Shown here one piece after another: positions 1-64,000 of a stretch of DNA of 64,000 nt. Every line of letters starts with the position of its first letter. Positions within the stretch are counted from its first letter, which is position 1. A program made the position numbers and the translations under genes. The DNA is from Flavobacteriales bacterium (GTDB lineage: Bacteria > Bacteroidota > Bacteroidia > Flavobacteriales_D > Sanyastnellaceae), in the NCBI GenBank assembly GCA_022447625.1, contig JAKVAX010000004.1, forward strand, positions 62,001 through 126,000, given 5' to 3'. The notes under the pieces were generated by a model. It was not told where the DNA came from, did not search any database, and worked only from the letters and a program-made list of their open reading frames with translations.

Positions 1-339
1 GCCCTCGTTGATCAGTCCGGCCAATAGAACTTCAGTATCACTTTCTGTAGAGAAGGAGAATCTTGACTCGAGGTCTTCCCGTAATGCTTTGAAGTTGTAG
101 ATTTCTCCGTTGTACACCAGCACATAGCGCTTGTCAGGGGACAGAAAAGGTTGGTTCGATCGTTCGTCGAGATCGATAATCGCGAGTCTTCGATGTCCCA
201 CGCAAAATTGATCATCTTCGAAAAGACCCGCATAATCTGGTCCGCGGTGTTCCAGTGCCTCGTTGAGGTGGGCTATTCGCTCTGATACTTCGTTATTGAA
301 GGCAGAAGAGAATGAGAAGTAACCGGTAAAGCCGCACAT
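1..339 (-). CDS. asnB: Asparagine synthase (glutamine-hydrolysing), N-terminal fragment
   Basis: The first 113 codons of a class II glutamine amidotransferase; the gene runs off the left edge of the window. It would hydrolyse glutamine and pass ammonia to aspartate to make asparagine. The protein starts Met-Cys-Gly-Phe, so removal of Met1 exposes Cys2, the Ntn glutaminase nucleophile. HRGPD at residues 31-35, GHRRLAIID at 48-56 and NGEIYN at 77-82 are the usual glutaminase-domain signatures. The synthetase domain lies outside the window, so other AsnB-like amidotransferases (for example in sugar modification) cannot be excluded. The start lies 2 nt downstream of the ribH stop, which suggests co-transcription with ribH and the TPR gene. 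Confidence 0.85.
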   Translation of the reverse strand, partial: MCGFTGYFSFSSAFNNEVSERIAHLNEALEHRGPDYAGLFEDDQFCVGHRRLAIIDLDERSNQPFLSPDKRYVLVYNGEIYNFKALREDLESRFSFSTESDTEVLLAGLINEG

Positions 340-341
340 GA

Positions 342-860
342 CTAGTAGTCAAATCCAGGCCCCCAAGAAGAACGCAAGCTTTTCTGAAGTGCGACCATTT
401 TCAAGCAGGCGACACCTGCTTCCGTTCCTTTATTTCCGTGTTTACCTCCAGAACGATCAATGGCTTGTTGCTTATTATCGTCAGTGAGGACACCAAAAAT
501 GACTGGTCGGTTGAATTTGAGAGCAACGTCTTTGACTCCTTGTGATGCCGCTTGGCACACGAAATCAAAGTGAGCTGTCTCTCCTCGAATCACCGAACCG
601 ATGGTGACCACTCCGTCAAGTCCTTTGTGCTCCAATAGGAATGCAGCTGCCGAAGGGAGCTCGAAGGTGCCAGGTATATCTATTACGATGAGGTTCTCGT
701 CTTTGATCCCGGCTTCACGGATGACATCTTCGGCACCTTTGGCAAGGCTAGATGTAATCTCATGGTTCCACTCAGAAACAACAATCCCGATACGCATAGC
801 AGACGCATCGGGAAGTTGATTTTTATCGTAGTCTGATAGATTCTTTTCGGCGGTAGCCAT
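342..860 (-). CDS. ribH: 6,7-dimethyl-8-ribityllumazine synthase
   Basis: Penultimate step of riboflavin synthesis: condenses 5-amino-6-ribitylamino-uracil with 3,4-dihydroxy-2-butanone 4-phosphate to form lumazine in a cytosolic multimeric enzyme. The 172-residue protein has the family landmarks: WNHE at 31-34, PGTFELP at 63-69 and RGETAHFD at 92-99 with the conserved His97. Length is normal for Bacteroidota, including a short polar N-terminal extension before the first strand. It begins 5 nt after the TPR gene stop and ends 2 nt before asnB. No other riboflavin genes are nearby, so the pathway is dispersed in this genome. Confidence 0.95.
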   Translation of the reverse strand: MATAEKNLSDYDKNQLPDASAMRIGIVVSEWNHEITSSLAKGAEDVIREAGIKDENLIVIDIPGTFELPSAAAFLLEHKGLDGVVTIGSVIRGETAHFDFVCQAASQGVKDVALKFNRPVIFGVLTDDNKQQAIDRSGGKHGNKGTEAGVACLKMVALQKSLRSSWGPGFDY

Positions 861-865
861 AAGGC

Positions 866-1555
866 TTACTTTTTACCGAGGTAAGCAGCGTATCGCTGTG
901 CACGTCCGTGGACCTGCGCCTCTGGGTAGTTGTCTACTACTTTCTTGAAGTTCTTCGCTGCCTTGTCGTTCTGACCAAGCTCCATCTGAGCGATACCCGC
1001 TTTGTAAAGCATCATTGGGGCAGTGAATCCTTCCGCGTTCGTTCCGCGAGCCATCGCAGCCGCACGTTCGAATGCCTTCGCACCTTCTTCGTAGTTTCCT
1101 AGTTCAACGTGGCAATCTCCGATTCCACCTTGAGCAAGTACGCTTACTACGTCATCAGAAAGGCTAACCTTCTCGAAGTGATCAAGCGCTGTTTCGAAAT
1201 CTCCACGGTCACGAGCGATGATTGCTAGATCGTAGTGCGCACGAGCACCAGCTTTTGTTCCGTCGTGATCGCTTGCAACATCTTCTAGACCAGCGTAAAG
1301 ACCGTCTCCAATCATGGCAAGATCCAAAGAGTCAACTTCGAAGTATTGCTCTGCTTTCCATGAATCAGCATTGGCGTCATTTTCAGCTGGCTTCACCATA
1401 AGGTAGAAGTAAGCTGCTCCAATAAGAACTACAGCAACAATTGCTACTAGTACAGTTACCAGGGTCTTACGGTTGCGATCTACAAAGAGCTCTGTCTTTG
1501 TGTACACTTCATTTACATCAACGATTACCTCTTCCTGGTCTTTCTTCTTAGCCAT
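866..1555 (-). CDS. Membrane-anchored tetratricopeptide repeat protein
   Basis: About 229 residues. A charged N-terminal stretch (MAKKKDQEE...) is followed by one hydrophobic segment near residues 30-52, then a helical domain with TPR-like periodicity (for example FETALDHFEKVSL and AAKNFKKVVDNYPEA), probably periplasmic. The topology resembles YfgM-type single-pass TPR proteins that assist envelope protein folding, but that role is only an analogy. I chose the ATG at 1555 over an in-frame start at 1588 because a perfect TATTTTTG promoter element occupies 1577-1584. First gene of the minus-strand unit TPR-ribH-asnB, divergent from recF. Confidence 0.8.
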   Translation of the reverse strand: MAKKKDQEEVIVDVNEVYTKTELFVDRNRKTLVTVLVAIVAVVLIGAAYFYLMVKPAENDANADSWKAEQYFEVDSLDLAMIGDGLYAGLEDVASDHDGTKAGARAHYDLAIIARDRGDFETALDHFEKVSLSDDVVSVLAQGGIGDCHVELGNYEEGAKAFERAAAMARGTNAEGFTAPMMLYKAGIAQMELGQNDKAAKNFKKVVDNYPEAQVHGRAQRYAAYLGKK

Positions 1556-1576
1556 AACGGTCTTTTTAACGAAGGG

Positions 1577-1584
1577 CAAAAATA
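1577..1584 (-). promoter_or_regulatory. Bacteroidota -7 element TATTTTTG for the TPR-ribH unit
   Basis: Perfect match to the TAnnTTTG -7 consensus of Bacteroidota sigma-ABfr, 21 nt upstream of the chosen TPR start at 1555. No clear TTG -33 element at the usual spacing. Confidence 0.5.
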
Positions 1585-1737
1585 GCATTTTAAGGGGAAT
1601 CTAGAAAACCCATGTGGTGGTTTGATAGCGAACAAGGTGTTGTTAGTTTCTAGAAGCAGTTCGTTTTACCTGTTGGAGCCGTCGGTTTTGTTGGGAAATC
1701 GTAACACTATGTCCGACGTATCGAGGTAAATTCTGGC

Positions 1738-1745
1738 TACTTTTG
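1738..1745 (+). promoter_or_regulatory. Bacteroidota -7 element TACTTTTG for recF
   Basis: Perfect TAnnTTTG match ending 16 nt before the recF GTG start. I see no good TTG -33 partner. Confidence 0.5.
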
Positions 1746-1761
1746 TTCCAAAGAGAAAACG

Positions 1762-2895
1762 GTGCGGATCCGATCATTATCACTTGTCAACTTTAAGAAC
1801 TACGAAGAAGCTACCTTGGATTTCAGTCCAGAGGTGAACTGCCTCGTAGGTGACAATGGTTCTGGTAAAACCACTGTCTTAGATGCTATTTACTACTTGT
1901 CGTTCTGCAAGAGTTATTTCAATCCGATTGATTCGCAGAATGTGCGCTATGATCAATCGTTCTTCTTAATTCAGTCGCAAGTAGAGAAGGCAGGTGAGGT
2001 AGACAAACTCCATTGCGGCGTCAAGTCAGGGCAGAAGAAGCAATTTCGTCGAAACGATAAAGAATATCAGCGCCTGGCTGATCATATTGGATTGTATCCT
2101 GCGGTGATTCTAACACCTAATGATATTGATCTGGTGAAGGAGGGAAGTGAGGTCCGACGTAAGTTCATGGACGGTATCATTTCTCAATATGATAGAAAGT
2201 ACCTTGATTCCTTACTGGAGTATAACCGTGCTTTGCTACAAAGAAATAATCTCTTGCGCTTCTTCGCCGAGAACCGAACCTACGATGAGGAGAGCCTTGA
2301 AGTATGGGATCATGCCTTGGTGAAATACGGGGAGTACATCCACGACCAACGCACGGCATTTGTAGAGAAGTTCATTTCCTTCTTCAATGATGTTTACCAG
2401 AAGATATCTGGAGGGGCCGAGGTCGTGTCATTGATGTACCAATCGCAGATGAACGATAAAAAACTCGACGACCTTTTACAGGATGCACGAGGAAAGGATC
2501 GACAACTCCGAAGATCCACTCAAGGAATCCACAAGGATGATTTGAGTTTCCTTATTCAAGATCACCCCATCAAGAAGTTTGGATCTCAAGGTCAACAGAA
2601 GACCTACTTGATTGCACTTAAACTCGCCCAATACAGTTTCATTGAGGAAGCCACCGGTGAAAAGCCTGTCTTGCTATTAGATGATATCTTCGACAAGATT
2701 GACGACAAGCGAGTAGGGGCATTGATGGAATTAGTGAGCCAAGGATCCTTCGGTCAGATCTTCATTACAGATACCCATGAAGAGCGAATCCCGAAGATGT
2801 TCCGAGATATCGGTTGTGATTTGAATGTATTTCACGTGAACCAAGGTGCTGTTGATTCAGACGCCAAAACCATGATCCATGGCGAGAAAGAGTAA
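1762..2895 (+). CDS. recF: DNA replication/repair protein RecF
   Basis: RecF-type SMC-like ATPase that helps load RecA at gaps through RecFOR. The 377-residue protein has Walker A GDNGSGKT at residues 30-37, an ABC/SMC-type signature region (FGSQGQQKT) around 270-280 and a Walker B LLLDDIFD near 302-310. The start is GTG; the sequence MRIRSLSLVNFKNY is the standard RecF N-terminus, so no extension is needed. Divergent from the TPR/ribH unit. Its last 17 nt overlap the DUF721 gene in another frame, indicating translational coupling. Confidence 0.95.
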   Translation: MRIRSLSLVNFKNYEEATLDFSPEVNCLVGDNGSGKTTVLDAIYYLSFCKSYFNPIDSQNVRYDQSFFLIQSQVEKAGEVDKLHCGVKSGQKKQFRRNDKEYQRLADHIGLYPAVILTPNDIDLVKEGSEVRRKFMDGIISQYDRKYLDSLLEYNRALLQRNNLLRFFAENRTYDEESLEVWDHALVKYGEYIHDQRTAFVEKFISFFNDVYQKISGGAEVVSLMYQSQMNDKKLDDLLQDARGKDRQLRRSTQGIHKDDLSFLIQDHPIKKFGSQGQQKTYLIALKLAQYSFIEEATGEKPVLLLDDIFDKIDDKRVGALMELVSQGSFGQIFITDTHEERIPKMFRDIGCDLNVFHVNQGAVDSDAKTMIHGEKE

Positions 2896-3172
2896 CGAAC
2901 AGTCATTGGGCGACGTGATCCAAGATATGCTCAAGGCATATCGCCTCGAAGGAAAAATGCAGGAACTCGATGTCAGAGAGGCCTGGAAGAAGGCTATGGG
3001 CGAAGGCGTTGCGTCACACACCAAAGACATCCGGCTCAGAGGGAAGACACTCATTATATACATGGACAGCGGAGTCATGAAACAGGAGTTCTCTTATGGG
3101 AAATCACGCATCATTGAGATCATCAATGAAGCTATGGGAAGGGAGATCATTGACAAAGTGGAGATATTCTAA
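2879..3172 (+). CDS. DUF721 / DciA-like protein
   Basis: 97-residue DUF721 protein. DUF721 includes DciA, the helicase operator that interacts with DnaB in bacteria lacking DnaC/DnaI. Typical features are a helical N-terminus (LGDVIQDMLKAYRLEGK), the central REAWKKAMGEGVASHT segment and the strand-rich end with LIIYMDSGVMKQEFSY. It overlaps recF by 17 nt, a placement common in Bacteroidota that ties it to replication. The helicase-loading role is inferred from family membership. No terminator-like hairpin stands out between it and the cytochrome gene 119 bp downstream. Confidence 0.85.
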   Translation: MARKSNEQSLGDVIQDMLKAYRLEGKMQELDVREAWKKAMGEGVASHTKDIRLRGKTLIIYMDSGVMKQEFSYGKSRIIEIINEAMGREIIDKVEIF

Positions 3173-3294
3173 AACCACTCATAACGCCATAGGCGCAACT
3201 CACACCAAAAAATAGAATACTTCGTAAATCAATGCTTAACTTCGGGGGTAGAACTGTCATTAGTTTGTAATATTTTTGACAGCTGAACCGTGTG

Positions 3295-5265
3295 ATGAAG
3301 AAATCAAGAAGCCTACCGATTGCCGTGCTCGTTCTTGTAGCAGGCGCTCTTATCGTTTCGGGTTACCGAGACAAAAAAGTTGAAACTTTCCACTCGTACG
3401 AAGAGATTCGTGCTTTCCAGCAGATGGATGGAGAATTGACTGACCTAGAGAACGAACTGTTCACTGGTTCGGGAAAGTGTGCCGGATGTCACGGACACGA
3501 CATCGCTGAACTTGGAAACATCACGGAAAGCGGATGGGATGTTAATCCAACTGATTACTGGCGTTCTTCCATTATGGCCAACTCAGCAAAGGATCCTTTC
3601 TGGAGAGCAAAGGTGACCCACGAGGTAGCCGTAAACCCAGAACATCAATTAGAGCTAGAAGACAAGTGTACTTCATGCCACGCTCCTTTAGGGCATTTCA
3701 ACGCGCATTATTTAGGAGCACAGCACTACACCTACGCTCAAATGCTCTCTGATACGGTGGCACTTGATGGCGTTTCATGTGCAGCCTGTCACCAGCAGAG
3801 CCCTGTTGGAATCGGGAATAGCTTCTCTGGAGAATTGACCTTCGTGCAAGACACCATCTACGGACCATTCGGTGGTGGGAAAGACGAAAATCCAATCGTT
3901 GGTCAACCAATGGCTAGTTTTGTTGGGTTTGAACCTGTATTTGGAGAGCACATTACCGAATCAGAAGTATGCGCAGGATGTCACACGTTGATTACCGGAA
4001 CAGCTGACCTCGACGGAAATGCTACAGGACAAACATTTGTAGAGCAGGCGACTTACCACGAGTGGTTGAACAGTATCTACGCTGAGAATGGAGTGAACAA
4101 TGCGGAATGCCAAGCCTGTCATATGCCAGAACTAGACGAGGAAGTCATCATTTCAGCCAACTACGCATGGTTGGAACCACGCGGGCCAATCGGACTTCAC
4201 TACATGGTAGGAGCCAACACCTTCATGGTAGAAATGATGAAGAACAACATCGAATTCCTTGGCTTGAGCGCGACCGAAGCGCAGTTCGATACAACCTTAA
4301 TGAAGACATTCGAAATGCTTCAAGAGGAATCAGTTGAAATTCTTCTCGAAGAAGGAGTGTACGATGAAGACTCTGTTTCATTCACAGTCACACTTGATAA
4401 CCTGGTAGGACATAAATTCCCTTCAGGATATCCAGCGCGTCGTTCGTACATCGAGTTCATCGTAAGTGACGATATGGGCAACGAGCTCTTCCACTCGGGT
4501 GAACTTCAGGCTGATTACGAAGTGTTTGGACAAGATGAAACTTTCGAACCACACTACGACTTGATTACAGAGGAGGAGCAGGTTCAGATCTACGAGCAAG
4601 TGCTAGGAGATGTAAATGGAGATGTAACGACAGTTCTTGAACGCGCTGCAACACACTTGAAGGATAATCGTCTCGTACCGAAAGGATTTAGCTTCACACA
4701 CGAGGTGTATGATACCACAGAAGTAGCTGGGTTTGCCTTAGCAGATCCTAACTTCAACTACATCGGCGGTGAAGAGGGGTCTGGCACTGACGAGATTACA
4801 TACAAAGTAGCACTCGACGGATACGAAGGAGTTTTGATTGTTTCAGCGAAACTCTGGTATCAGGCAGCTCCACCAAAATGGATGGAAGAGATGTTCTCAT
4901 TCTCTACTCCTGAAATCGAGACCTTCCAAGCGCTCTACGAAGAGCAAGGAGCCGCTCCAGTTTTGGTTGACGAGCAAGAGATCACCCTAACCATTGATAA
5001 CGTAGAGGAATTCCTTGCTGACCAAGTGACGATTTACCCGAATCCATCGACAGACGGAATTGTTACGGTTGAGCTCGCTTCCGCGTTAGTGACATCAAAC
5101 CCAACCTACGTGATCTATGCTTCTAACGGACAGTTAGTAGGCCAAGGCCAATTGAATGGAAATCGCACTGTTCTTGAAATACCGGGAGCTGAAGGAAGCT
5201 ACTTGATTTCGATTGAATCTGGAGAGTACAGACTCACCGAGCGAATTCTTAAATTGCGTCCTTGA
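3295..5265 (+). CDS. Secreted pentaheme c-type cytochrome with T9SS sorting domain
   Basis: 656 residues. A hydrophobic N-terminal signal segment is followed by five CxxCH covalent-heme motifs whose first Cys are at about residues 62, 125, 162, 226 and 272 (CAGCH, CTSCH, CAACH, CAGCH, CQACH). A long strand-rich region comes next, and the last 80 residues are a Por-type C-terminal domain beginning near VTIYPNPSTDG and ending ERILKLRP. It is therefore predicted to pass the outer membrane by Type IX secretion and sit on the surface as a redox protein. Cytochrome c554-like multiheme proteins are the nearest family I can name; the electron partner is unknown. ATG at 3295 is preferred to GTG at 3292. 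Contains a one-mismatch copy of the dispersed 13-mer at 5079-5091. Confidence 0.85.
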   Translation: MKKSRSLPIAVLVLVAGALIVSGYRDKKVETFHSYEEIRAFQQMDGELTDLENELFTGSGKCAGCHGHDIAELGNITESGWDVNPTDYWRSSIMANSAKDPFWRAKVTHEVAVNPEHQLELEDKCTSCHAPLGHFNAHYLGAQHYTYAQMLSDTVALDGVSCAACHQQSPVGIGNSFSGELTFVQDTIYGPFGGGKDENPIVGQPMASFVGFEPVFGEHITESEVCAGCHTLITGTADLDGNATGQTFVEQATYHEWLNSIYAENGVNNAECQACHMPELDEEVIISANYAWLEPRGPIGLHYMVGANTFMVEMMKNNIEFLGLSATEAQFDTTLMKTFEMLQEESVEILLEEGVYDEDSVSFTVTLDNLVGHKFPSGYPARRSYIEFIVSDDMGNELFHSGELQADYEVFGQDETFEPHYDLITEEEQVQIYEQVLGDVNGDVTTVLERAATHLKDNRLVPKGFSFTHEVYDTTEVAGFALADPNFNYIGGEEGSGTDEITYKVALDGYEGVLIVSAKLWYQAAPPKWMEEMFSFSTPEIETFQALYEEQGAAPVLVDEQEITLTIDNVEEFLADQVTIYPNPSTDGIVTVELASALVTSNPTYVIYASNGQLVGQGQLNGNRTVLEIPGAEGSYLISIESGEYRLTERILKLRP

Positions 5266-5281
5266 TATTCAAGGAAACAAC

Positions 5282-6163
5282 GTGAAAGTAGCCGGTTTTA
5301 CCTTTATACGTAACGCTGTTAAGTACGACTACCCCGTTGTAGAAGCGATTACATCTGTTCTACCTATTTGTGATGCATTTTATGTAGCTGTCGGAAATTC
5401 CGATGACGAAACGCGCGCGCTTATAGAAGGAATCGGTGATCCGCGAATCCATATCATTGATACGGTTTGGGACGATTCTCTTCGAGAAGGAGGGAGAGTG
5501 CTGGCTGTAGAGACAGACAAAGCACTGAAAGCTGTACCGGATGAATACTACTGGAGATTCTATATCCAGGGAGATGAGGTATTCCACCATGATGGTCTAG
5601 CTAAGATCAAAAAGGCAATGGAAGCCTATCAAGATGATCGGAAGGTGGAAGGTCTGCTCATGCATTACCGTCATTTCTACGGTTCGTACGATTATGTCGG
5701 TGATTCAAGGAAATGGTACCGTAATGAGGTGCGTGTAATTCGCAGAGATGCAGAGATCTATTCATTCCGCGACGCTCAAGGATTCCAGAAAAAAGGGAGA
5801 CCGTTGCGCGTAGCACTGGTAGAGGTGTGGATGCATCATTACGGTTGGGTCAAGCACCCAAAGTTACAACAAGAAAAGCAGCGCAATTTCAATAAGCTTT
5901 GGCATACTGACGATTGGGTAGAGAAGAACCAAAAGCCAGTAGATGAATTCGACTACGGCAACATCGACTCGCTTTCCCGTTTTGAAGGAAGCCACCCAAC
6001 ATCGATGCAAGCCCGCATTGACCAAATGAACTGGTCGTTCAGCTTTGATCCCACGGTCAAGAACCTCACTCCAAAGAGAAAATTCCTTCATGCCATTGAA
6101 GACGTCACAGGCTGGCGCATAGGGGAGTACAAGAACTTTAGAATTGTTCGTCGCTTCGCTTAA
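5282..6163 (+). CDS. Glycosyltransferase family 2-like protein
   Basis: 293 residues starting MKVAGFTFIRNAVKYDYPVVE, the usual opening of cytosolic GT-A family 2-like proteins of Bacteroidota. An acidic cluster IQGDEVFH near residues 91-98 occupies the place of the metal-binding DxD/DE motif. The C-terminal half is rich in aromatic and basic residues with no membrane segments. The sugar donor and acceptor are unknown. I used GTG at 5282, preceded by AAGGAAA, because the upstream ATG at 5213 lies inside the cytochrome gene and adds residues not typical of the family. It starts 16 nt after the cytochrome stop, so the two may be co-transcribed; no functional link is evident. Confidence 0.75.
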   Translation: MKVAGFTFIRNAVKYDYPVVEAITSVLPICDAFYVAVGNSDDETRALIEGIGDPRIHIIDTVWDDSLREGGRVLAVETDKALKAVPDEYYWRFYIQGDEVFHHDGLAKIKKAMEAYQDDRKVEGLLMHYRHFYGSYDYVGDSRKWYRNEVRVIRRDAEIYSFRDAQGFQKKGRPLRVALVEVWMHHYGWVKHPKLQQEKQRNFNKLWHTDDWVEKNQKPVDEFDYGNIDSLSRFEGSHPTSMQARIDQMNWSFSFDPTVKNLTPKRKFLHAIEDVTGWRIGEYKNFRIVRRFA

Positions 6164-6407
6164 CTTCGTTCGAGGAGCAGTGAAACAGGTGAAGGGAATT
6201 AAGTTTAGGGCGCTGTTATTAATCCAATGTTAAGTTGCTCAAGCGTTTTTATCCTCCGTTTATTAGTGAATAACTTCGGGTTGTGACCACTGGATTCTGG
6301 TTGTTCATCCTCCTATCTTTAATACGACCAGTGATGCTATTACGAGCTCACACCTAACTCAGGAATCGTCTCGCACCCTTAAGACGCGCTTCCGCAACAC
6401 CGACTGC

Positions 6408-7745
6408 ATGGCTGAAAAAAAGCCCCGTAAAATCTTCGTGATTGACACTTCTGTCTTACTTCACGACCACAATTCGATCTTAAATTTCGAAGACAACGAC
6501 GTCGCCATCCCTATCACCGTATTAGAAGAACTCGACAACTTTAAAGTGGGTAATGACACCAAGAACTTTGAAGCACGTGAGTGTATTCGAATCATTGATC
6601 GCTTGGCCAATGAACACACGCTCCAGGAGTGGATACCTGTTGGAAATGAATCTGGTGGACGACTCAAAATCATTCTCAACGATCGCGACCGAAAGGGGAC
6701 CAACGCTGAGGATGTCTTTGATAAAAGATCAAATGACCATAAAATCTTGAACTCTGCAATGCAGATTCAGGATGAAGAAAAGGAAGCCAAAGTCTGCCTC
6801 GTTTCAAAAGACATTAACCTCCGTTTAAAGGCCAAAGCATTGAATATGCCGGCTGAAGATTACCGCACGGGGAAGGTGAATGAAACACGCTACCTGTATT
6901 CAGGACGTTCAGTTGTTGAGAATGTAGACAGCGAAGTCATTCGTAAGCTCTACAATTCAGGTTCTTCACGGAAGATTACTTCCTTGGGAGATGATCGCAG
7001 AAACAATCATTTCTACATTCTAAAGAACTGCACTTCTTCTGCACTTGGCTTTTTCAATGAGACAAAGAAAACAATCGAACGCGTCGATCGTGTCTATGCT
7101 TATGGGATCAAACCTAAGAATGCGGAGCAAGCATTCGCGCTTCATGCGATTATGAACCCTGATGTCAGTCTTGTGACGATTTCCGGTGTGGCTGGAACAG
7201 GGAAGACCTTGCTCGCACTCGCCGGATCGCTCGAGCAAAAGAACCGCTTCGATCAAATCATCTTGGCCCGACCGATTGTGCCTTTGAGCAACAAAGACAT
7301 CGGTTTCCTTCCTGGAGACGCTGAGGAGAAGGTCAATCCATATATGCAGCCTTTGTGGGATAACCTGAATTACATCAAATCTCAGTTCGGTGAAAACGAA
7401 AAGAAGTATCGAACAATTGAAGAGATGAAGTCTCAAGGGAGAATCCAGATCTCTCCTTTAGCATACATCCGCGGACGCTCACTATCCAATGTGATCTTCA
7501 TTGTTGATGAGGCGCAAAACTTGACACCTCATGAAGTGAAAACGATCATCACCCGCGCTGGTGAAAATTGCAAGATCATCCTCACCGGTGACGTACGTCA
7601 GATCGATACACCCTACCTCGATGAACAGTCGAATGGTATGTCTTATGTGATTGACAAATTGAAAGGCAAGGACCTATTCTGCCACATTACCTTAGAGAAA
7701 GGGGAGCGGAGTGAATTGGCTAACCTAGCGAATGAGCACCTCTAG
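6408..7745 (+). CDS. PIN-PhoH domain protein (PhoH2/YlaK-like)
   Basis: 445 residues in two parts. Residues 1-150 form a PIN ribonuclease domain (VIDTSVLL with Asp13, EELDNFK near 41, later acidic residues). Residues 225-445 are a PhoH-type ATPase with Walker A GVAGTGKT at 260-267 and Walker B FIVDEAQN near 364. PIN-PhoH fusions are described as RNA helicase/ribonuclease proteins, in actinobacteria linked to the PhoAT system. No antitoxin-like gene lies beside it here. The 244 bp upstream hold no gene; a TATCTTTA -7-like element occurs in the last 90 bp. Confidence 0.88.
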   Translation: MAEKKPRKIFVIDTSVLLHDHNSILNFEDNDVAIPITVLEELDNFKVGNDTKNFEARECIRIIDRLANEHTLQEWIPVGNESGGRLKIILNDRDRKGTNAEDVFDKRSNDHKILNSAMQIQDEEKEAKVCLVSKDINLRLKAKALNMPAEDYRTGKVNETRYLYSGRSVVENVDSEVIRKLYNSGSSRKITSLGDDRRNNHFYILKNCTSSALGFFNETKKTIERVDRVYAYGIKPKNAEQAFALHAIMNPDVSLVTISGVAGTGKTLLALAGSLEQKNRFDQIILARPIVPLSNKDIGFLPGDAEEKVNPYMQPLWDNLNYIKSQFGENEKKYRTIEEMKSQGRIQISPLAYIRGRSLSNVIFIVDEAQNLTPHEVKTIITRAGENCKIILTGDVRQIDTPYLDEQSNGMSYVIDKLKGKDLFCHITLEKGERSELANLANEHL

Positions 7746-7803
7746 GGTTACGGTAGACGGTAAACGGAGCCACTGCGTTTCGGATCCCGAAATCCGAGTT
7801 CCT

Positions 7804-8325
7804 TTAAAGATAAATGTCGATGAGACCTTCAGGGGTGTTTAGGATAATCTCCTTCTTCTCTCGGTTTACTTCGACTAGGAATTGATCAGTCATAGGAAGC
7901 AAGATCTCTTTTCCTTCACGGATGACGATGAAAAGAGGGTTGGTGCTGTGATCCGTAATCGCATCGATTTTACCGACTTCGCCGAAGTGTTGGTCAACGA
8001 TCGTAAAACCAATAACCTCGTGGAAATAGAATTGGTTCCCTTCAAGCTTGGGTAGAAGATCAAGTGGGAGCCAAGCCTGTTTATTGACCAAGGCTTGCGC
8101 TGCTTCTTCAGAATCTACGCCTTCAAAGTGAACGACTGCTGAGTTTCCTTTTAGTTCGAATCGATGGGTGAAGAATGGTATTAATTGTCCATTCATATCG
8201 AGAAAGATCCCATCGAGTCCACGGTAAGCAGAAGGATCATCTACGTCAAGAAACAGCTTGCACGCGCCTTTGTATCCGTGTAGCTGAGTGATTTTACCGA
8301 GTTGAAAAAAGTTGTCCTTGTTCAT
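7804..8325 (-). CDS. rimM: Ribosome maturation factor RimM
   Basis: 173 residues. RimM binds ribosomal protein S19 and assists maturation of the 30S head. The N-terminal RimM beta-barrel starts FFQLGKITQLHGYKGACK and the C-terminal PRC-barrel-like half includes the FYFHEVIGF and EILLPMTDQFLVEV segments. It follows rpsP on the same strand, the classic rpsP-rimM arrangement (trmD is not adjacent). A strong terminator-type hairpin ends only 7 nt before the ATG, so expression relative to rpsP may be controlled there. Confidence 0.93.
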   Translation of the reverse strand: MNKDNFFQLGKITQLHGYKGACKLFLDVDDPSAYRGLDGIFLDMNGQLIPFFTHRFELKGNSAVVHFEGVDSEEAAQALVNKQAWLPLDLLPKLEGNQFYFHEVIGFTIVDQHFGEVGKIDAITDHSTNPLFIVIREGKEILLPMTDQFLVEVNREKKEIILNTPEGLIDIYL

Positions 8326-8332
8326 AGGAATG

Positions 8333-8360
8333 AAAAGACCGCCTCGAGGGGCGGTCTTTT
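8333..8360 (-). terminator. Bidirectional hairpin between rpsP and rimM
   Basis: Stem AAAAGACCGCC (8333-8343) pairs with GGCGGTCTTTT (8350-8360) around a 6-nt loop, with T-runs on both strands. On the minus strand it follows rpsP and abuts the rimM start at 8325. Confidence 0.75.
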
Positions 8361-8385
8361 TAATTTCAATTCAAGATGAAGGAGC

Positions 8386-8928
8386 TTATTCTTCTTCTTT
8401 CTTTTCTTCTTCGCCTTCAGCAGGAGCTTCTTCCGCTGCTGGAGCTTCCTCTGCTACTTCTTCAACGAGTTCAGAGTTTGCTGCTGCGATAGCTTTAGCG
8501 CGTGTTTCGTTCACCTCACGCTCGCGAGATAGACGATCTGCCTCTTCTTTCGCTGCTGTACTCTTCAAGGTATCCACCTTGGCCTGAACCTTAGCTTGCT
8601 TGTCAGCTAGCCATTGATCGTAACGCTTGTCAGCTTCTTCCTGAGAGAAAGCACCTTTCTTCACACCTTTTTGAAGGTGAGCGCGGTACATAACTCCTTT
8701 ATATGAAAGAATCGCACGAGCTGTGTCAGTAGGCTGAGCTCCGCTCTGAAGCCAATACAAAGCACGTTCACTTTCAAGAAGAATGGTTGCTGGATTGGTA
8801 TTAGGATTATAAGAACCGATACGTTCGATGTAACGTCCATCACGCTTTGCACGTGCATCTGCTGCTACAATGTGGTAGAACGGTCTTCCTTTTTTACCGT
8901 GACGCTGAAGTCTGATCTTTACAGCCAT
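8386..8928 (-). CDS. rpsP: 30S ribosomal protein S16 with acidic C-terminal extension
   Basis: The first 80 residues are canonical S16 ([20 protein letters not shown], then [12 protein letters not shown]). The protein is 180 residues, about twice the E. coli length. The extra tail is a charged helix region ending in a low-complexity Ala/Glu-rich stretch ([21 protein letters not shown]-like). Extended S16 tails are common in Bacteroidota. The 120-bp gap upstream carries a GATCTTTG -7-like box (7 of 8 to TAnnTTTG) with a TTG 18 nt before it. Followed by a terminator-type hairpin and rimM. Confidence 0.95.
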
Positions 8929-9061
8929 ATTAATTGTTTTATAAGGGTCCGAAACCCCGTTAATTAATGATTATATTCCCCAAAATGGGAGTGCAAAGAT
9001 CGTCTTTTTATTTGAAATACAAGGGGGTTAGAAGATTTTCCCTCTTTCTTTGCTTCACAGT

Positions 9062-9700
9062 ATGACAGGCTTGATCACAAAAATAGAAGAAATCGTTCGC
9101 GAGCGATTCGCAAATGACTCTACAGGCCATGATTGGTGGCACATTGATCGTGTTCGAAAGAATGCGTTGCGTCTCGCTAGCGCGGAATCGGCAGATCCAG
9201 AAGTAACGGAGCTGGCCGCATTGCTGCATGATATAGCAGATCACAAATTTCATGGAGGTGATTTATCCGTGGGTCCAGCCACTGCAAAAGCGCTCCTAGA
9301 TGAGCTAGGCTGTGAGCAACACATCATTTCTCAGGTAGTCACGATTGTTACGGAAGTTTCGTTCAAAGGAGCAGGGGTGGAGACGGCGGTCTCATCCAAA
9401 GAAGCAGCTTGCGTGCAAGACGCTGATCGATTAGACGCTATTGGGGCCATTGGTGTGGCAAGAGCATTTGCCTACGGAGGGAAAAATGACCGTCTTCTTT
9501 ATCATCCGGATCACAAACCAACGCTACACGCTGACTTCCATTCGTACTACAACGATAAAGGACATACGATCAACCACTTTTACGAAAAGCTGCTTTTACT
9601 GAAAGATCGCATGCAAACAGCTTCAGGTAAGGCGGAAGCTGAAAGCAGACATCAGTTCATGAAACAGTTTTTAGACGAATTCTACCGAGAGTGGGGATGA
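9062..9700 (+). CDS. HD-domain phosphohydrolase
   Basis: 212 residues, HD superfamily metal-dependent phosphohydrolase of the YedJ/YpgQ type. Visible metal ligands include the His of GHDWWHIDRV, the His-Asp pair of LLHDIADHKF and the Asp of CVQDADRLDAIGAIGVARAF. The substrate is unknown; relatives act on nucleotides. ATG at 9062 fits the family start, and the frame is open only a few codons further upstream. Divergent from rpsP. Carries an exact copy of the dispersed 13-mer at 9175-9187, encoding LASAE. Confidence 0.82.
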   Translation: MTGLITKIEEIVRERFANDSTGHDWWHIDRVRKNALRLASAESADPEVTELAALLHDIADHKFHGGDLSVGPATAKALLDELGCEQHIISQVVTIVTEVSFKGAGVETAVSSKEAACVQDADRLDAIGAIGVARAFAYGGKNDRLLYHPDHKPTLHADFHSYYNDKGHTINHFYEKLLLLKDRMQTASGKAEAESRHQFMKQFLDEFYREWG

Positions 9701-9721
9701 TCACTCGCAATGCTCAGCAAG

Positions 9722-10370
9722 TCATACTTTTGCAGCTTCATTGCCGCGATTAGCTGCTTTGCGTATGTCTTTGCAAGCTTTTGATTTGAAAGGCTGCATA
9801 TACCAACACGAACCACTACAATAAAGCACTTCAGCGTTCTTCTTGTTTAGGGTGCTGGTTTGTTTACACTAGGCAATGCCTTGGCCAAATTCCCCACTTT
9901 CTTAGTGTTCCAGACCATAGGCGAAGTAGGCTGCTTCATCTGATTCGTAGAAATCCATGGGCATTCCGCCTCAAGCTTTTGTATCTGGAACAGGTAATTC
10001 GGCGAAATATAGTTTGACTCTGACCTTACTTAAAACTCAGATTTTGGGTGTATTTGGGACTGTGGCTTTGACCGATCGTCGCTAGTCTATTCCCATAAAC
10101 CATCGGTTGTCTGAATTGCCTTGATGGCTTCCACATGAATCGATTCACTCATTGCTTTCTCAATGCGACAGCTCGATAGGCCTCCTTTTTGACCAGACCA
10201 GAAGGAAACGATGACGGAACCGTTATTCGGAGTTTTTGAAACGATGGATAGAGTTGAGGATTGCTTGATTAGCTATTGAGGCTATCGGTTTCGAATTACA
10301 ATTTAACATCAGAAGCAAATCCTAGGCACGGAAGCGCGCCCAAAAAGGCGAATAAGAGAAAGACGCACAT
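9722..10370 (-). pseudogene. Decayed secreted protein with TonB-like C-terminal and Sel1-like remnants
   Basis: The gap between the HD gene and folE is not empty. On the minus strand an ATG at 10370 opens a clear signal peptide (MCVFLLFAFLGALPCLGFA) that ends at TAA 10296-10298 after 24 codons. Another frame then encodes GSVIVSFWSGQKGG...EAIKAIQTTDGLWE (about 10227 to the TAG at 10087-10089), matching the pattern of TonB C-terminal domains. Further on, VRVKLYFAELPVPDTKA (10024-9971) and a Cys-rich, Sel1-repeat-like end KACKDIRKAANRGNEAAK (about 9780-9725) appear. Several stops and frameshifts separate the pieces, so I call it a dead gene. The assignment is by pattern only. Confidence 0.6.
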
Positions 10371-10408
10371 CGTTTTTTATAGTGTAATAGCGCGTATATA
10401 CTAGCCCA

Positions 10409-11080
10409 TTAGCCGATATAGCGCAAGAATTCTTCGCGTACTTTAGGATCCTTGAAAGATCCATGGTAGTCGGATGTCACCGTGCTGGAGCTTTCGTCTT
10501 GAATACCTCTCGAGCTTACACACAAGTGCTTCGCTTCAATCACTACTGCCACATCTTCCGTGTCTAGTGCTTCTTTCAAGTCTTCGGCAATTTGACGCGT
10601 CAAACGCTCTTGCACTTGAGGACGCTTAGCGTAGTAATCAACGATGCGGTTAATCTTTGAGAGTCCGACAACACGTCCGCTACTGATGTAAGCTACGTGA
10701 GCTACGCCAACGATAGGAAGGAAGTGGTGTTCGCAGGTAGAGTTGAGGTTGATGTTCTTCTCAACCAACATCTCTCCATATTCATATTTGTTTTCGAAAG
10801 TCTTCAGGTTCGGACGATTCGCTGGGTTCAATCCTTGGAAAATCTCCTTCACGTACATTTTGGCCACTCTATGCGGAGTTCCGCGCAGACTGTCATCAGT
10901 GAGGTCGAGTCCGAGAATATCCATGATGTCACGAAACTTCTCAGTGATCTGTGCCACTTTCTCATCGTCTGAAAGGTCGAATGCATCAGTGCGCAATGGG
11001 GTGTCTAGTGACGTACCTACATGCGCTTCGCCGATGTAATCTTCTTCTTGAGGTGTATTTGGAGTGCCTTGAATGGTCAT
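10409..11080 (-). CDS. folE: GTP cyclohydrolase I
   Basis: 223 residues. Converts GTP to 7,8-dihydroneopterin triphosphate, first step of tetrahydrofolate and pterin synthesis. Type IA landmarks: NSTCEHHFLPIVGVAHVAY with the zinc Cys and His ligands, the GLSKINRIVDYYAKRPQVQERLT core and HLCVSSRGIQDE carrying the third zinc ligand Cys. The N-terminal 30 residues are a low-conservation extension as in other FolE proteins. It is a single gene, divergent from the his operon, with the TonB-like relic downstream. Confidence 0.95.
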   Translation of the reverse strand: MTIQGTPNTPQEEDYIGEAHVGTSLDTPLRTDAFDLSDDEKVAQITEKFRDIMDILGLDLTDDSLRGTPHRVAKMYVKEIFQGLNPANRPNLKTFENKYEYGEMLVEKNINLNSTCEHHFLPIVGVAHVAYISSGRVVGLSKINRIVDYYAKRPQVQERLTRQIAEDLKEALDTEDVAVVIEAKHLCVSSRGIQDESSSTVTSDYHGSFKDPKVREEFLRYIG

Positions 11081-11211
11081 AAATTCAATGTTGTAACATT
11101 CATCTAACCTGAACTGTACAATTAAAGTTCATTTTTCCATAGTTGAGGCTAAAGAATGAATGTTAAAGTAGCAAGGTTCAACAATTTTTTTCGAACTAAG
11201 CGAACATTTAG

Positions 11212-11243
11212 TTGACTCATGTGTCTTTCCAGGTATATTTTTG
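11212..11243 (+). promoter_or_regulatory. his operon promoter (TTG-N21-TATTTTTG)
   Basis: A TTG at 11212-11214 and a perfect TAnnTTTG element at 11236-11243 are separated by 21 nt, matching the Bacteroidota -33/-7 layout. It lies 17 nt upstream of the leader peptide ATG. Confidence 0.65.
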
Positions 11244-11260
11244 CACCAGAAACGCAGCAA

Positions 11261-11323
11261 ATGAATCTAGCGCAACTACATCATTTTCATTTCCATACTT
11301 GCCCTCAGGCGAGCAGGAAGTGA
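11261..11323 (+). CDS. Histidine-rich leader peptide of the his operon
   Basis: A 20-codon ORF just downstream of the promoter and 98 bp before hisG. Codons 7-12 read His-His-Phe-His-Phe-His, so four of six residues are histidine. A hairpin CTTGCC/GGCGAG overlaps codons 13-17, and an intrinsic terminator follows 25 nt after the stop. This is the arrangement expected for ribosome-mediated attenuation: ribosome stalling at His codons when charged tRNA-His is scarce would favour readthrough into hisG. Such leaders are well established in enterobacteria. I infer the same logic here from layout; expression is not shown. Confidence 0.75.
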   Translation: MNLAQLHHFHFHTCPQASRK

Positions 11324-11348
11324 TATGTAGTAGCACAATATAATCCTG

Positions 11349-11379
11349 AACCCGTCTGAGCAAATCTGACGGGTTTTTT
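11349..11379 (+). terminator. Attenuator terminator upstream of hisG
   Basis: Stem AACCCGTC (11349-11356) with GACGGGTT (11368-11375), 11-nt loop, then a T-run to 11379. It sits between the His leader and hisG. Most of the loop and the stem base (11354-11366) is also perfectly complementary to 11391-11403, just before hisG. Confidence 0.8.
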
Positions 11380-11421
11380 GTTGCCGTTTGGATTTGCTCA
11401 GACACATTCTTAGAACTGAGC

Positions 11422-12273
11422 ATGTTAAAACTGGCCATCCAAAAGAAAGGCAGACTGAGCGACAAATCGCTAGCCCTCCTTCGAGATTGCGGCATTCGCT
11501 TCTCCAACGGCAAGGGAAAGTTGACAGACAAGTCAACCAACTTCCCCATCGAGATCCTGTACCTCAGGGATGATGATATTCCCCGATACGTTGAAAACGG
11601 CACGGTGCATATGGGAATTGTAGGCGAAAACGAAGTTCTCGAACAAGGTCGAAACCTCGTCGTGAAACGTCGGCTTGGATTCGCAAAGTGCAGACTATCG
11701 CTTGCCATTCGAAGAGAGGAGGAATATAGCACTCCAAAAGATTTACAAGGGAAGAGTATAGCAACGAGCTACCCAAACATCCTTCAGAACTACCTCAATG
11801 AGCAAAACATCAACGCTCAGATTGAGACCATTTCAGGCAGCGTGGAGCTAGCACCCCAGATAGGCTTGGCAGATGTGGTATTCGATATCGTAAGTACTGG
11901 AAGTACCCTGCTGATTAATGGACTGAAGGAAGTAGAGAAAGTGTGTACGAGTGAAGCTTTACTTATTGCTAATAATCAGCTTCCAGACTCATTAGATCGT
12001 GATATTGAAGAACTACTCTTTCGGATTCAAGCGATATACCACGCTCAACGGTCGAAATACGTCTTGCTGAACACACCGAATACGGCCATTGATGCTATTT
12101 CTAGCATTCTTCCTGGTGTGAAAGGACCAACCGTCATGCCGCTTGGTGTCGATGGTTGGAGTAGCCTTCACGCCGTAGTACCGGAAGATCAAGTATGGGA
12201 TACTATCGGCAAGATTAAGGCGCTCGGTGCTGAAGGAATTCTAGTAGCCAATATCGAAAACATGGTGCAATGA
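11422..12273 (+). CDS. hisG: ATP phosphoribosyltransferase, long form
   Basis: First and committed step of histidine synthesis: joins ATP and PRPP to give N1-(5-phosphoribosyl)-ATP. At 283 residues this is the long, HisZ-independent form with a C-terminal ACT-like regulatory domain, so feedback inhibition by histidine is expected. The segment VVFDIVSTGSTLL is the PRPP-binding loop region. The start MLKLAIQKKGRLSDKS is canonical. It lies directly after the leader and attenuator; its last 4 nt overlap hisD (ATGA). Confidence 0.95.
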   Translation: MLKLAIQKKGRLSDKSLALLRDCGIRFSNGKGKLTDKSTNFPIEILYLRDDDIPRYVENGTVHMGIVGENEVLEQGRNLVVKRRLGFAKCRLSLAIRREEEYSTPKDLQGKSIATSYPNILQNYLNEQNINAQIETISGSVELAPQIGLADVVFDIVSTGSTLLINGLKEVEKVCTSEALLIANNQLPDSLDRDIEELLFRIQAIYHAQRSKYVLLNTPNTAIDAISSILPGVKGPTVMPLGVDGWSSLHAVVPEDQVWDTIGKIKALGAEGILVANIENMVQ

Positions 12274-13550
12274 GGGTAGTCTATAATCCGCCAAGGAAGC
12301 TTTGGAGTCAGCTGGTTGAACGTCCGTTCACCAATGATCGAGATCGAGAATTGCTCGTCAATCAAATTCTTCAATCTGTAAAAAGCAGAGGGGATGCTGC
12401 CTTGTTCGACTATACCGAACAGTTCGATGGTGTGCGCCTTAAGACCCTTGACCTGCCATTGGAGTTTATTGATTCTCGCGAAGTGAGTATTGATCTGCAA
12501 AAGGCCATTCGCCTGGCCTCTCAGAATATCCGAACCTTTCACGAAGCGCAACAAAGAGACGCTTCGGTAGTTTCAACTTCTCCCGGTATCACTTGCTGGA
12601 GAGAATATCGCCCCATTGAACGGGTTGGAATCTACATTCCAGGAGGTACAGCTCCCTTATTCAGTACGGTGCTTATGCTCGCTATCCCGGCTGCTATTGC
12701 TGGTTGCAAGGAGGTCATCCTTTGTACTCCGCCGGATCGTAATGGAAATATTGATCCAACTATTACTTTGGCAGCAAAGTGGTCAGGCGTAACCCAAATC
12801 TTCAAAGTGGGAGGAGCACAAGCTATTGCAGCCATGGGTTATGGAACAGAATCTATTCCGAAGGTGGATAAGATTTTTGGTCCAGGTAACAGCTTCGTGA
12901 CCTTGGCTAAAGAGCAACTACAAGCAGAAGGTGTGGCAATCGATCTTCCAGCAGGTCCTTCTGAGTTGTTGGTGATTGCGGATGATCAAGCCAATCCAGC
13001 TTTTGTTGCCAGTGATTTGCTTTCCCAAGCAGAACACGGCACGGATAGTCAAGTGATCCTAGCAACAACCTCCGCAGCAACAGCGAAGGAAGTCAATGCA
13101 GAAATCGAGCATCAGATTTCCGCGCTAGCGAGAAAAGAAATAGCTCAAAAAGCCCTTTCAAATAGTGTAGCTATAGTCTTGAACTCGATCTCTCAAGTGA
13201 TTGAATTCTCTAATGCATATGCTCCTGAACACCTGATCATTAATACAGCGGCACCCATGAAGGTGTTGCCCTTGATTACTAACTCAGGCTCGATATTCCT
13301 CGGACCATATGCGGCGGAAAGCGTCGGGGATTACATATCAGGAACAAATCACACGTTGCCTACGAACGGCGCAGCACGCGCCTACAGCGGGGTAAGTCTA
13401 GAGCAGTTTCAGAAGGCCATTACAGTGCAGGAAGTTGACCAAAACGGCATTCAAGCGGTAGGTCCTTCAGTGGAAATCATGGCAAAAGCCGAAGCCCTAG
13501 ACGGACATGCCCATGCCATCACTGTTCGTTTAAAATCGCTGGAATCATGA
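12270..13550 (+). CDS. hisD: Histidinol dehydrogenase
   Basis: 426 residues. Zinc enzyme performing the last two oxidations, L-histidinol to L-histidine with NAD+. Visible family motifs are [39 protein letters not shown], the zinc-ligand region [12 protein letters not shown] and SGTNHTLPT near the C-terminus. Overlaps hisG and hisC by 4 nt each. Contains an exact copy of the dispersed 13-mer in reverse orientation at 13118-13130 (encoding SALA). Confidence 0.96.
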
Positions 13551-14599
13551 ATATCGAAAATCTCATAAGACCTTCGTTGCTTACCATGAATCCTTACGTC
13601 TCAGCTCGTCATGAAATCAAAGGTGATGAACACACTTATCTCGACGCGAATGAATTCCCTGACGGTGATTGGAATCGTTACCCAGACCCGTATCAAGCGG
13701 AATTAAGAGAGAAGATAGCACGTGAAAAGGGGGTGAATACCGAGAACGTATTCCTTGGAAATGGGTCTGATGAAGTGTTAGATCTTTTGTTCAGAGTATT
13801 CTGCACTCCGGGGAAAGACCGAGCCCTTCAGTTTACGCCTACTTATGGAATGTATCGCGTGCTGGCCCAGCTGAACGATGTAGAATTGTCCAGTATTCCC
13901 TTGACTACAAGTGGAGATCTTCCGTTGGATCCATCACTCGAAAATTACCTAAACAACAGCCAGTTCAAACTCATCTTCGTTTGTTCACCAAATAACCCGT
14001 TGGGAACACTGGTGAAACGGAATGAGTTGATTCGATTGCTGGAATGTTCGCCTGGTTTGGTAGTGGTTGATGAGGCGTATATTGATTTCGCTAGTGCGGA
14101 AAGCGTTATCAACCTCCTGGAAGAATTTCCAAATCTAGTGGTGGTTCAAACTATGAGTAAGGCATGGGCAAGTGCTGGCTTAAGAATCGGAATGGCCTAT
14201 GCGCAATCTGAGGTCATTGAATGGTTGAATAAAGTGAAACCGCCCTATAATATCAGCGGTCCCAATGCGCAACTCGCTATTCAAAAGCTGAGTGAAAACA
14301 GGCACCAGTCAGCCATCAAAGAGGTGGTCCAGAGAAGGAGATTACTCCGTTCCGCGCTAGCGAAATTAGCGTGCATAAAATTCATCTACCCAAGTGAAAC
14401 CAACTTCTTATTGATCAAAAGCGCCAAGGCGACCGAGATCAAAATATTCTTAGGTGAACGTAAAATCATTATCAGAGATCGCTCTTCAGATGTCAAAAAT
14501 ACCCTTCGCATTTCCGTGGGGACAGAAGAAGAATGTAATCGTTTAGTTAAACTCATCCAACAATTTGAAAATGAAGAGAGTACTGTTTATAGATCGTGA
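13547..14599 (+). CDS. hisC: Histidinol-phosphate aminotransferase
   Basis: 350 residues, fold-type I PLP enzyme that transaminates imidazole acetol phosphate with glutamate. The SKAWASAGLRIG motif carries the Schiff-base lysine, about residue 205; SPNNPLGT and VVDEAYIDF are further cofactor and active-site signatures. It overlaps hisD by 4 nt and hisB by 29 nt. The overlap with hisB is in a different frame and the hisC tail reads naturally to its stop. Contains an exact dispersed 13-mer in reverse orientation at 14350-14362. Confidence 0.95.
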   Translation: MNIENLIRPSLLTMNPYVSARHEIKGDEHTYLDANEFPDGDWNRYPDPYQAELREKIAREKGVNTENVFLGNGSDEVLDLLFRVFCTPGKDRALQFTPTYGMYRVLAQLNDVELSSIPLTTSGDLPLDPSLENYLNNSQFKLIFVCSPNNPLGTLVKRNELIRLLECSPGLVVVDEAYIDFASAESVINLLEEFPNLVVVQTMSKAWASAGLRIGMAYAQSEVIEWLNKVKPPYNISGPNAQLAIQKLSENRHQSAIKEVVQRRRLLRSALAKLACIKFIYPSETNFLLIKSAKATEIKIFLGERKIIIRDRSSDVKNTLRISVGTEEECNRLVKLIQQFENEESTVYRS

Positions 14600-15656
14600 C
14601 GGAACCCTCGTCAAAGAACCTGCCGATGAACAGGTCGATAACATCAATAAGATTGATTTTTTGCCTGGCGTATTTACTTATCTAAGTAAGATCGCACGTG
14701 AACTTGATTACGAGTTGGTGATGGTCACCAATCAAGACGGATTAGGAACACCTTCATTTCCTAGAGAGGACTTCCAGCCGGTACATGATTTAATCGTACG
14801 CAGTTTAGAAAGCGAAGGAATCAAGTTCAACAAAATCTTGATAGATGAGAGCTTTCCTGAAGATGGACTTGAGACCAGAAAACCCGGTCTAGGCTTGCTT
14901 CAGCCGTACATCTATGGTGATTATGACCTTACAAATTCGGTGGTCATTGGAGACCGATTATCAGATGTGCAACTAGCCAAAAACCTCGGCTCGAAAAGCA
15001 TATTCATCGGTGATAGCCAAGAAGAAGCAGACTACTGCGTTTCATCTTGGAATGAGATCCACCGCATTCTTGGTGATGGCCTGCGTAAAGTGGAGTTCAA
15101 TCGAAATACCTCCGAAACAAACATTGCATTGAGTGTTGACCTAGATGGTTCAGGAAAGTCTGAGATCAGCACTGGACTTAATTTCTTCGATCACATGTTA
15201 GATCAAATTGCTCGTCACGGCGGGATAGATCTCAAACTAAAAGTAGACGGAGACCTGGAAGTAGACGAACACCACACGATTGAAGACGTGGGCTTAGCCT
15301 TAGGTCAAGCGATTGGCCAAGCATTGGGAAGCAAGAAGTCTATTGGACGCTATGGATTCTATCTTCCCATGGATGAGAGTTCAGCCACAGTAGCACTAGA
15401 CCTTGGAGGCAGGCCTTACTTCGAATTCAACTGTGATTTCGAGCGCGAATACGTGGGAGATATGCCCACAGAAATGGTTGGACACTTCTTCAAAAGTCTG
15501 TCTACTGAGCTCAAGAGTAATCTCCATATCACGGTGAAAGGAGAGAACACTCACCACAAGGTAGAAGCGGCATTCAAAGGCTTTGCACGTAGTTTGCGCA
15601 TGGCGAAAGAACAGAACAACTCAGGCGTTTTACCATCAACCAAAGGAAGCTTATGA
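14571..15656 (+). CDS. hisB: Bifunctional histidinol-phosphatase / imidazoleglycerol-phosphate dehydratase
   Basis: 361 residues, a fusion of two steps. The N-terminal HAD-type phosphatase has DRDGT with Asp8 and Asp10 and a later VVIGDRLSDV motif. The C-terminal IGP dehydratase starts near residue 170 and shows FFDHMLDQIARHGG, DEHHTIEDVGLALG and a second His motif near GENTHHKVEAAFK. Bifunctional HisB is known from enterobacteria and many Bacteroidota. I start at ATG 14571 (MKRVLFIDRDG) rather than the in-frame TTG at 14565. Confidence 0.95.
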   Translation: MKRVLFIDRDGTLVKEPADEQVDNINKIDFLPGVFTYLSKIARELDYELVMVTNQDGLGTPSFPREDFQPVHDLIVRSLESEGIKFNKILIDESFPEDGLETRKPGLGLLQPYIYGDYDLTNSVVIGDRLSDVQLAKNLGSKSIFIGDSQEEADYCVSSWNEIHRILGDGLRKVEFNRNTSETNIALSVDLDGSGKSEISTGLNFFDHMLDQIARHGGIDLKLKVDGDLEVDEHHTIEDVGLALGQAIGQALGSKKSIGRYGFYLPMDESSATVALDLGGRPYFEFNCDFEREYVGDMPTEMVGHFFKSLSTELKSNLHITVKGENTHHKVEAAFKGFARSLRMAKEQNNSGVLPSTKGSL

Positions 15657-16231
15657 TTGGCATTATTGACTACGGTGCGGGCAATGTACGCTCCATTGAA
15701 CTAGCCTTTGAACGATTAGGTTATTCCACACTTCGAACGGCGAATAAAGGCCTGTTGGCTACCTGTGATCACTTGATTTTTCCAGGTGTTGGACATGCGA
15801 AAAGTGCCAAAGAGAATCTGGAGAAATCTGGCGTGCTTCCGTTCTTGAAAGAAGCGACACAGCCAGTTTTGGGAATCTGCCTAGGGATGCAATTGATGTG
15901 TCAATCTACTGAGGAAGGCGAGGTTGAAGGTCTGGGAATCTTCGAGACCCAGGTCAAACGTTTTCGTGAGGTGGAGCGCATTCCCCACATGGGCTGGAAT
16001 AGTGTGTCGTTTAACGGAAGTCCGCTATTCAAAGGGATGAAGCCCGAAAGTGATTTCTACTTCGTACACGCCTATTATGCAGAGGAATCTCCAAATACGA
16101 TTGCCAAGTCTGTTTATCCGAATCCATTCACGGCCGCTTTGGCGAAGTCTAATTTCTATGGTGTACAGTTTCACCCTGAACGCTCAGGCAAAGCTGGTCA
16201 GCAGTTACTTCAAAACTTCTTAGCGTTATGA
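15653..16231 (+). CDS. hisH: Imidazole glycerol phosphate synthase, glutaminase subunit
   Basis: 192 residues, class I glutamine amidotransferase that feeds ammonia to HisF. The nucleophile is Cys76 in GICLGMQLM, and the His-Glu pair lies in VQFHPERSGKAG near the C-terminus. The N-terminus MIGIIDYGAGNVRSIELAF is diagnostic. Overlaps hisB and hisA by 4 nt each. The partner hisF is two genes downstream in the same unit. Confidence 0.95.
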   Translation: MIGIIDYGAGNVRSIELAFERLGYSTLRTANKGLLATCDHLIFPGVGHAKSAKENLEKSGVLPFLKEATQPVLGICLGMQLMCQSTEEGEVEGLGIFETQVKRFREVERIPHMGWNSVSFNGSPLFKGMKPESDFYFVHAYYAEESPNTIAKSVYPNPFTAALAKSNFYGVQFHPERSGKAGQQLLQNFLAL

Positions 16232-16941
16232 AAATCATTCCAGCGATTGACATTATGAATGGTCAATGCGTTCGCCTCACCCAAGGCGATTTCGGTCGAA
16301 AAACATCTTATTCCGTTTCTCCAGAGGATCGCGCTCATGAACTCTATCAAGCCGGCTTCAGAGACCTACACGTTGTTGATTTAGATGCAGCGAGAACAGG
16401 CGTTTTATCAAATATCGAAATGCTTCCAGTGATGGCTAGGATTGGCTTAGCTATCGATTTCGGTGGTGGAATCCGAGATGTGGCGAGCGCAAAACGCGTC
16501 TTATCCACTGGGGTGTCAGCCATTACATTGGGAAGTGTATTGATCAAAGACACAGAGGCCGCGAGGGGATTGCTAGCTACCATTCCTTCAGATCAGTTGA
16601 TCATTGGTGCAGATGTGCAAGACGGAATGATCGCGGTCAGTGGTTGGACCGAGACATCATCGATGGATGTGTTCTCTTTTCTATCTGAAAAACGGTTCAG
16701 TTCTGTCCGTACTGTCATCTGCACAGATATTACTCAAGACGGAACATTGGCGGGAGCAAACGTTGATCTATACAACGATCTTCAAAAGGCCTTTCCTTCG
16801 AAGCGATTCATTGCCAGCGGTGGAGTGGGCAGTCTAGAGGATATAGAGGCATTGCGAGCTATTGACTGTTATGGTGTCATTGTGGGCAAGGCCCTCTTCG
16901 AAGGGAAGGTGCAACCGAATCAATTGATAGAGCAATGTTGA
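16228..16941 (+). CDS. hisA: ProFAR isomerase HisA
   Basis: 237 residues, (beta-alpha)8 barrel performing the Amadori isomerisation of ProFAR to PRFAR. The general acid/base pair is Asp8 in IPAIDIMNGQCVRL and a second Asp in IIGADVQDGMIAVSGW. Phosphate-binding glycines occur in DFGGGIRD and ASGGVGSLED. Overlaps hisH by 4 nt and hisF by 7 nt. Confidence 0.95.
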   Translation: MKIIPAIDIMNGQCVRLTQGDFGRKTSYSVSPEDRAHELYQAGFRDLHVVDLDAARTGVLSNIEMLPVMARIGLAIDFGGGIRDVASAKRVLSTGVSAITLGSVLIKDTEAARGLLATIPSDQLIIGADVQDGMIAVSGWTETSSMDVFSFLSEKRFSSVRTVICTDITQDGTLAGANVDLYNDLQKAFPSKRFIASGGVGSLEDIEALRAIDCYGVIVGKALFEGKVQPNQLIEQC

Positions 16942-17693
16942 AAAGAAGGATTATTCCCTGCTTAGATATTGATCAAGGTAGGGTCGTCAAAGGAGTCAAC
17001 TTCAAGGGGATTCGTGAGGTAGGTGATCATATTGAGCTCGCTAAACGCTATGAGAATGAAGGTGCAGATGAATTGGTCTTCTTGGACATTTCAGCGACAG
17101 TTGAACGCAGGAAAACGCGTACACAGTTGGTTAATCGTGTGGCCAAAGAGTTGAGTATTCCCTTCACCGTTGGTGGTGGAATTGCAACGGTAAATGAAGC
17201 CAAGGAAGTCATTGATAATGGCGCTGATAAAGTAGGTGTGAATTCTGCTGCTGTGCGCAACCCGCTCTTGGTGACGCAAATTGCTGAACGCCTTGGGGCG
17301 CAATGCGTGGTGTTGAGCCTCGACATTGCAGAGACGAATTCGGGCTACCGTCTTGCGGTGAAAGGAGGGAGGGAGCTTACCAATATTGATGCGCTTGAGT
17401 TTATCGCTAACGCGGAATCGTTAGGTGCTGGAGAGTTACTACTGACCAGTATTGGAAAAGACGGTACTCGTTCAGGATTTGATATCAAACTACTGCGAGA
17501 AGCAGGGGTGCGAACCAAGCTTCCCATCATTGCTTCAGGAGGGGCAGGAGTTATTGAACACTTTACCGAAGTCTACCAACAAACCAAGGTCACCGCAGCG
17601 CTCGCGGCAAGTATTTTCCACAACCAAGAGATCTCGATTAACCAATTGAAAGAATCATGCAAGAGACAAGATATTCCAGTACGCTCACTGTAG
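16935..17693 (+). CDS. hisF: Imidazole glycerol phosphate synthase, cyclase subunit
   Basis: 252 residues, barrel enzyme that uses ammonia from HisH to convert PRFAR to IGP and AICAR. Catalytic Asp11 sits in RIIPCLDIDQGRVVKG and the second Asp in VVLSLDIAET; phosphate-binding motifs VGGGIATV and ASGGAGVIEHF are present. Overlaps hisA by 7 nt and hisIE by 37 nt. Has an exact dispersed 13-mer at 17405-17417, encoding IANAES. Confidence 0.95.
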   Translation: MLKRRIIPCLDIDQGRVVKGVNFKGIREVGDHIELAKRYENEGADELVFLDISATVERRKTRTQLVNRVAKELSIPFTVGGGIATVNEAKEVIDNGADKVGVNSAAVRNPLLVTQIAERLGAQCVVLSLDIAETNSGYRLAVKGGRELTNIDALEFIANAESLGAGELLLTSIGKDGTRSGFDIKLLREAGVRTKLPIIASGGAGVIEHFTEVYQQTKVTAALAASIFHNQEISINQLKESCKRQDIPVRSL

Positions 17694-18271
17694 ATTGGGC
17701 GAAAATGGATGGACTCGTTCCGGCCATCATCCAAGACGCAACCACCAAAGACATTCTGATGCAAGGCTACATGAATGAAGCTGCTTTGGATCAAACGTTA
17801 GAAACTGAAAAGGTCACCTTCTTCAGTAGATCAAAGCAACGTCTTTGGACCAAGGGAGAGACCACCGGAAACTACTTGCGCTTAGTTTCGATCAAATCTG
17901 ATTGTGATCATGATTCCTTGATCATTCAAGTGAATCCAGTCGGGCCAGTTTGCCATACAGGTAGTGACACCTGTTTTGGAAATCGAACAGCGAAGGGCTT
18001 CGTATATCGGCTTCAGGAAATACAAGGCAAAAGAGTAGACTCCAATGCAGAAGGTTCATACACCCGCGCTCTTTGGGATAAAGGTATGAACAAAGTTGCT
18101 CAGAAAGTAGGGGAGGAAGCCGTTGAGTTAGTCATTGAGGCGAAAGATGAAGACTTGGATTTGTTTGAGAACGAAGCTGCGGATTTACTCTATCACTACT
18201 TGCTCTTACTCAGGAAGAAAGGCTCAAGTCTTGAACGCATAGAAGAGATTCTACTTGAGCGATCGCGTTAA
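17657..18271 (+). CDS. hisIE: Bifunctional phosphoribosyl-AMP cyclohydrolase / phosphoribosyl-ATP pyrophosphatase
   Basis: 204 residues joining HisI (N-terminal, steps 3) and HisE (C-terminal, step 2). The cyclohydrolase half shows GLVPAIIQDATTKDILMQGY and the metal region SDCDHDSLI...VCHTGSDTCF; the pyrophosphatase half shows KVGEEAVELVIEAKD with its acidic residues. The chosen start keeps the WAKMDGLVPAII stretch that aligns with the usual N-terminus. Last gene of the his unit; no intrinsic terminator is visible before the next gene 10 bp on. Confidence 0.94.
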   Translation: MQETRYSSTLTVDWAKMDGLVPAIIQDATTKDILMQGYMNEAALDQTLETEKVTFFSRSKQRLWTKGETTGNYLRLVSIKSDCDHDSLIIQVNPVGPVCHTGSDTCFGNRTAKGFVYRLQEIQGKRVDSNAEGSYTRALWDKGMNKVAQKVGEEAVELVIEAKDEDLDLFENEAADLLYHYLLLLRKKGSSLERIEEILLERSR

Positions 18272-18280
18272 AGGCATTGT

Positions 18281-18904
18281 TTGGTGTGCGTTTGCTCAGT
18301 ACTTTGCGACGTGCTGTGGCTTAAGCGTCTGATCGTCTATATCATGTACATCTTGTTGATGTTCTATCTGTTCTTCTATGGAACAGGGAACACCTTTGTG
18401 ATGTACGCGACGATGATCCTTGAGCTGATCATGATTTTTGGGGTATATGCTCTATTCAAAATCGTTAGATGGCACGGTCTTCATGTGGTTGATGTGATAC
18501 TAACTGGCTTAATGACAGTGATTTTCATAATCACATTTTATACCCTGGGCTATGTCCTTTCAGGGATGTTCCACTCTTATGAGTCATACGATGTAGAAAT
18601 AAGGAGATTTGCTCCATTAATCGAATGCAAACAGGAGTTGCTGATGATTGGTGGGTTCTTATTCGTTGCCTACGTCATTGAAACCGTCACGTTCTTTAAT
18701 CGCGATGATACATTTGAACGTGTAAATCAGATTTTGATGGATCAAAACCTGAAGCTCTACGCAGTATTTGTAGGAGGGTTGATCTTCGCTTTTATCGGAT
18801 TAGCAACCAGTATCGAAGTATACATCGCTCTGACTATAGCGTTGCGTATCCTTTTTGAGTCGAAGGTCTCAGGAAAATGGGTGAAATGGAACCCTAATGT
18901 TTAA
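18281..18904 (+). CDS. Uncharacterised integral membrane protein
   Basis: About 187-207 residues and not recognised. Five hydrophobic segments are visible, roughly at residues 12-35, 38-60, 70-95, 123-140 and 160-190, with a short polar loop containing HSYESYDVEIRR between the third and fourth. The start is unsure: TTG 18281 and GTG 18284 read through a Cys-rich stretch, whereas ATG 18344 gives MYILLMFYLFF and a cleaner first helix. It begins 10 nt after hisIE and could be carried on the his transcript. It converges with the MtfA-like gene, overlapping by 11 nt. Confidence 0.6.
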   Translation: MVCVCSVLCDVLWLKRLIVYIMYILLMFYLFFYGTGNTFVMYATMILELIMIFGVYALFKIVRWHGLHVVDVILTGLMTVIFIITFYTLGYVLSGMFHSYESYDVEIRRFAPLIECKQELLMIGGFLFVAYVIETVTFFNRDDTFERVNQILMDQNLKLYAVFVGGLIFAFIGLATSIEVYIALTIALRILFESKVSGKWVKWNPNV

Positions 18905-19670
18905 TGAATGCCTCTTCCAGCGCCTTGTACAATTCAGGGTGCTTCTTCTTCATGCGTTCAGGGTTCTCGAAGAAGTACTCACTTACCACCGCAAGGAATT
19001 CGGTTTGTGAAGTGGCCCCATAAGGGTCAATATCTGAGCGCTTTTTGAAGATCTCCTTTGTCTTATCCTGAACAAGAATCATCCACGGTGTGACAGCTGG
19101 CTGATCGATCAATACATCTGGAATACCGTCAATTGCACCGTCCCAACCATCAATTAAATGCACAAACTCATGAATGGCTGTGTTCTGCCCGTCGCGCGCG
19201 GAGCGGAATCCACCACGTAAACTTTGTTTGCTCAGAATCATCGTCCCGTTCATATACCCGGTGCCTACCATACCAGCGATGTTTCTTCCATGTCCTTCCA
19301 CTTGATGGTCTCTGGAAAAGGCGTTGGGATAGATGAGCACTTCGGTCAGATTGGGATACTTGCTTACCCCTAAACGAAAAACGGGGATGATCGCTGCTGC
19401 AGCAACCATCACCCGATCGATATCTTCAACTTGGGTTGAAACGCCTGTGATCTTGATATCGTCAAGAAACTCAAGCATCGAACGCTCAAAGCGTGTTTTC
19501 TCTTCCGCCGTTAGGCGAGTGTAAAATGAAATCTCATCATCGAGTATATCCCGCCATTCTGTTGGAAATGGTTTGTTGGACATCTTTTGTGCCTTCTTCT
19601 TTCGAGCAAAAAAGATGAATTGCCAGCCGATAAAGCCTAGCACCAATACTGCGATGACAACACCGACCAT
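18894..19670 (-). CDS. MtfA-like zinc peptidase
   Basis: 258 residues. An N-terminal membrane helix (VVIAVLVLGFIGWQFIFF) precedes an M90-family domain with the zinc motif HEFVH (in NTAIHEFVHLIDGWDG) and the family phrases ILIYPNAF-like and GTMILSKQSL. MtfA (Mlc titration factor A) is a soluble aminopeptidase in E. coli that sequesters Mlc; the membrane anchor here implies a different setting, so only the peptidase call is made. It starts on a TGATG junction with the FKBP gene upstream, indicating an operon yaaA-fkp-mtfA-like. Confidence 0.82.
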   Translation of the reverse strand: MVGVVIAVLVLGFIGWQFIFFARKKKAQKMSNKPFPTEWRDILDDEISFYTRLTAEEKTRFERSMLEFLDDIKITGVSTQVEDIDRVMVAAAAIIPVFRLGVSKYPNLTEVLIYPNAFSRDHQVEGHGRNIAGMVGTGYMNGTMILSKQSLRGGFRSARDGQNTAIHEFVHLIDGWDGAIDGIPDVLIDQPAVTPWMILVQDKTKEIFKKRSDIDPYGATSQTEFLAVVSEYFFENPERMKKKHPELYKALEEAFIKH

Positions 19671-20362
19671 CAGTCAGTTGGAATAACGTCAAGCAGCTCA
19701 ACAGTGAACACCAACGTGCTGTATGCTGGGATACGTCCACCAGGTCCTGGACGGCTTCCGTACCCTAGGTTGTAAGGGATGTAGAATTCAGTCTTTCCTC
19801 CCACTTTCATGGTTTGTAGTCCTTCTGTCCATCCTTTGATAACGCCATTCAAGAAGAACGAAGCAGGAGACCCTTTCTTGTAACTGCTATCGAAGATGCT
19901 TCCATCAATAAGACGCCCTTCGTAGTTCACGGTTACTTTGTCATTCGCATCTGGTGAAGCTCCTGTACCTTCCGTTACTACTTTGTATTGCAGTCCGCTT
20001 GGGGTTTCGATGACACCTTCGTTTAGCTTGTTCGCTTCAAGGTAAGCCAATCCTTCTGCTTTCTTTTTCTCTTCAACAGCCGCTTTAGCAGCGATCATTT
20101 CTTGACGAATGAAGTTCTCAGAAGCAGCGAGATCCATCAAAACGGTGCTGTCTGATTGGTCTTGCATTCCTTGCATGAAAACAGCAGGGTCAATGTCGTC
20201 AAGTCCTTGTTCTTGAAGGTTTTGAGAAATACTCACTCCAAGCGCGTAGCTTAATGAGTCTTTTTTCGTGTCGAGTGTAGCGCGACGTTCAACAACACCT
20301 TCGTTTGATTTACATCCTGCAATCAAGGCGATAGCTAGGATAGGAAGAATGATCTTTTTCAT
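19670..20362 (-). CDS. FKBP-type peptidyl-prolyl isomerase lipoprotein
   Basis: 230 residues. Lipoprotein signal with lipobox IAGC (Cys16), a FkpA-type helical dimerisation domain including AYALGVSISQNLQEQGLDD, and a C-terminal FKBP domain (LQYKVVTEGTGASP, VTVNYEGRLIDGSIFDSS, IPAYSTLVFTVELLDV). It acts in the envelope as a folding chaperone and prolyl isomerase. The first 4 nt overlap the yaaA stop and the last nt the peptidase start, so the three genes form one unit. Confidence 0.92.
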   Translation of the reverse strand: MKKIILPILAIALIAGCKSNEGVVERRATLDTKKDSLSYALGVSISQNLQEQGLDDIDPAVFMQGMQDQSDSTVLMDLAASENFIRQEMIAAKAAVEEKKKAEGLAYLEANKLNEGVIETPSGLQYKVVTEGTGASPDANDKVTVNYEGRLIDGSIFDSSYKKGSPASFFLNGVIKGWTEGLQTMKVGGKTEFYIPYNLGYGSRPGPGGRIPAYSTLVFTVELLDVIPTD

Positions 20363-21135
20363 GAGTTAACAACTTGGTCACGAGTGAAAACGAGTTCGTT
20401 TCCGCTTGAAAGCCTAGGATTAAAACTATATCCCATCCCGTCGAAGGCTTTCAACTCTTCAGGATCGGTCAAATGGTTGCGCACGATAAAACGAGTCATC
20501 GCACCGCGCGCGTGCTTAGCGTAGGTCATCAGTGATTTGTATTCACTTCCTTTCAAATCGCGGAAATGGCACGTGATCACTTCACGATTCAATTTCTTCT
20601 GGTCTACTGCCTTGAAGTATTCGTTACTCGCAAGATTGATCAGCGGACCTTGATCTTCGTGATTGTTGAGCCATTCTGTGACTATATCACTCCAGTAAGC
20701 GTAGAGGTTTTTGATCTTCGCAGAAACCTCCCAACGCGTTCCCATTTCGAGGCGATAAGGTTGGATGAGGTCTAGTGGACGAAGAATACCGTATAATCCA
20801 CTTAGAATGCACATATGCTGTTGTGCAAATTCGAATTCTGTTTCGGTCATTGTTTGAGCATTCAAACCACGATAAACTTCTCCCGTAAAGGCAAGCATAG
20901 CTTGTCGAGAATTTCCAGCGTGGAACGGTAGGCTCCATTCCTGGAAGCGGGCTTTGTTCAAGGCCGTGATTTCTGAATTGGCGTTATACATGGTCTGCAA
21001 ACGCTTCGCTGAAATGCGTTTGAGCTTATTGACTAAGAATGCTGACTCGTCCTGAAAGAGCGGTTGACTTGCGCTCATGGTAGGCAGGTCAGATTCAAAA
21101 TCTAGTGTCTTTGCTGGGGAAAGAATAACAAGCAT
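20359..21135 (-). CDS. yaaA: Peroxide stress protein YaaA
   Basis: 258 residues, UPF0246/DUF328 family; in E. coli YaaA limits free iron and oxidative damage. Canonical start MLVILSPAKTLDFES, the NARFQEW and GLYGILRPLDLIQPYRLEMGT segments and the C-terminal KHARGAMTRFIV and GYSFNP motifs are all present. The 40 bp before its ATG encode, in frame, a second copy of the N-terminal peptide VILSPAK, apparently a relic duplication. First gene of yaaA-fkp-mtfA-like; upstream gene cvfB ends 40 bp away. Confidence 0.93.
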   Translation of the reverse strand: MLVILSPAKTLDFESDLPTMSASQPLFQDESAFLVNKLKRISAKRLQTMYNANSEITALNKARFQEWSLPFHAGNSRQAMLAFTGEVYRGLNAQTMTETEFEFAQQHMCILSGLYGILRPLDLIQPYRLEMGTRWEVSAKIKNLYAYWSDIVTEWLNNHEDQGPLINLASNEYFKAVDQKKLNREVITCHFRDLKGSEYKSLMTYAKHARGAMTRFIVRNHLTDPEELKAFDGMGYSFNPRLSSGNELVFTRDQVVNS

Positions 21136-21175
21136 GTCAGTATCTGATTTTTTGGCTGGGGATAAAATTACGAAC

Positions 21176-22009
21176 TCACTTCGCTCGATTCAATTTGATC
21201 CCCCTTGGAGTGATGGTGATCTTCTCTTCTTTATACAATTTCCCAACGGCTTGCTTGAAGGTTGTCTTGCTCATGCGTAGACGAAGATTGATTTCCTCCG
21301 CCGGAGTGTTGTCCGTAAGTCTGATATAGCCTCTGTGTACTTCGAGCATATCCATAATCTTCTTGGCAGCTTCTTCAACTTTCTCTCTTCCACTACCATA
21401 CATGGTGATGCGGAAGTTTCGGCCTTCGTTTTCACGGATGTACCCTACATAGGTGTCTCCACGTCGACATCCAGGGAGCATGTCGCTGTCATGAAGAAAG
21501 GCAATGTATTTCTGGTCAATCATGACTTTTCGTCCATTGTCTACTTTCTCAATGATGAAGAACTTCACTTTTTCACCCTGCTCATATGGTGGGTCATCTT
21601 GAGCTAAGCGATATATCTTACTGCTTCCAAGAAGACGTTCTTCCATTTCATCATAAATCATGGTGAGGTAGTAGCGATTTCCTGAACGCATCGGTTCAAG
21701 TTGCTGGTCTTCGAAGATTGGGAGATCGTCTTCCAATCCGACGTTAGCGAAACCAATTCCATTGGCTACATCTCCCACGCGTAAGAAGGCGATATCACCC
21801 ACTTTCACGGCCGGCATTTCTCGCGTGCATTTCCATTCACGTTGACGGTCGGTGTAGATGAACACTTCGACGATATCTCCAGGCTTTTCGCCAGCGTTGA
21901 TTTCGCGAAGCGGAAGCTCAATCGCACGACCGAAAGCATCTACGTAGGCCATGTTCCGCTCGATACGAGCAATGGGCAGATTGTATACAGATCCAGGGGT
22001 AACAAACAT
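21176..22009 (-). CDS. cvfB: S1-domain RNA-binding protein, CvfB family
   Basis: 277 residues. Successive OB/S1-type beta-barrels and a C-terminal winged-helix region (NTPAEEINLRLRMSKTTFKQ then KITITPRGIKL) match CvfB (YitL family), an RNA-binding regulator first described in staphylococci. The typical glycine-rich phrases GDIAFLRVGDVANGIGFANVG and GDTYVGYIRENEGRNF are visible. Divergent from the T9SS protein gene. A TACCTTTA -7-like box lies between them on this strand. Confidence 0.8.
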   Translation of the reverse strand: MFVTPGSVYNLPIARIERNMAYVDAFGRAIELPLREINAGEKPGDIVEVFIYTDRQREWKCTREMPAVKVGDIAFLRVGDVANGIGFANVGLEDDLPIFEDQQLEPMRSGNRYYLTMIYDEMEERLLGSSKIYRLAQDDPPYEQGEKVKFFIIEKVDNGRKVMIDQKYIAFLHDSDMLPGCRRGDTYVGYIRENEGRNFRITMYGSGREKVEEAAKKIMDMLEVHRGYIRLTDNTPAEEINLRLRMSKTTFKQAVGKLYKEEKITITPRGIKLNRAK

Positions 22010-22069
22010 AAGTGCGTAAAGGTACCGAATTCCAATGTGCGCTTAACAACTGAAATCACCGGCTATTCT

Positions 22070-22077
22070 TATATTTG
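22070..22077 (+). promoter_or_regulatory. -7 element TATATTTG for the 22102 secreted protein
   Basis: Perfect TAnnTTTG match 24 nt upstream of the ATG in the divergent gap; no clear TTG at the -33 position. Confidence 0.45.
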
Positions 22078-22101
22078 AGAAACCTGTAACCAAAACCAAC
22101 A

Positions 22102-23973
22102 ATGAGAGCTATCCTTTCCGCCGGACTATTTGTACTTTACGTCATTCTAAGCGTTCAAAATGTATCAGCCCAATGTGAAGAGGGCGAAGTAGAAATCTCC
22201 ATGAACGTCTATACGGATGCTTGGGGGTACGAAATCTATTGGGAAGTATACCCGGAAGGAAGCACATGCGGAGAAGGAACAGTCATCTCAGGAGGTAATC
22301 TAGACCAAGTGGGTTGTACCGGAAGCGGAGAACAAGATGCTACCGGTGGCAATGGGTATCCCAGCAATTCTGTCATTGAAGTGGAGGGTTTCTGTGTGCC
22401 AATTGGTGAACCGCTCACACTTCAGTTCATCGATGATTGGGGAGACGGAGGGGCGACCTTCGAATTGTTCTATAATGATCAATTGGTAGGGTTTTATGTT
22501 GGTCAGGGTAGCGCAACTTCATGGACCTTCAATCCTGGGATAACCAATATTCCTTTATACGATGAACCATGCAACGCAGAAGAAGTAACAGTAGATGGAG
22601 CTGTGGTTATTATGGATAACACGGATGCCATTGCTTCATTGAATGAGGTAACACCAGGAGGAGGCAATTGCGCACTCCAAGGTATTTGGTGTGAAGGCGG
22701 AGTTTCCAACTCAGTGTGGGCAAGCTTCGTGGCTCCAGAATCAGGTTCTGTATACGTTTCAACCTGTGTAGAAGAGACCTTATTTGATACTCAGATTGCG
22801 CTATGGTCAGGAGATGATTGTGGTGATCAAACCACTTTTGAGCTCATCTCAGCGAACGATGATATTCTTGGCGGTTGTGGTCCAGGTGCATTCTTTGCAA
22901 GCGGCATGTTTGCTGGATGTTTGAATCCAGGAGAGACTTACTATATCCAAGTAGATGGATGGAATGGGGCTGTTGGCCAAGTAGGGGTTGAAGTCACTTC
23001 TTCTGATGCAGAAGTTGAACTCTTGGCTTTTGTCAATGATAACCCTTGTCCGGTGGATAAAGGTGAAGATGGAAGCGGAAGCATCTTGCCATATTTCGTT
23101 GGATATGGTTCGAATTACGTTGCGCTATGGAGTGGTCCGGGAGGATTCACTTCTTCAGAGCCCTTCGTGACAGGTTTGGACGCAGGTGAATATTCGGTAA
23201 CGATTATCACTGATTGTGGAGATATTTTCGAAGAGACATGGACAATTTCAAATCCAGACGCACTGTCGATTGCGCTGTCGATTGACGCACCAGATTGTCC
23301 GCTTTCTTTCAACGGAAGCGCGCTTCCCACAGTGAACGGTGGAACAGGCGGATATACCTACGAGTGGTTCGGGCCAGACGATTACACTTTCGAAGGCGCC
23401 GAGCCAACAAACCTCGGTGAAGGCGAGTATGAGCTCGTGGTTACTGACGACAATGGATGTACGATTAGTCAAACAATCAACCTTGAAAGCACCAACGAGA
23501 TTGACCTTGATCTTGGTCCAGATTTAACCATCTGTTTAGAAGAAACGGAAGTGGTTTTCGGACCAGTAGGTTATGATTACTTGTGGCAAGACGGAAGCAT
23601 TAACCAGTTCTATGAAATCAACGGTGAAGAGCTAGGTGAAGGGACCTTCTCGTTCATCCTCAACGTTTCTAACGAAGAAGGATGTGACGCCACTGATGCG
23701 GTTCAAGTGACGGTTGAGAATTGCAGCTCGGTAGGAGAGAATGCCTTTAGTGACCTTTCAGTTTATCCAATTCCTGCTCAAGATGTCTTGAATATCGCTA
23801 ACGCGGAATCGGACATGACTTTTGAACTACTAGATACCGAAGGAAGAATCGTTTCCCAAGGCGTGCTAAATGGTAAAGGAACAATCGACGTGCAGCCGTT
23901 CAGCAGAGGGGCATACGTACTACGCCTAATGACTAACGGTCAGGTGGCTGTTGTTCGTGTACAGTTGCATTAA
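22102..23973 (+). CDS. Secreted adhesin-like protein with T9SS sorting domain
   Basis: 623 residues. Signal peptide to NVSA-Q near residue 24; a first module (25-150) resembling the ISWEV/FTIxDxYGDG domains of Bacteroidota surface proteins; a pre-peptidase-like beta module (about 155-305) with SNSVWASFVAP and GETYYIQVDGW; SprB/Ig-like repeats (about 305-480) including GGTGGYTYEWFGPDD; and a Por-type C-terminal domain from about 548 (LSVYPIPAQDV) to the end. Predicted to be secreted by T9SS and held at the surface. No catalytic domain is seen. Exact dispersed 13-mer at 23796-23808. Confidence 0.82.
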   Translation: MRAILSAGLFVLYVILSVQNVSAQCEEGEVEISMNVYTDAWGYEIYWEVYPEGSTCGEGTVISGGNLDQVGCTGSGEQDATGGNGYPSNSVIEVEGFCVPIGEPLTLQFIDDWGDGGATFELFYNDQLVGFYVGQGSATSWTFNPGITNIPLYDEPCNAEEVTVDGAVVIMDNTDAIASLNEVTPGGGNCALQGIWCEGGVSNSVWASFVAPESGSVYVSTCVEETLFDTQIALWSGDDCGDQTTFELISANDDILGGCGPGAFFASGMFAGCLNPGETYYIQVDGWNGAVGQVGVEVTSSDAEVELLAFVNDNPCPVDKGEDGSGSILPYFVGYGSNYVALWSGPGGFTSSEPFVTGLDAGEYSVTIITDCGDIFEETWTISNPDALSIALSIDAPDCPLSFNGSALPTVNGGTGGYTYEWFGPDDYTFEGAEPTNLGEGEYELVVTDDNGCTISQTINLESTNEIDLDLGPDLTICLEETEVVFGPVGYDYLWQDGSINQFYEINGEELGEGTFSFILNVSNEEGCDATDAVQVTVENCSSVGENAFSDLSVYPIPAQDVLNIANAESDMTFELLDTEGRIVSQGVLNGKGTIDVQPFSRGAYVLRLMTNGQVAVVRVQLH

Positions 23974-24987
23974 TTAGCTTCTCAAGGCAGCTTCAATTCC
24001 TACCATATCTTGGGGTGTAATGTCACGGTGGTAAACGAAACGAATCTTTGAAGGACCAAATGGCATTGATCGAATGCCCTTCTGTTCAAGCAAATGACAA
24101 CGTTGTTCGGCACTTCCTTCTTCGATCAAGTCGAAGATAACGATGTTGGTGTGCACCGGCATTACTGACTTTACCCATGATTGTTCTTCAAGAATTGAAG
24201 CCGTTTTGCGCGCTTTGTCGTGGTCTTCACGTAAGAGCGGTGCATGATGCTCGAGAGCATGCAATCCTGCTGCTGCCAAGATGCCGACTTGTCTCATTCC
24301 TCCACCGAGTGCTTTACGTGTTCGGTGCGCTTCTTGAATGAATGATTTGCTTCCTAATAGAACGGATCCTCCGGGTGTACCCAGCCCTTTAGAAAGACAC
24401 ACGCTAATGCTGTCGAAATGTTTTCCGTACGAAGAAACAAGCGTGTTGTTTTCAGCCAGCGCGTTGAACACTCGCGCACCGTCAAGGTGAAATGCGAGCC
24501 CTTGCACTTTCGCAAAAGTCGATAGCTTCTTGATCTCTTCAACGTCATAGATGGCTCCACCACCTTTATTGCATGTGTCTTCGATTGAGATTAAGCTGGT
24601 GCGAGCGTAGTGGCTATCACTAGGGTTCACTTCTCCTTTGATCTGATCAACCGTAAAACGACCACGATCGCCGTTTACGAGTCTTACACTTGCTCCAGAG
24701 TTTCGGGCGATGCCTCCACCTTCATAATTGTAGATATGTGAAAGTCGATCACAGATAACCTCATCGCCCGGACGCGTATGCACATTGATAGCGATTTGGT
24801 TCGTCATGGTTCCACTCGGACAAAACAATCCGGCTTCTTGGCTGAACATATCTGCAAGACGCTCCTGCAGTTCATTCACTGTGGGATCTTCCGCAAATAC
24901 ATCATCACCAACTTCGGCGCTAGCCATGGCGTTGATCATTGCTTTATCTGGCTTAGTTACCGTATCACTCCGTAGATCGAACATCAT
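23974..24987 (-). CDS. ltaE: Low-specificity L-threonine aldolase
   Basis: 337 residues, PLP enzyme that splits L-threonine (and allo-threonine) to glycine and acetaldehyde. Motifs: DLRSDTVTKPDKAMINAM at the N-terminus, DDVFAEDPTVNELQ, GTMTNQIAINVHTRPGDEVI, HLDGARVFNAL and SVCLSKGLGTPGGSVLLG with the Schiff-base Lys. Start at 24987 (or 24984) because the frame upstream to 25146 overlaps the divergent DnaJ gene and its promoter region. A TACTTTTG -7 box lies at 25009-25016. Confidence 0.93.
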   Translation of the reverse strand: MMFDLRSDTVTKPDKAMINAMASAEVGDDVFAEDPTVNELQERLADMFSQEAGLFCPSGTMTNQIAINVHTRPGDEVICDRLSHIYNYEGGGIARNSGASVRLVNGDRGRFTVDQIKGEVNPSDSHYARTSLISIEDTCNKGGGAIYDVEEIKKLSTFAKVQGLAFHLDGARVFNALAENNTLVSSYGKHFDSISVCLSKGLGTPGGSVLLGSKSFIQEAHRTRKALGGGMRQVGILAAAGLHALEHHAPLLREDHDKARKTASILEEQSWVKSVMPVHTNIVIFDLIEEGSAEQRCHLLEQKGIRSMPFGPSKIRFVYHRDITPQDMVGIEAALRS

Positions 24988-25008
24988 TTCAATATCTTTA
25001 GCGAGCGA

Positions 25009-25016
25009 CAAAAGTA
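25009..25016 (-). promoter_or_regulatory. -7 element TACTTTTG for ltaE
   Basis: Perfect TAnnTTTG match 21 nt upstream of the ltaE ATG at 24987; it supports the short start over the longer open frame. Confidence 0.5.
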
Positions 25017-25053
25017 AGGCATTCAGAGCCTCTTTGTTTGAATTGCAAAGTTG

Positions 25054-25614
25054 ATGACCGATTATTTTCAAATTCTGGAGCTGAAGCCGGGAGCCTCTAC
25101 TGATGAGATCAAGAAGGCTTATCGCCGGTTGGCAAAGGTTCATCATCCTGATCGAGCCGGCGGAAATGCTGATCCGAAGACATTCATCGCTATCAATGAA
25201 GCCTATGAGTTCTTGGTAGATGAAAAGAGGAGAGCTTTCTATGAAGCAAGAAAGGCCAAGACCATTTCACCTGAAGAACAGCGCCGCAGGGAAGAGGCCT
25301 ACCGTAATTGGGTAGAAAGGCAACAGCGGATGGCTCGAGAGCGGGCTGAAGTGAACGCATCAACTAGTTTTGATGACTTTATGGAGTCACCAATCTATCG
25401 CGCAGCGATGGTCATCAATCGGTTCTATAATTATGTCTTTTTAATTCTGGGTGTGTTTATGGTCATTACTCCAGTGTTCATTGTCTTAAGAGATGAAGAG
25501 AGACTCATAGAAGACCAAATCAGTCTAGGTACTATTCTTTTACCAGGTGTCATTGGAGCGCTCTTCACGTACGGAGTGTGGTTCTTTCTCTTCAAGAATA
25601 AAGCAGAATCTTGA
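25054..25614 (+). CDS. J-domain membrane protein
   Basis: 186 residues. Residues 2-65 are a J domain (DYFQILELKPGASTDEIKKAYR) with the HPD motif in KVHHPDRAG, which would stimulate a DnaK-type ATPase. A charged helical linker follows, then two hydrophobic segments (about 128-150 and 162-182) put the C-terminus in the inner membrane. There are no G/F or zinc-finger regions, so this is a type III J protein with an unknown client. ATG 25054 is preferred to TTG 25051. Divergent from ltaE. Confidence 0.85.
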   Translation: MTDYFQILELKPGASTDEIKKAYRRLAKVHHPDRAGGNADPKTFIAINEAYEFLVDEKRRAFYEARKAKTISPEEQRRREEAYRNWVERQQRMARERAEVNASTSFDDFMESPIYRAAMVINRFYNYVFLILGVFMVITPVFIVLRDEERLIEDQISLGTILLPGVIGALFTYGVWFFLFKNKAES

Positions 25615-25644
25615 TGTATCAGTCAAGGCGTGTGTCTTTGCATT

Positions 25645-26070
25645 ATGGATGATATCCGACAGGTTCTTTAATTTCAAATTGAACGCACCACGAAGTTGTC
25701 GAAAGTATACTCTCAGCGCGTAGTTGAGCAAGAGGAGGTAGACATGACTATTGAACAATGGATTCTGTTGAAGACTATTCACGAGAACCAACCGTCGTTA
25801 CAAAAGCAGATTGCAGAGAAAAGTATTAGAGACCTTGCGGCAATCACGAGAACGTTTGATTTGCTTGAGAAGAAGGGGGGAACACGACAACGAAGTGCAG
25901 TTAATCGATGTCAACACGATATGTATTTGACACAAGACGGAAAGCAGTTTATTGCTGAACACTTCCCTTTGGAACAAGATATGAGAGATTAGAGTAGGAA
26001 AGGCTTGTTCAATGAAGAGTTGAAAATCCTTCTGGAACTGCTGCGTAAAGTACAGTCCAACTTCGACTAG
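25645..26070 (+). pseudogene. MarR-family regulator with two in-frame stops
   Basis: A 142-codon frame interrupted by TAA at 25669-25671 (codon 9) and TAG at 25990-25992, ending at TAG 26068-26070. Reading through, it shows the MarR pattern: FQIERTTKLSKVYSQRVVEQ, then DMTIEQWILLKTI, the recognition region SIRDLAAITRTFDLLEKKGG, a wing ending DMYLTQDGKQFI, and the C-terminal dimer helix GLFNEELKILLELLRKVQ after the second stop. No frameshift is needed. Other genes here use all three stops normally, so I take this as gene death by nonsense mutations. A shortened product from TTG 25696 to 25992 would lack both dimerisation helices. Confidence 0.75.
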
Positions 26071-26136
26071 ACTATTTTTTTGCACATATACTTGAAATAT
26101 CAACAATCAATAAATCACTAAGATAAAAGTGTAACG

Positions 26137-26615
26137 ATGCTTTTAATGTTCTCTTTTGCCGCTTCATCAACGATCGCTTAGCAAGATGAAAAGGACATTA
26201 AGCAAACGATTCAACAATTCAACAAAGCCGGAGACGCTGATAATGCGGCTTTGTTAAATCAAGTCTTGGATGCGAATTATCGCGTAGTAATGAATCAGCC
26301 ATTCGGTAACGATGGCGTGAGTGTGGTGCCTCGAAAGGTGTACATGAAAAAAGTTGAAAAGAAGAATGGGACGTGGATGACCGCAAAGTCACGATATACA
26401 GCGTGAATGTGAACGGTAAAAGCGTTGTAGTGAAGCTGACAATGGAAGGGAAGAAGATGACTTTGGTGAGTGTACTATCCCTTGTGCCCAATAAAGAAGG
26501 GGAATGGAAACTCATCAGCGAAACTCATACTATAATGCAGCTTCTGAAACGTGAAGGTAAATCAAAGGGGGGATTACTTTTGATAACCCCTTTTTCCGGA
26601 CCACTCGATGAGTAG
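26137..26615 (+). pseudogene. NTF2-like/Lumazine_bd_2 secreted protein, broken
   Basis: An ATG at 26137 opens a signal peptide (LLMFSFAASSTIA) followed at once by TAG 26179-26181. The same frame continues QDEKDIKQTIQQFNKAGD...LDANYRVVMNQPFG and VYMKKVEKK, and a +1 shift near 26355-26370 is needed to reach EWDVDDRKVTIYSVNVNG...GEWKLISETHTI. The pattern (small SnoaL/NTF2-like fold, secreted) fits the putative lumazine-binding family frequent in Bacteroidota. A terminator-like hairpin at 26564-26595 lies in the 3' end. It follows the dead MarR gene by 66 bp, so both probably decayed as one regulated pair. Confidence 0.65.
26564..26595 (+). terminator. Intrinsic terminator after the NTF2-like relic
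   Basis: AAAGGGG (26564-26570) pairs with CCCCTTT (26587-26593), with an internal TTA/TAA pairing, followed by T-rich sequence. Confidence 0.55.
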
Positions 26616-26774
26616 CTCATGATAACGATAATTAGCATAAGATTTCAGTTATGTGTGTAGCCTGGCCTTTCTACAATCTAAAGTTGCTCTGATTTTCTAA
26701 GTAATCTTCTTGGCTTCGCTCATCAAGGGATTTGAGATGTATGATGAATTCAAGGATGCATATTGGATGAGCGG

Positions 26775-26806
26775 TTGAAGCCGAAGAGTCCAATGACTTA
26801 TCTTCG
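26775..26806 (+). promoter_or_regulatory. Promoter for the S46 peptidase gene (TTG-N21-TATCTTCG)
   Basis: TTG at 26775-26777 and TATCTTCG (7 of 8 to TAnnTTTG) at 26799-26806, 21 nt apart; 30 nt before the ATG at 26837. The rest of 26616-26836 shows no convincing gene. Confidence 0.5.
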
Positions 26807-26836
26807 CATTTCTTGATCAATTAAACATCAGATACA

Positions 26837-29047
26837 ATGCGAATTTTAACGTTGACCCTTGGTCTCCTTTTCGTTTCACTCAGCTCCTTCGCAACAGAGG
26901 GAATGTTCATTCCTGCTTTGCTCGAATCGATTGAAGATAATATGCGTGCGATGGGACTTGAAATCTCTGCCGAGGATATCTATTCGGTGAATAATTCTTC
27001 ACTCAAAGATGCCATTGCGCAGTTTGGTGGAGGATGTACTTCAGAGATCATTTCTTCACAAGGACTCTTGTTGACAAACCACCACTGTGGTTATCGTCAA
27101 ATCCAACAGCACAGTAGCTTGGAGAACAACTACCTCAAGGATGGTTTCTGGGCCATGAGCATGGCAGAGGAGTTAACAAATCCCGGACTCACGGCCACCT
27201 TCATTGTCCGTATGGATGATGTAACAGCAAAAATGCTTCAGGGAATCACTGATGACATGTCAGCGCAAGACCGCGCGGCTAAAAGGAAAGAAAACGAAGC
27301 AGCGATCATTGAAGCCATGACGCGAGGAACAAACCACGAGGCATTCGTTCGCCCTTTCAACTATGGAAACAGCTACTTCTCAATTGTAACTAAGACGTAC
27401 AAGGATGTTCGTTTGGTTGGAGCACCTCCTTCAGCGATCGGAAAATTCGGTGGAGACACGGACAACTGGGTGTGGCCGCGTCATACAGGCGATTTCTCAC
27501 TCTTCCGGATCTACGCTGGACCAGATAATGAGCCAGCTGAATACAGCGAAGAGAACCGTCCGTACGAGCCAGTGCATTACCTGCCAGTTTCAATAGACGG
27601 GGTAGAGGAAGGTGATTTTACCATGGTGTATGGATTCCCGGGGCGCACGGAGCAGTACTTGACAACTGATGCCGTTGATTATGTGATCAACACAGCAAAC
27701 CCAATGCGCATTCACATGCGCGAAACCAGTCTGAATATCATTGATCAAGCGATGAGGTCATCTGAGAAGATTCAGATTCAGTATGCTGCAAAGCAGTCAT
27801 CGATTTCGAACGCATATAAGAAGTGGATTGGTCAGAATGGTGGGTTGATTGAACTCGATGCCTTAGGTAAAAAGCAACGATTAGAAGACAGCTACCGCCA
27901 GCTGGCTTCACTGAAGGGAAAGAAAGAATACGTAGATGCCATTGATCGCCTTAAAGTGTTGCATGGTGAGATTAGAGATTACCGTTTGGCGCGTGATGTA
28001 TTTATCGAATACTATTTCTATGGACCAGAGATCTTGTCTTTTGCGAACTCATTCTCAGATTTGATTGAGAACTATGAAGGACTTGAAGAGGAAGGTGAAT
28101 TGAAGAAGGCACTGGAAGGTTTGAAGTCTAGTGTGAAATCACACTTTAAAGACTACCACCAGCCTACGGATGAGGCGATCTACTCTGCGCTCACCGAGCT
28201 ATACTTTGACAATATGCCTGGGGAGCTCATCCCCGATCAAATGCGCACCTTTAAAGAGAAGAATAAGAACAGTATCGAGCGCATGAAGATGCGTACCTAT
28301 GAGCGTTCTATTTTCACGAGTGAACAGGCGCTCATGAAACTGTTGGATTCACCTTCTGCAAAAGCGTTTGCTAAGTTGATGAAGGATCCAGCGTATCAGC
28401 AGGCAGCGGCACATTACGCAGGTTACTTCCAGAAGGTTCGTCCACAATACGGGGCGAAAAACCAAGAGATTGACGCGTTGATGAAAACCTACGTGGCTGG
28501 TTTGATGGAGCTATTCCCGAATAAGCCGTACTGGGCTGACGCGAATAGCACCCTACGTTTGACTTATGGTAAAGCCGAAGGTTCGGCTCCTGTTGATGGT
28601 ATGGCATATAGATTCTACACCACTGCGAACGGGATTCTACAGAAGCATGCAACGGGCAACCCAGATTTCGAAATGCCCGCTGATCTTATTGAAAAGCTCG
28701 AGGCCAGAAACTATGGTCTATACGCACACAAGGATGGAGAATTACGCATCTGTTTCACTGGAAGTAACCATACTACAGGAGGTAATTCCGGGTCACCTGC
28801 CATCAACGGTAAAGGTCAATTGGTTGGACTCAATTTCGACCGCTCTTGGGAAAGTACCATGAGTGACATCCTATTTGACCCAGGCCGTTGCCGTAATATT
28901 ATGGTCGATATTCGATATGTACTCTGGGTAATTGACGTATATGCCGGTGCCGGTCACTTGGTTGACGAAATGACCTTAGTGAGGGGTGAAGAAAAAGCAG
29001 AAATGGAACCTGAAATGGAAATGGAGCCTACTCCAGATACTCAATAA
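26837..29047 (+). CDS. S46 family dipeptidyl-peptidase, DPP11-like
   Basis: 736 residues with a signal peptide (cut near SSFA-TEG). Chymotrypsin-fold S46 peptidase that removes dipeptides from peptide N-termini in the periplasm. The catalytic His lies in LLTNHHCGY (82-83), an Asp in the GDTDNWVWPRHTGDFS region, and Ser651 in TTGGNSGSP. Eighteen residues after Ser651 is Arg669 (NFDRSW). In Porphyromonas S46 enzymes an Arg at this place marks the Asp/Glu-specific DPP11, while DPP7 has Gly; so acidic P1 specificity is predicted. The last 25 residues are a Glu/Met/Pro-rich tail, unusual for the family. Confidence 0.9.
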   Translation: MRILTLTLGLLFVSLSSFATEGMFIPALLESIEDNMRAMGLEISAEDIYSVNNSSLKDAIAQFGGGCTSEIISSQGLLLTNHHCGYRQIQQHSSLENNYLKDGFWAMSMAEELTNPGLTATFIVRMDDVTAKMLQGITDDMSAQDRAAKRKENEAAIIEAMTRGTNHEAFVRPFNYGNSYFSIVTKTYKDVRLVGAPPSAIGKFGGDTDNWVWPRHTGDFSLFRIYAGPDNEPAEYSEENRPYEPVHYLPVSIDGVEEGDFTMVYGFPGRTEQYLTTDAVDYVINTANPMRIHMRETSLNIIDQAMRSSEKIQIQYAAKQSSISNAYKKWIGQNGGLIELDALGKKQRLEDSYRQLASLKGKKEYVDAIDRLKVLHGEIRDYRLARDVFIEYYFYGPEILSFANSFSDLIENYEGLEEEGELKKALEGLKSSVKSHFKDYHQPTDEAIYSALTELYFDNMPGELIPDQMRTFKEKNKNSIERMKMRTYERSIFTSEQALMKLLDSPSAKAFAKLMKDPAYQQAAAHYAGYFQKVRPQYGAKNQEIDALMKTYVAGLMELFPNKPYWADANSTLRLTYGKAEGSAPVDGMAYRFYTTANGILQKHATGNPDFEMPADLIEKLEARNYGLYAHKDGELRICFTGSNHTTGGNSGSPAINGKGQLVGLNFDRSWESTMSDILFDPGRCRNIMVDIRYVLWVIDVYAGAGHLVDEMTLVRGEEKAEMEPEMEMEPTPDTQ

Positions 29048-29369
29048 TAGCCAAAAGCTCTTGTGAGTCATTGAAAGCTTTGATCAGCGGAAGCTCTGAT
29101 CTTTCCTGCAAGAAGAACGAAAGATTCTCGCCCACTGACGGGCGTTGAAATATACTTAAGCGAGTCCCTTTGGACTCGCTTTTTACATCCAGAATTTCTA
29201 ATGTTTCGTCAGCAAAGACCAAGAACATACCTTCTTGAAGTTTGCTATCATTTCGCGTCATCTCGCGACGCACAGTAAATCCTACTTTGGCGCCACCAAA
29301 GAGGTTATCTTTTTTGTTCCCCGAAAGCCAAATCCCAATGGGATCCTTTCGATTGTCTCTCTTCACCAT
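29028..29369 (-). CDS. Hypothetical protein, 113 residues
   Basis: Not recognised. No signal peptide or membrane segment; begins MVKRDNRKDPIGIWLSGNKKDN and is strand-rich and basic in its first half with EGMFLVFADETLEILDV in the middle. Overlaps the 3' end of the S46 gene by 20 nt on the opposite strand. A very strong plus-strand terminator hairpin (29158-29184) lies inside it, so its coding sequence doubles as the 3' region of the S46 transcript. Composition and length favour a real gene, but no homolog comes to mind. Confidence 0.55.
   Translation of the reverse strand: MVKRDNRKDPIGIWLSGNKKDNLFGGAKVGFTVRREMTRNDSKLQEGMFLVFADETLEILDVKSESKGTRLSIFQRPSVGENLSFFLQERSELPLIKAFNDSQELLAIIEYLE
29158..29184 (+). 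terminator. Terminator of the S46 gene, inside an antisense gene
   Basis: Perfect 10-bp stem AAGCGAGTCC (29158-29167) / GGACTCGCTT (29172-29181) with a CTTT loop and a following T-run on the plus strand, 110 bp after the S46 stop. Confidence 0.75.
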
Positions 29370-29529
29370 AATCTGTCCCTACATTTAATTGAACGTAACA
29401 AGCACTGATTAAGATACATTGCTGGTGGCTTGTGCCCTAGGAAATTGAGCTACTATCAGACAGTGTCCTACAAAAAAGGGGAGGTTTCGCCTACAGAATA
29501 AGGTATGGTCCTGGCGTAACTTCAAGGTA

Positions 29530-30159
29530 ATGAAGACTGCCGACTTGAACATCGAGAATTGGAGAGGTAACGCCTTTCTAACTTCTGAGATAACCGAAGT
29601 TTTACTTTGGTTGGAAGAACAACTTGATGAAGAGCAGTCAACGTTTCTAAAGCTGGCAGGCGTGAAGGACCTGGTCAGAAATCAGCCTTCATTAAGCTCT
29701 CAATTCACATTACTCACAGATGCAGCACTGGCGTGGTTTCTGAGTATTGATCGACAACGGGTATTTACAGCGATTAAGCCGGAGAAATTCGTACCGATCA
29801 TTCTTGAAATGAGTTCTGACAACTCGTGCAGTACTCTTTTACTTTCTGAAAAAGGAGGAAAGCTAATCGGATCAAAAGCCTTCTCAAAGAGAAAACGAAA
29901 GACGAGGACTTTTGATGCACGACGGCATTCCAATCACGAGTTGATCGAGACAATAGTCTCTAATAAAATTGAATTCGTGGTAAGCGAATGGAACGATGAA
30001 CGAGCAGAGCGGTTATTCAACCATCTAGTCAACAAGCTTGGAAAGCCGCTTGTTTGGGTACAGTTGCCTCAACGACAGTTGAATACAGAGGTGCAATCAG
30101 TATTTCACCAGAAGTGGCACATGCTCAATGGGAAACTACGATTAATCTGGGGCGCTTAG
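29530..30159 (+). CDS. Hypothetical protein, 209 residues
   Basis: Not recognised. Soluble, mixed composition: an acidic N-terminal half (LWLEEQLDEEQSTFLKLAGV), a basic middle patch SKRKRKTRTFDARRHSNHEL around residues 118-140, and a C-terminal part with FVVSEWNDERAERLFNHLV. The basic patch could bind nucleic acid, which is only a guess. It stops one base before the end of a small convergent membrane ORF. The 160 bp upstream hold no gene. Confidence 0.55.
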   Translation: MKTADLNIENWRGNAFLTSEITEVLLWLEEQLDEEQSTFLKLAGVKDLVRNQPSLSSQFTLLTDAALAWFLSIDRQRVFTAIKPEKFVPIILEMSSDNSCSTLLLSEKGGKLIGSKAFSKRKRKTRTFDARRHSNHELIETIVSNKIEFVVSEWNDERAERLFNHLVNKLGKPLVWVQLPQRQLNTEVQSVFHQKWHMLNGKLRLIWGA

Positions 30160-30160
30160 A

Positions 30161-30265
30161 TTAGCCCAAGAAGTAAATGATCAATACTACTAGAGTGAGA
30201 AGAAGGATCGCAAAAAATACTGGTCCTCCGATCTCGTTCTGTTCTGCTTCTTTATGTGAGCCCAT
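30161..30265 (-). CDS. Small single-pass membrane protein, 34 residues
   Basis: Short ORF: polar N-terminus MGSHKEAEQNEIGGP followed by one long hydrophobic helix (VFFAILLLTLVVLIIYFLG) to the C-terminus. A perfect TATTTTTG -7 element lies 20 nt upstream (30286-30293, with a TTG 24 nt further on). The architecture resembles small accessory subunits of membrane complexes; no family is recognised. Convergent with the 29530 gene with 1 bp between stops. Confidence 0.5.
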   Translation of the reverse strand: MGSHKEAEQNEIGGPVFFAILLLTLVVLIIYFLG

Positions 30266-30497
30266 GGTGATGATTTTGTTTCCTGCAAAAATAACAATGA
30301 GATTTAAATCGAGCGCCCAATTTCTCCACCTTTTCAACAAATCGATGCAAATGCAGTGAATTTATCATTCTATACCCCAAGTCTTGCTACTTGGAGATTT
30401 AAGTACTTTCCCTCTGCTTGTATCAAGTATCTTTCATTGCCGTTTGACGAGAAAGAAATGCTATACGGTTTCACTCGTTATTTAGTTTAAGTGTTTG
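30266..30497. other. Gene-poor stretch before an orphan terminator
   Basis: No long reading frame. It contains -7-like boxes (TACTTTCC and TATCTTTC near 30400-30435) and a 10-codon ORF reading MLYGFTRYLV (about 30460-30492) directly before the hairpin at 30498. A small RNA or leader is possible. Confidence 0.35.
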
Positions 30498-30528
30498 AAG
30501 TCCTTCGTTAGCCCGAAGGACTTTTTTT
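30498..30528 (+). terminator. Strong intrinsic terminator with no obvious gene
   Basis: Stem AAGTCCTTCG (30498-30507) / CGAAGGACTT (30514-30523) and a seven-T run. The nearest plus-strand gene upstream ended 340 bp earlier. Confidence 0.75.
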
Positions 30529-30686
30529 GTCTGGTGCCGATTATTTGATTCTTAAAAATTGAGCATTAGCCTTTTCTTATGCTGATCTATACAATTAGGG
30601 TTTACTATTTCTTAACTTGTTACCCATTATGATGCAACCTTTCTAAACCGAGATGTGTCATAGTTACGCAAGGAAACTATAAGCCA

Positions 30687-33600
30687 ATGAGAGTATTATC
30701 CTGGATAAGTGTATTCATTTTCGCGCTAGCCTCTACCAGCAGTGCGCAAGTGATAATGAACGAGTTCTCGTTCGCCAATTACGATGACCTTAATGTTGAT
30801 CCCGGAGGATGGGATGGAGAGTTTGAAGATTGGGTTGAATTCTATAACCCAACAGGAGGAGATGTAGATATCAGTGGATACTACATGACTGACCAAGCTG
30901 ATAACCTCGATAAATTTGAAATTCCAGCAGGAACAATTGTTCCAGCAAACGGAATGCTTCTTGTTTTGATCACGAATGACTTCGATGAAGACCCATACAT
31001 GTGGGGATGGTTGAACACGAACTTCAAAGTGAATCAAACACAAGGGGAATCAATCATCTTCTCTGACCCTGGATTGACTCCAATCGATTCCTTTACATTC
31101 GGAACTGATATTGACCCTAATCAACGAAACCATAGCTACGGTCGTTCAACCGACGGTGCTGCTGATTGGGTGATCTTTACCAACGCTTCTCCGGAAGCCC
31201 CAAATGGTGGGCCAAGCGGAACTTCTTATGCCGCTGCTCCGATAATTGATGTGGAAGCAGGTTACTACGCAGGTGGAACAACGCTTACGATTTCTTCTGA
31301 GCCGAATACGACGGTGTATTACACTATTGATGGCAGCGAACCAACAGATGGTTCAACTATGTATACAGATCCTATCGATATCAACGGTACCACGGTAGTA
31401 AAGGCTGTTGCCTACCACGATAACGATACGAACGTTCTCCCAAGTCTTGTGGAGACAAACTCATACTTCACTGGGGATGACCAACACGGTATTATAGTTT
31501 GTAGCGTATCAGGACCAACCCTTTCAGACGGGGCATGGAACGGAGATGAGCTAATGGCACTTGAGTTCTTCTATCCAGGAGGAGGTTTTTGGTGTGAAGG
31601 CCTCGGAGATTCTAATGAACACGGAAACGACTCGAATGCATATGGGCAACGTGGTTTCGATTACGTAGGTCGTGATCAACTTGGGTACAACCACGAAATC
31701 GAAGAAGAGCTTTTCCACGAAAAAAATCGCGATCACTACCAGCGTCTCATTTTTAAGGCGGCTGCCAATGATAACTACCCATTTGAACCAGGAGCGCACA
31801 TTCGTGATGCTTACGTTCACACACTCTCACACAAGGCTGACCTTGACATGGATGAGCGCACTAGTGAATCTTGTATCGTATATATCAATGGTGAGTATTG
31901 GGGAGTATACGAGTACCGTGAAAAAGTTGATGACCTCGATTTTACAGATGAGTACTACGACCAACCACGTCACTTCGTAGACTTCTTAAAGACTTGGGGA
32001 GGAACATGGGAAGAGTACGGATCAATCGATGATTGGAACACACTTGTGAACTTTGTGACTACTCAAGATATGACTGATCCTGCGAACTACGATTACGTAG
32101 AGTCAGTGTACAACACAGGAAGCTTGATCGATTACTTCATCCTTAATTCATACATCGTATCGGCTGACTGGTTGAACTGGAACACAGCATGGTGGAGAGG
32201 ACGTCACCCGGATGGAGATGCGAAGAAATGGCGCTACATCCTTTGGGATATGGATGCTTCATTTGGACACTATGTGAACTACACTGGAGTTCCGGATACG
32301 GGCCCAGAAGCTGACCCATGTAATCCTGAAGTTTTGGGTGATCCAGGAGGTCAAGGACACGTTCCAATCTTGAACGCTCTTCTTGAAAACGAAGATTTCT
32401 ATGCTGATTACATCAACCGTTGGGCTGATCTCAGCAACTCATACTTGAACTGTGATTACATGCACTACCTACTTGATAGTATGGTAAACGAGATTGCACC
32501 AGAGATGGAGCGTCAGTGCGAGCGTTGGGGTGGAAATGTTGCTGGTTGGGAAGCTGAACTTCAGCAACTACGTGACTTCATCGACACCCGCTGTGAGCAA
32601 ACAGTAGTTGATGGTATGGAAGATTGCTACGACGTAGAAGCCATCACAATCACTATCATCATCGAGGGAATTGGAGAAGTAGAAATCGAAACCTTCGATA
32701 TTGGACCTGACATGGTGCCATGGGAAGGAATTTACTTCGCAGGATTCCCAATCAACCTAGATGCAGAAGATGAAGGATTAGGAGTCTTCCTCTATTGGGA
32801 GGTGTTAGATGGTGATTTGGTCATCGCTGATCCTGAGAACCCGAGTATCATTATTGAGCCTACGGGAGATGTGACCATCGTCGCTTACTTCTTGAATGAC
32901 TTAGATCCACAAAACGTGATGTTCGACGTTCAGCCAGAAGGAGCAGGAGATATCCTCTTCGGTGGAGTACCTATGGGGCCGTACCCGAACACTCAGCTAG
33001 TGGATGGAGGACCAAGTAGCATTAGCGCTGTTGGAGCTGATCAGTGGTTCGTATTTGATCACTGGGAAACAATCAATGCAAATGTTAACCCAGATGAGTT
33101 TTCAGCTGATGCAACTACTTTCATCGCAACTACAGATACGATCATCGCAGTATTCAACGAACTCCCACACTTCGATATTAATGTCGCTGTGGAGCCAGCA
33201 GGTGCTGGATGGATTACAATGGATGGTACAGAGCTAGACAACTATCCATGGACGGGCACTGTAGCGGGTGAAGTGGACATCGCATTTGCTACTGCAGGAT
33301 ACGATGACTGGAGTGTGTTTGATCACTGGGAAGTGAATAATACACCAATCAACCCAGATGAATTTGCACAGAACATCACCTTGAACTTCACAACAACCGA
33401 TACCATCGTTGCCGTGTACAATGTGATTCCTCACAATACCGTAACGATATTGGTTGAGCCAGCTGAAGCAGGCTTAGTGATCGTTGACAATACACTGACA
33501 GTGAATGAGTCATGGTCTGGTGAACTAGAGGCAGAGACGCCAACCCCATTTGCGGCCTTCCCAGAAGCATTCTGGTACTTTGATCGTTGGGAGTCTTTGA

Positions 33601-33980
33601 ACCACCTGCCAACACCTGATAACCGATCTTCAGTAGTTGATTATGAATTCTACAATAGTGACACGATTGTTGCGCATTTTGTAGAAGAACCGTTCAACGT
33701 ATACGTACCGAACAGTTTCACACCAAATAACGATGGAAAGAATGATGTATTCCTCCCTGTAGGTTCAGCTTGGAAAGACGGCACTTACGAACTGTGGGTA
33801 TTCAACCGATGGGGAGATATAGTATTCTACTCTGATGATCCAAGGACACCTTGGAACGGAAGCCATCAAGATGGTACACACTACGTAGCTGATCAGGTCT
33901 ACGTGTATCGATTGACAGTGCAACCGGTTCACAGCGTAGAACCAGAAGAATTTAGCGGACACATTACAGTGTTCAGATAA
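30687..33980 (+). CDS. CotH-domain surface protein with CHU_C/T9SS type B domain
   Basis: 1097 residues. Order of parts: signal peptide (1-20); lamin-tail domain (about 22-165, MNEFSFANYDD...EDWVEFYNPTGG); chitobiase/hexosaminidase C-terminal-like domain (about 180-262, VYYTIDGSEPTDGS); CotH kinase domain (about 320-610, with LIFKAA, SESCIVYINGEYWGVYEYREKVD and WRYILWDMDASFG); three or four InlB/bacterial-type repeats sharing WxVFDHWE...TTDTIVAVxN (about 680-1000); and a CHU_C gliding-type sorting domain (about 1008-1097, YVPNSFTPNNDGKNDVF). CotH proteins phosphorylate secreted proteins in spores; here the target would be extracellular. The gene ends at a UUCG-loop terminator. Confidence 0.88.
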   Translation: MRVLSWISVFIFALASTSSAQVIMNEFSFANYDDLNVDPGGWDGEFEDWVEFYNPTGGDVDISGYYMTDQADNLDKFEIPAGTIVPANGMLLVLITNDFDEDPYMWGWLNTNFKVNQTQGESIIFSDPGLTPIDSFTFGTDIDPNQRNHSYGRSTDGAADWVIFTNASPEAPNGGPSGTSYAAAPIIDVEAGYYAGGTTLTISSEPNTTVYYTIDGSEPTDGSTMYTDPIDINGTTVVKAVAYHDNDTNVLPSLVETNSYFTGDDQHGIIVCSVSGPTLSDGAWNGDELMALEFFYPGGGFWCEGLGDSNEHGNDSNAYGQRGFDYVGRDQLGYNHEIEEELFHEKNRDHYQRLIFKAAANDNYPFEPGAHIRDAYVHTLSHKADLDMDERTSESCIVYINGEYWGVYEYREKVDDLDFTDEYYDQPRHFVDFLKTWGGTWEEYGSIDDWNTLVNFVTTQDMTDPANYDYVESVYNTGSLIDYFILNSYIVSADWLNWNTAWWRGRHPDGDAKKWRYILWDMDASFGHYVNYTGVPDTGPEADPCNPEVLGDPGGQGHVPILNALLENEDFYADYINRWADLSNSYLNCDYMHYLLDSMVNEIAPEMERQCERWGGNVAGWEAELQQLRDFIDTRCEQTVVDGMEDCYDVEAITITIIIEGIGEVEIETFDIGPDMVPWEGIYFAGFPINLDAEDEGLGVFLYWEVLDGDLVIADPENPSIIIEPTGDVTIVAYFLNDLDPQNVMFDVQPEGAGDILFGGVPMGPYPNTQLVDGGPSSISAVGADQWFVFDHWETINANVNPDEFSADATTFIATTDTIIAVFNELPHFDINVAVEPAGAGWITMDGTELDNYPWTGTVAGEVDIAFATAGYDDWSVFDHWEVNNTPINPDEFAQNITLNFTTTDTIVAVYNVIPHNTVTILVEPAEAGLVIVDNTLTVNESWSGELEAETPTPFAAFPEAFWYFDRWESLNHLPTPDNRSSVVDYEFYNSDTIVAHFVEEPFNVYVPNSFTPNNDGKNDVFLPVGSAWKDGTYELWVFNRWGDIVFYSDDPRTPWNGSHQDGTHYVADQVYVYRLTVQPVHSVEPEEFSGHITVFR

Positions 33981-33983
33981 TGG

Positions 33984-34009
33984 AAAGGGGAGTTCGCTCC
34001 CCTTTTTTT
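33984..34009 (+). terminator. Terminator after the CotH gene
   Basis: AAAGGGGAG (33984-33992), TTCG tetraloop, CTCCCCTTT (33997-34005) and T-run to 34009, 4 bp after the stop. Confidence 0.85.
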
Positions 34010-34015
34010 ATTCAG

Positions 34016-34023
34016 TACTTTCG
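34016..34023 (+). promoter_or_regulatory. -7-like element TACTTTCG, 4 nt before the EamA start
   Basis: Seven of eight matches to TAnnTTTG. The 4-nt gap to the ATG at 34028 implies a leaderless or nearly leaderless mRNA. Confidence 0.4.
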
Positions 34024-34027
34024 CGGT

Positions 34028-34867
34028 ATGAGACTCGACGGCATTGGCATGATGCTTATTTCTGTCGTCCTTTTCACTACGGCTAACGTCTTTGTAAAGG
34101 AGATCGCCTTCCTGCCCACAACACAGATCGTGTTTATGCGCTCTGTAGTCTCATTAATCCTGTGTTCTGCCTTTGTCTTGTACAAAGGCTTCCCTTACTT
34201 CGGATATAACAAGAAGTGGCTAGTCATACGAGGAGTGTTCGGAATGATCGCATTGACCTTGTTCTTCTACACCATTCAGAATATCCCTTTAGCCAGTGCA
34301 ACGGTTATTCAATACTTGAGTCCGGTATTCACGGTGATTCTCGCCATGCTATGGCTAGGACAGCGTGTAAGAGGTATCCAATGGGTGTTCTTAGCACTAG
34401 CGATCCTTGGGGTCATCATGGTTAAAGGATTTGATCCTAACGTCCCCTTGACCTTTTTGCTGATTGGATCAACGAGTGCCTTTTTAGCTGCTGTGGCCTA
34501 CATCGCAACAATCAAATGTAAAGACACGGATCATCCTGTGTCTATCGTGATGTACTTCCACTTAATCGCTACTCCAGTCATGGGAGGGATCTCCACTACG
34601 AACTGGGAACCGATTGGAATGACTGAGTGGTGGTACGGGATCGCTATTGGTGTATTGTCTGTACTGGCCCAAATTGCTATGGCCTTCGCTATCATGAAGG
34701 AAGATGCAAGCGTAGTGACTCCATTTAAATATGTGGGGGCTATTCTCGCCCTCGCCATTGGATACTTCCGATATGACGAAGTGTTGAACCCTTTGAGTAT
34801 ACTCGGGATCTTTTTGGTAATCGGAGGGGTGACCTTAAACATCTTGGCCAACCGATATCACTGGTAG
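34028..34867 (+). CDS. EamA/DMT-family transporter
   Basis: 279 residues with ten hydrophobic segments in two five-helix EamA repeats (typical VFVKEIAFLPTTQIVFMRS and PLASATVIQYLSPVFTVILAMLWLGQ in the first, VVTPFKYVGAILALAIGYF in the second). Drug/metabolite exporter superfamily in the inner membrane; substrate unknown. ATG 34028 is used because an earlier in-frame start at 33980 would read through the terminator of the CotH gene. Confidence 0.9.
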   Translation: MRLDGIGMMLISVVLFTTANVFVKEIAFLPTTQIVFMRSVVSLILCSAFVLYKGFPYFGYNKKWLVIRGVFGMIALTLFFYTIQNIPLASATVIQYLSPVFTVILAMLWLGQRVRGIQWVFLALAILGVIMVKGFDPNVPLTFLLIGSTSAFLAAVAYIATIKCKDTDHPVSIVMYFHLIATPVMGGISTTNWEPIGMTEWWYGIAIGVLSVLAQIAMAFAIMKEDASVVTPFKYVGAILALAIGYFRYDEVLNPLSILGIFLVIGGVTLNILANRYHW

Positions 34868-34943
34868 TACAGTTCAACCAGTTTTTTCTACAGTACAGCA
34901 GAAACAACTTAATTCATGCGCACAGCTCATTCATCTTTGTGTC

Positions 34944-35282
34944 ATGGTTATCGCAATTACAGAACTCAAGTTGAAGAGCATTTGGCATCTACCTATGTTC
35001 TTATTTCATGCACTTCGTTCAGGTGCACAAGCACAGAAAGCTAAGGGGAACCGAATGTTCGAAGTCAAAAATGAAAGTTGGCATACGCACAGAACCCTGA
35101 GTGTTTGGAAATCGGAAAAGAGCCTTCGTCAGTATGTGATGTCGGATGCACATCTAAAGGCAATGAAGAACACATCAAAACTCGCGCGAAGTGCTACTTC
35201 CACTCATTGGTACTCAGAGTACCCTCCATCATGGGAAGAAGCAGTAAAAATACTGCAGCAAAAGAATTCCGCGCTAGCGTAA
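34944..35282 (+). CDS. DUF3291-like dimeric alpha/beta barrel protein
   Basis: 112 residues resembling the DUF3291/antibiotic-biosynthesis-monooxygenase-like ferredoxin-fold proteins: VIAITELKLKSIWHLPMFLFHA, then GNRMFEVKNESWHTHRTLSVWKS and a final THWYSEYPPSWEEAV. Such proteins are dimeric and their reactions are mostly unknown. A CATCTTTG box lies 4 nt before the ATG. The last codons (SALA then stop) are formed by an exact reverse copy of the dispersed 13-mer at 35267-35279. Convergent with icmF, 8 bp apart. Confidence 0.7.
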   Translation: MVIAITELKLKSIWHLPMFLFHALRSGAQAQKAKGNRMFEVKNESWHTHRTLSVWKSEKSLRQYVMSDAHLKAMKNTSKLARSATSTHWYSEYPPSWEEAVKILQQKNSALA

Positions 35283-35290
35283 AAAGCCCT

Positions 35291-38200
35291 TTACATATTG
35301 CGGCGATACTGACCACCCACAGCAAATAGAGCGTTCGTAATCTGTCCGAGAGAACATACCTTACATGCTTCCATAAGCTTATCGAAGATGTTTTCATTCT
35401 GAACTGCCGCTAGCTGAATTGCTTTGAGCTGTTCATTGATCTTCTCTTCTCCTGATTCGTGCAGCTGGCCGAGCATCTTGATTTGATACTCTTTTTCTTC
35501 CATTGTCGCACGAATGACTTCGCCTGGAACGATGGTAGGGGATCCTTTCTTATTCAAGAACATGTTGACACCCACGATTGGGTATTCACCAGTGTGCTTC
35601 AGCATTTCATAGTGAAGGCTCTCTGATTGAATCTTACCTCGCTGGTACATCGTTTCCATAGCCCCAAGAACACCGCCGCGCTCTGTGATGCTATCAAATT
35701 CACTCAATACTGCTTCTTCTACCAGATCAGTTAGCTCTTCGATGATGAATGAACCTTGTAAAGGATTCTCATTCTTTGCCAGTCCTAACTCACGGTTGAT
35801 GATCAACTGAATGGCCATTGCTCTACGCACAGATTCTTCTGTAGGCGTTGTAATGGCTTCATCGTATGCGTTGGTATGAAGTGAGTTACAGTTATCATAG
35901 ATCGCGTACAACGCTTGAAGAGTCGTACGAATGTCATTGAAATCAATCTCTTGTGCGTGAAGTGAACGTCCACTAGTCTGAATATGGTACTTCAACATCT
36001 GTGCACGAGGATCAGCACCGTATTTTTGTTTCAAAGCTTTCGCCCAAATACGGCGCGCTACACGACCGATCACAGCATATTCTGGATCGATACCATTGCT
36101 GAAGAAGAACGAAAGGTTGGGACCAAACTTGTTGATGTCCATACCACGGCTGAGGTAGTATTCTACATAAGTAAAGCCGTTGGCCAGTGTAAATGCCAAT
36201 TGCGTAATTGGATTCGCACCGGCTTCTGCAATGTGGTAACCACTGATTGAAACAGAGTAGAAGTTGCGTACACCGTGATCAATGAAATACGATTGTACAT
36301 CCCCCATCATTCGCAATGCGAACTCGGTAGAGAAGATGCATGTATTCTGTGCTTGATCTTCCTTCAGAATATCAGCTTGAACCGTACCACGAACCACTTG
36401 AAGTGTGGCGGTCTTGATCTTAGCGTAGACGTCAGGAGGGAGGACTTCATCACCTGTCGCTCCCAGGAGCATCAGTCCAAGACCGTCATTTCCTTCAGGA
36501 AGGTCACCTTGGTATTTTGGACGAGCAATTCCGCGATCGTCCCACTTCGCTTTGAGTACTTCTTCAACCTTATTCTCAAGTCCGTTCTCTTTGATGTGCT
36601 TTTCACATTGCTGATCCACAGCTGCGTTCAAGAAGTATCCCAAAAGCATCGGAGCCGGACCATTGATGGTCATGGAAACACTCGTTGCGGTTGCTGCAAG
36701 ATCAAAACCTGAGTAGAGTTTCTTGGCATCGTCTAAACAACAGATAGATACACCCGAGTTTCCAATCTTTCCATAGATGTCAGGGCGGTAGTCAGGGTCA
36801 TTTCCATACAAAGTCACAGAATCGAACGCCGTCGATAGACGCTTAGCCGGCATTCCCAAAGACACATAGTGGAAGCGCTTGTTTGTGCGCTCAGGTCCAC
36901 CTTCACCTGCGAACATACGTGTTGGGTCTTCACCTTGACGTTTGAACGGGTAAATTCCTGCAGTGAAGGGGAATTCGCCTGGAACGTTCTCTTGAAGCAT
37001 CCATCGAAGTAATGTTCCCCATGATTTGTACCTCGGTAGAGAAACTTTCGGAATCTTATTGTGACTTAATGACTCTGTATTCGTTTGAATACGAATCTCC
37101 TTGTTTCTTACTTTAAAGACGTATTCGTCTTCGTAGTATCGTGCACGCTTCTCTTCCCAAGACTCAAGCATCTGTAGGTTTCGAGGGTCAATGTCTAAAG
37201 TGCGTTGTGCAATTTGCTCGTCAAGTCCCTTGACCAAGCGGTCTTTGTCATCTGCGTCTGTAGCTGCCATGCTCGCTCGAGCACCTTTCAAGTTGTATAG
37301 CTCTTCAGCCACTTTGCACTGCTGAGCGACCCATTCATCATAGGATCTATTTCCTTCGCTGATTTCTGAGAGGTAGCGTGTTCTTTTTGGAGGAATGACA
37401 AAGATCTTTTCAGATTCTTCGGTTGTAATCTCTAGCGATGAAACAAGAGTCGTCTCTGTTTTCGCTGAGAGTGTATCCATGATCGACTTGTAAAGTCGGT
37501 TTGTTCCAGGATCATTGAATTGGGAAGCAATTGTTCCAAACACCGGAAGGGTGTCCAAATTAACATCCCATAATTGGTGGTTACGTTGGTATTGCTTCTT
37601 TACATCACGAAGAGCATCTTGAGCTCCTCGTTTGTCGAACTTGTTAATCGCTACGATATCAGCGAAATCAAGCATATCGATCTTTTCCAACTGTGTAGCG
37701 GCACCAAATTCAGGAGTCATGATGTACAGTGCAACATCACTGTGATCCATGATCTCTGTATCTGATTGTCCAATTCCAGAGGTCTCAAGAATGATTAGAT
37801 CAAAACCAGCCACCTTCAGAATTGCCAGTGCATCGTTCACGTGCTTTGACAGAGCCAAGTTGCTTTGGCGTGTGGCCAAGGAGCGCATGTACACACGCTC
37901 GTTGCTAATCGCATTCATACGAATACGGTCACCAAGAAGAGCGCCGCCTGTTTTACGTTTCGAAGGATCCACAGAAATGATGGCAATCTTCTTCGTATCA
38001 AAATCGAGAAGAAAACGACGCACCAATTCATCAACCATCGATGATTTACCAGCACCACCAGTACCGGTGATACCTAATACTGGAGTTGTTGACGTTTCCG
38101 CGTTAGCGCGAATACTATTCAACTCATCCGCATATGCATCTGGAGCATTCTCAGCAGCGCTAATTAGGCGTGCCAGCGCTCCGTGTTGATTGTGAGCAAT

Positions 38201-38671
38201 CTTTTTGACCTCTCCATTAAGATGCACTCCAGTAGGGAAGTCGCTTTGTTGGATCAGATCATTGATCATTCCTTGAAGCCCCATGCTACGTCCGTCATCT
38301 GGATGATAGATGCGAGTGATTCCGTATTCATGAAGCTCCTTAATCTCATCCGGTAGGATGGTACCTCCACCGCCTCCGAAGATCTTGATGTGTGAAGCAC
38401 CACGTTCTTTCAAAAGATCATACATGTACTTGAAGTATTCCATGTGGCCTCCTTGATATGAGGTCATGGCAATACCTTGCGCGTCTTCTTGGATAGCACA
38501 ATTCACGACTTCTTCTACACTGCGGTCGTGTCCAAGGTGAATAACTTCACAACCTGAACTTTGCATGATGCGGCGCATAATGTTGATGGCAGCATCGTGA
38601 CCGTCAAACAGAGACGCAGCAGTAACGATTCGAACTTTATTCGTGGGAGTATAAGGAGCAACAGTTTCCAT
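35291..38671 (-). CDS. icmF: Fused isobutyryl-CoA mutase IcmF
   Basis: 1126 residues uniting three parts. An N-terminal B12 domain (10-145) has the base-off motif D23-G-H25-D, giving the lower-axial His25. A MeaB-like G-protein chaperone domain (from about 195) has P-loop GTGGAGKS near 203-210 and the NKFDKRG base-recognition motif. A C-terminal acyl-CoA mutase barrel (about 560-1120) contains [14 protein letters not shown]. In substrate positions I read Phe587 (RMFAG) and Gln775 (AQNTCIF), the isobutyryl-type pair, rather than Tyr/Arg of methylmalonyl-CoA mutase. It would interconvert isobutyryl-CoA and n-butyryl-CoA. Contains the dispersed 13-mer at 38096-38108. Confidence 0.93.
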
Positions 38672-38691
38672 GGAGATTCATTTTCTCGGTG

Positions 38692-38699
38692 CAAAGGTA
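38692..38699 (-). promoter_or_regulatory. -7 element TACCTTTG for icmF
   Basis: Perfect TAnnTTTG match 20 nt upstream of the icmF ATG at 38671. Confidence 0.5.
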
Positions 38700-38857
38700 G
38701 CCAGATTGCGAAAATGGCTTACCCACTCTGTAGCCGTACAATACGTTATAAAATTAGGCAGTGGAGAAGGCCTTTTTGCACCTTATACCGCACTAATCAA
38801 TTTTGTAACTTTCGTGGAACAAGAAGAGTTGGCTCTTGTTCATATGCAAAAACCAGG

Positions 38858-39598
38858 ATGATGTTCAGGAATGTGAATTTGAAAGATGAGTTGCTTCGCC
38901 ATCGCGGTTTGGAAACCGAGACGGAGGCAACACAAGTAGTACACGAGGCATTTGCTGTGCTTTATGAAAGCTATTGTGAAGACGAACGAGTGAAGAAAGC
39001 CCTCGTGCAGAACGATTCAGTTCAAGGCGAATTCAGTTGGGCTAAGCTTGATGCCGAAAGAATTTTCAGTATTGATGAAATACGTAAGACAGCGATCCAA
39101 CATCGTCTGCGTTTCCTAGACACATCAAAGTTCAAGGGGAAGATTCCATACGAGGCGATGATGGAGATCAAACGTCTGGAAAAAGTGACCGGTACCGAAC
39201 TGAAGAACTACAAAATTATTGCTCCAGGTGAATTGTTCGAGCTGGAAGACTGCGACAAAGATCCGGTACTCTTTCTCCAACTATCAGATCGATACTACTA
39301 CTTCATCCATCAATGGGGAAATGACCTATCATGGTATAGAAAGGCGTTGATGTGGCCGTTACGTTCATTTGCAACGCTGGGCGCTACAGTTGCCGTCGTG
39401 TCATTCCTGCTCGCGATGATGGTGCCTACAGAACTTCTAGTAGGACCGGAGGTGAGCGCGACGATATTCCCTCGTATTGCTCTGTTCTTCTGGTGCCTGG
39501 TCGGTATTACTTCGATTGTAACCTACATCGGATTCGCGTTCTTCAAGAACGTGAGTATCAACCAATGGGACAGTCCGTTTTTCAAACAAGAATTCTAA
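38858..39598 (+). CDS. Uncharacterised protein with two C-terminal membrane helices
   Basis: 246 residues, not recognised as a named family. The first 170 residues are soluble and charged (LLRHRGLETETEATQVVHEAF, then AIQHRLRFLDTSKFKGKIPYEAMMEIKRLE); two hydrophobic segments follow near 167-190 and 205-230. The start is ATG 38858 or 38861; the longer frame back to 38561 overlaps icmF and its promoter. A TAACTTTCG -7-like sequence lies about 40 bp upstream. It ends in a good terminator. Confidence 0.6.
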   Translation: MMFRNVNLKDELLRHRGLETETEATQVVHEAFAVLYESYCEDERVKKALVQNDSVQGEFSWAKLDAERIFSIDEIRKTAIQHRLRFLDTSKFKGKIPYEAMMEIKRLEKVTGTELKNYKIIAPGELFELEDCDKDPVLFLQLSDRYYYFIHQWGNDLSWYRKALMWPLRSFATLGATVAVVSFLLAMMVPTELLVGPEVSATIFPRIALFFWCLVGITSIVTYIGFAFFKNVSINQWDSPFFKQEF

Positions 39599-39620
39599 AG
39601 GAACTCTAAATAGAACATCG

Positions 39621-39647
39621 AAGGTGGGGGAGACTCCACCTTTTTTT
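39621..39647 (+). terminator. Terminator after the 38858 gene
   Basis: AAGGTGG (39621-39627) / CCACCTT (39636-39642) and a seven-T run. Confidence 0.75.
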
Positions 39648-39679
39648 ATTTCCTTCGTTCTGATCGAAAGGTCATAGTC

Positions 39680-40486
39680 ATGTTCTGGATAATACTCGGA
39701 TATATCGTTGGCGGCTATTTGTTAGTCTGCGTTGCTTACTTCTTACTTCAAGAGCGGTTGATTTTCCGCTCCGCGGGAAGAGGAAAGAAGGAGGAGTTCA
39801 AGTTGAGCTGTGCTTATGAAGAACGTCACATTCCTGTGGCAAGCGATGCTCAAATTCATGGACTATTGCTGAAGCCGGAGAAATCGAATGGCGGACTCAT
39901 CTTCTACTTGCACGGAAACACAGGAAACCTCAAACGTTGGTCACTGATTGCTCAAGAGCTGCTTGACTTGGGGTTTGACATTTTTGCTTTAGACTACCGA
40001 GGCTACGGACAAAGTTCAGGCAGAAGAACTGAGTCAACTATGCATGCTGATATTCGCAAGGTGTACCAATACATCGTTGCAGAATACGCTGTAGGGAAGA
40101 CCGTTATTTATGGTCGTTCACTGGGCTCTGGGTTCGCAGTTCGATTAGCCTCTCGAGAACCGGCTTCGGGTTTGGTACTCGAAACACCGTTCTTGAGTTT
40201 GTTGCATGTAGCTAAAGGGTATTTCCCTTTCTTGCCAATGAAGTGGCTGCTTCGTTTTCCATTACATTCAGACCGCTTCATCAAGCAAGTACGTTGTCCC
40301 GTGCTTATGTTGCACGGAACCAAAGATCGCATTGTTCCTTACAGCTCCGCGTTTGAACTCTATAAGCAGGTACAACATCGGGAGGACGTCCACCTCATTA
40401 CTATTCCTGGAGCAGGACATAACAATCTTAATGCTTACCCAAGTTTTTGGGAAGGACTTAGAGAGTTCGTTGCTGAACCAAAATAG
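39680..40486 (+). CDS. Membrane-anchored alpha/beta hydrolase (BEM46-like)
   Basis: 268 residues. One N-terminal helix (IILGYIVGGYLLVCVAYFLL) then an alpha/beta hydrolase domain with oxyanion region LIFYLHGNTGN, nucleophile elbow GRSLGSG, the acid in MLHGTKDRIVP and the His of GAGHNNL. This is the ABHD/BEM46 layout; substrates of bacterial members are mostly unknown, with esters or acyl groups likely. It converges with the lysyl-oxidase gene, a shared hairpin lying between them. Confidence 0.85.
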   Translation: MFWIILGYIVGGYLLVCVAYFLLQERLIFRSAGRGKKEEFKLSCAYEERHIPVASDAQIHGLLLKPEKSNGGLIFYLHGNTGNLKRWSLIAQELLDLGFDIFALDYRGYGQSSGRRTESTMHADIRKVYQYIVAEYAVGKTVIYGRSLGSGFAVRLASREPASGLVLETPFLSLLHVAKGYFPFLPMKWLLRFPLHSDRFIKQVRCPVLMLHGTKDRIVPYSSAFELYKQVQHREDVHLITIPGAGHNNLNAYPSFWEGLREFVAEPK

Positions 40487-40510
40487 AAGAGCCCGACTTT
40501 CGCCGGGCTC
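40483..40510 (-). terminator. Terminator of the lysyl-oxidase gene
   Basis: GAGCCCG (40489-40495) / CGGGCTC (40504-40510); on the minus strand the hairpin is followed by a T-rich tail. It overlaps the stop region of the hydrolase gene. Confidence 0.65.
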
Positions 40511-40532
40511 CATGCTATTGGTCGTTGTTGGT

Positions 40533-43500
40533 CTAACACTCTTGACCGAAGAGCGCAAGGAAGTCTAGAAGGTCGGCCTGCGAAACGGATCCGTCTCCAT
40601 TCATATCCACGTCTTCGTCACATCCAACAGTACAGTTGTACCATTGCAAAAGGATCAAGAAGTCAGCAATATCTCTTACTTGGTCGCCATTGAAGTCACC
40701 CATACAAGCTACCGGAAGTACTTCGTCATCTTCAACAACACCATTACAGTCGTTGTCAATTCCTTCTGCAGTTCCTGGAGCACCTGGATAAACATCCATG
40801 CGAGAATCATCACAATCATCTGCGTTGGATACATAGCCCAATGGCATGCTACAGTCAAGAACCGGGAATGCAGCATCACCGTAGCTATCATTATCGAAAT
40901 CAAGATACCAAACCATTTGGTCAACTGCTTCTTCATCGGTAGCCCCGTCACAGTCGTTATCGATTCCATCACATAACTCAGGAGCACCTGGGTAAATGTT
41001 CTCATCAGAGTCATCACAGTCTTGGTCATTCAGCACGTAACCTTGAACTGGGTCACAAGAGAAGATAGACTCCCCAGCATGACCATAGCCATCGTTATCG
41101 CTATCCGCGTAGTAAACTGCACCTTCAAGGACAGTAATGTAACCTACCTTGGTTTCGGCATCGATATCATCTCCGTTATCCGCAGTCAAGGTCACGTCGT
41201 AGACACCTGGTACGTTGTAGACAATGCCAGATGGGTTTTGATCAGTGCTGCTACTTGGTGTACCACCCTCAAAGCTCCAAGACCAGTTGTTTGCGCCATT
41301 GGTGCTCAGGTCTGTGAAGTTGATGCTTTCACCTTGACAGATGGTAGTAGCATCAGCTGTAAAGTCAGCGAATTCCAAACCAGCAACTGTTTGACAAGCT
41401 CCAATCACAGTAACCACGTTGTGGTAGTCTTCATTCACAACATCTGTAATGTTGCTGATACATACTTCCGAAGCGTCGAGGCTAACGTAGTACAAACGCA
41501 CCAACGGAATAGGCGCTAGGTTCTTAGGGAATACTTGATCATTGTAAGCCAAACCAATCACCTTCGTGCCACCCAAGCTTGATTGTGGGTTGATATCGTA
41601 CACCAAAGGATCAGCAAGGGTTTCTACCGACTGAATGGTCAGTCCGCTCAATTCGAATTCGTATCCTACGATTTCATTGTCAGGGTTAAGGACGTGAATG
41701 TCAACATACCCTAGGTCTTCATTGATATCACCAACGCTGAGCGTAGTGGTGTGGCTAGGGTTGATAAATTCATCATCCCAAACACAGTGATCATGCACCC
41801 CAAATTCGTCGACGTGATCCGGACCATAGTGCAGACATCCTGCAATGAGTGCTGCATCCGTTACGGTGATGTTGTTGTCGTTATCCATATCTGTACATGG
41901 AGAGATCAATGCATCGTTCCCAAGGATGTCTTGGATGTATTGAGCAGCGTCGCCGTTGTCAATGTCTCCATTGTTGTTGACATCACCTTTAACAACGAGT
42001 CCTGGACAGTTTCCAGCACAGTCTGCTGCAGCATCACCAAATGGCACACCGTAACAATCGAAGATGACTGGACAGTTGATGTCTTTCGTGAAGTTGATCA
42101 TGTTGCCCGCTCCATCGCGTTCAAATGAAATACACACTGCAGCCCAGTTGTTTTCGTATGTCAGCTCGTAAGAACCATTCGCATCTGGAGACTGATCCCA
42201 GTTCGTGCGAACTACCAACGTATAAAAACCACCAGGTACATCGGTAAGATCAACCCATTGACAGCTCAGGCTTGATGAGTAGATATCACCACAACCTGCG
42301 GTGATCCCCATGTTTCCACAAGTGTATTTCGCTTGTCCACCGTCAGAACACTCAAGGTCAAGGACACAGAATCCGTTCTTAAAACCAATTTGCGGCATGG
42401 CGTTACCATCTCCATCGTAAAGCAGGTACTCCGCATATCCTTCGTAGTGCCAGTGGTTGTGACAGTCGTCATATTCGAATTGATCAGGCTGGTCACCTGG
42501 ATCTCCAATGAAGTAATCTTCTGTACCAATGTTTTTAATGTGGGTAGTGAAGCGAATGATTTCACGCTCACCAAATCCTTGCATACACCCCTCGTTGACA
42601 TAACACGCATCGTTGTTTGTCAAGGTTGTTGCATACATACTATCGTAGAACACACTTCCCAGAACTTCAAGGTCAGGACCAATACTCGGACATTGAATGT
42701 CACCCGGGTAGAAACACTCACCCGGTGCGCCTGCGATAGGGAGGAAGTTACATGCCAAAGGATCCATACAACCTACCACAGGTCCCATGTACTCTATTAA
42801 AAAGTCAATTGGTTCACCGTCACAAGCTCCATCGGTAGCACCGATTCGCAAGAAGTAAGTGTATCCACCTTCAAGTAGAGGAGTGATTTCAGCTTGAACC
42901 CCACATAAGTCATCGTTGTATGTTAGGGTCGCTTCGTTTGTATCATCGAAGATGCCCATGTCACAGTTGTCGTACATCCAGATCTTCGTATCACATGTAG
43001 CGCGGTCACATGTAGTAATGCGGTATTGACCATTTTGAGTTGGAGTGAATGAGTACCATGCATTAGGGTTAGGCAGGGAATGCTCGCCTTCTCCTACCGA
43101 GATGGCATTGTTACAGTCAAATCCAGGAGGACAATTCAAGTTGATTGATTCTGAAACATCATAATCACCACCAGTCGCGATGCTGTTCCCGTCAAGAATG
43201 AGTTCGTAGTATCCGTTTCCATATCCACAGCAAATACCATCGCCGTATGAATCGAAGATGGTGAAGGTGTGGCAGTTGTCTTGGATACAGACCGTTGTTC
43301 CTTCAGATCCACCCGTTGCGATTTGATTGCCGAATTCATCGTTTAGTTCCCAGCTAATCTCTGCAGGGTAGTTGTCAGGAACAATCACGATTTCTAGGGC
43401 TTGTCCTGCTGAGATGATGACATCTTGAGAAGACTGTGCCGTTTCATCTCCATTGGATACTTCAAGAGTAGCAGTGTAAGTTCCTGCCGCGCTGTATGTC

Positions 43501-44138
43501 ACCGCAGGATTGGGATCGATAGAAGAGGCCGGATTACCTCCAGGGAAGCTCCAGTTGTATGAAGTGACGTTCCCAACACTGGCATCAGCGAACGAAACGG
43601 CTGTCTCACCACAACTGGCTCCAGCATCAAAACTGAATACAGCTTCCAAAGGAGGGTAGAGGCAAGAACCGTCGTCGTTCGTAGCACATGCATTGTAGTT
43701 GTCGGCAGCTGGGTCAGTACAACCGTTAGCTGCGGAGCCTAATGCAAATGACTGACTTTCTGAATCGCCGTATGCCGCATTCGCTGCAATCATGGCAATC
43801 ACCACGTTTCCGAGGTCATCAGTAATGCTGTAGTTTCCGTCGATCGCACATGAACCCCATTGCGATCCGTTCATTCCATCTCCGTAGGTGTCACTAATGG
43901 TGAAGGTGTAGCATCCGTCTGGGATATCTACATCTGTGGTGAAGGTTTGGTCGTTACCATAAGTTCCTGATACGGTATTGGCAATGATATTTCCTTGGTC
44001 ATCGACAAGTTCCCAAGATACCTCGCCTCCCCAGCAATCTGTGGTAACCGAAATTGTAAGTTGATTTTGAGCGTTTGCTCCTGCAGATAGCAGCAGGCAC
44101 AGCATCAAAGCTATGCCATACACAAGCCTCTCTCTCAT
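40533..44138 (-). CDS. Secreted multidomain protein with predicted active lysyl oxidase domain
   Basis: 1201 residues from ATG 44138 (signal peptide to ANA-Q near residue 23; the frame to 44228 runs into truC). Two ISWEL/YGDG modules, a PKD domain (165-245), a PPC-like module (340-450), then a lysyl oxidase domain (about 485-675). The latter has the copper motif DDCHNHWHYEGYAEY (557-571), Lys587 in GFKNGFCVLD and Tyr620 in GCGDIYSSSLSCQWVD, aligning with Lys320 and Tyr355 that form the LTQ cofactor in human LOX. A dockerin-like EF-hand stretch (about 715-770), a second PKD (about 925-1000), two MopE-type metal-binding repeats (about 1010-1140) and a final dockerin-like pair follow. No T9SS domain is seen. 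It would oxidise lysines outside the cell. Confidence 0.85.
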   Translation of the reverse strand: MRERLVYGIALMLCLLLSAGANAQNQLTISVTTDCWGGEVSWELVDDQGNIIANTVSGTYGNDQTFTTDVDIPDGCYTFTISDTYGDGMNGSQWGSCAIDGNYSITDDLGNVVIAMIAANAAYGDSESQSFALGSAANGCTDPAADNYNACATNDDGSCLYPPLEAVFSFDAGASCGETAVSFADASVGNVTSYNWSFPGGNPASSIDPNPAVTYSAAGTYTATLEVSNGDETAQSSQDVIISAGQALEIVIVPDNYPAEISWELNDEFGNQIATGGSEGTTVCIQDNCHTFTIFDSYGDGICCGYGNGYYELILDGNSIATGGDYDVSESINLNCPPGFDCNNAISVGEGEHSLPNPNAWYSFTPTQNGQYRITTCDRATCDTKIWMYDNCDMGIFDDTNEATLTYNDDLCGVQAEITPLLEGGYTYFLRIGATDGACDGEPIDFLIEYMGPVVGCMDPLACNFLPIAGAPGECFYPGDIQCPSIGPDLEVLGSVFYDSMYATTLTNNDACYVNEGCMQGFGEREIIRFTTHIKNIGTEDYFIGDPGDQPDQFEYDDCHNHWHYEGYAEYLLYDGDGNAMPQIGFKNGFCVLDLECSDGGQAKYTCGNMGITAGCGDIYSSSLSCQWVDLTDVPGGFYTLVVRTNWDQSPDANGSYELTYENNWAAVCISFERDGAGNMINFTKDINCPVIFDCYGVPFGDAAADCAGNCPGLVVKGDVNNNGDIDNGDAAQYIQDILGNDALISPCTDMDNDNNITVTDAALIAGCLHYGPDHVDEFGVHDHCVWDDEFINPSHTTTLSVGDINEDLGYVDIHVLNPDNEIVGYEFELSGLTIQSVETLADPLVYDINPQSSLGGTKVIGLAYNDQVFPKNLAPIPLVRLYYVSLDASEVCISNITDVVNEDYHNVVTVIGACQTVAGLEFADFTADATTICQGESINFTDLSTNGANNWSWSFEGGTPSSSTDQNPSGIVYNVPGVYDVTLTADNGDDIDAETKVGYITVLEGAVYYADSDNDGYGHAGESIFSCDPVQGYVLNDQDCDDSDENIYPGAPELCDGIDNDCDGATDEEAVDQMVWYLDFDNDSYGDAAFPVLDCSMPLGYVSNADDCDDSRMDVYPGAPGTAEGIDNDCNGVVEDDEVLPVACMGDFNGDQVRDIADFLILLQWYNCTVGCDEDVDMNGDGSVSQADLLDFLALFGQEC

Positions 44139-44179
44139 GATGAATTGGTTAAGGTAAGTATGAACTAAAGTAGGGAAAT

Positions 44180-44932
44180 TTATTCGGACTCTTCCTGTGT
44201 AATGCCTGATCCGTGTTTCCAATCCCACTCATTTAGAACACGTTGGAAGTGTTCAGGTAAAGGTGCTCTTATCGTGATTCTAGCGCCGTCAGGATGCTCA
44301 AACCGAAGCTTTGATGCATGTAAAAAGAGCGCTGGATGATCTAACTGATCTCGGAAATGTTGATTGTGTTTCCGATCTCCATGACGGTTGTCACCAATGA
44401 TTGGATGTCGCAAATGAGAGAAGTGAAGTCGAATCTGATGATAACGCCCTGTCTTCGGTTCTACCTCAACAAAGCTGTAGCGAGAAGTGGGGTATATACT
44501 AATTTCATAGTCCTTCTCAATATGATACAAGGTCTTGTATTCGGTCAATGCATCTTTCAACGGCGCATCTTTGTCTTTTTGTAAAGCCTTTTCGACTGTT
44601 CCTGATTCTTGAGTAAATCCGCGTACCATCGCTAGATAGGTTTTGCTGATCTCTCTATCGAGGAATTGAGCCTTCAAAAAATTGAGGGTATTGACGTCTT
44701 TTGAGAATACAATCAATCCTGAAGTAGGTTTATCTAATCTATGTACCGGGTCAACCTTCACCCCAAGCAAATCAGCCAACCACTTTCGAAGATTCGTGCG
44801 CTCATAAAAGTCGATTGACGTGCGATGAACGAGCATTCGGTTAGGTTTGAAGACGACCACAATCTTCTCATCTTCAAATAGTATGCTTGGCTTTCCAATG
44901 GCTTCCTGTTGCATTACAAACGCATTCCTCAA
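44180..44932 (-). CDS. truC: tRNA pseudouridine synthase C
   Basis: 250 residues of the RluA/TruC family. The catalytic Asp is in VHRLDKPTSGLI, and the RYHQIRLHFSHLRHPIIGD segment is the conserved C-terminal motif. The GDNRHGDRKHNQHF phrase is characteristic of TruC, which modifies U65 of tRNA. The start may be 44932 or the Met at 44914. It is upstream of the lysyl-oxidase gene on the same strand with 41 bp between them; this looks positional, not functional. Confidence 0.87.
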   Translation of the reverse strand: MRNAFVMQQEAIGKPSILFEDEKIVVVFKPNRMLVHRTSIDFYERTNLRKWLADLLGVKVDPVHRLDKPTSGLIVFSKDVNTLNFLKAQFLDREISKTYLAMVRGFTQESGTVEKALQKDKDAPLKDALTEYKTLYHIEKDYEISIYPTSRYSFVEVEPKTGRYHQIRLHFSHLRHPIIGDNRHGDRKHNQHFRDQLDHPALFLHASKLRFEHPDGARITIRAPLPEHFQRVLNEWDWKHGSGITQEESE

Positions 44933-45076
44933 TAAAATGGCTATTTTCGCTCGACAAATTTACAACGCCAGACAACCATTTTGGGCTTTTGGATGAGTAA
45001 TAATAGAAAGGATGAGTATTTTCGTGATCCTATTCTTTTTCGCTAAGAGCTTGGGCAACAAATGGGAAGATGTAAT

Positions 45077-48000
45077 ATGAAAAGAATACTAACTGTGCTA
45101 TTGCTACTATGTTCAGGTGTGACTGCATTCTCGCAGGCGACCGGCAACTTTACAATAGAAGTAGATCAGGTACATTACGGAATGGTCGGCGCTACAGACC
45201 TCAATGGCTACATCACCTACTCGGTGTACGCTGAATTCACCGATGAAGATGATTTCCTTTCAGCTCTTTATGGTCTGCTTCAAGCAGATGATCAGCCGGA
45301 TGATGAGGATATCTTTATGTATGGAGATGGAGACTTCTTCAATGAAGAACTCTTTGGAGGCTACATCGTGGGTGTGATATCAGATGGTGTTTGTGCTGGT
45401 TTCCCTGAAGCTTGTTATGATACATACTGGACCATCGGAGAGAGCTTTACATCTGATCCTGGAGAAACAAATATTGCGACCACAGTTCCTGCGTTTCTAG
45501 CAACTTCAGACCCTTCTGCTGAATTGATTGACGATGGTGTAATCTTCACATTGAACGGACAGCCGAATGGTTTCCCTGGTCCAGACTTACGCAACAAGAT
45601 TGCCCAGGTAACAACCAACGGTACAGAATTCACACTAGACTTTTGTATTCAGGTCTTCACTGCTGATGGAACTGAGCAGTTCCTTTGCCCAGATCCTCAG
45701 ACATTCTTCAATCCTTGTATTCAAAACCCATTTGACGTCACGCCAACGGTCACTGCTGACTTGCTATGTAACGGTGAACTCGCAACAGTTGAATTTGATC
45801 CAGGCGGCAACGGACCAGTTGATTGTCAACTATTCACTTACACGAATACGGACACAACGATTGTTTCGACCACAGTTGATGATTTCATTTACGAAGGCCT
45901 TGGTGAAGGAGACTACTTCGTGGTTTTCACAGACGAAGTTGGATGTATCGACACTACGGATGCTTTCGGATTCGTTGAACCTGAAGTTCTTGAATTGACA
46001 CTAAATCAAACTGCTGATAACCTTTGTTTCGGTGACGCTATCGCGGAATGGTGCCCAACGATCACAGGAGGTACAATCCCTTACAACATTGATTTGATCA
46101 ACCCAGATTCTTCAGTGGATTCATTCAATGATGGTGATTGCTTCTCTAACCTTGGTTGTATTGATGGACAAGGCGATTACACTGTAAACATTACTGATGA
46201 CAACGGATGTCAGGTATCAGAAGACATTTCAGTGACATGTCCTGAAGAGATTGTGATTGATGCTACGACGAGCCCAATCCTATGTAACGGACTAGAAACG
46301 GGGGCAGTCGAAGTAAATATTACTGGAGGTACTGGTGTATTGACACTAGACTTTACAGATCCAGATTTCAACTTTACTCCACAGGAGGCCCCAATTGATC
46401 TTACGATTTCTGATCTAGGTGCCGGTCAATACACGTTGACGATCACTGACGAAAACAACAGTCAAGAAACGCAAATCTTCGACTTAATAGAACCAGATGC
46501 ACTTGACGTGACATTCACAAGCACTGACATTGTGTGTTTTGGAGAGTGCAGCGGAGTGATTGAATTCATAGCTGACGGTGGGACAGGTCCTTTCGAACTA
46601 GTAGTAACTGACCTAGACGGAAACGTTGAGATCCCTACTGAACTTTGTGCCGGTGAGCATATTGCAACTGTATTTGACAACAACGATTGTCCTTTCATTG
46701 ACACGTTGACGATCACTGAGCCACCACAAATCGTATTTAATCTAGACACCACAAATGTGAGTTGTTTCGGAGCGAACGATGGTGAAATCTGTATTTCGAA
46801 CGTGACCGGTGGAACAGGGGTGGTGCAATGGCAGATTTCATCTCCGCCATCCGAAGCGACGGCTTTGGGTACTGAGCCTTGTTTCTCAATGCTACCAGCT
46901 GATACCTACACGATGAACTTCATCGATGATATTGGTTGTACGATTATTGTTGATGGTCTTATCATCATTGAACCAGACGAATTGATCATTGATGCTGTTG
47001 GAACAGATGTTACTTGTTTCGGACTTGACAACGGTATGATCGAAGTGAATGCTTCAGGTGGAACAGGCACCATCTCATTGACGAGCCCAGAGACACAAGA
47101 ACTCCCATTCACGATAGAGAACTTGGTACCTGGAAATGTCAACGTAGTCATCACAGATGAAACAGGATGTCAAGACAGCGTTGTCGTTGAGATTAATGAG
47201 CCACTTGAATTAACCGTTGTTCTGAACGGAACAACAGACATCTCTTGTGGTGACGATTGTGATGGTGCGGTTGATTTAGATATTTCTGGTGGGACTGGTG
47301 AGATAGCCTTGTTCCTAAACGATGTGCCATCTGTGCCAGTAGGACTTTGTGCTGGAGTCTACGAAGCGATTGTAGTTGATGAGAATCAGTGTCAAGACAC
47401 GGTTACATTCGAAATTGAAGAGCCAGACCCGGTAGAGTTCTCACTTTTGATTGAGCAAGTGACATGCACAGGTATGAATGACGGTTCAGCAGTAGCGGTT
47501 CCTTTTGGAGGAACTGGTAACCCTGCCAACTTTGAATTAACCTTCTTCCCCATAGATGCTGACGAAAACAACCTTTTCGAAGGAGAATATACTTACCAAG
47601 CGATCGATTCAGTAGGATGTGTATTCGATACAACCTTCTTTGTGACGGCTGAGATTGAAACTGATCTAAGTGTAACCATCTTCACGAGCCCAGTGACATG
47701 TTGGAATGAAGCAGATGGTACGGCCACTGCTGCCGTAACTGGAGGTACTGAGCCATTCACATTTGAATGGAACGATCCTGATATGCAGACTACCGCCACT
47801 GCGGTTGGACTTGCAGAAGAGGTGTACTCAGTAACTGTTAGCGACGGTGATGGATGTATTCTATCATTCTTCGCAGAAGTAGAACCAACTGTTGGATGTT
47901 TCTTTATCGCTGATGCCTTGACTCCAAACGGAGATGGTGCGAACGATGAATGGATCATTGGTGGTCTTGAATTCTTCCCGAATTCCCTCGTTCAAGTGTT

Positions 48001-48160
48001 CAACCGTTGGGGGCAACTACTATATGAATCTAAAGGATACTCAACCCCTTGGGATGGAACATGGAATGGAAACGCCTTACCAGTGGCAGACTACTACTAC
48101 GTGATCACGTATGATGAGTCGAAAGAACCGATTCTAGGAACAGTAACGATTAAATACTGA
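45077..48160 (+). CDS. SprB-like repeat adhesin with CHU_C/T9SS type B domain
   Basis: 1027 residues from ATG 45077 (signal peptide cut near FS-QATG). An N-terminal domain of about 200 residues (IEVDQVHYG, SVYAEFTDEDDFLSALYG, YWTIGESF) is followed by about ten SprB-type beta repeats. Each has the phrase TC-F/W-G-x-x-DG, then GGTG, then VTDxxGC and an EP boundary. The CHU_C sorting domain is residues 945-1027 (FIADALTPNGDGANDEW). SprB is the mobile gliding adhesin of Flavobacterium; this shorter relative is directly followed by sprF, as expected for a T9SS-dependent adhesin. Exact dispersed 13-mer at 46036-46048. Confidence 0.87.
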   Translation: MKRILTVLLLLCSGVTAFSQATGNFTIEVDQVHYGMVGATDLNGYITYSVYAEFTDEDDFLSALYGLLQADDQPDDEDIFMYGDGDFFNEELFGGYIVGVISDGVCAGFPEACYDTYWTIGESFTSDPGETNIATTVPAFLATSDPSAELIDDGVIFTLNGQPNGFPGPDLRNKIAQVTTNGTEFTLDFCIQVFTADGTEQFLCPDPQTFFNPCIQNPFDVTPTVTADLLCNGELATVEFDPGGNGPVDCQLFTYTNTDTTIVSTTVDDFIYEGLGEGDYFVVFTDEVGCIDTTDAFGFVEPEVLELTLNQTADNLCFGDAIAEWCPTITGGTIPYNIDLINPDSSVDSFNDGDCFSNLGCIDGQGDYTVNITDDNGCQVSEDISVTCPEEIVIDATTSPILCNGLETGAVEVNITGGTGVLTLDFTDPDFNFTPQEAPIDLTISDLGAGQYTLTITDENNSQETQIFDLIEPDALDVTFTSTDIVCFGECSGVIEFIADGGTGPFELVVTDLDGNVEIPTELCAGEHIATVFDNNDCPFIDTLTITEPPQIVFNLDTTNVSCFGANDGEICISNVTGGTGVVQWQISSPPSEATALGTEPCFSMLPADTYTMNFIDDIGCTIIVDGLIIIEPDELIIDAVGTDVTCFGLDNGMIEVNASGGTGTISLTSPETQELPFTIENLVPGNVNVVITDETGCQDSVVVEINEPLELTVVLNGTTDISCGDDCDGAVDLDISGGTGEIALFLNDVPSVPVGLCAGVYEAIVVDENQCQDTVTFEIEEPDPVEFSLLIEQVTCTGMNDGSAVAVPFGGTGNPANFELTFFPIDADENNLFEGEYTYQAIDSVGCVFDTTFFVTAEIETDLSVTIFTSPVTCWNEADGTATAAVTGGTEPFTFEWNDPDMQTTATAVGLAEEVYSVTVSDGDGCILSFFAEVEPTVGCFFIADALTPNGDGANDEWIIGGLEFFPNSLVQVFNRWGQLLYESKGYSTPWDGTWNGNALPVADYYYVITYDESKEPILGTVTIKY

Positions 48161-48167
48161 TCTGGCC

Positions 48168-49121
48168 ATGAAAAAGATTTTACTACTACTCGCTGTATTT
48201 TTCTTGGCTAGCCTAGGTGCCGAAGCCCAACAGCTTTCTAGAAGAACTCAATTCATCAATAATACATACTTGATGAATCCAGCTGTAGCTGGAACAAAGC
48301 TTTATTCACCAATCACGGTATCATACCGTAATCAGTGGGCAGGGTTTGATGGAGCACCGCAGACATATTTGTTGTCAGGTCACACCGGGCTTCCAAATCG
48401 AATTGGCGTAGGAGCGATTTTCTTCCACGATGATACTGGAGGTGCCATTAGCCGCACAGGAGCAGAGTTGACTGGTAGCTACCAGATCGATTTGAATAAC
48501 GAAGATGCTGTTTCTTTCGGTTTGAGTGCTGTGCTAAGCCAATTTGCTTTTGATGGCTCAGACTTGGAGGTATTTGATCAGAACGATCAAGCCCTCGTTG
48601 GAACTGCTGAGTCTACATTCAACTTTGATGCGAATTTTGGTATGATGGTATACGGACCAAATTACTTCTTCGGATTTAGTGTTCCACAACTCATCCAGAC
48701 GAAACTCGGTATCGATGGGTTCCTCGAAGATGAGAATCAGAATATTCGCCACTTCAACTTCATGGGGTCGTACTTGTACTACTTCAATGAGGATTTCTCG
48801 ATTCAGCCGTCTGTCTTGACAAAGTTCACAGGGTCTAGTCCAGTGCAATTGGATGTGCTCTTGAAAGCAGCCTACCAAGACATGGTATGGGCAGGTGTAA
48901 CTTATCGTCACAACGATGCTGTTGCCCTCTCCGTAGGATACGAATATGACCGTTATGCGGTAGCGTATTCATATGATATCACAACGTCTGACGCAGCGAA
49001 CCTATCGCCGCATACACACGAGATTTCATTATCATACTACATCCCAAGAGCGGGACGGGGATTCTCTGAAAAATCACTTCTCGGAAAGCGTATCCTTTCA
49101 CGTCGCCGCGTCGTTAAGTGA
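48168..49121 (+). CDS. PorP/SprF family type IX secretion membrane protein
   Basis: 317 residues. Signal peptide (to AEA-QQ), then the PorP/SprF outer-membrane domain: RTQFINNTYLMNPAVAGTK, SYRNQWAGFDGAPQTYLLSGH and IGVGAIFFHDDTGG. SprF is needed for secretion of SprB in Flavobacterium, and SprF-like genes usually sit just after the adhesin they serve. It begins 7 nt after the SprB-like gene, so the two are almost surely co-transcribed. It would be the dedicated partner of that adhesin. Confidence 0.92.
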   Translation: MKKILLLLAVFFLASLGAEAQQLSRRTQFINNTYLMNPAVAGTKLYSPITVSYRNQWAGFDGAPQTYLLSGHTGLPNRIGVGAIFFHDDTGGAISRTGAELTGSYQIDLNNEDAVSFGLSAVLSQFAFDGSDLEVFDQNDQALVGTAESTFNFDANFGMMVYGPNYFFGFSVPQLIQTKLGIDGFLEDENQNIRHFNFMGSYLYYFNEDFSIQPSVLTKFTGSSPVQLDVLLKAAYQDMVWAGVTYRHNDAVALSVGYEYDRYAVAYSYDITTSDAANLSPHTHEISLSYYIPRAGRGFSEKSLLGKRILSRRRVVK

Positions 49122-49129
49122 TTTGGCAG

Positions 49130-49137
49130 TATCTTTG
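49130..49137 (+). promoter_or_regulatory. -7 element TATCTTTG for the 49169 gene
   Basis: Perfect TAnnTTTG match 31 nt before the ATG, at the 3' end of the sprF gene; suggests the third gene of the cluster can be expressed separately. Confidence 0.45.
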
Positions 49138-49168
49138 CTATAACCTTGATGTAAAAAAACTTTCTATA

Positions 49169-49786
49169 ATGAAAAAACTGACAATTACACTTGTGGCTTT
49201 TCTATTGACCGTGGCTGCTTCAGCTCAGTTCGTGCGAATTGAAGTAGAAGAGGTAGCAAACAGTGGGAAGGTTCCTGGAACTACTTACCGCGTTTATGCA
49301 GTCCTAGAAAGCCCGAATGATTTGATTATGGCGGTGTTCGGAGAAGAAGAGAATCCGGTGCGTATCGAAAGTACAAAGTCATTCTACCAACACCCGAATG
49401 GGGGAGCACTATCCAACGATTTGATGCGCTTTGAAGTTCAGCAAGATTCTAAACTAGCCTTTGATTCATGGTTGACAATCGGTTCTGAAGACAACTACAA
49501 CAACTACTTGATGCCTTTCTTAGTTGACAGCGTTGAGCTTAAGAAGTTTGAGTCAGGAGAGGCCTTCGTAACAAAGACAAGTGCTTGGTTCGCTACTCCA
49601 GATCGTCGTCAGACATTGGCTGATAGTAAAGGACGTGTACTGTTGATGCAATTGACAACAGAAGGAAAGATCTCGGGAACAATCAACCTTCAAGGAAGAA
49701 CGAAAGCAGTTCGCGATCCACAAGGAAACATCGTTTCAGGAAACGAAAACTTTGAAGTTCGTGGAATCCGCTTCTCAGCAGGCTGA
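49169..49786 (+). CDS. Secreted protein sharing the adhesin N-terminal domain
   Basis: 205 residues from ATG 49169 (signal peptide to ASA-QF). The mature part lines up by eye with the N-terminal domain of the SprB-like adhesin two genes upstream: IEVEEVANSG versus IEVDQVHYG, TYRVYAVLESPNDLIMAVFGEE versus the SVYAEFTDEDD stretch, and FDSWLTIGSEDN versus the TYWTIGES stretch. It has no sorting domain. The role is unknown; a periplasmic or surface partner of the adhesin/SprF pair is my inference. It ends at a GNRA-loop terminator. Confidence 0.75.
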   Translation: MKKLTITLVAFLLTVAASAQFVRIEVEEVANSGKVPGTTYRVYAVLESPNDLIMAVFGEEENPVRIESTKSFYQHPNGGALSNDLMRFEVQQDSKLAFDSWLTIGSEDNYNNYLMPFLVDSVELKKFESGEAFVTKTSAWFATPDRRQTLADSKGRVLLMQLTTEGKISGTINLQGRTKAVRDPQGNIVSGNENFEVRGIRFSAG

Positions 49787-49808
49787 TATCCGAACTCTAT
49801 AGATATCG

Positions 49809-49835
49809 AAAAACCCCGCGAAAGCGGGGTTTTTT
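49809..49835 (+). terminator. Terminator after the adhesin cluster
   Basis: AAAAACCCCGC (49809-49819), GAAA tetraloop, GCGGGGTTTTT (49824-49834) and T-run. It also serves the convergent msrB gene. Confidence 0.85.
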
Positions 49836-49854
49836 ATTCAAAAAATTCTCATTC

Positions 49855-50385
49855 TCATTCTTCCTCTGTCGCCGATATCTTCGGCTCGGGATCACTTGGA
49901 ACAAAGTCTAATGAGACGCTATTGATGCAGTAGCGTAATCCTGTTGGACGAGGTCCATCAGCGAATACATGGCCTAAGTGTCCTTCACAACGGTTACACA
50001 CCACTTCAGTACGAGACATGCCATAGCTGTTGTCTATGTGCTCTCCTACATTTCCATCTGCTACAGGTTCATAGAAACTTGGCCAACCCGTCCCTGACTT
50101 AAATTTCGTTTCGCTTTCGAACAGCTCAAGTCCGCAAGCTGCACAGCAGTAGGTACCGTTTCCGTTGTGGTTCCAGTAGTCTCCAGTAAAGGCTCTTTCA
50201 GTTCCTTGTTCGCGCAGCACATGAAATTCCTCGTCTGAAAGCTCAGCTCGCCATTCGGCATCTGTCTTTTCAATCTTTTCGCCGTCGTAGGCTTTGCTTG
50301 GAGTGGGCTGTTGTTGCATGTCGCCCTGTGCACATGCCGTCATTGTGATCATTGGCACAATGAGGTAAAACATCCATTTAGTCAT
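49855..50385 (-). CDS. msrB: Peptide-methionine (R)-S-oxide reductase, lipoprotein
   Basis: 176 residues. Lipoprotein signal with lipobox TMTAC; MsrB domain with two zinc CxxC pairs (CCAACG and CNRCEGH), the [11 protein letters not shown] active-site segment and the resolving/catalytic region [11 protein letters not shown] carrying the catalytic Cys. It repairs oxidised methionine in envelope proteins. The start lies 10 bp after the uvrA stop on the same strand, so it may be the last gene of a uvrA-msrB unit. Confidence 0.93.
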
Positions 50386-50395
50386 ACTGCCTTAA

Positions 50396-53230
50396 TTAGT
50401 TCAATTTTTCAGCGATGAACTGCGCGGTAAGCGATTCTTCGTGGTTAGCCAATTGTTGTGGGGTGCCGCAAAAAACGAGTTCTCCACCGTTGACTCCACC
50501 ATCAGGACCTAGATCTATCACCCAGTCAGCACCTTTGATTACATCGGTGTTGTGCTCTATAACAATCAAGGAGTGACCTTGTTTGATAAGAGCCTGGAAG
50601 GCATCTAACAGTTTCTTGACATCATAAAAGTGAAGACCGGTCGTAGGTTCGTCAAATATGAACAAGGTGTGTTCCTGACGATCTCCTTTGGCAAGGAAGG
50701 AGGCTAACTTGATTCGTTGGGCTTCACCACCACTTAAAGTGCTGCTGCTTTGTCCTAATCCGAGATAACCTAATCCTACTTCCTGTACCGGCAATAACTT
50801 CTGCACGAGGCGTCTGCTATCTGCACGCTTATCATCTTCACCAAAGAAAGCGATAGCTTCGTCTACAGTCATCTCGAGAATATCACTAATTGACTTGTTT
50901 CGGTAGTTAACTTCGAGGATCTCATCTTTGTACCGTTTCCCTTTACAGACGTCGCATTGCAGCTTTATGTCTGCCATGAACTGCATCTCAATTGTCACTA
51001 AACCTTCACCTTCACAATTGTCGCATCTTCCTCCAGCAACATTAAAACTGAAGTGTGCTGGTTTATACCCACGTACTTTTGAGATCTGTTGAGAAGAGAA
51101 TAGGCTTCGAATTTCATCGAAGGCCTTCACATAAGTCACAGGGTTACTTCGTGAAGACTTTCCAATTGGATTCTGATCGACATACTCAACGGCTTTAATC
51201 GTCTGCACATCGCCAACCATTCCATCCATTTGGCCCATGCGATCGCTGAAGTCGCCTAGCGCTCTTCGTACGGCAGGATAGAGCAGGTCACTGACTAAGG
51301 TTGATTTTCCTGAACCGCTCACCCCGCTTACCACGGTCAAGGTGTGCAAAGGGAAGTCGACAGTAATGTTCTTTAGATTATTTTCTCTAGCTCCTTTGAT
51401 CGTCAATTTGTCTGTCCATTTTCTCGCCTTCGGCGGAATAGGAATCTTTGCTCTGCCAGTAAGGTACTGTGATGTAAGGGAATCCGAAGTCAGTAAGGCT
51501 TGGTGATCTCCTTCAAATACAATCTCACCACCGAATGTTCCGGCATATGGACCAATATCAATGAGGTGGTCAGCCGCTTCCATGATTTCTTCATCGTGTT
51601 CAACGACAATGACTGTGTTTCCTAAATCACGAAGTGACTTCAAGACTTTAATCAAACGTTGCGTGTCGCGCGGATGAAGACCAATACTCGGTTCATCGAG
51701 GATGTACATGCTTCCAACCAAGCTACTACCTAGACAAGTAGAGAGGTTGATACGTTGACTTTCACCTCCAGAGAGAGTAGAGCTCAATCGGTTGAGCGTC
51801 AGGTATCCCAAACCAACATCACATAGATAGCCCAGACGATTACGTACTTCAATAAGCAAGCGTTCCGCGATAGCGGCATCAGTAGGCCCCAAAGTCATTG
51901 CGTTAAAGAATTCAAGGAGCTGATCGCAAGGCATGACAACCAACTCCGAAATAGAAGTGCCGTTGATCTTTACATAGTTCGCATCTTTTCGCAGTCTGGT
52001 GCCCTTACATTCAGGACAAGTCGTTCTTCCGCGATAGCGACTTAACATAACGCGGTATTGAATCTTATAGCTCTTTTCTTCTAGGTATTTGAAGAAGGCA
52101 TTTAAGCCTTTGAAGTATTTGTTACCCGTCCACAGTAATTCTTGTTGTTCTTGAGTAAGCTCATGGTACGGACGATGAATAGGGAAGTCAAATTCTCTGG
52201 CGTTTCTTACCAGTTTGTCTTTCCAGGCCGACATCTTATCGCCTTTCCAACAAACAACTGCATCATCGTAGATTGAGAGACTCTTATTTGGGATAACAAG
52301 GTCTTCGTCGATCCCAATCACCTGTCCGAAACCTTCACAGCGCTTACAGGCTCCAATAGGGTTGTTGAACGAAAAGAAGTTCGGACTAGGTTCTTCGAAG
52401 GTCAATCCGTCTAACTCGAAACGGTTATTGAATTCACGTTCGATTTCTTCTTTGCCATTGAATACTAAAAGTAGGCACTCACCACTCCCTTCGAAGAATG
52501 CACTCTCCGCAGAGTCTGCAAGTCGTACATGATGCTCTTGAGTATCTGAATAACTCAAGCGATCAACTACAATCTCTAAGGTGTCTTTGGGTTTGATCTC
52601 CGCTGCTATGTCTTTGTCTAAGCGTTTAACCTCGCCGTTGACACGAATTCTGGAAAACCCTTGTTGAAGCAGCACCTCAGCCTGCTTGGCCTTCGATCGT
52701 TCTTTCGATGGTGTAACAGGTGCCATCAGCATGTAGCGCGTTCCTTCCTCGAATTGAGATAGGTAGCTGCGGATATCTGCGACGGTATGACGCTTCACCT
52801 GTTCACCTGAGATTGGAGAGAAGGTCTTACCAATACGAGCGTACAACAGCTTGATGTAATCATAGATTTCTGTGGAGGTTCCCACTGTAGAACGAGAACT
52901 ACGGCTAGTGACCTTTTGCTCAATCGCAACCGCAGGGGAGATACCTTCAATTGAATCAACTTCTGGTTTATCTAATCGGCCCAGGAATTGACGGGCATAC
53001 GATGAAAGGCTTTCAACATACCTGCGCTGACCTTCAGCATAAAGTGTATCAAAGGCCAATGATGATTTTCCAGAGCCCGAAAGGCCGGTAATCACCACCA
53101 TTTTGTTCCTTGGAATGGCCAAGGAGACATCCTTGAGGTTGTGCATTTTTGCCCCTCGGATGATGATATTCTTCTTCGGATCCAGCGCGTCTAACGCGGA
53201 GTCTACACTTTTTATCATTGATTCACTCAT
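50396..53230 (-). CDS. uvrA: Excinuclease ABC subunit A
   Basis: 944 residues, the damage-recognition ATPase of nucleotide excision repair. Two ABC modules: Walker [10 protein letters not shown] near 49-57 and GVSGSGKST in the second half, each with LSGGE signatures ([22 protein letters not shown]). Zinc-finger Cys pairs are [25 protein letters not shown] and CDVCKGKRY. Two exact copies of the dispersed 13-mer lie in it, at 51863-51875 and 52027-52039, read in two different frames. Divergent from the sigma-factor gene. Confidence 0.96.
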
Positions 53231-53532
53231 GAAAGATCAAGGTCAACTGTGAATAGGTTGTCAAGGTCTGAAATGCTTGTCAATTGTACAATTCAGCTAG
53301 GGGAGTGTTATCCCCGTTAAAAGATTTTAACAGGTGGAAAGTCTAAAAAGTTTGGAGGGTTCCAATAAAATTGACTTACCTTTAGGGAAGACTTAGCAAT
53401 AATTGTATTTAAGTCGACGTTATTATTCAAACCTCTAAAACAGGGACACTATAGATACACCTTTACTCTGAATTATTTTTTGTTAGGAAGGCGCTTTAGG
53501 GCGTTGATGTTTAATATAAAGAGTGAGGTAGT
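53231..53532. other. Divergent intergenic region uvrA / sigma factor
   Basis: 302 bp with no reading frame worth calling. It carries a candidate plus-strand promoter: TTG at 53352-53354 and TACCTTTA at 53377-53384, 22 nt apart, leaving a leader of about 145 nt before the sigma-factor ATG. Confidence 0.4.
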
Positions 53533-54120
53533 ATGCGAGCTAAACAAATCCCTGACCGCGAACTTGTACGATCGTACATCGCAGGTAAAAATGAAGCCTT
53601 TGAGATTCTTTTGAACCGACACCGTCAACAGGTGTTCACGAAGATCTTTATGCTGGTTAAAGACCACGACGTGGCTAACGACATTTTCCAAGACACATTT
53701 ATTAAAGTGATTAACACCTTGCGTTCTGGTCGCTATAATGAAGAAGGTAAATTCCTTCCTTGGGTACTCCGTATCGCACACAACCTTTCTATCGATCATT
53801 TTCGGAAAGGAAGAAAGATGCCAGCCGTGAGGAGTGACGAAAACAACGACGTTTTCGCAACCATCCAAAACGACGAAATGCACGTCGAAGATCAAATGGT
53901 ATGGGATCAAACCTTGAATGATGTGAAGTCTCTGCTTCAATACTTGCCTGAAGAGCAACGTGAGGTAGTACTTATGCGTCACTACTACGGAATGAGCTTC
54001 AAGGAGATTGCAGAAACAAATGATATTTCGATCAACACGGCCCTCGGTCGTATGCGCTATGCGTTGATCAACTTGCGTAAAATCATGGAAAAGAAGAACA
54101 TCGTGCTCACGCTCGATTAA
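53533..54120 (+). CDS. ECF-type RNA polymerase sigma factor
   Basis: 195 residues. Sigma region 2 (EILLNRHRQQVFTKIFMLVK, DIFQDTFIKVINTL, LPWVLRIAHNLSIDHFRKGRK) and region 4 (LPEEQREVVLMRHYYGMSFKEIAE, SINTALGRMRYALINLRK). No anti-sigma factor with a membrane segment is next to it; the downstream gene is a 70-residue soluble protein. The target regulon is unknown. The 302-bp divergent gap to uvrA suggests independent control. Confidence 0.92.
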   Translation: MRAKQIPDRELVRSYIAGKNEAFEILLNRHRQQVFTKIFMLVKDHDVANDIFQDTFIKVINTLRSGRYNEEGKFLPWVLRIAHNLSIDHFRKGRKMPAVRSDENNDVFATIQNDEMHVEDQMVWDQTLNDVKSLLQYLPEEQREVVLMRHYYGMSFKEIAETNDISINTALGRMRYALINLRKIMEKKNIVLTLD

Positions 54121-54196
54121 AAAATCCTTGCTCTATGCAATAAGTCTTAGATGAAGCCGTTGTACAAATGGAATCCTAAATAATCCATTTGAGCCT

Positions 54197-54409
54197 ATGC
54201 AGGACTTTACACTTGATGATCTATCACATTTTGCAAAACACGAACGCCGGTTGATCCAGGAAATCTTTAATATTGAAGATACAGTGGATAAGCAGGAAGT
54301 AGTAAGCGGACCAAGCGATGAGAGCATCTCTCGTATCATTGCTTACAACAAAGCATTGTCGGTCCGAAAAGGAACAAAGATTAAGCATTATCAGTTATTG
54401 CTGAACTAA
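54197..54409 (+). CDS. Small soluble protein downstream of the sigma factor
   Basis: 70 residues, mostly helical and charged: FTLDDLSHFAKHERRLIQEIF, then a Ser/Glu-rich turn and ISRIIAYNKALSVRKGTK. It starts 76 bp after the ECF sigma gene and ends at a shared terminator, so the two probably form one transcript. It could bind the sigma factor, but there is no recognisable anti-sigma motif. Confidence 0.65.
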   Translation: MQDFTLDDLSHFAKHERRLIQEIFNIEDTVDKQEVVSGPSDESISRIIAYNKALSVRKGTKIKHYQLLLN

Positions 54410-54411
54410 TG

Positions 54412-54437
54412 AAAGCCCCGTGCTTGCGGGGCTTTTT
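54412..54437 (+). terminator. Terminator after the sigma-factor unit
   Basis: AAAGCCCCG (54412-54420) / CGGGGCTTT (54427-54435) with T-run; the convergent nuclease gene ends at 54436. Confidence 0.8.
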
Positions 54438-55764
54438 ACTGGCTAATATTTTCGATGGACTTCGAATGGGGGAGATATGGCGCCATGATAGAATGAGTCA
54501 TTTCACTAGAAGGAAGCATGGTCGTGAAGTTCAATAGGTCTTCTTCCGAATTCACTGACTCGTCAGGAGAAATGAAAGCGTACCCCTTTAGTTGACCGCC
54601 TTCGATAACCACTAAGGAGCGCTCGTCGTAGTGGCGTCCTTGTCCTTCGATCCAACGAATTCCATCTTGATTCCTTAGCGCAATTGCCATCTGATCAATG
54701 AGTTGGTTGTAAGCTGATACTTCTGGCATTGGTCCAGATTCCATAGTAACACCACATAACGATGCATGGAGATTGAATTCTCTCACCAAACTGATAAGTC
54801 GGTCACGAGCTGCGGTCATACTGTAGTAAACCTCAATCGGACGAGAACCTACTTGAAGCTTTTGAACCGTCAGTCTTTTGTAGCCGAGTTGATCGAGATA
54901 GGAAACAATTCCAAAGCGGCTTTTCGGTCTTTTCTGAGCTCGGTTGTGTCTTGGCCAATGCTGTCGAATTTCGGCGTCTTCAAGCAATCGAGCAATTAAT
55001 TCAGTGCCAGTCAGGGTGACCTGAATGTCTACGATATCCTTCAAGAACTCTTGTCTGCGGGAAGAAGCCATCTTGCCACCAAAGTGCTGTCGAATACGTT
55101 TCTTGACGTTAATTGACATTCCGATGTAGATGAACTTTCCATGCCGATCAATGAAGTAGTAAACCCCTGGCTTTTCAGGAAGTTCATCGAATACTTCACG
55201 GGGTAAGGCAGGAGGTAGCCACTGTTCGGCAGAGCCTCTTTTCAACATGCCGTCAATAACTCCAGCTTGATCAGATAACATCAAGTGATGGAATAATTGC
55301 ACCGTAGCCATCGTATCCCCAAGAGCTCGGTGGCGTGCTTCGTTACCGATTCCAAGATCTTCACAAATACGACCAAGGCTGTAACTGCGATGTCCGGGAA
55401 GGATTTTGCGAGACATGCGTACAGTGCACAGACGTTTCGGATTGAAACGCATGCCATACTCCTCAAAGCTTTTCTTGATGAATGCATAGTCGAAGCCCAC
55501 ATTGTGCGCAACGAAAACGGCATCCTCAAACCACGCGTACAACTCTTCAGCAATTTCCTCAAAACGAGGCGCATCTACGACCATGTCGTTAGTGATGCCT
55601 GTTAACTCCATGATATAAGGAGGAATCGCATGCTCCGGACGAAGCAGGGTATGAAACTGATCGAGGATTTCGGTACCATCCGTCAGCACCACGGCAATTT
55701 CAGTTATGCTATTCGCAGAGGCATAACTCCCCGTAGTTTCAATGTCGGTAACGGCGAAAATCAT
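54436..55764 (-). CDS. DnaQ-like exonuclease fused to GIY-YIG nuclease
   Basis: 442 residues. Residues 1-165 are a DEDDh 3'-5' exonuclease (TDIETTGS with Asp7 and Glu9, HNVGFDYAFI, HRALGDTMAT). Residues 200-290 are a UvrC/Cho-type GIY-YIG domain (PGVYYFIDRHGKFIYIGMS, then RIRQHF and the Glu of TGTELIARLLEDAEI). The last 150 residues have no obvious motif. This fusion, sometimes annotated as epsilon-subunit/UvrC-like, is related to Cho, a back-up incision enzyme in excision repair. The nearby uvrA fits that role. Confidence 0.88.
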   Translation of the reverse strand: MIFAVTDIETTGSYASANSITEIAVVLTDGTEILDQFHTLLRPEHAIPPYIMELTGITNDMVVDAPRFEEIAEELYAWFEDAVFVAHNVGFDYAFIKKSFEEYGMRFNPKRLCTVRMSRKILPGHRSYSLGRICEDLGIGNEARHRALGDTMATVQLFHHLMLSDQAGVIDGMLKRGSAEQWLPPALPREVFDELPEKPGVYYFIDRHGKFIYIGMSINVKKRIRQHFGGKMASSRRQEFLKDIVDIQVTLTGTELIARLLEDAEIRQHWPRHNRAQKRPKSRFGIVSYLDQLGYKRLTVQKLQVGSRPIEVYYSMTAARDRLISLVREFNLHASLCGVTMESGPMPEVSAYNQLIDQMAIALRNQDGIRWIEGQGRHYDERSLVVIEGGQLKGYAFISPDESVNSEEDLLNFTTMLPSSEMTHSIMAPYLPHSKSIENISQ

Positions 55765-55859
55765 TTGAAGGGCAAACTACGAAAAGCTTTGCTTTATAAG
55801 CTCATGGCTTAGGGCCTAAGGCTTAAAGTAGTGGTATTGTGTGCTTTAAAATTCATTTC

Positions 55860-55894
55860 AGCATACAGCATACAGCATACAGCATACAGCATAC
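55860..55894. repeat. Tandem AGCATAC heptamers (5 copies)
   Basis: Five perfect 7-bp units in a row in the gap between the nuclease and a lipoprotein gene, followed by a degenerate AGCG. The unit is one member of the nGCnTAC series seen at 63800-63875. Confidence 0.9.
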
Positions 55895-55915
55895 AGCGTT
55901 CCGCACCCCGCAACC

Positions 55916-56305
55916 CTATTCCACTCCTACCACCGCGAACATCTCTTCGCCGTTCTCGGAAACGAATACATGTTTCCCAGGAGAAGAGAGCGTGCAGCTC
56001 ATGGTGAGTGAGTGCATGGGAACAACCATGGTGCAGATCTGCTCTTCACGTGGGACGCGGTAATAAGCTAGCACTTGAATGGTGGTGTCGGTGCGGGAGT
56101 TTTCGAGATGATCGGCTGTGGCGCAGCCGTTGGTGCCTCCTGTGAAGGTGACTTGAACCTCAAATGGGGTATTGGTTTTGATAGAATCCGGTCCGGAAAT
56201 GGCGTTGACGCTGCCTTTTAGGATATCGTATTCATCAGTAGAGCAGGCGGAGAGGATCAATGCGAATGCACCGATCGCTAGGATGATCAATCTTGGCTTT
56301 AACAT
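55916..56305 (-). CDS. Small lipoprotein of unknown function
   Basis: 129 residues. Lipobox ILSAC (Cys21), then a beta-rich domain: DYDILKGSVNAISGPDSIKTN-like opening, PFEVQVTFTGGTNGC, and MHSLTMSCTLSSPGKHVFVSE. Three further Cys could form disulphides. It resembles the many short Bacteroidota lipoproteins with an Ig-like core. Divergent from the cyclophilin gene. Confidence 0.7.
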   Translation of the reverse strand: MLKPRLIILAIGAFALILSACSTDEYDILKGSVNAISGPDSIKTNTPFEVQVTFTGGTNGCATADHLENSRTDTTIQVLAYYRVPREEQICTMVVPMHSLTMSCTLSSPGKHVFVSENGEEMFAVVGVE

Positions 56306-56379
56306 GGTGTGCAGGTTTCCTTCATAACGTCAGAATTGATTGAATCGTATAGGAATTCAACTTTGCCTAACCACTCTGT

Positions 56380-56387
56380 TATCTTTG
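56380..56387 (+). promoter_or_regulatory. -7 element TATCTTTG, 4 nt before the cyclophilin start
   Basis: Perfect TAnnTTTG box; ATG follows after CGGT. With the usual start site a few nt downstream, the mRNA would be leaderless or almost so. Confidence 0.5.
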
Positions 56388-56391
56388 CGGT

Positions 56392-57183
56392 ATGAAGAAG
56401 TGGATTATTCCTATTGTCATTTTGATGACCGCTTGTGCTTCGGAATCAGTGCCAGAAGGCGAAGCCGTTCCGGCGGTAACGCCAGAAGAAAAGCCGATTG
56501 AAACTGTGGTTGAAGAAGTGGAAGTTACTCCTGAAGCCCCAGTATGGCCAAGATTATCTAATGCTACGTGCAAAGACTTTCTTCTAGACTACGGACAAAA
56601 GAACACGGCAAATCGCGTGGTTATTCATACGCCTTACGGAGATATCAAGGTGAAGCTATATGACGATACGCCAATTCACCGAGCGAACTTCCTTTACCTG
56701 ATTGAACGAGGTTATTTTGCTCCAACACAGATCGTTCGAATTGTGAAAGATTTTGTTGTGCAGGGTGGAAATAGCGAGGAGCCAGAAGATCAGGAGGAAC
56801 GATTCCTGATTGGAGACTATACTTTGCCCAATGAGATTCAAGCGCATCACATTCATACCAGAGGTGCCTTGGCCATGTCTCGTAATTATGAAGGTAATCC
56901 GGAACAACGCAGTTCAGCTTATGATTTCTACATCGTTGATGGTCGTGATATTTCAAACGTTGAGTTCTTTCAGGTGAATGAAGAAAATGACAACAATTAC
57001 ACGGATGCGCAGGAAGCGGAATACAAAAAAAGAGGAGGGGCCATACACCTAGATGGGAAACACACCGTTTTTGGAGAGGTTACTTCTGGGTTGAGTGTGA
57101 TTGATAAGATTGCAGATCTCGAAACAGATGCTTCCGATTGGCCGATTATGGAATTGATTGTTTCGATGGAGGTTGTGGAATAA
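56392..57183 (+). CDS. Cyclophilin-type peptidyl-prolyl isomerase lipoprotein
   Basis: 263 residues. Lipobox MTAC, an acidic Pro/Glu-rich linker (residues 20-55), then a cyclophilin domain: IHTPYGDIKVKLYDDTPIHR, NFLYLIERGYFAPTQIVRIV, FVVQGGN, RGALAMSR and HTVFGEVTSGLSVIDKIA. The Cys-Lys pre-domain (NATCKDFLLDYG) is unusual. It is the second envelope prolyl isomerase in the window beside the FKBP lipoprotein at 19670. Confidence 0.9.
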   Translation: MKKWIIPIVILMTACASESVPEGEAVPAVTPEEKPIETVVEEVEVTPEAPVWPRLSNATCKDFLLDYGQKNTANRVVIHTPYGDIKVKLYDDTPIHRANFLYLIERGYFAPTQIVRIVKDFVVQGGNSEEPEDQEERFLIGDYTLPNEIQAHHIHTRGALAMSRNYEGNPEQRSSAYDFYIVDGRDISNVEFFQVNEENDNNYTDAQEAEYKKRGGAIHLDGKHTVFGEVTSGLSVIDKIADLETDASDWPIMELIVSMEVVE

Positions 57184-57221
57184 CCATTGATTAAGCCGTA
57201 TTTTTAAAGACCAGACTAGAA

Positions 57222-58109
57222 ATGATGACAAGAAAGCTATTGATGTGCCTATTCCTGCTCGCCGGTGGGATCTCTGCCTTAGGTCAAGGATATGACCAAC
57301 TCATTCTACAAGATGATGATTTCGAATGGCCTGAACGTGAGGGGTTTGTATTCGGAATGTCGATTGGAGCCTACTTCGCCAACAAACAAAGCGCGGCGTT
57401 CTATAACGGTGAAGCGTTGTATGAATTGGGGGATAATCTGGCTACCATTTATAATATTGAAGACCGTCTTTTTTTAAACGATCAAACCTTTCAGCAAGTC
57501 ACCAACTTGATTGAGGCACAGGATTTTTACATTCCTTTCGATTCTTATCCGCAGGCAATGCGATACAATCCAGGGGTGCTGATTGGGTTTAGAGCAGGGT
57601 ACCGTTTGAACAATGAAAACAGCTTCTTCCTTGATCTGAATTACGCCAACCTGAAGGCGGCTGATAAATTCACCTTGGTTACGAACCTCTTACCAGATCC
57701 GAGTCAGGGAACACAAGATATTCGTCTCTACAATATTATCGGTGAGGAAGATCGTCTAAACATTCACTTGGGTTACCGCGCAGGTATTGTGATTAACGAA
57801 GACATGAACTGGTACCTCGAGGGAGGGGCTAGCATGTTGGCTATACGATTGCAAGAGAATTATGTTGAGATTGAAGGAACGACTTTCGACTTGTGGATTG
57901 CGCCTTTTGGACCAAACAATATCAGTGGGCCTCAAAGTAATTTGACAGGCACGGGATACGGATTTTACGGAGGAACCGGTGTCGAAGTATTCTTTGATGA
58001 GCGCTTTGAGATTGACCTCGGAATGCGTCTTTCTCGAGACAAGGTGGTGATGGGTTCTTTCTCAGACAACCTAATCAACACCAGCGTTTTCTTGAGCTTT
58101 TCACTATAA
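57222..58109 (+). CDS. Outer-membrane beta-barrel protein
   Basis: 295 residues. Signal peptide to ALGQ-GYDQ near residue 22; alternating polar/apolar strands, aromatic girdles and a final SVFLSFSL strand ending on a hydrophobic residue point to a porin-like barrel of the Bacteroidota OMP type (GVLIGFRAGYRLNNENSFFLDLNYA, YGFYGGTGVEVFFDERFEIDLGMR-like strands). Cargo unknown. Starts at the first of two consecutive ATG. A hairpin (CAGGGC...GCCCTG) follows 18 bp after the stop but lacks a T-run. Confidence 0.75.
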   Translation: MMTRKLLMCLFLLAGGISALGQGYDQLILQDDDFEWPEREGFVFGMSIGAYFANKQSAAFYNGEALYELGDNLATIYNIEDRLFLNDQTFQQVTNLIEAQDFYIPFDSYPQAMRYNPGVLIGFRAGYRLNNENSFFLDLNYANLKAADKFTLVTNLLPDPSQGTQDIRLYNIIGEEDRLNIHLGYRAGIVINEDMNWYLEGGASMLAIRLQENYVEIEGTTFDLWIAPFGPNNISGPQSNLTGTGYGFYGGTGVEVFFDERFEIDLGMRLSRDKVVMGSFSDNLINTSVFLSFSL

Positions 58110-58247
58110 AAGAAACAGGGCCTCCCGTTGGAAGCCCTGAATTCGAAACCTTAACCAAATAACTACTCAAAAAATCGCTGTAGCCTTTCTATTTGAAACT
58201 GACTATAACAAAGATATGAGTAGAATACTCTCGAATTTGGTGACTTT

Positions 58248-58288
58248 GTTAACGGTCGCTTTCTCCAGTTAACGGTCGCTTATTCCCA
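58248..58288. repeat. 20-bp imperfect tandem duplication
   Basis: GTTAACGGTCGCTT occurs twice, 20 bp apart (58248 and 58268), with the following TTCTCCA/ATTCCCA nearly alike; immediately upstream of the DinB gene. Confidence 0.85.
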
Positions 58289-58305
58289 GTAAACGTTTTC
58301 ACAAC

Positions 58306-58827
58306 ATGCCCCTAACAGAGAATTTTGATAGCTACTTTCAGCGTTACATAGATCTTGCAGGATCTACCGATCCCACTGAAGCACTTCAACGTACCAGTGA
58401 TGACACAAAGACTTATCTAAATCAGTTGTCAGAAGAACAATGGCATTATGCTTATGCGGAAGGGAAGTGGACAGTAGCAGATATACTACAGCATTTGATT
58501 GATACGGAAAGAATCATGGCCTATCGAGCGTTACATTTCGCCAGATCTTCGACCACGCCCTTGCATGGTTTTGATCATGATCTTTTTGTCGCTAACGCGG
58601 AAGCGGACAAAAAGAATGGCGAGGATATCCTAAATGATTTCCTCGCCACTCGAGTGTCAACGATGTCTATGTTCGGATCGTTTAATGTTAAGCGTCTGGA
58701 TGTTTCAGGTTCGTTTGACAGCAGAAGTCCGTTAACTGTGCGTCAGCTAGGCCTTTTGATCTCTGGTCATAACATTCATCATCTGAACGTTCTCAAAGAC
58801 CGATACTTTAACTCCGGTCAATGCTAG
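58306..58827 (+). CDS. DinB-family putative metal-dependent enzyme
   Basis: 173 residues, four-helix DinB/YfiT fold with the metal-binding His pattern: one in DILQHLIDTER and a pair near the end in SGHNIHHLNVLKDRY. Members include thiol transferases and damage-inducible proteins of unknown reaction. Contains an exact dispersed 13-mer at 58590-58602, encoding VANAEA. A short tandem duplication lies just upstream. Confidence 0.85.
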   Translation: MPLTENFDSYFQRYIDLAGSTDPTEALQRTSDDTKTYLNQLSEEQWHYAYAEGKWTVADILQHLIDTERIMAYRALHFARSSTTPLHGFDHDLFVANAEADKKNGEDILNDFLATRVSTMSMFGSFNVKRLDVSGSFDSRSPLTVRQLGLLISGHNIHHLNVLKDRYFNSGQC

Positions 58828-59121
58828 CACCTCCTGAACATCAATAATGGTTCAACCAAACATTCGTTGACACTTACTAAGGATGAAGGCTGCTTATCCA
58901 TAGCTTGCTTGTTGTCCTTTTAATTTCCTACTGAAACTCTTCAGGCTCGTTTACCAAAAGCGAAGCGTACTTCATGTTTCATATTTCAAATCTGACCATT
59001 CTTTATCATGCGTCCTACACGGATTTACCCCGAAACGTATATTGTGCATTCGGAGGTATTACGCGTTGAGTCGCTTAAAAGCCTATATTTATTAAGAACT
59101 AATTAATTCGAAACGTACATA
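58828..59121. other. Gap with no detected gene
   Basis: 294 bp. I see no gene; a TATATTTA -7-like element lies near 59085, about 30 bp before the next ATG, with a TTG about 15 nt further upstream, which is short of normal spacing. Confidence 0.4.
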
Positions 59122-60648
59122 ATGCCCCTCTTAGAGTCTTTCCTCGCTACCATGACTGAATACGAGCTCCGTGAGCTTGAACAGCACATTTCTAAAGTGG
59201 GAAAACAGTCTAATCGAGTGGATACGCGTGCGTTGCAGCTCTTGATTGAAGAGCCGGATTTGTCAGGACAAGCCGCTGCTTTGAAGCTCTATGGAAAGGC
59301 CAACTTGAATGCCTACCATACTGTTCGAAAGCGTTTAACGCGCAGAACTCAAGAGTACATCACACTTAAATCGCTCGAAACAGGAATTAACCGAGGTGAT
59401 GAAATTAGGATGGTGGTCCGCGCCGCGCGTTTCTTACTCACCCGCGGTCAGTCAGACGCAGCCGCGAAAATGTTACGTAAGGCGAGAAACGCAGCCAAAC
59501 AAAAAGACTTGTACGTTGAATTGGTAAACGTACTTTCTGCGGAGGTAGAGTACTCAGATGAGCTTGGACTAGATTCTGAACTTCTAGTAAATGAATGGAA
59601 AGAAGCTCAAGAACTCGCTAGCTTGCAGGAACGTGTAGACTTAGCATACAACGTACTTCGTATCAAACTACGTGAAACACGCTTGACAGGGTTTTCCGGA
59701 GATCTTCAGAAATTGGTGAGGGGAGAGCTTGACCAATTAGGCATTGACCTTCACCAGAAGCTTCCAGCTTCTATTGTATACAAGATGATGACCATTATTC
59801 GAATGGCCATCGTTGCGTCTAAGCAGTATCACCAGTTTGATCCACTCGTAACACAAGCCTACGAGCAGTTGGAGCGAGACGGTTTGATTCAAAAAGCAGA
59901 CCTAAAGGTGCGTATCGGTTTTCTTTATATCATCGCTCATACAAAGTACCGTACCCGAAGCTTGGAAGAAGCAAACGAATGGCTAGGAAAACTGGGTGAG
60001 TATATGACAGATACGCGCAGACGAGCCGTACTTGATTACCTCGGTCGTTATTTCTTGCTCAAAGCCGCCATCCCAATGTATCAAGGAGAGGTGAAGAAAT
60101 CAATTCGATCCTTGAATAACGCGTTAGAACGGAAGGATCTTCGAGTGAGTGATACACTCAATATTCGCTTAAACCTCTCAGTATACGAGTTCATCGCTAA
60201 TAATCCCAAGAGAACGCTTTCAGTCCTAGTGAACAATCCACTAAGTGATAAGGAATGTGAACGACACATGGGACCTGAATGGTGCTTTAAGAAAGATCTC
60301 ATTCAAACAATTGCCCTGGCTGAACTTGGGATCGACGACGTGGCTGAGATTCGCTTAAAGCGCATTAGGAACCACTATTCTAACATTCTTTCAGCTGATC
60401 AACACCAACGAATTGCCGGCTTCTTGAAGGTCGTTCAGTGGGTAATGAATTCACCGGAGAAGCTTCGTACGCCAGAGTTTGAAGAAAAGGTAGAGCATGC
60501 GATTCAACGACTTCCTGGAAACATGGAAGACCTTCAGGCTATGACCTTCTATTGTTGGGTGAAAAGTAAGATGGTCGGTCGTTCGTACTACTCAGTGCTC
60601 GTAGAAACCGTAGCAACTTTTGGTAAGGATCGTATTACGGATTATTAA
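59122..60648 (+). CDS. Alpha-solenoid protein of unknown function
   Basis: 508 residues, almost entirely helical and charged, without signal peptide or membrane segment. It looks like a TPR/solenoid scaffold: TRGQSDAAAKMLRKARNAAKQKD, QGEVKKSIRSLNNALERKD and IALAELGIDDVAEIRLKRI resemble helix pairs. The N-terminus (MPLLESFLATMTEYELREL) is of a kind seen in conserved hypothetical proteins of Flavobacteriales. Its stop is followed directly by the broken CHU_C gene in the same frame. No function is proposed. Confidence 0.7.
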   Translation: MPLLESFLATMTEYELRELEQHISKVGKQSNRVDTRALQLLIEEPDLSGQAAALKLYGKANLNAYHTVRKRLTRRTQEYITLKSLETGINRGDEIRMVVRAARFLLTRGQSDAAAKMLRKARNAAKQKDLYVELVNVLSAEVEYSDELGLDSELLVNEWKEAQELASLQERVDLAYNVLRIKLRETRLTGFSGDLQKLVRGELDQLGIDLHQKLPASIVYKMMTIIRMAIVASKQYHQFDPLVTQAYEQLERDGLIQKADLKVRIGFLYIIAHTKYRTRSLEEANEWLGKLGEYMTDTRRRAVLDYLGRYFLLKAAIPMYQGEVKKSIRSLNNALERKDLRVSDTLNIRLNLSVYEFIANNPKRTLSVLVNNPLSDKECERHMGPEWCFKKDLIQTIALAELGIDDVAEIRLKRIRNHYSNILSADQHQRIAGFLKVVQWVMNSPEKLRTPEFEEKVEHAIQRLPGNMEDLQAMTFYCWVKSKMVGRSYYSVLVETVATFGKDRITDY

Positions 60649-62039
60649 TGCCCAGCAACATTGGTCTTTCCGGCAAGGGAGTCGACTGCGACCATTAATA
60701 TTGAGCCGATCATCGATGGAACAGTTGAAGGGATTGAGGAGATTGTCATTGAAGTGGCCTCTGTCACTTGTGACGGTTTAACGAATACCATTTCATTATT
60801 TATCGATGACGAACCACTCCAAGTGAGTGTGGAAGAGAATTCACCAGTATGCCCTGGTGATCTCACAATGCTATTCGCAGAGACAACAGGCGATGTTCCT
60901 CCATATACCTACGTCTGGAGTGATGGGGCTGTGGTGAACGAGTATGAACTGGTCTTCACGACCTCTGAGAATGTCACGGTTACGGTGACAGATGCGTGTG
61001 GTGCACAAGTGGAAGGAGGGATTATCATTGACGTTCCCATCGCGGCTCCGTTGGTTGTTGATTTAGGCGAAGATCAAATGCTGCAATGTGCTGATGACAT
61101 TACATTGACACCTGCAGTATCAGGCGGTCTTGGAGCATACACCTATGAATGGATAGTAAACGGAAATGAAGTGGCAGATGAAGGCAGTTACACCTTCAGT
61201 GTTTCTGCCGACACGGAAGTGATACTCGCCATTTCGGACGGTTGCGGAAGTACTGCACAAGATGAAATACTTCTCTCCGTAGTGCAGTACCCAGCCGTTG
61301 TTTGGAGTGGAGACGACCGAGCTATTTGTTTAGGTGAAACCGCTAATCGTGCAGTAGAATCCCAAGGAGGTTACGGATATCTTTCCATCACATGGCTGCA
61401 TAATGGCGATAGTTCGTGGGAAACATCAGCTGCTCCCGGTGCGAGCTCGAATTTCGAATTCGTCATTACGGATGAATGTGGGACAAACACTACAGGAAGC
61501 ATCTACGTAGAAGTTTCACTCATTAAAGCTGGTTTCACTTACACTCAGTTGGGCACAAATACCATTGCCTTCGAAAGCTTGAGCGTAAACGCGTTAACCC
61601 ACGAATGGGACTTCGGAGATAGAAATACCAGTGAAGAGGAGAATCCTACCCATGAGTACGAGTCGCGCTTCGATTTCACAGCAGTAACATTGACAGTAGA
61701 AAATGATGCTGGGTGTAGAGCTTCGGTGAGTAAGGTGATTCCACCGTAAATGACCGCATACGTGCCAAATGCATTTACTCCGAACAATGATGGTGTCAAT
61801 GATATCCTCGAATTCGTTCTGGTAGGTGTAGAGTCTTTCGAATTCCGAGTGTTTAACCGTAGGGGAAACAGATCTTCCAGACCAAGACACGCGGTGAATT
61901 CTGGGATGGCTCTGTCAATGGCGGTGAATACTACTCACCAGATGGCATGTACACATGGGTATTAGAGATTCAAGGTATTTCGGCTGATGCAGAGAGATTG
62001 ACAGGGATAGTGACGATGCTCCGAAAAGGAACTGCTTGA
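60649..62039 (+). pseudogene. 5'-truncated, frameshifted CHU_C (T9SS type B) surface protein
   Basis: The frame opens abruptly inside a Calx-beta-like domain (VFPARESTATINIEPIIDGTV) with no signal peptide or plausible start. PKD/Ig-like modules follow (PYTYVWSDGA, YTYEWIVNGNE, WDFGDRNTSEEENPTHEY). An in-frame TAA (61747-61749) splits the protein just before the CHU_C domain (YVPNAFTPNNDGVNDILEF). A +1 shift near 61863 separates FRVFNRRG from KQIFQTKTRGEFWDGSVNGG...GIVTMLRKGT ending at TGA 62037-62039. Gene fragments are in good order but translation would stop early and lack the sorting signal. Confidence 0.8.
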
Positions 62040-62082
62040 CTAAGCATAGCCAAGATGATTAGTTAAAAGCGATGACAAAAAG

Positions 62083-62113
62083 AAAAGCCTGGTAGTAATA
62101 CCAGGCTTTTTCT
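62083..62113. terminator. Bidirectional terminator between the CHU_C relic and tRNA-Arg
   Basis: AAAAGCCTGGTA (62083-62094) / TACCAGGCTTTT (62099-62110), GTAA loop, T-runs on both sides. It serves the tRNA on the minus strand. Confidence 0.85.
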
Positions 62114-62116
62114 TTG

Positions 62117-62190
62117 TGACCCCGCAGGGATTCGAACCCCGAACCTCCGCATCCGTAGTGCGGTGCTCTATCCAGTTAAGCTACGGAGCC
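62117..62190 (-). tRNA. tRNA-Arg (anticodon ACG)
   Basis: 74 nt folding as a standard cloverleaf on the minus strand. Acceptor GGCTCCG pairs with CGGGGTC (two G-U pairs) plus discriminator A. The anticodon stem CCGCA/TGCGG encloses loop CTACGGA, anticodon ACG (read as ICG after deamination). The T-arm has the GTTCGAATC core. CCA is not encoded. A TATATTTG -7 box lies upstream and a terminator follows. Confidence 0.95.
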
Positions 62191-62213
62191 AACTTTTCCC
62201 CGAAATGGGGGTG

Positions 62214-62221
62214 CAAATATA
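62214..62221 (-). promoter_or_regulatory. -7 element TATATTTG for tRNA-Arg
   Basis: Perfect TAnnTTTG match 23 nt upstream of the tRNA 5' end, adjacent to the end of the hydrolase gene; TTG at 62237-62239 (minus) is 15 nt away, a little close. Confidence 0.5.
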
Positions 62222-62235
62222 TAAATTCTCTAGAT

Positions 62236-63768
62236 TCAAGGAAGTTTTTTGAATTCTAATTCTGTAAAATCGAAATCAGGATTCGGAACGTCGATGATCA
62301 TTTCTTCAATTTCTCCTTCAGGGTTGAGAATAAACTGCACTGTTCCAGGAGGTAACATCATCTGAGTTCCCCAGTTCAACTGGAAACTATCATATTGCCA
62401 GTGACGCATCGTTCCTCTAAAAAGAGGCGTTGGCTCAAACTGAAATGCCAGTTGATCACCTACCACACGGATCTCACAATTACCATACATCTCACCACCA
62501 TAAGTTCCTGCATAGGCCTCTAGTGGGAGGGAAGGCTTACTGTCTTTATCTCTAGCTTCTTCTGCCGCTGCGCGTTCAGCCTCTTCTGCTTGTTGACCAG
62601 ACTTTGAGAAATTCAAGAAAAGCTCTGACCAATCTTGTCCTTCCTCACCCATGTAGCGGTCAGCCCATGCATAAGTCAAGGCATAAGCAATCGAACTGAT
62701 GTTATTTGTTAGGACAACAATTCCCATGTTTTCTTCTGGAATCATCAGGGTGCGGGAAATCATTCCGTCGTATCCACCGCCGTGGCTGACAATCTTTACT
62801 CCGTGCAGGTTCTGAAGTTCCCAACCTAGTCCGTAACCACTGAAGGTTTTACTTGGCCAAAGGCTGCGGCTCCCAGGAGAAATCGCTTCTGGAGTTTGAA
62901 TAGCCCACATTTCATGTCCTTCGTTTTCTGACCAGATAGCTGTGGTGTCCTTCATTCCCATGTTCATTTGAGCAATCATCCATTGCGACCAATCGTGAAC
63001 ACTCGACACTAATGCGCCAGCAGGAGCGATGTTATCCCAATTCACATATTCAATCACCACGTTGTTGTCGTTGACTGTGTTGTGTGGCATCGCTTTGTTG
63101 ACATCACTCATCAATTGCGAAGTGCTGTAGTAGGTATTGTTCATCTCCAACGGAGAAAGAATGCGTTCGCTCACAAACTCTTCCCACTCCTGATCAGTCA
63201 CTACAGGGATGATCTCACCAGCTGCCAAGAACATGATGTTCTGGTAGCCGAAGTGCTCACGGAATCCATAGGCCGGCTCTAAGAAACGTGCTCGACGTAA
63301 TACTTCTTCACGGCTGTGGTTACTTCCATACCAGATCAAGTCTCCACTGAATGTTTCCAAACCACTACGGTGGCAAAGCAGATCTCGAATGGTCAGGTTG
63401 GCACTCACATACGGATCATACAACTGGAACCAAGGAAGGTATTCTTGTACTTTGTCGTCCCAGTTAATTTTCCCCTCATCTACAAGAATCGCAAGGGCTG
63501 CAGCGGTCACGCTCTTGGTGTTTGAAGCCACGGCGAATACTGTATTCTCGTCTACGGGCTCATTCGTATCGACAGACTTTACACCGAAGCCCTTTTCATA
63601 GATGATTTCTCCATCTTTCACAATGGCCACGGCTACGCCGGGAACATTCCAGTCTTGACGGGCCTGTTCAATGTATATCTCAAACGATTTGAGTTTCTTG
63701 TCGATTTTCTGTCCGCTCGCAGGCAGTACAAATGCCACAGCAAGCAAAAGGCTAACAGTAATGCGCAT
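62236..63768 (-). CDS. Class C beta-lactamase-like serine hydrolase
   Basis: 510 residues with a signal peptide (MRITVSLLLAVAFVLPASG). Beta-lactamase/DD-peptidase fold: Ser82-x-x-Lys85 (SNTK), a Tyr-x-Asn (YQN) and a KTG-box equivalent near HGGGYDG. The C-terminal 130 residues form a lipocalin-like DUF3471-type domain. This family contains periplasmic esterases and peptidases; true beta-lactamase activity cannot be inferred. It starts 126 bp from the divergent DUF2027 gene, a gap filled by a heptamer array. Confidence 0.85.
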   Translation of the reverse strand: MRITVSLLLAVAFVLPASGQKIDKKLKSFEIYIEQARQDWNVPGVAVAIVKDGEIIYEKGFGVKSVDTNEPVDENTVFAVASNTKSVTAAALAILVDEGKINWDDKVQEYLPWFQLYDPYVSANLTIRDLLCHRSGLETFSGDLIWYGSNHSREEVLRRARFLEPAYGFREHFGYQNIMFLAAGEIIPVVTDQEWEEFVSERILSPLEMNNTYYSTSQLMSDVNKAMPHNTVNDNNVVIEYVNWDNIAPAGALVSSVHDWSQWMIAQMNMGMKDTTAIWSENEGHEMWAIQTPEAISPGSRSLWPSKTFSGYGLGWELQNLHGVKIVSHGGGYDGMISRTLMIPEENMGIVVLTNNISSIAYALTYAWADRYMGEEGQDWSELFLNFSKSGQQAEEAERAAAEEARDKDSKPSLPLEAYAGTYGGEMYGNCEIRVVGDQLAFQFEPTPLFRGTMRHWQYDSFQLNWGTQMMLPPGTVQFILNPEGEIEEMIIDVPNPDFDFTELEFKKLP

Positions 63769-63799
63769 AATCTAGGATTGGACCCGCAAGATATGGAAT

Positions 63800-63875
63800 G
63801 TAAGCAGTAAGCAGTATGCTGTAAGCCGCATACGGCATACGGCATACTGCCTACCGCATACTGCTTACTGCTTAC
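63800..63875. repeat. Heptamer array: 4 x GTAnGCn then 7 x nGCnTAC
   Basis: Four GTAnGCn units (63800-63827) run into seven nGCnTAC units (63827-63875), sharing one base. The outer 19 bp on each side are perfect inverted repeats, so the block can form a long hairpin between the two divergent genes. Confidence 0.9.
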
Positions 63876-63881
63876 AATCCT

Positions 63882-63889
63882 TACCTTTG
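63882..63889 (+). promoter_or_regulatory. -7 element TACCTTTG, 5 nt before the DUF2027 start
   Basis: Perfect TAnnTTTG box followed by TGGGT and ATG at 63895; implies an almost leaderless transcript. It follows directly after the heptamer hairpin. Confidence 0.5.
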
Positions 63890-63894
63890 TGGGT

Positions 63895-64000
63895 ATGTTT
63901 AGGCCCGGAGATAAAGTGCGCTTCTTGAATGAGACTGGAGAAGCGGTAGTGATCCAAATGATCGATAAGACACAGGCGTTGATTGAAGATGAAACAGGCT
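63895..64000 (+). CDS. DUF2027 / Smr-family protein, N-terminal fragment
   Basis: The 35 residues before the window edge read MFRPGDKVRFLNETGEAVV then IQMIDKTQALIEDETG, the standard opening of DUF2027 proteins of Bacteroidota, which carry a KOW/SH3-like start and a C-terminal Smr (MutS2-like) endonuclease domain. The Smr part is beyond the window, so function is only presumed. Divergent from the serine hydrolase. Confidence 0.75.
   Translation, partial: MFRPGDKVRFLNETGEAVVIQMIDKTQALIEDETG

Follow-up and report, generated by a model that had tools for sequence, protein, structure and literature searches.

The window, that is, the whole stretch of 64,000 nucleotides analysed here, encodes on its minus strand a 1201-residue protein carrying a lysyl oxidase (LOX) domain in which the copper histidines and the two quinone-forming residues are present. 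Among relatives this domain sits within a conserved unit, in which it is followed by an internal dockerin and by a beta domain of predicted cohesin-like fold. We consider it probable that the protein is an exported, multi-module and active copper/quinone amine oxidase kept in position by its docking modules. The features of the protein are as follows:

40533..44138, minus strand: whole protein, 1201 residues, with a signal-peptide-like start judged by eye (ORF list) MRERLVYGIALMLCLLLSAGANAQ
43422..43601, minus strand: PKD domain, residues 180-239, the best of two stretches (PF18911)
42684..43406, minus strand: conserved N-terminal unit, residues 245-485, without a named family (alignment of LOX ORFs)
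42048..42683, minus strand: lysyl oxidase catalytic domain, residues about 486-697 (Pfam, PDB alignment, model)
42120..42581, minus strand: PF01186 match, residues 520-673 (Pfam)
42447..42461, minus strand: copper-ligand motif HNHWH, with His560, His562 and His564 (alignment)
42378..42380, minus strand: Lys587, pairing with LOXL2 Lys653 and LOX Lys320 (alignment)
42279..42281, minus strand: Tyr620, pairing with LOXL2 Tyr689 and LOX Tyr355 (alignment)
41844..41990, minus strand: internal type I dockerin-like double calcium loop, residues 717-765 (Pfam, profile)
41373..41765, minus strand: cohesin-like fold, residues about 792-922 (predicted model only)
40932..41021, minus strand: MopE putative metal-binding motif, residues 1040-1069, the best of two stretches (PF11617)
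40536..40706, minus strand: C-terminal GC-type dockerin-like tail, residues about 1145-1201 (NF041540, 24.2 bits, below the cut-off)

The reading frame is opened by an ATG at 44138, and an alternative GTG at 44228 would extend the protein to 1231 residues. The original prediction had placed a LOX domain at 42111-42684, where frame 1 of the plus strand is full of stops; the bounds obtained here agree with that interval to within about 65 bases, and the motifs it had named, CHNHWHY (residues 559-565), GFKNGFC (585-591) and DIYSSSLSCQW (618-628), are all present in the minus-strand frame. Pfam searches with the whole protein returned Lysyl_oxidase, PKD twice, Cu-binding_MopE twice and Dockerin_1, bearing out the PKD, MopE and dockerin modules that had been proposed to flank the oxidase, and no NCBIfam family for the whole protein was detected at E up to 0.01.

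The LOX profile PF01186, on which the original prediction had staked itself, matches the domain at 3e-28 (99.3 bits against a cut-off of 20.4); this is the single match in the source genome, and none of 14 control genomes contains one. The best solved relative identified by phmmer against the PDB is human LOXL2 (5ze3, 5.6e-20), and the resulting alignment brings together the copper histidines of the two proteins, matching GHKASFC to GFKNGFC at the Lys and DMYRHDIDCQW to DIYSSSLSCQW at the Tyr. Since His, Lys and Tyr are all paired, the motifs are real and in register, and the residues claimed for the Lys320 and Tyr355 positions of LOX do fall there, as Lys587 and Tyr620.

The proposed superposition on LOXL2 gave a concordant result. 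An AlphaFold model of the 206-residue domain, based on an alignment of 36 sequences (pLDDT 83.5, pTM 0.79), retrieved with Foldseek two chains at 0.001 or below, both from 5ze3 (best 1.0e-11), and VIA-align matched it to 5ze3 with Z 16.3 (rmsd 4.1 over 189 residues, 30% identity), the next chain after 5ze3 reaching only Z 5.7. It had also been suggested that a model with the Lys and Tyr far apart would refute the assignment. This distance is unsound as a refuter, because Lys653 and Tyr689 lie 16.6 Å apart in LOXL2 5ZE3, a precursor crystallised before the cofactor forms, according to PMC9694262. The ten cysteines of the five disulfides tabulated for the LOXL2 amine oxidase domain (PMC9180022, Table 1) are all found in the window domain at LOXL2 spacing, nine of them invariant and one conserved in at least 90% of the 36 sequences, and their pairing is putative. 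The HxHxH residues His560, His562 and His564 are likewise invariant in these 36 sequences, and the first His of the animal copper motif is Asp; the survey in PMC4448552 describes this His as lost from bacteria and cites mutant work that found it dispensable. The domain is hence a lysyl oxidase with the copper histidines and both quinone-forming residues, and because all of these are present it is likely, on sequence grounds, to be active.

Presence of the gene among relatives had been put forward as a further check. PF01186 was identified in 39 of the 60 genomes searched, own included, with 31/36 positives among other genomes of the same genus or family and 7/23 in the same order; of two further genomes of the genus that were searched, one lacks the gene. 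Across the phylum at large, it was detected in 4 of 395 sampled genomes, including the source genome and one family member. The 60 genomes yielded 49 PF01186 hits, and the profile alignment places the three histidines, the Lys and the Tyr in 44 of them. By eye, these residues are also present in the divergent L225 and L226, and all 46 untruncated domains keep them, L222, L223 and L224 being cut by contig ends and lying outside this count. In L225 and L226 the motifs read HNHNH or HGHNH, with the Lys in GAKIGFC or GAKLGFC, and the divergent LOX-like family formed by L224 (which ends at its contig end), L225 and L226 shows no dockerin-cohesin unit in L226 or in the genomes of L224 and L226.

A relative is encoded by 565 candidate stretches in the genome collection, the best 80 of which were used, and a flank-rich set of relatives was collected with patterns that include the Lys motif and was for this reason left out of the residue count. 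Relatives come from MAGs or genomes labelled as Flavobacteriales, Cryomorphaceae, Crocinitomicaceae, Saprospiraceae, Sphingobacteriales, Chitinophagales and Lewinella cohaerens, and these labels point to a Flavobacteriales affinity of the source organism. One MAG labelled Chryseobacterium gleum (L056) groups tightly with Flavobacteriales LOX sequences (L049, L059) and may be misnamed.

Alignment of 39 full-length proteins revealed that conservation reaches far past LOX, spanning about residues 245-925 and outlining a unit of roughly 680 residues. The N-terminal part of this unit (residues 245-485) is present in 43/44 and 106/106 testable LOX ORFs, and profile searches identified no relative for it in the PDB (best E 0.086). 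The region C-terminal to LOX (residues 698-925) comprises a dockerin followed by a beta domain. For the dockerin, a profile search against the PDB matched the endoglucanase SS dockerin 1daq (9.5e-5), and the type I dockerin profile PF00404 scored 33 bits over two stretches of the whole protein against a cut-off of 22.9; the internal stretch alone reached 24.2 bits in the genome search and 21.3 in the cut segment. A model of residues 698-925 (pLDDT 88.9, pTM 0.85) retrieved cohesin-bearing entries in the first 14 rows of a Foldseek search, the best of them the dockerin-cohesin complex 6kgf (9.2e-6). VIA assigned Z 11.3 to the cohesin-like 2jh2 (116 residues, 16% identity) and to 6kgf, the first clearly different fold being that of the GH20 enzyme 6k35 (Z 8.9). 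The Pfam cohesin profile PF00963 has no match in the source genome, nor any at E up to 1 in the 39 segments, and because this profile misses the module we name it cohesin-like. As modelled, the beta domain would adopt the cohesin jelly-roll fold, with putative dockerin binding.

The association between this dockerin-cohesin unit and LOX is close. Using a profile of the unit, we detected it after LOX in 43/44 testable ORFs of the PF01186 set, the sole exception being the divergent L226 (L225, not found by the LOX profile, is outside the 44), and in 109/109 testable ORFs of the flank-rich set, where several genomes are represented twice. In G022 (L016) LOX is directly followed by the unit, but in another reading frame. 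Over the 60 genomes, the profile matched 37 of the 39 with LOX, and in the two that remain (G046, G055) all LOX hits are short and divergent. Matches away from LOX comprise a weak dockerin-only match in the LOX-free G039 (3.8e-5), a weak partial match in G035 (2.5e-4) and a full match without a LOX hit on contig 44 of G015 (4.3e-77); this contig ends 96 bases upstream, and the LOX part may have been cut off with it. The remaining 20 LOX-free genomes returned no match, and a close tie between the unit and LOX follows.

At its C-terminus, the window protein shows no match to the T9SS sorting domains TIGR04183 or TIGR04131, and ends in a dockerin-like tail with paired cysteines, some 57 residues long. 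TIGR04183 (T9SS type A) was found in 22/39 full-length relatives, the window protein being one of the 39, and the source genome holds at least 150 T9SS type A matches (150 of 220 candidates scored). All 18 LOX tails tried against the GC-type dockerin family NF041540 match at E up to 1 (best 1.6e-7), but the window tail, at 24.2 bits, stays below the cut-off of 29 bits. A profile of the tail identified 53 matches in the source genome at E 0.001 and 56 at 0.01, and 29 of the best 30 of these 56 end two residues or fewer from the stop codon. The tail serves far more than LOX, since the LOX-free genome of the same genus (G001) has 72 matches, and this GC-type dockerin-like module may constitute a second sorting or anchoring tag beside the T9SS tails.

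A tree of 95 LOX domains, 34 with dockerin-like and 52 with T9SS-type tails, requires at least three tail changes, three of them forced by well-supported branches. From this tree, 13 fetched loci were omitted as copies from the same genome; 12 of them correspond to named loci and L118 does not, and putting L118 back raises the changes from three to four. With L118 in place, three changes are obtained without the group of L093, L096 and L105, whose dockerin-tail label stands at only 10 to 13 bits with a different ending. Since 52 tails of the same proteins went into building the T9SS-tail model, the independent check is provided by the aforementioned TIGR04183 matches. Given that each tail replaces the other at the same place in one enzyme, the two types probably do the same job, be it export or surface attachment. 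Seven loci (L047, L052, L053, L057, L061, L063 and L065) carry two oppositely oriented LOX genes within a few kilobases of each other, of which one ends in a dockerin-like and the other in a T9SS-type tail, the second tail of L053 being unlabelled and the second gene of L057 being cut at its start.

The genes next to LOX in the window are:

44180..44932, minus strand: RluA-type pseudouridine synthase, syntenic, with no evident link
45062..48160, plus strand: SprB-repeat protein with a T9SS type B sorting domain, nearly lysine-free
48168..49121, plus strand: PorP/SprF

They belong to a block that recurs, with variations, in related genomes and runs in the order mutase-type fusion, LOX, RluA-type synthase, SprB-repeat protein, PorP/SprF, a 205-residue protein and an MsrB-like gene, where the mutase-type and MsrB-like names are our assumption from the sequence by eye. 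In G001 the block genes keep this order with LOX alone missing and a gap of about 200 bases, and tblastn searches of G001 and G016 with the LOX protein revealed no remnant (best E 7.1 and 1.2, respectively). An obligate partnership between LOX and the SprB/PorP block was considered and rejected, as the block is present without LOX in G001, G016 and G019. A looser tie may hold, because the block was not seen in the 20 kb around the mutase gene of seven LOX-free genomes (G020, G038, G039, G042, G044, G049 and G052). Within four genes of LOX, a SprB-type protein was found for 23 and PorP/SprF for 20 of 89 LOX genes, many of which have short flanks and some of whose genomes are counted twice. Elsewhere in the window, 30687-33977 encodes a protein that combines CotH kinase, a lamin-tail domain and a type B sorting domain, relatives of which lie near LOX in several genomes, and a tRNA gene (62117-62190, minus strand) is the only Rfam gathering-level match.

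Lysyl oxidases process a Tyr and a Lys of their own, in a copper-dependent manner, into a quinone and then oxidise primary amines. Following this chemistry, the LOX domain of the window protein would coordinate a single copper with His560, His562 and His564, and the metal, together with oxygen, would turn Tyr620 and Lys587 into lysine tyrosylquinone. Aldehydes would then be formed from primary amines, whether small amines or peptidyl lysine, and ammonia and hydrogen peroxide would be set free outside the cell. The dockerin and the cohesin-like module would fix the enzyme in an assembly, either by folding onto each other within a chain or head-to-tail between chains, and the C-terminal tail, GC-type dockerin-like here or T9SS in relatives, would serve export or surface attachment. 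The steadiness of the LOX-dockerin-cohesin unit indicates that the enzyme probably acts within a docked extracellular assembly. The docking unit suggests a fixed place for the enzyme, and the scarcity of lysine at the surface speaks against self cross-linking.

This last point bears on the original prediction, in which the domain was proposed to cross-link an extracellular matrix. The part of that interpretation concerning a probably active LOX domain with its His, Lys and Tyr is upheld by the residues present, and the matrix part is more tentative: that the enzyme oxidises lysines of its own extracellular proteins, with the aldehydes knitting a surface matrix or holdfast, is possible but doubtful. 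LOX family chemistry, the multi-module architecture with PKD and MopE, docking modules that would place the enzyme in an assembly, the SprB-type and PorP/SprF genes near a share of LOX loci and a 205-residue protein with 11 Lys in the same block are all compatible with such a role. However, no substrate was found, the SprB/PorP block also occurs without LOX, and the surface proteins are lysine-poor, with 9 Lys in the 1201 residues of the LOX protein itself and 5 Lys and 4 Arg in the 1032 residues of the SprB-repeat neighbour. Three lysines of this neighbour (991, 1021, 1031) lie in or beside its sorting domain (951-1030), and only Lys179 falls outside the first residues, where Lys7 is located, and the C-terminal sorting region. 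With lysines so few and so placed, the neighbour is a poor substrate for lysine cross-linking.

Surface proteins are depleted in Lys and Arg alike. The idea that LOX genomes avoid lysine against self-oxidation was examined and set aside, there being no clear link: arginine falls too, and the LOX-free G001 behaves alike. In 21 surface proteins of G001, median K is 1.56% and median R 1.92%, with K/(K+R) at 0.37 against 0.47 in other proteins; the corresponding values for 17 surface proteins of the LOX-bearing G002 are 1.25%, 2.83% and 0.33 against 0.52. The five surface proteins of the window show a K/(K+R) of 0.43, others 0.50. These samples cover 299 kb of G001, 318 kb of G002 and the 64 kb window, amounting to one genome pair, and LOX may have a small effect on lysine content.

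A role as an extracellular amine scavenger for nitrogen, or as a source of peroxide harming competitors, is tentative to the same degree, and we regard it as no more and no less probable than matrix cross-linking. LodA of marine bacteria is described as one of the quinone-bearing amino acid oxidases whose hydrogen peroxide is harmful to competitors. PMC4417212 and PMC4699246 report peroxide-producing amino acid oxidases as antimicrobial in marine bacteria, and PMC6452851 describes an archaeal LOX of relaxed specificity that oxidises taurine, glycine and some aminoglycosides. Yet nothing in the sequence favours small amines over protein, and the fused docking modules suit a solid-phase substrate better. 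A more elaborate and improbable arrangement is a self-assembling scaffold, in which the dockerin would bind the cohesin-like module of the next molecule, or that module would bind surface proteins with GC-dockerin tails, and LOX would fix the array covalently; if true, this would be the bacterial equivalent of how collagen and elastin mature, made from cellulosome-type docking parts. Least probable of all is a non-catalytic adhesion protein retaining the fold for binding after loss of enzyme function, a reading in line with the large adhesin-like architecture and with LOX being silent at times in native cells, but at odds with the intact catalytic residues of all 46 untruncated domains and with a mean column identity of 66% in LOX (36 sequences) against 44% and 47% in its flanks (a largely overlapping set of 39).

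The preferred reading, a docked and probably active amine oxidase, can be set against what has been described. The 2015 survey by Grau-Bove et al. (PMC4448552), as far as its account of prokaryotes extends, reports LOX in Bacteroidetes with conserved His core and LTQ residues, and states that all but three prokaryotic sequences consist of just the LOX domain. The catalytic claim is therefore not new, since these residues were published in 2015 and the LOX of the archaeon Haloterrigena turkmenica, once refolded with copper, was an amine oxidase sensitive to 3-aminopropionitrile in vitro (PMC6452851). According to the same paper, amine oxidase activity was not detectable in cultured Haloterrigena, and conservation of the sequence is hence no guarantee of a busy enzyme. 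Searches of the open-licence literature, preprints excluded, did not find the LOX-dockerin-cohesin unit, the co-occurrence of this unit with LOX or the tail change. Hence, the enzyme domain is already known from bacteria, and the docking unit that regularly accompanies it seems not to have been reported before. The role of prokaryotic LOX is left open in the relevant discussions of PMC4448552 and PMC6452851, and the steady unit narrows it to a probable action in a docked assembly, in a Flavobacteriales family and in Saprospiraceae and other Bacteroidota. In addition, the same-genus pair with and without LOX at one site offers a ready genetic comparison, and these sequences add data for tracing how the animal enzyme arose.

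Compared with human LOXL2 (5ze3) and animal LOX, the window domain is alike in fold, HxHxH motif, Lys, Tyr and the ten disulfide cysteines and differs in the Asp that takes the place of the first copper-motif His; LOXL2 has SRCR domains, whereas the window protein has PKD, dockerin, cohesin-like and MopE modules instead. The Haloterrigena turkmenica enzyme is also prokaryotic, with activity shown after refolding, but it is archaeal, and the abstract and discussion of PMC6452851 mention no docking modules. Relative to the mostly LOX-only prokaryotic sequences of the 2015 survey, as summarised there, the sequences analysed here carry the dockerin-cohesin unit in 43/44 and 109/109 testable ORFs. 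With the cellulosomal dockerin-cohesin pairs and cohesin-like modules (2jh2, 6kgf, 1daq) the window protein shares the dockerin double calcium loop by sequence and, by model, the cohesin fold; unlike in those, both modules here, outside the Pfam cohesin profile, lie adjacent in a single chain and on an oxidase.
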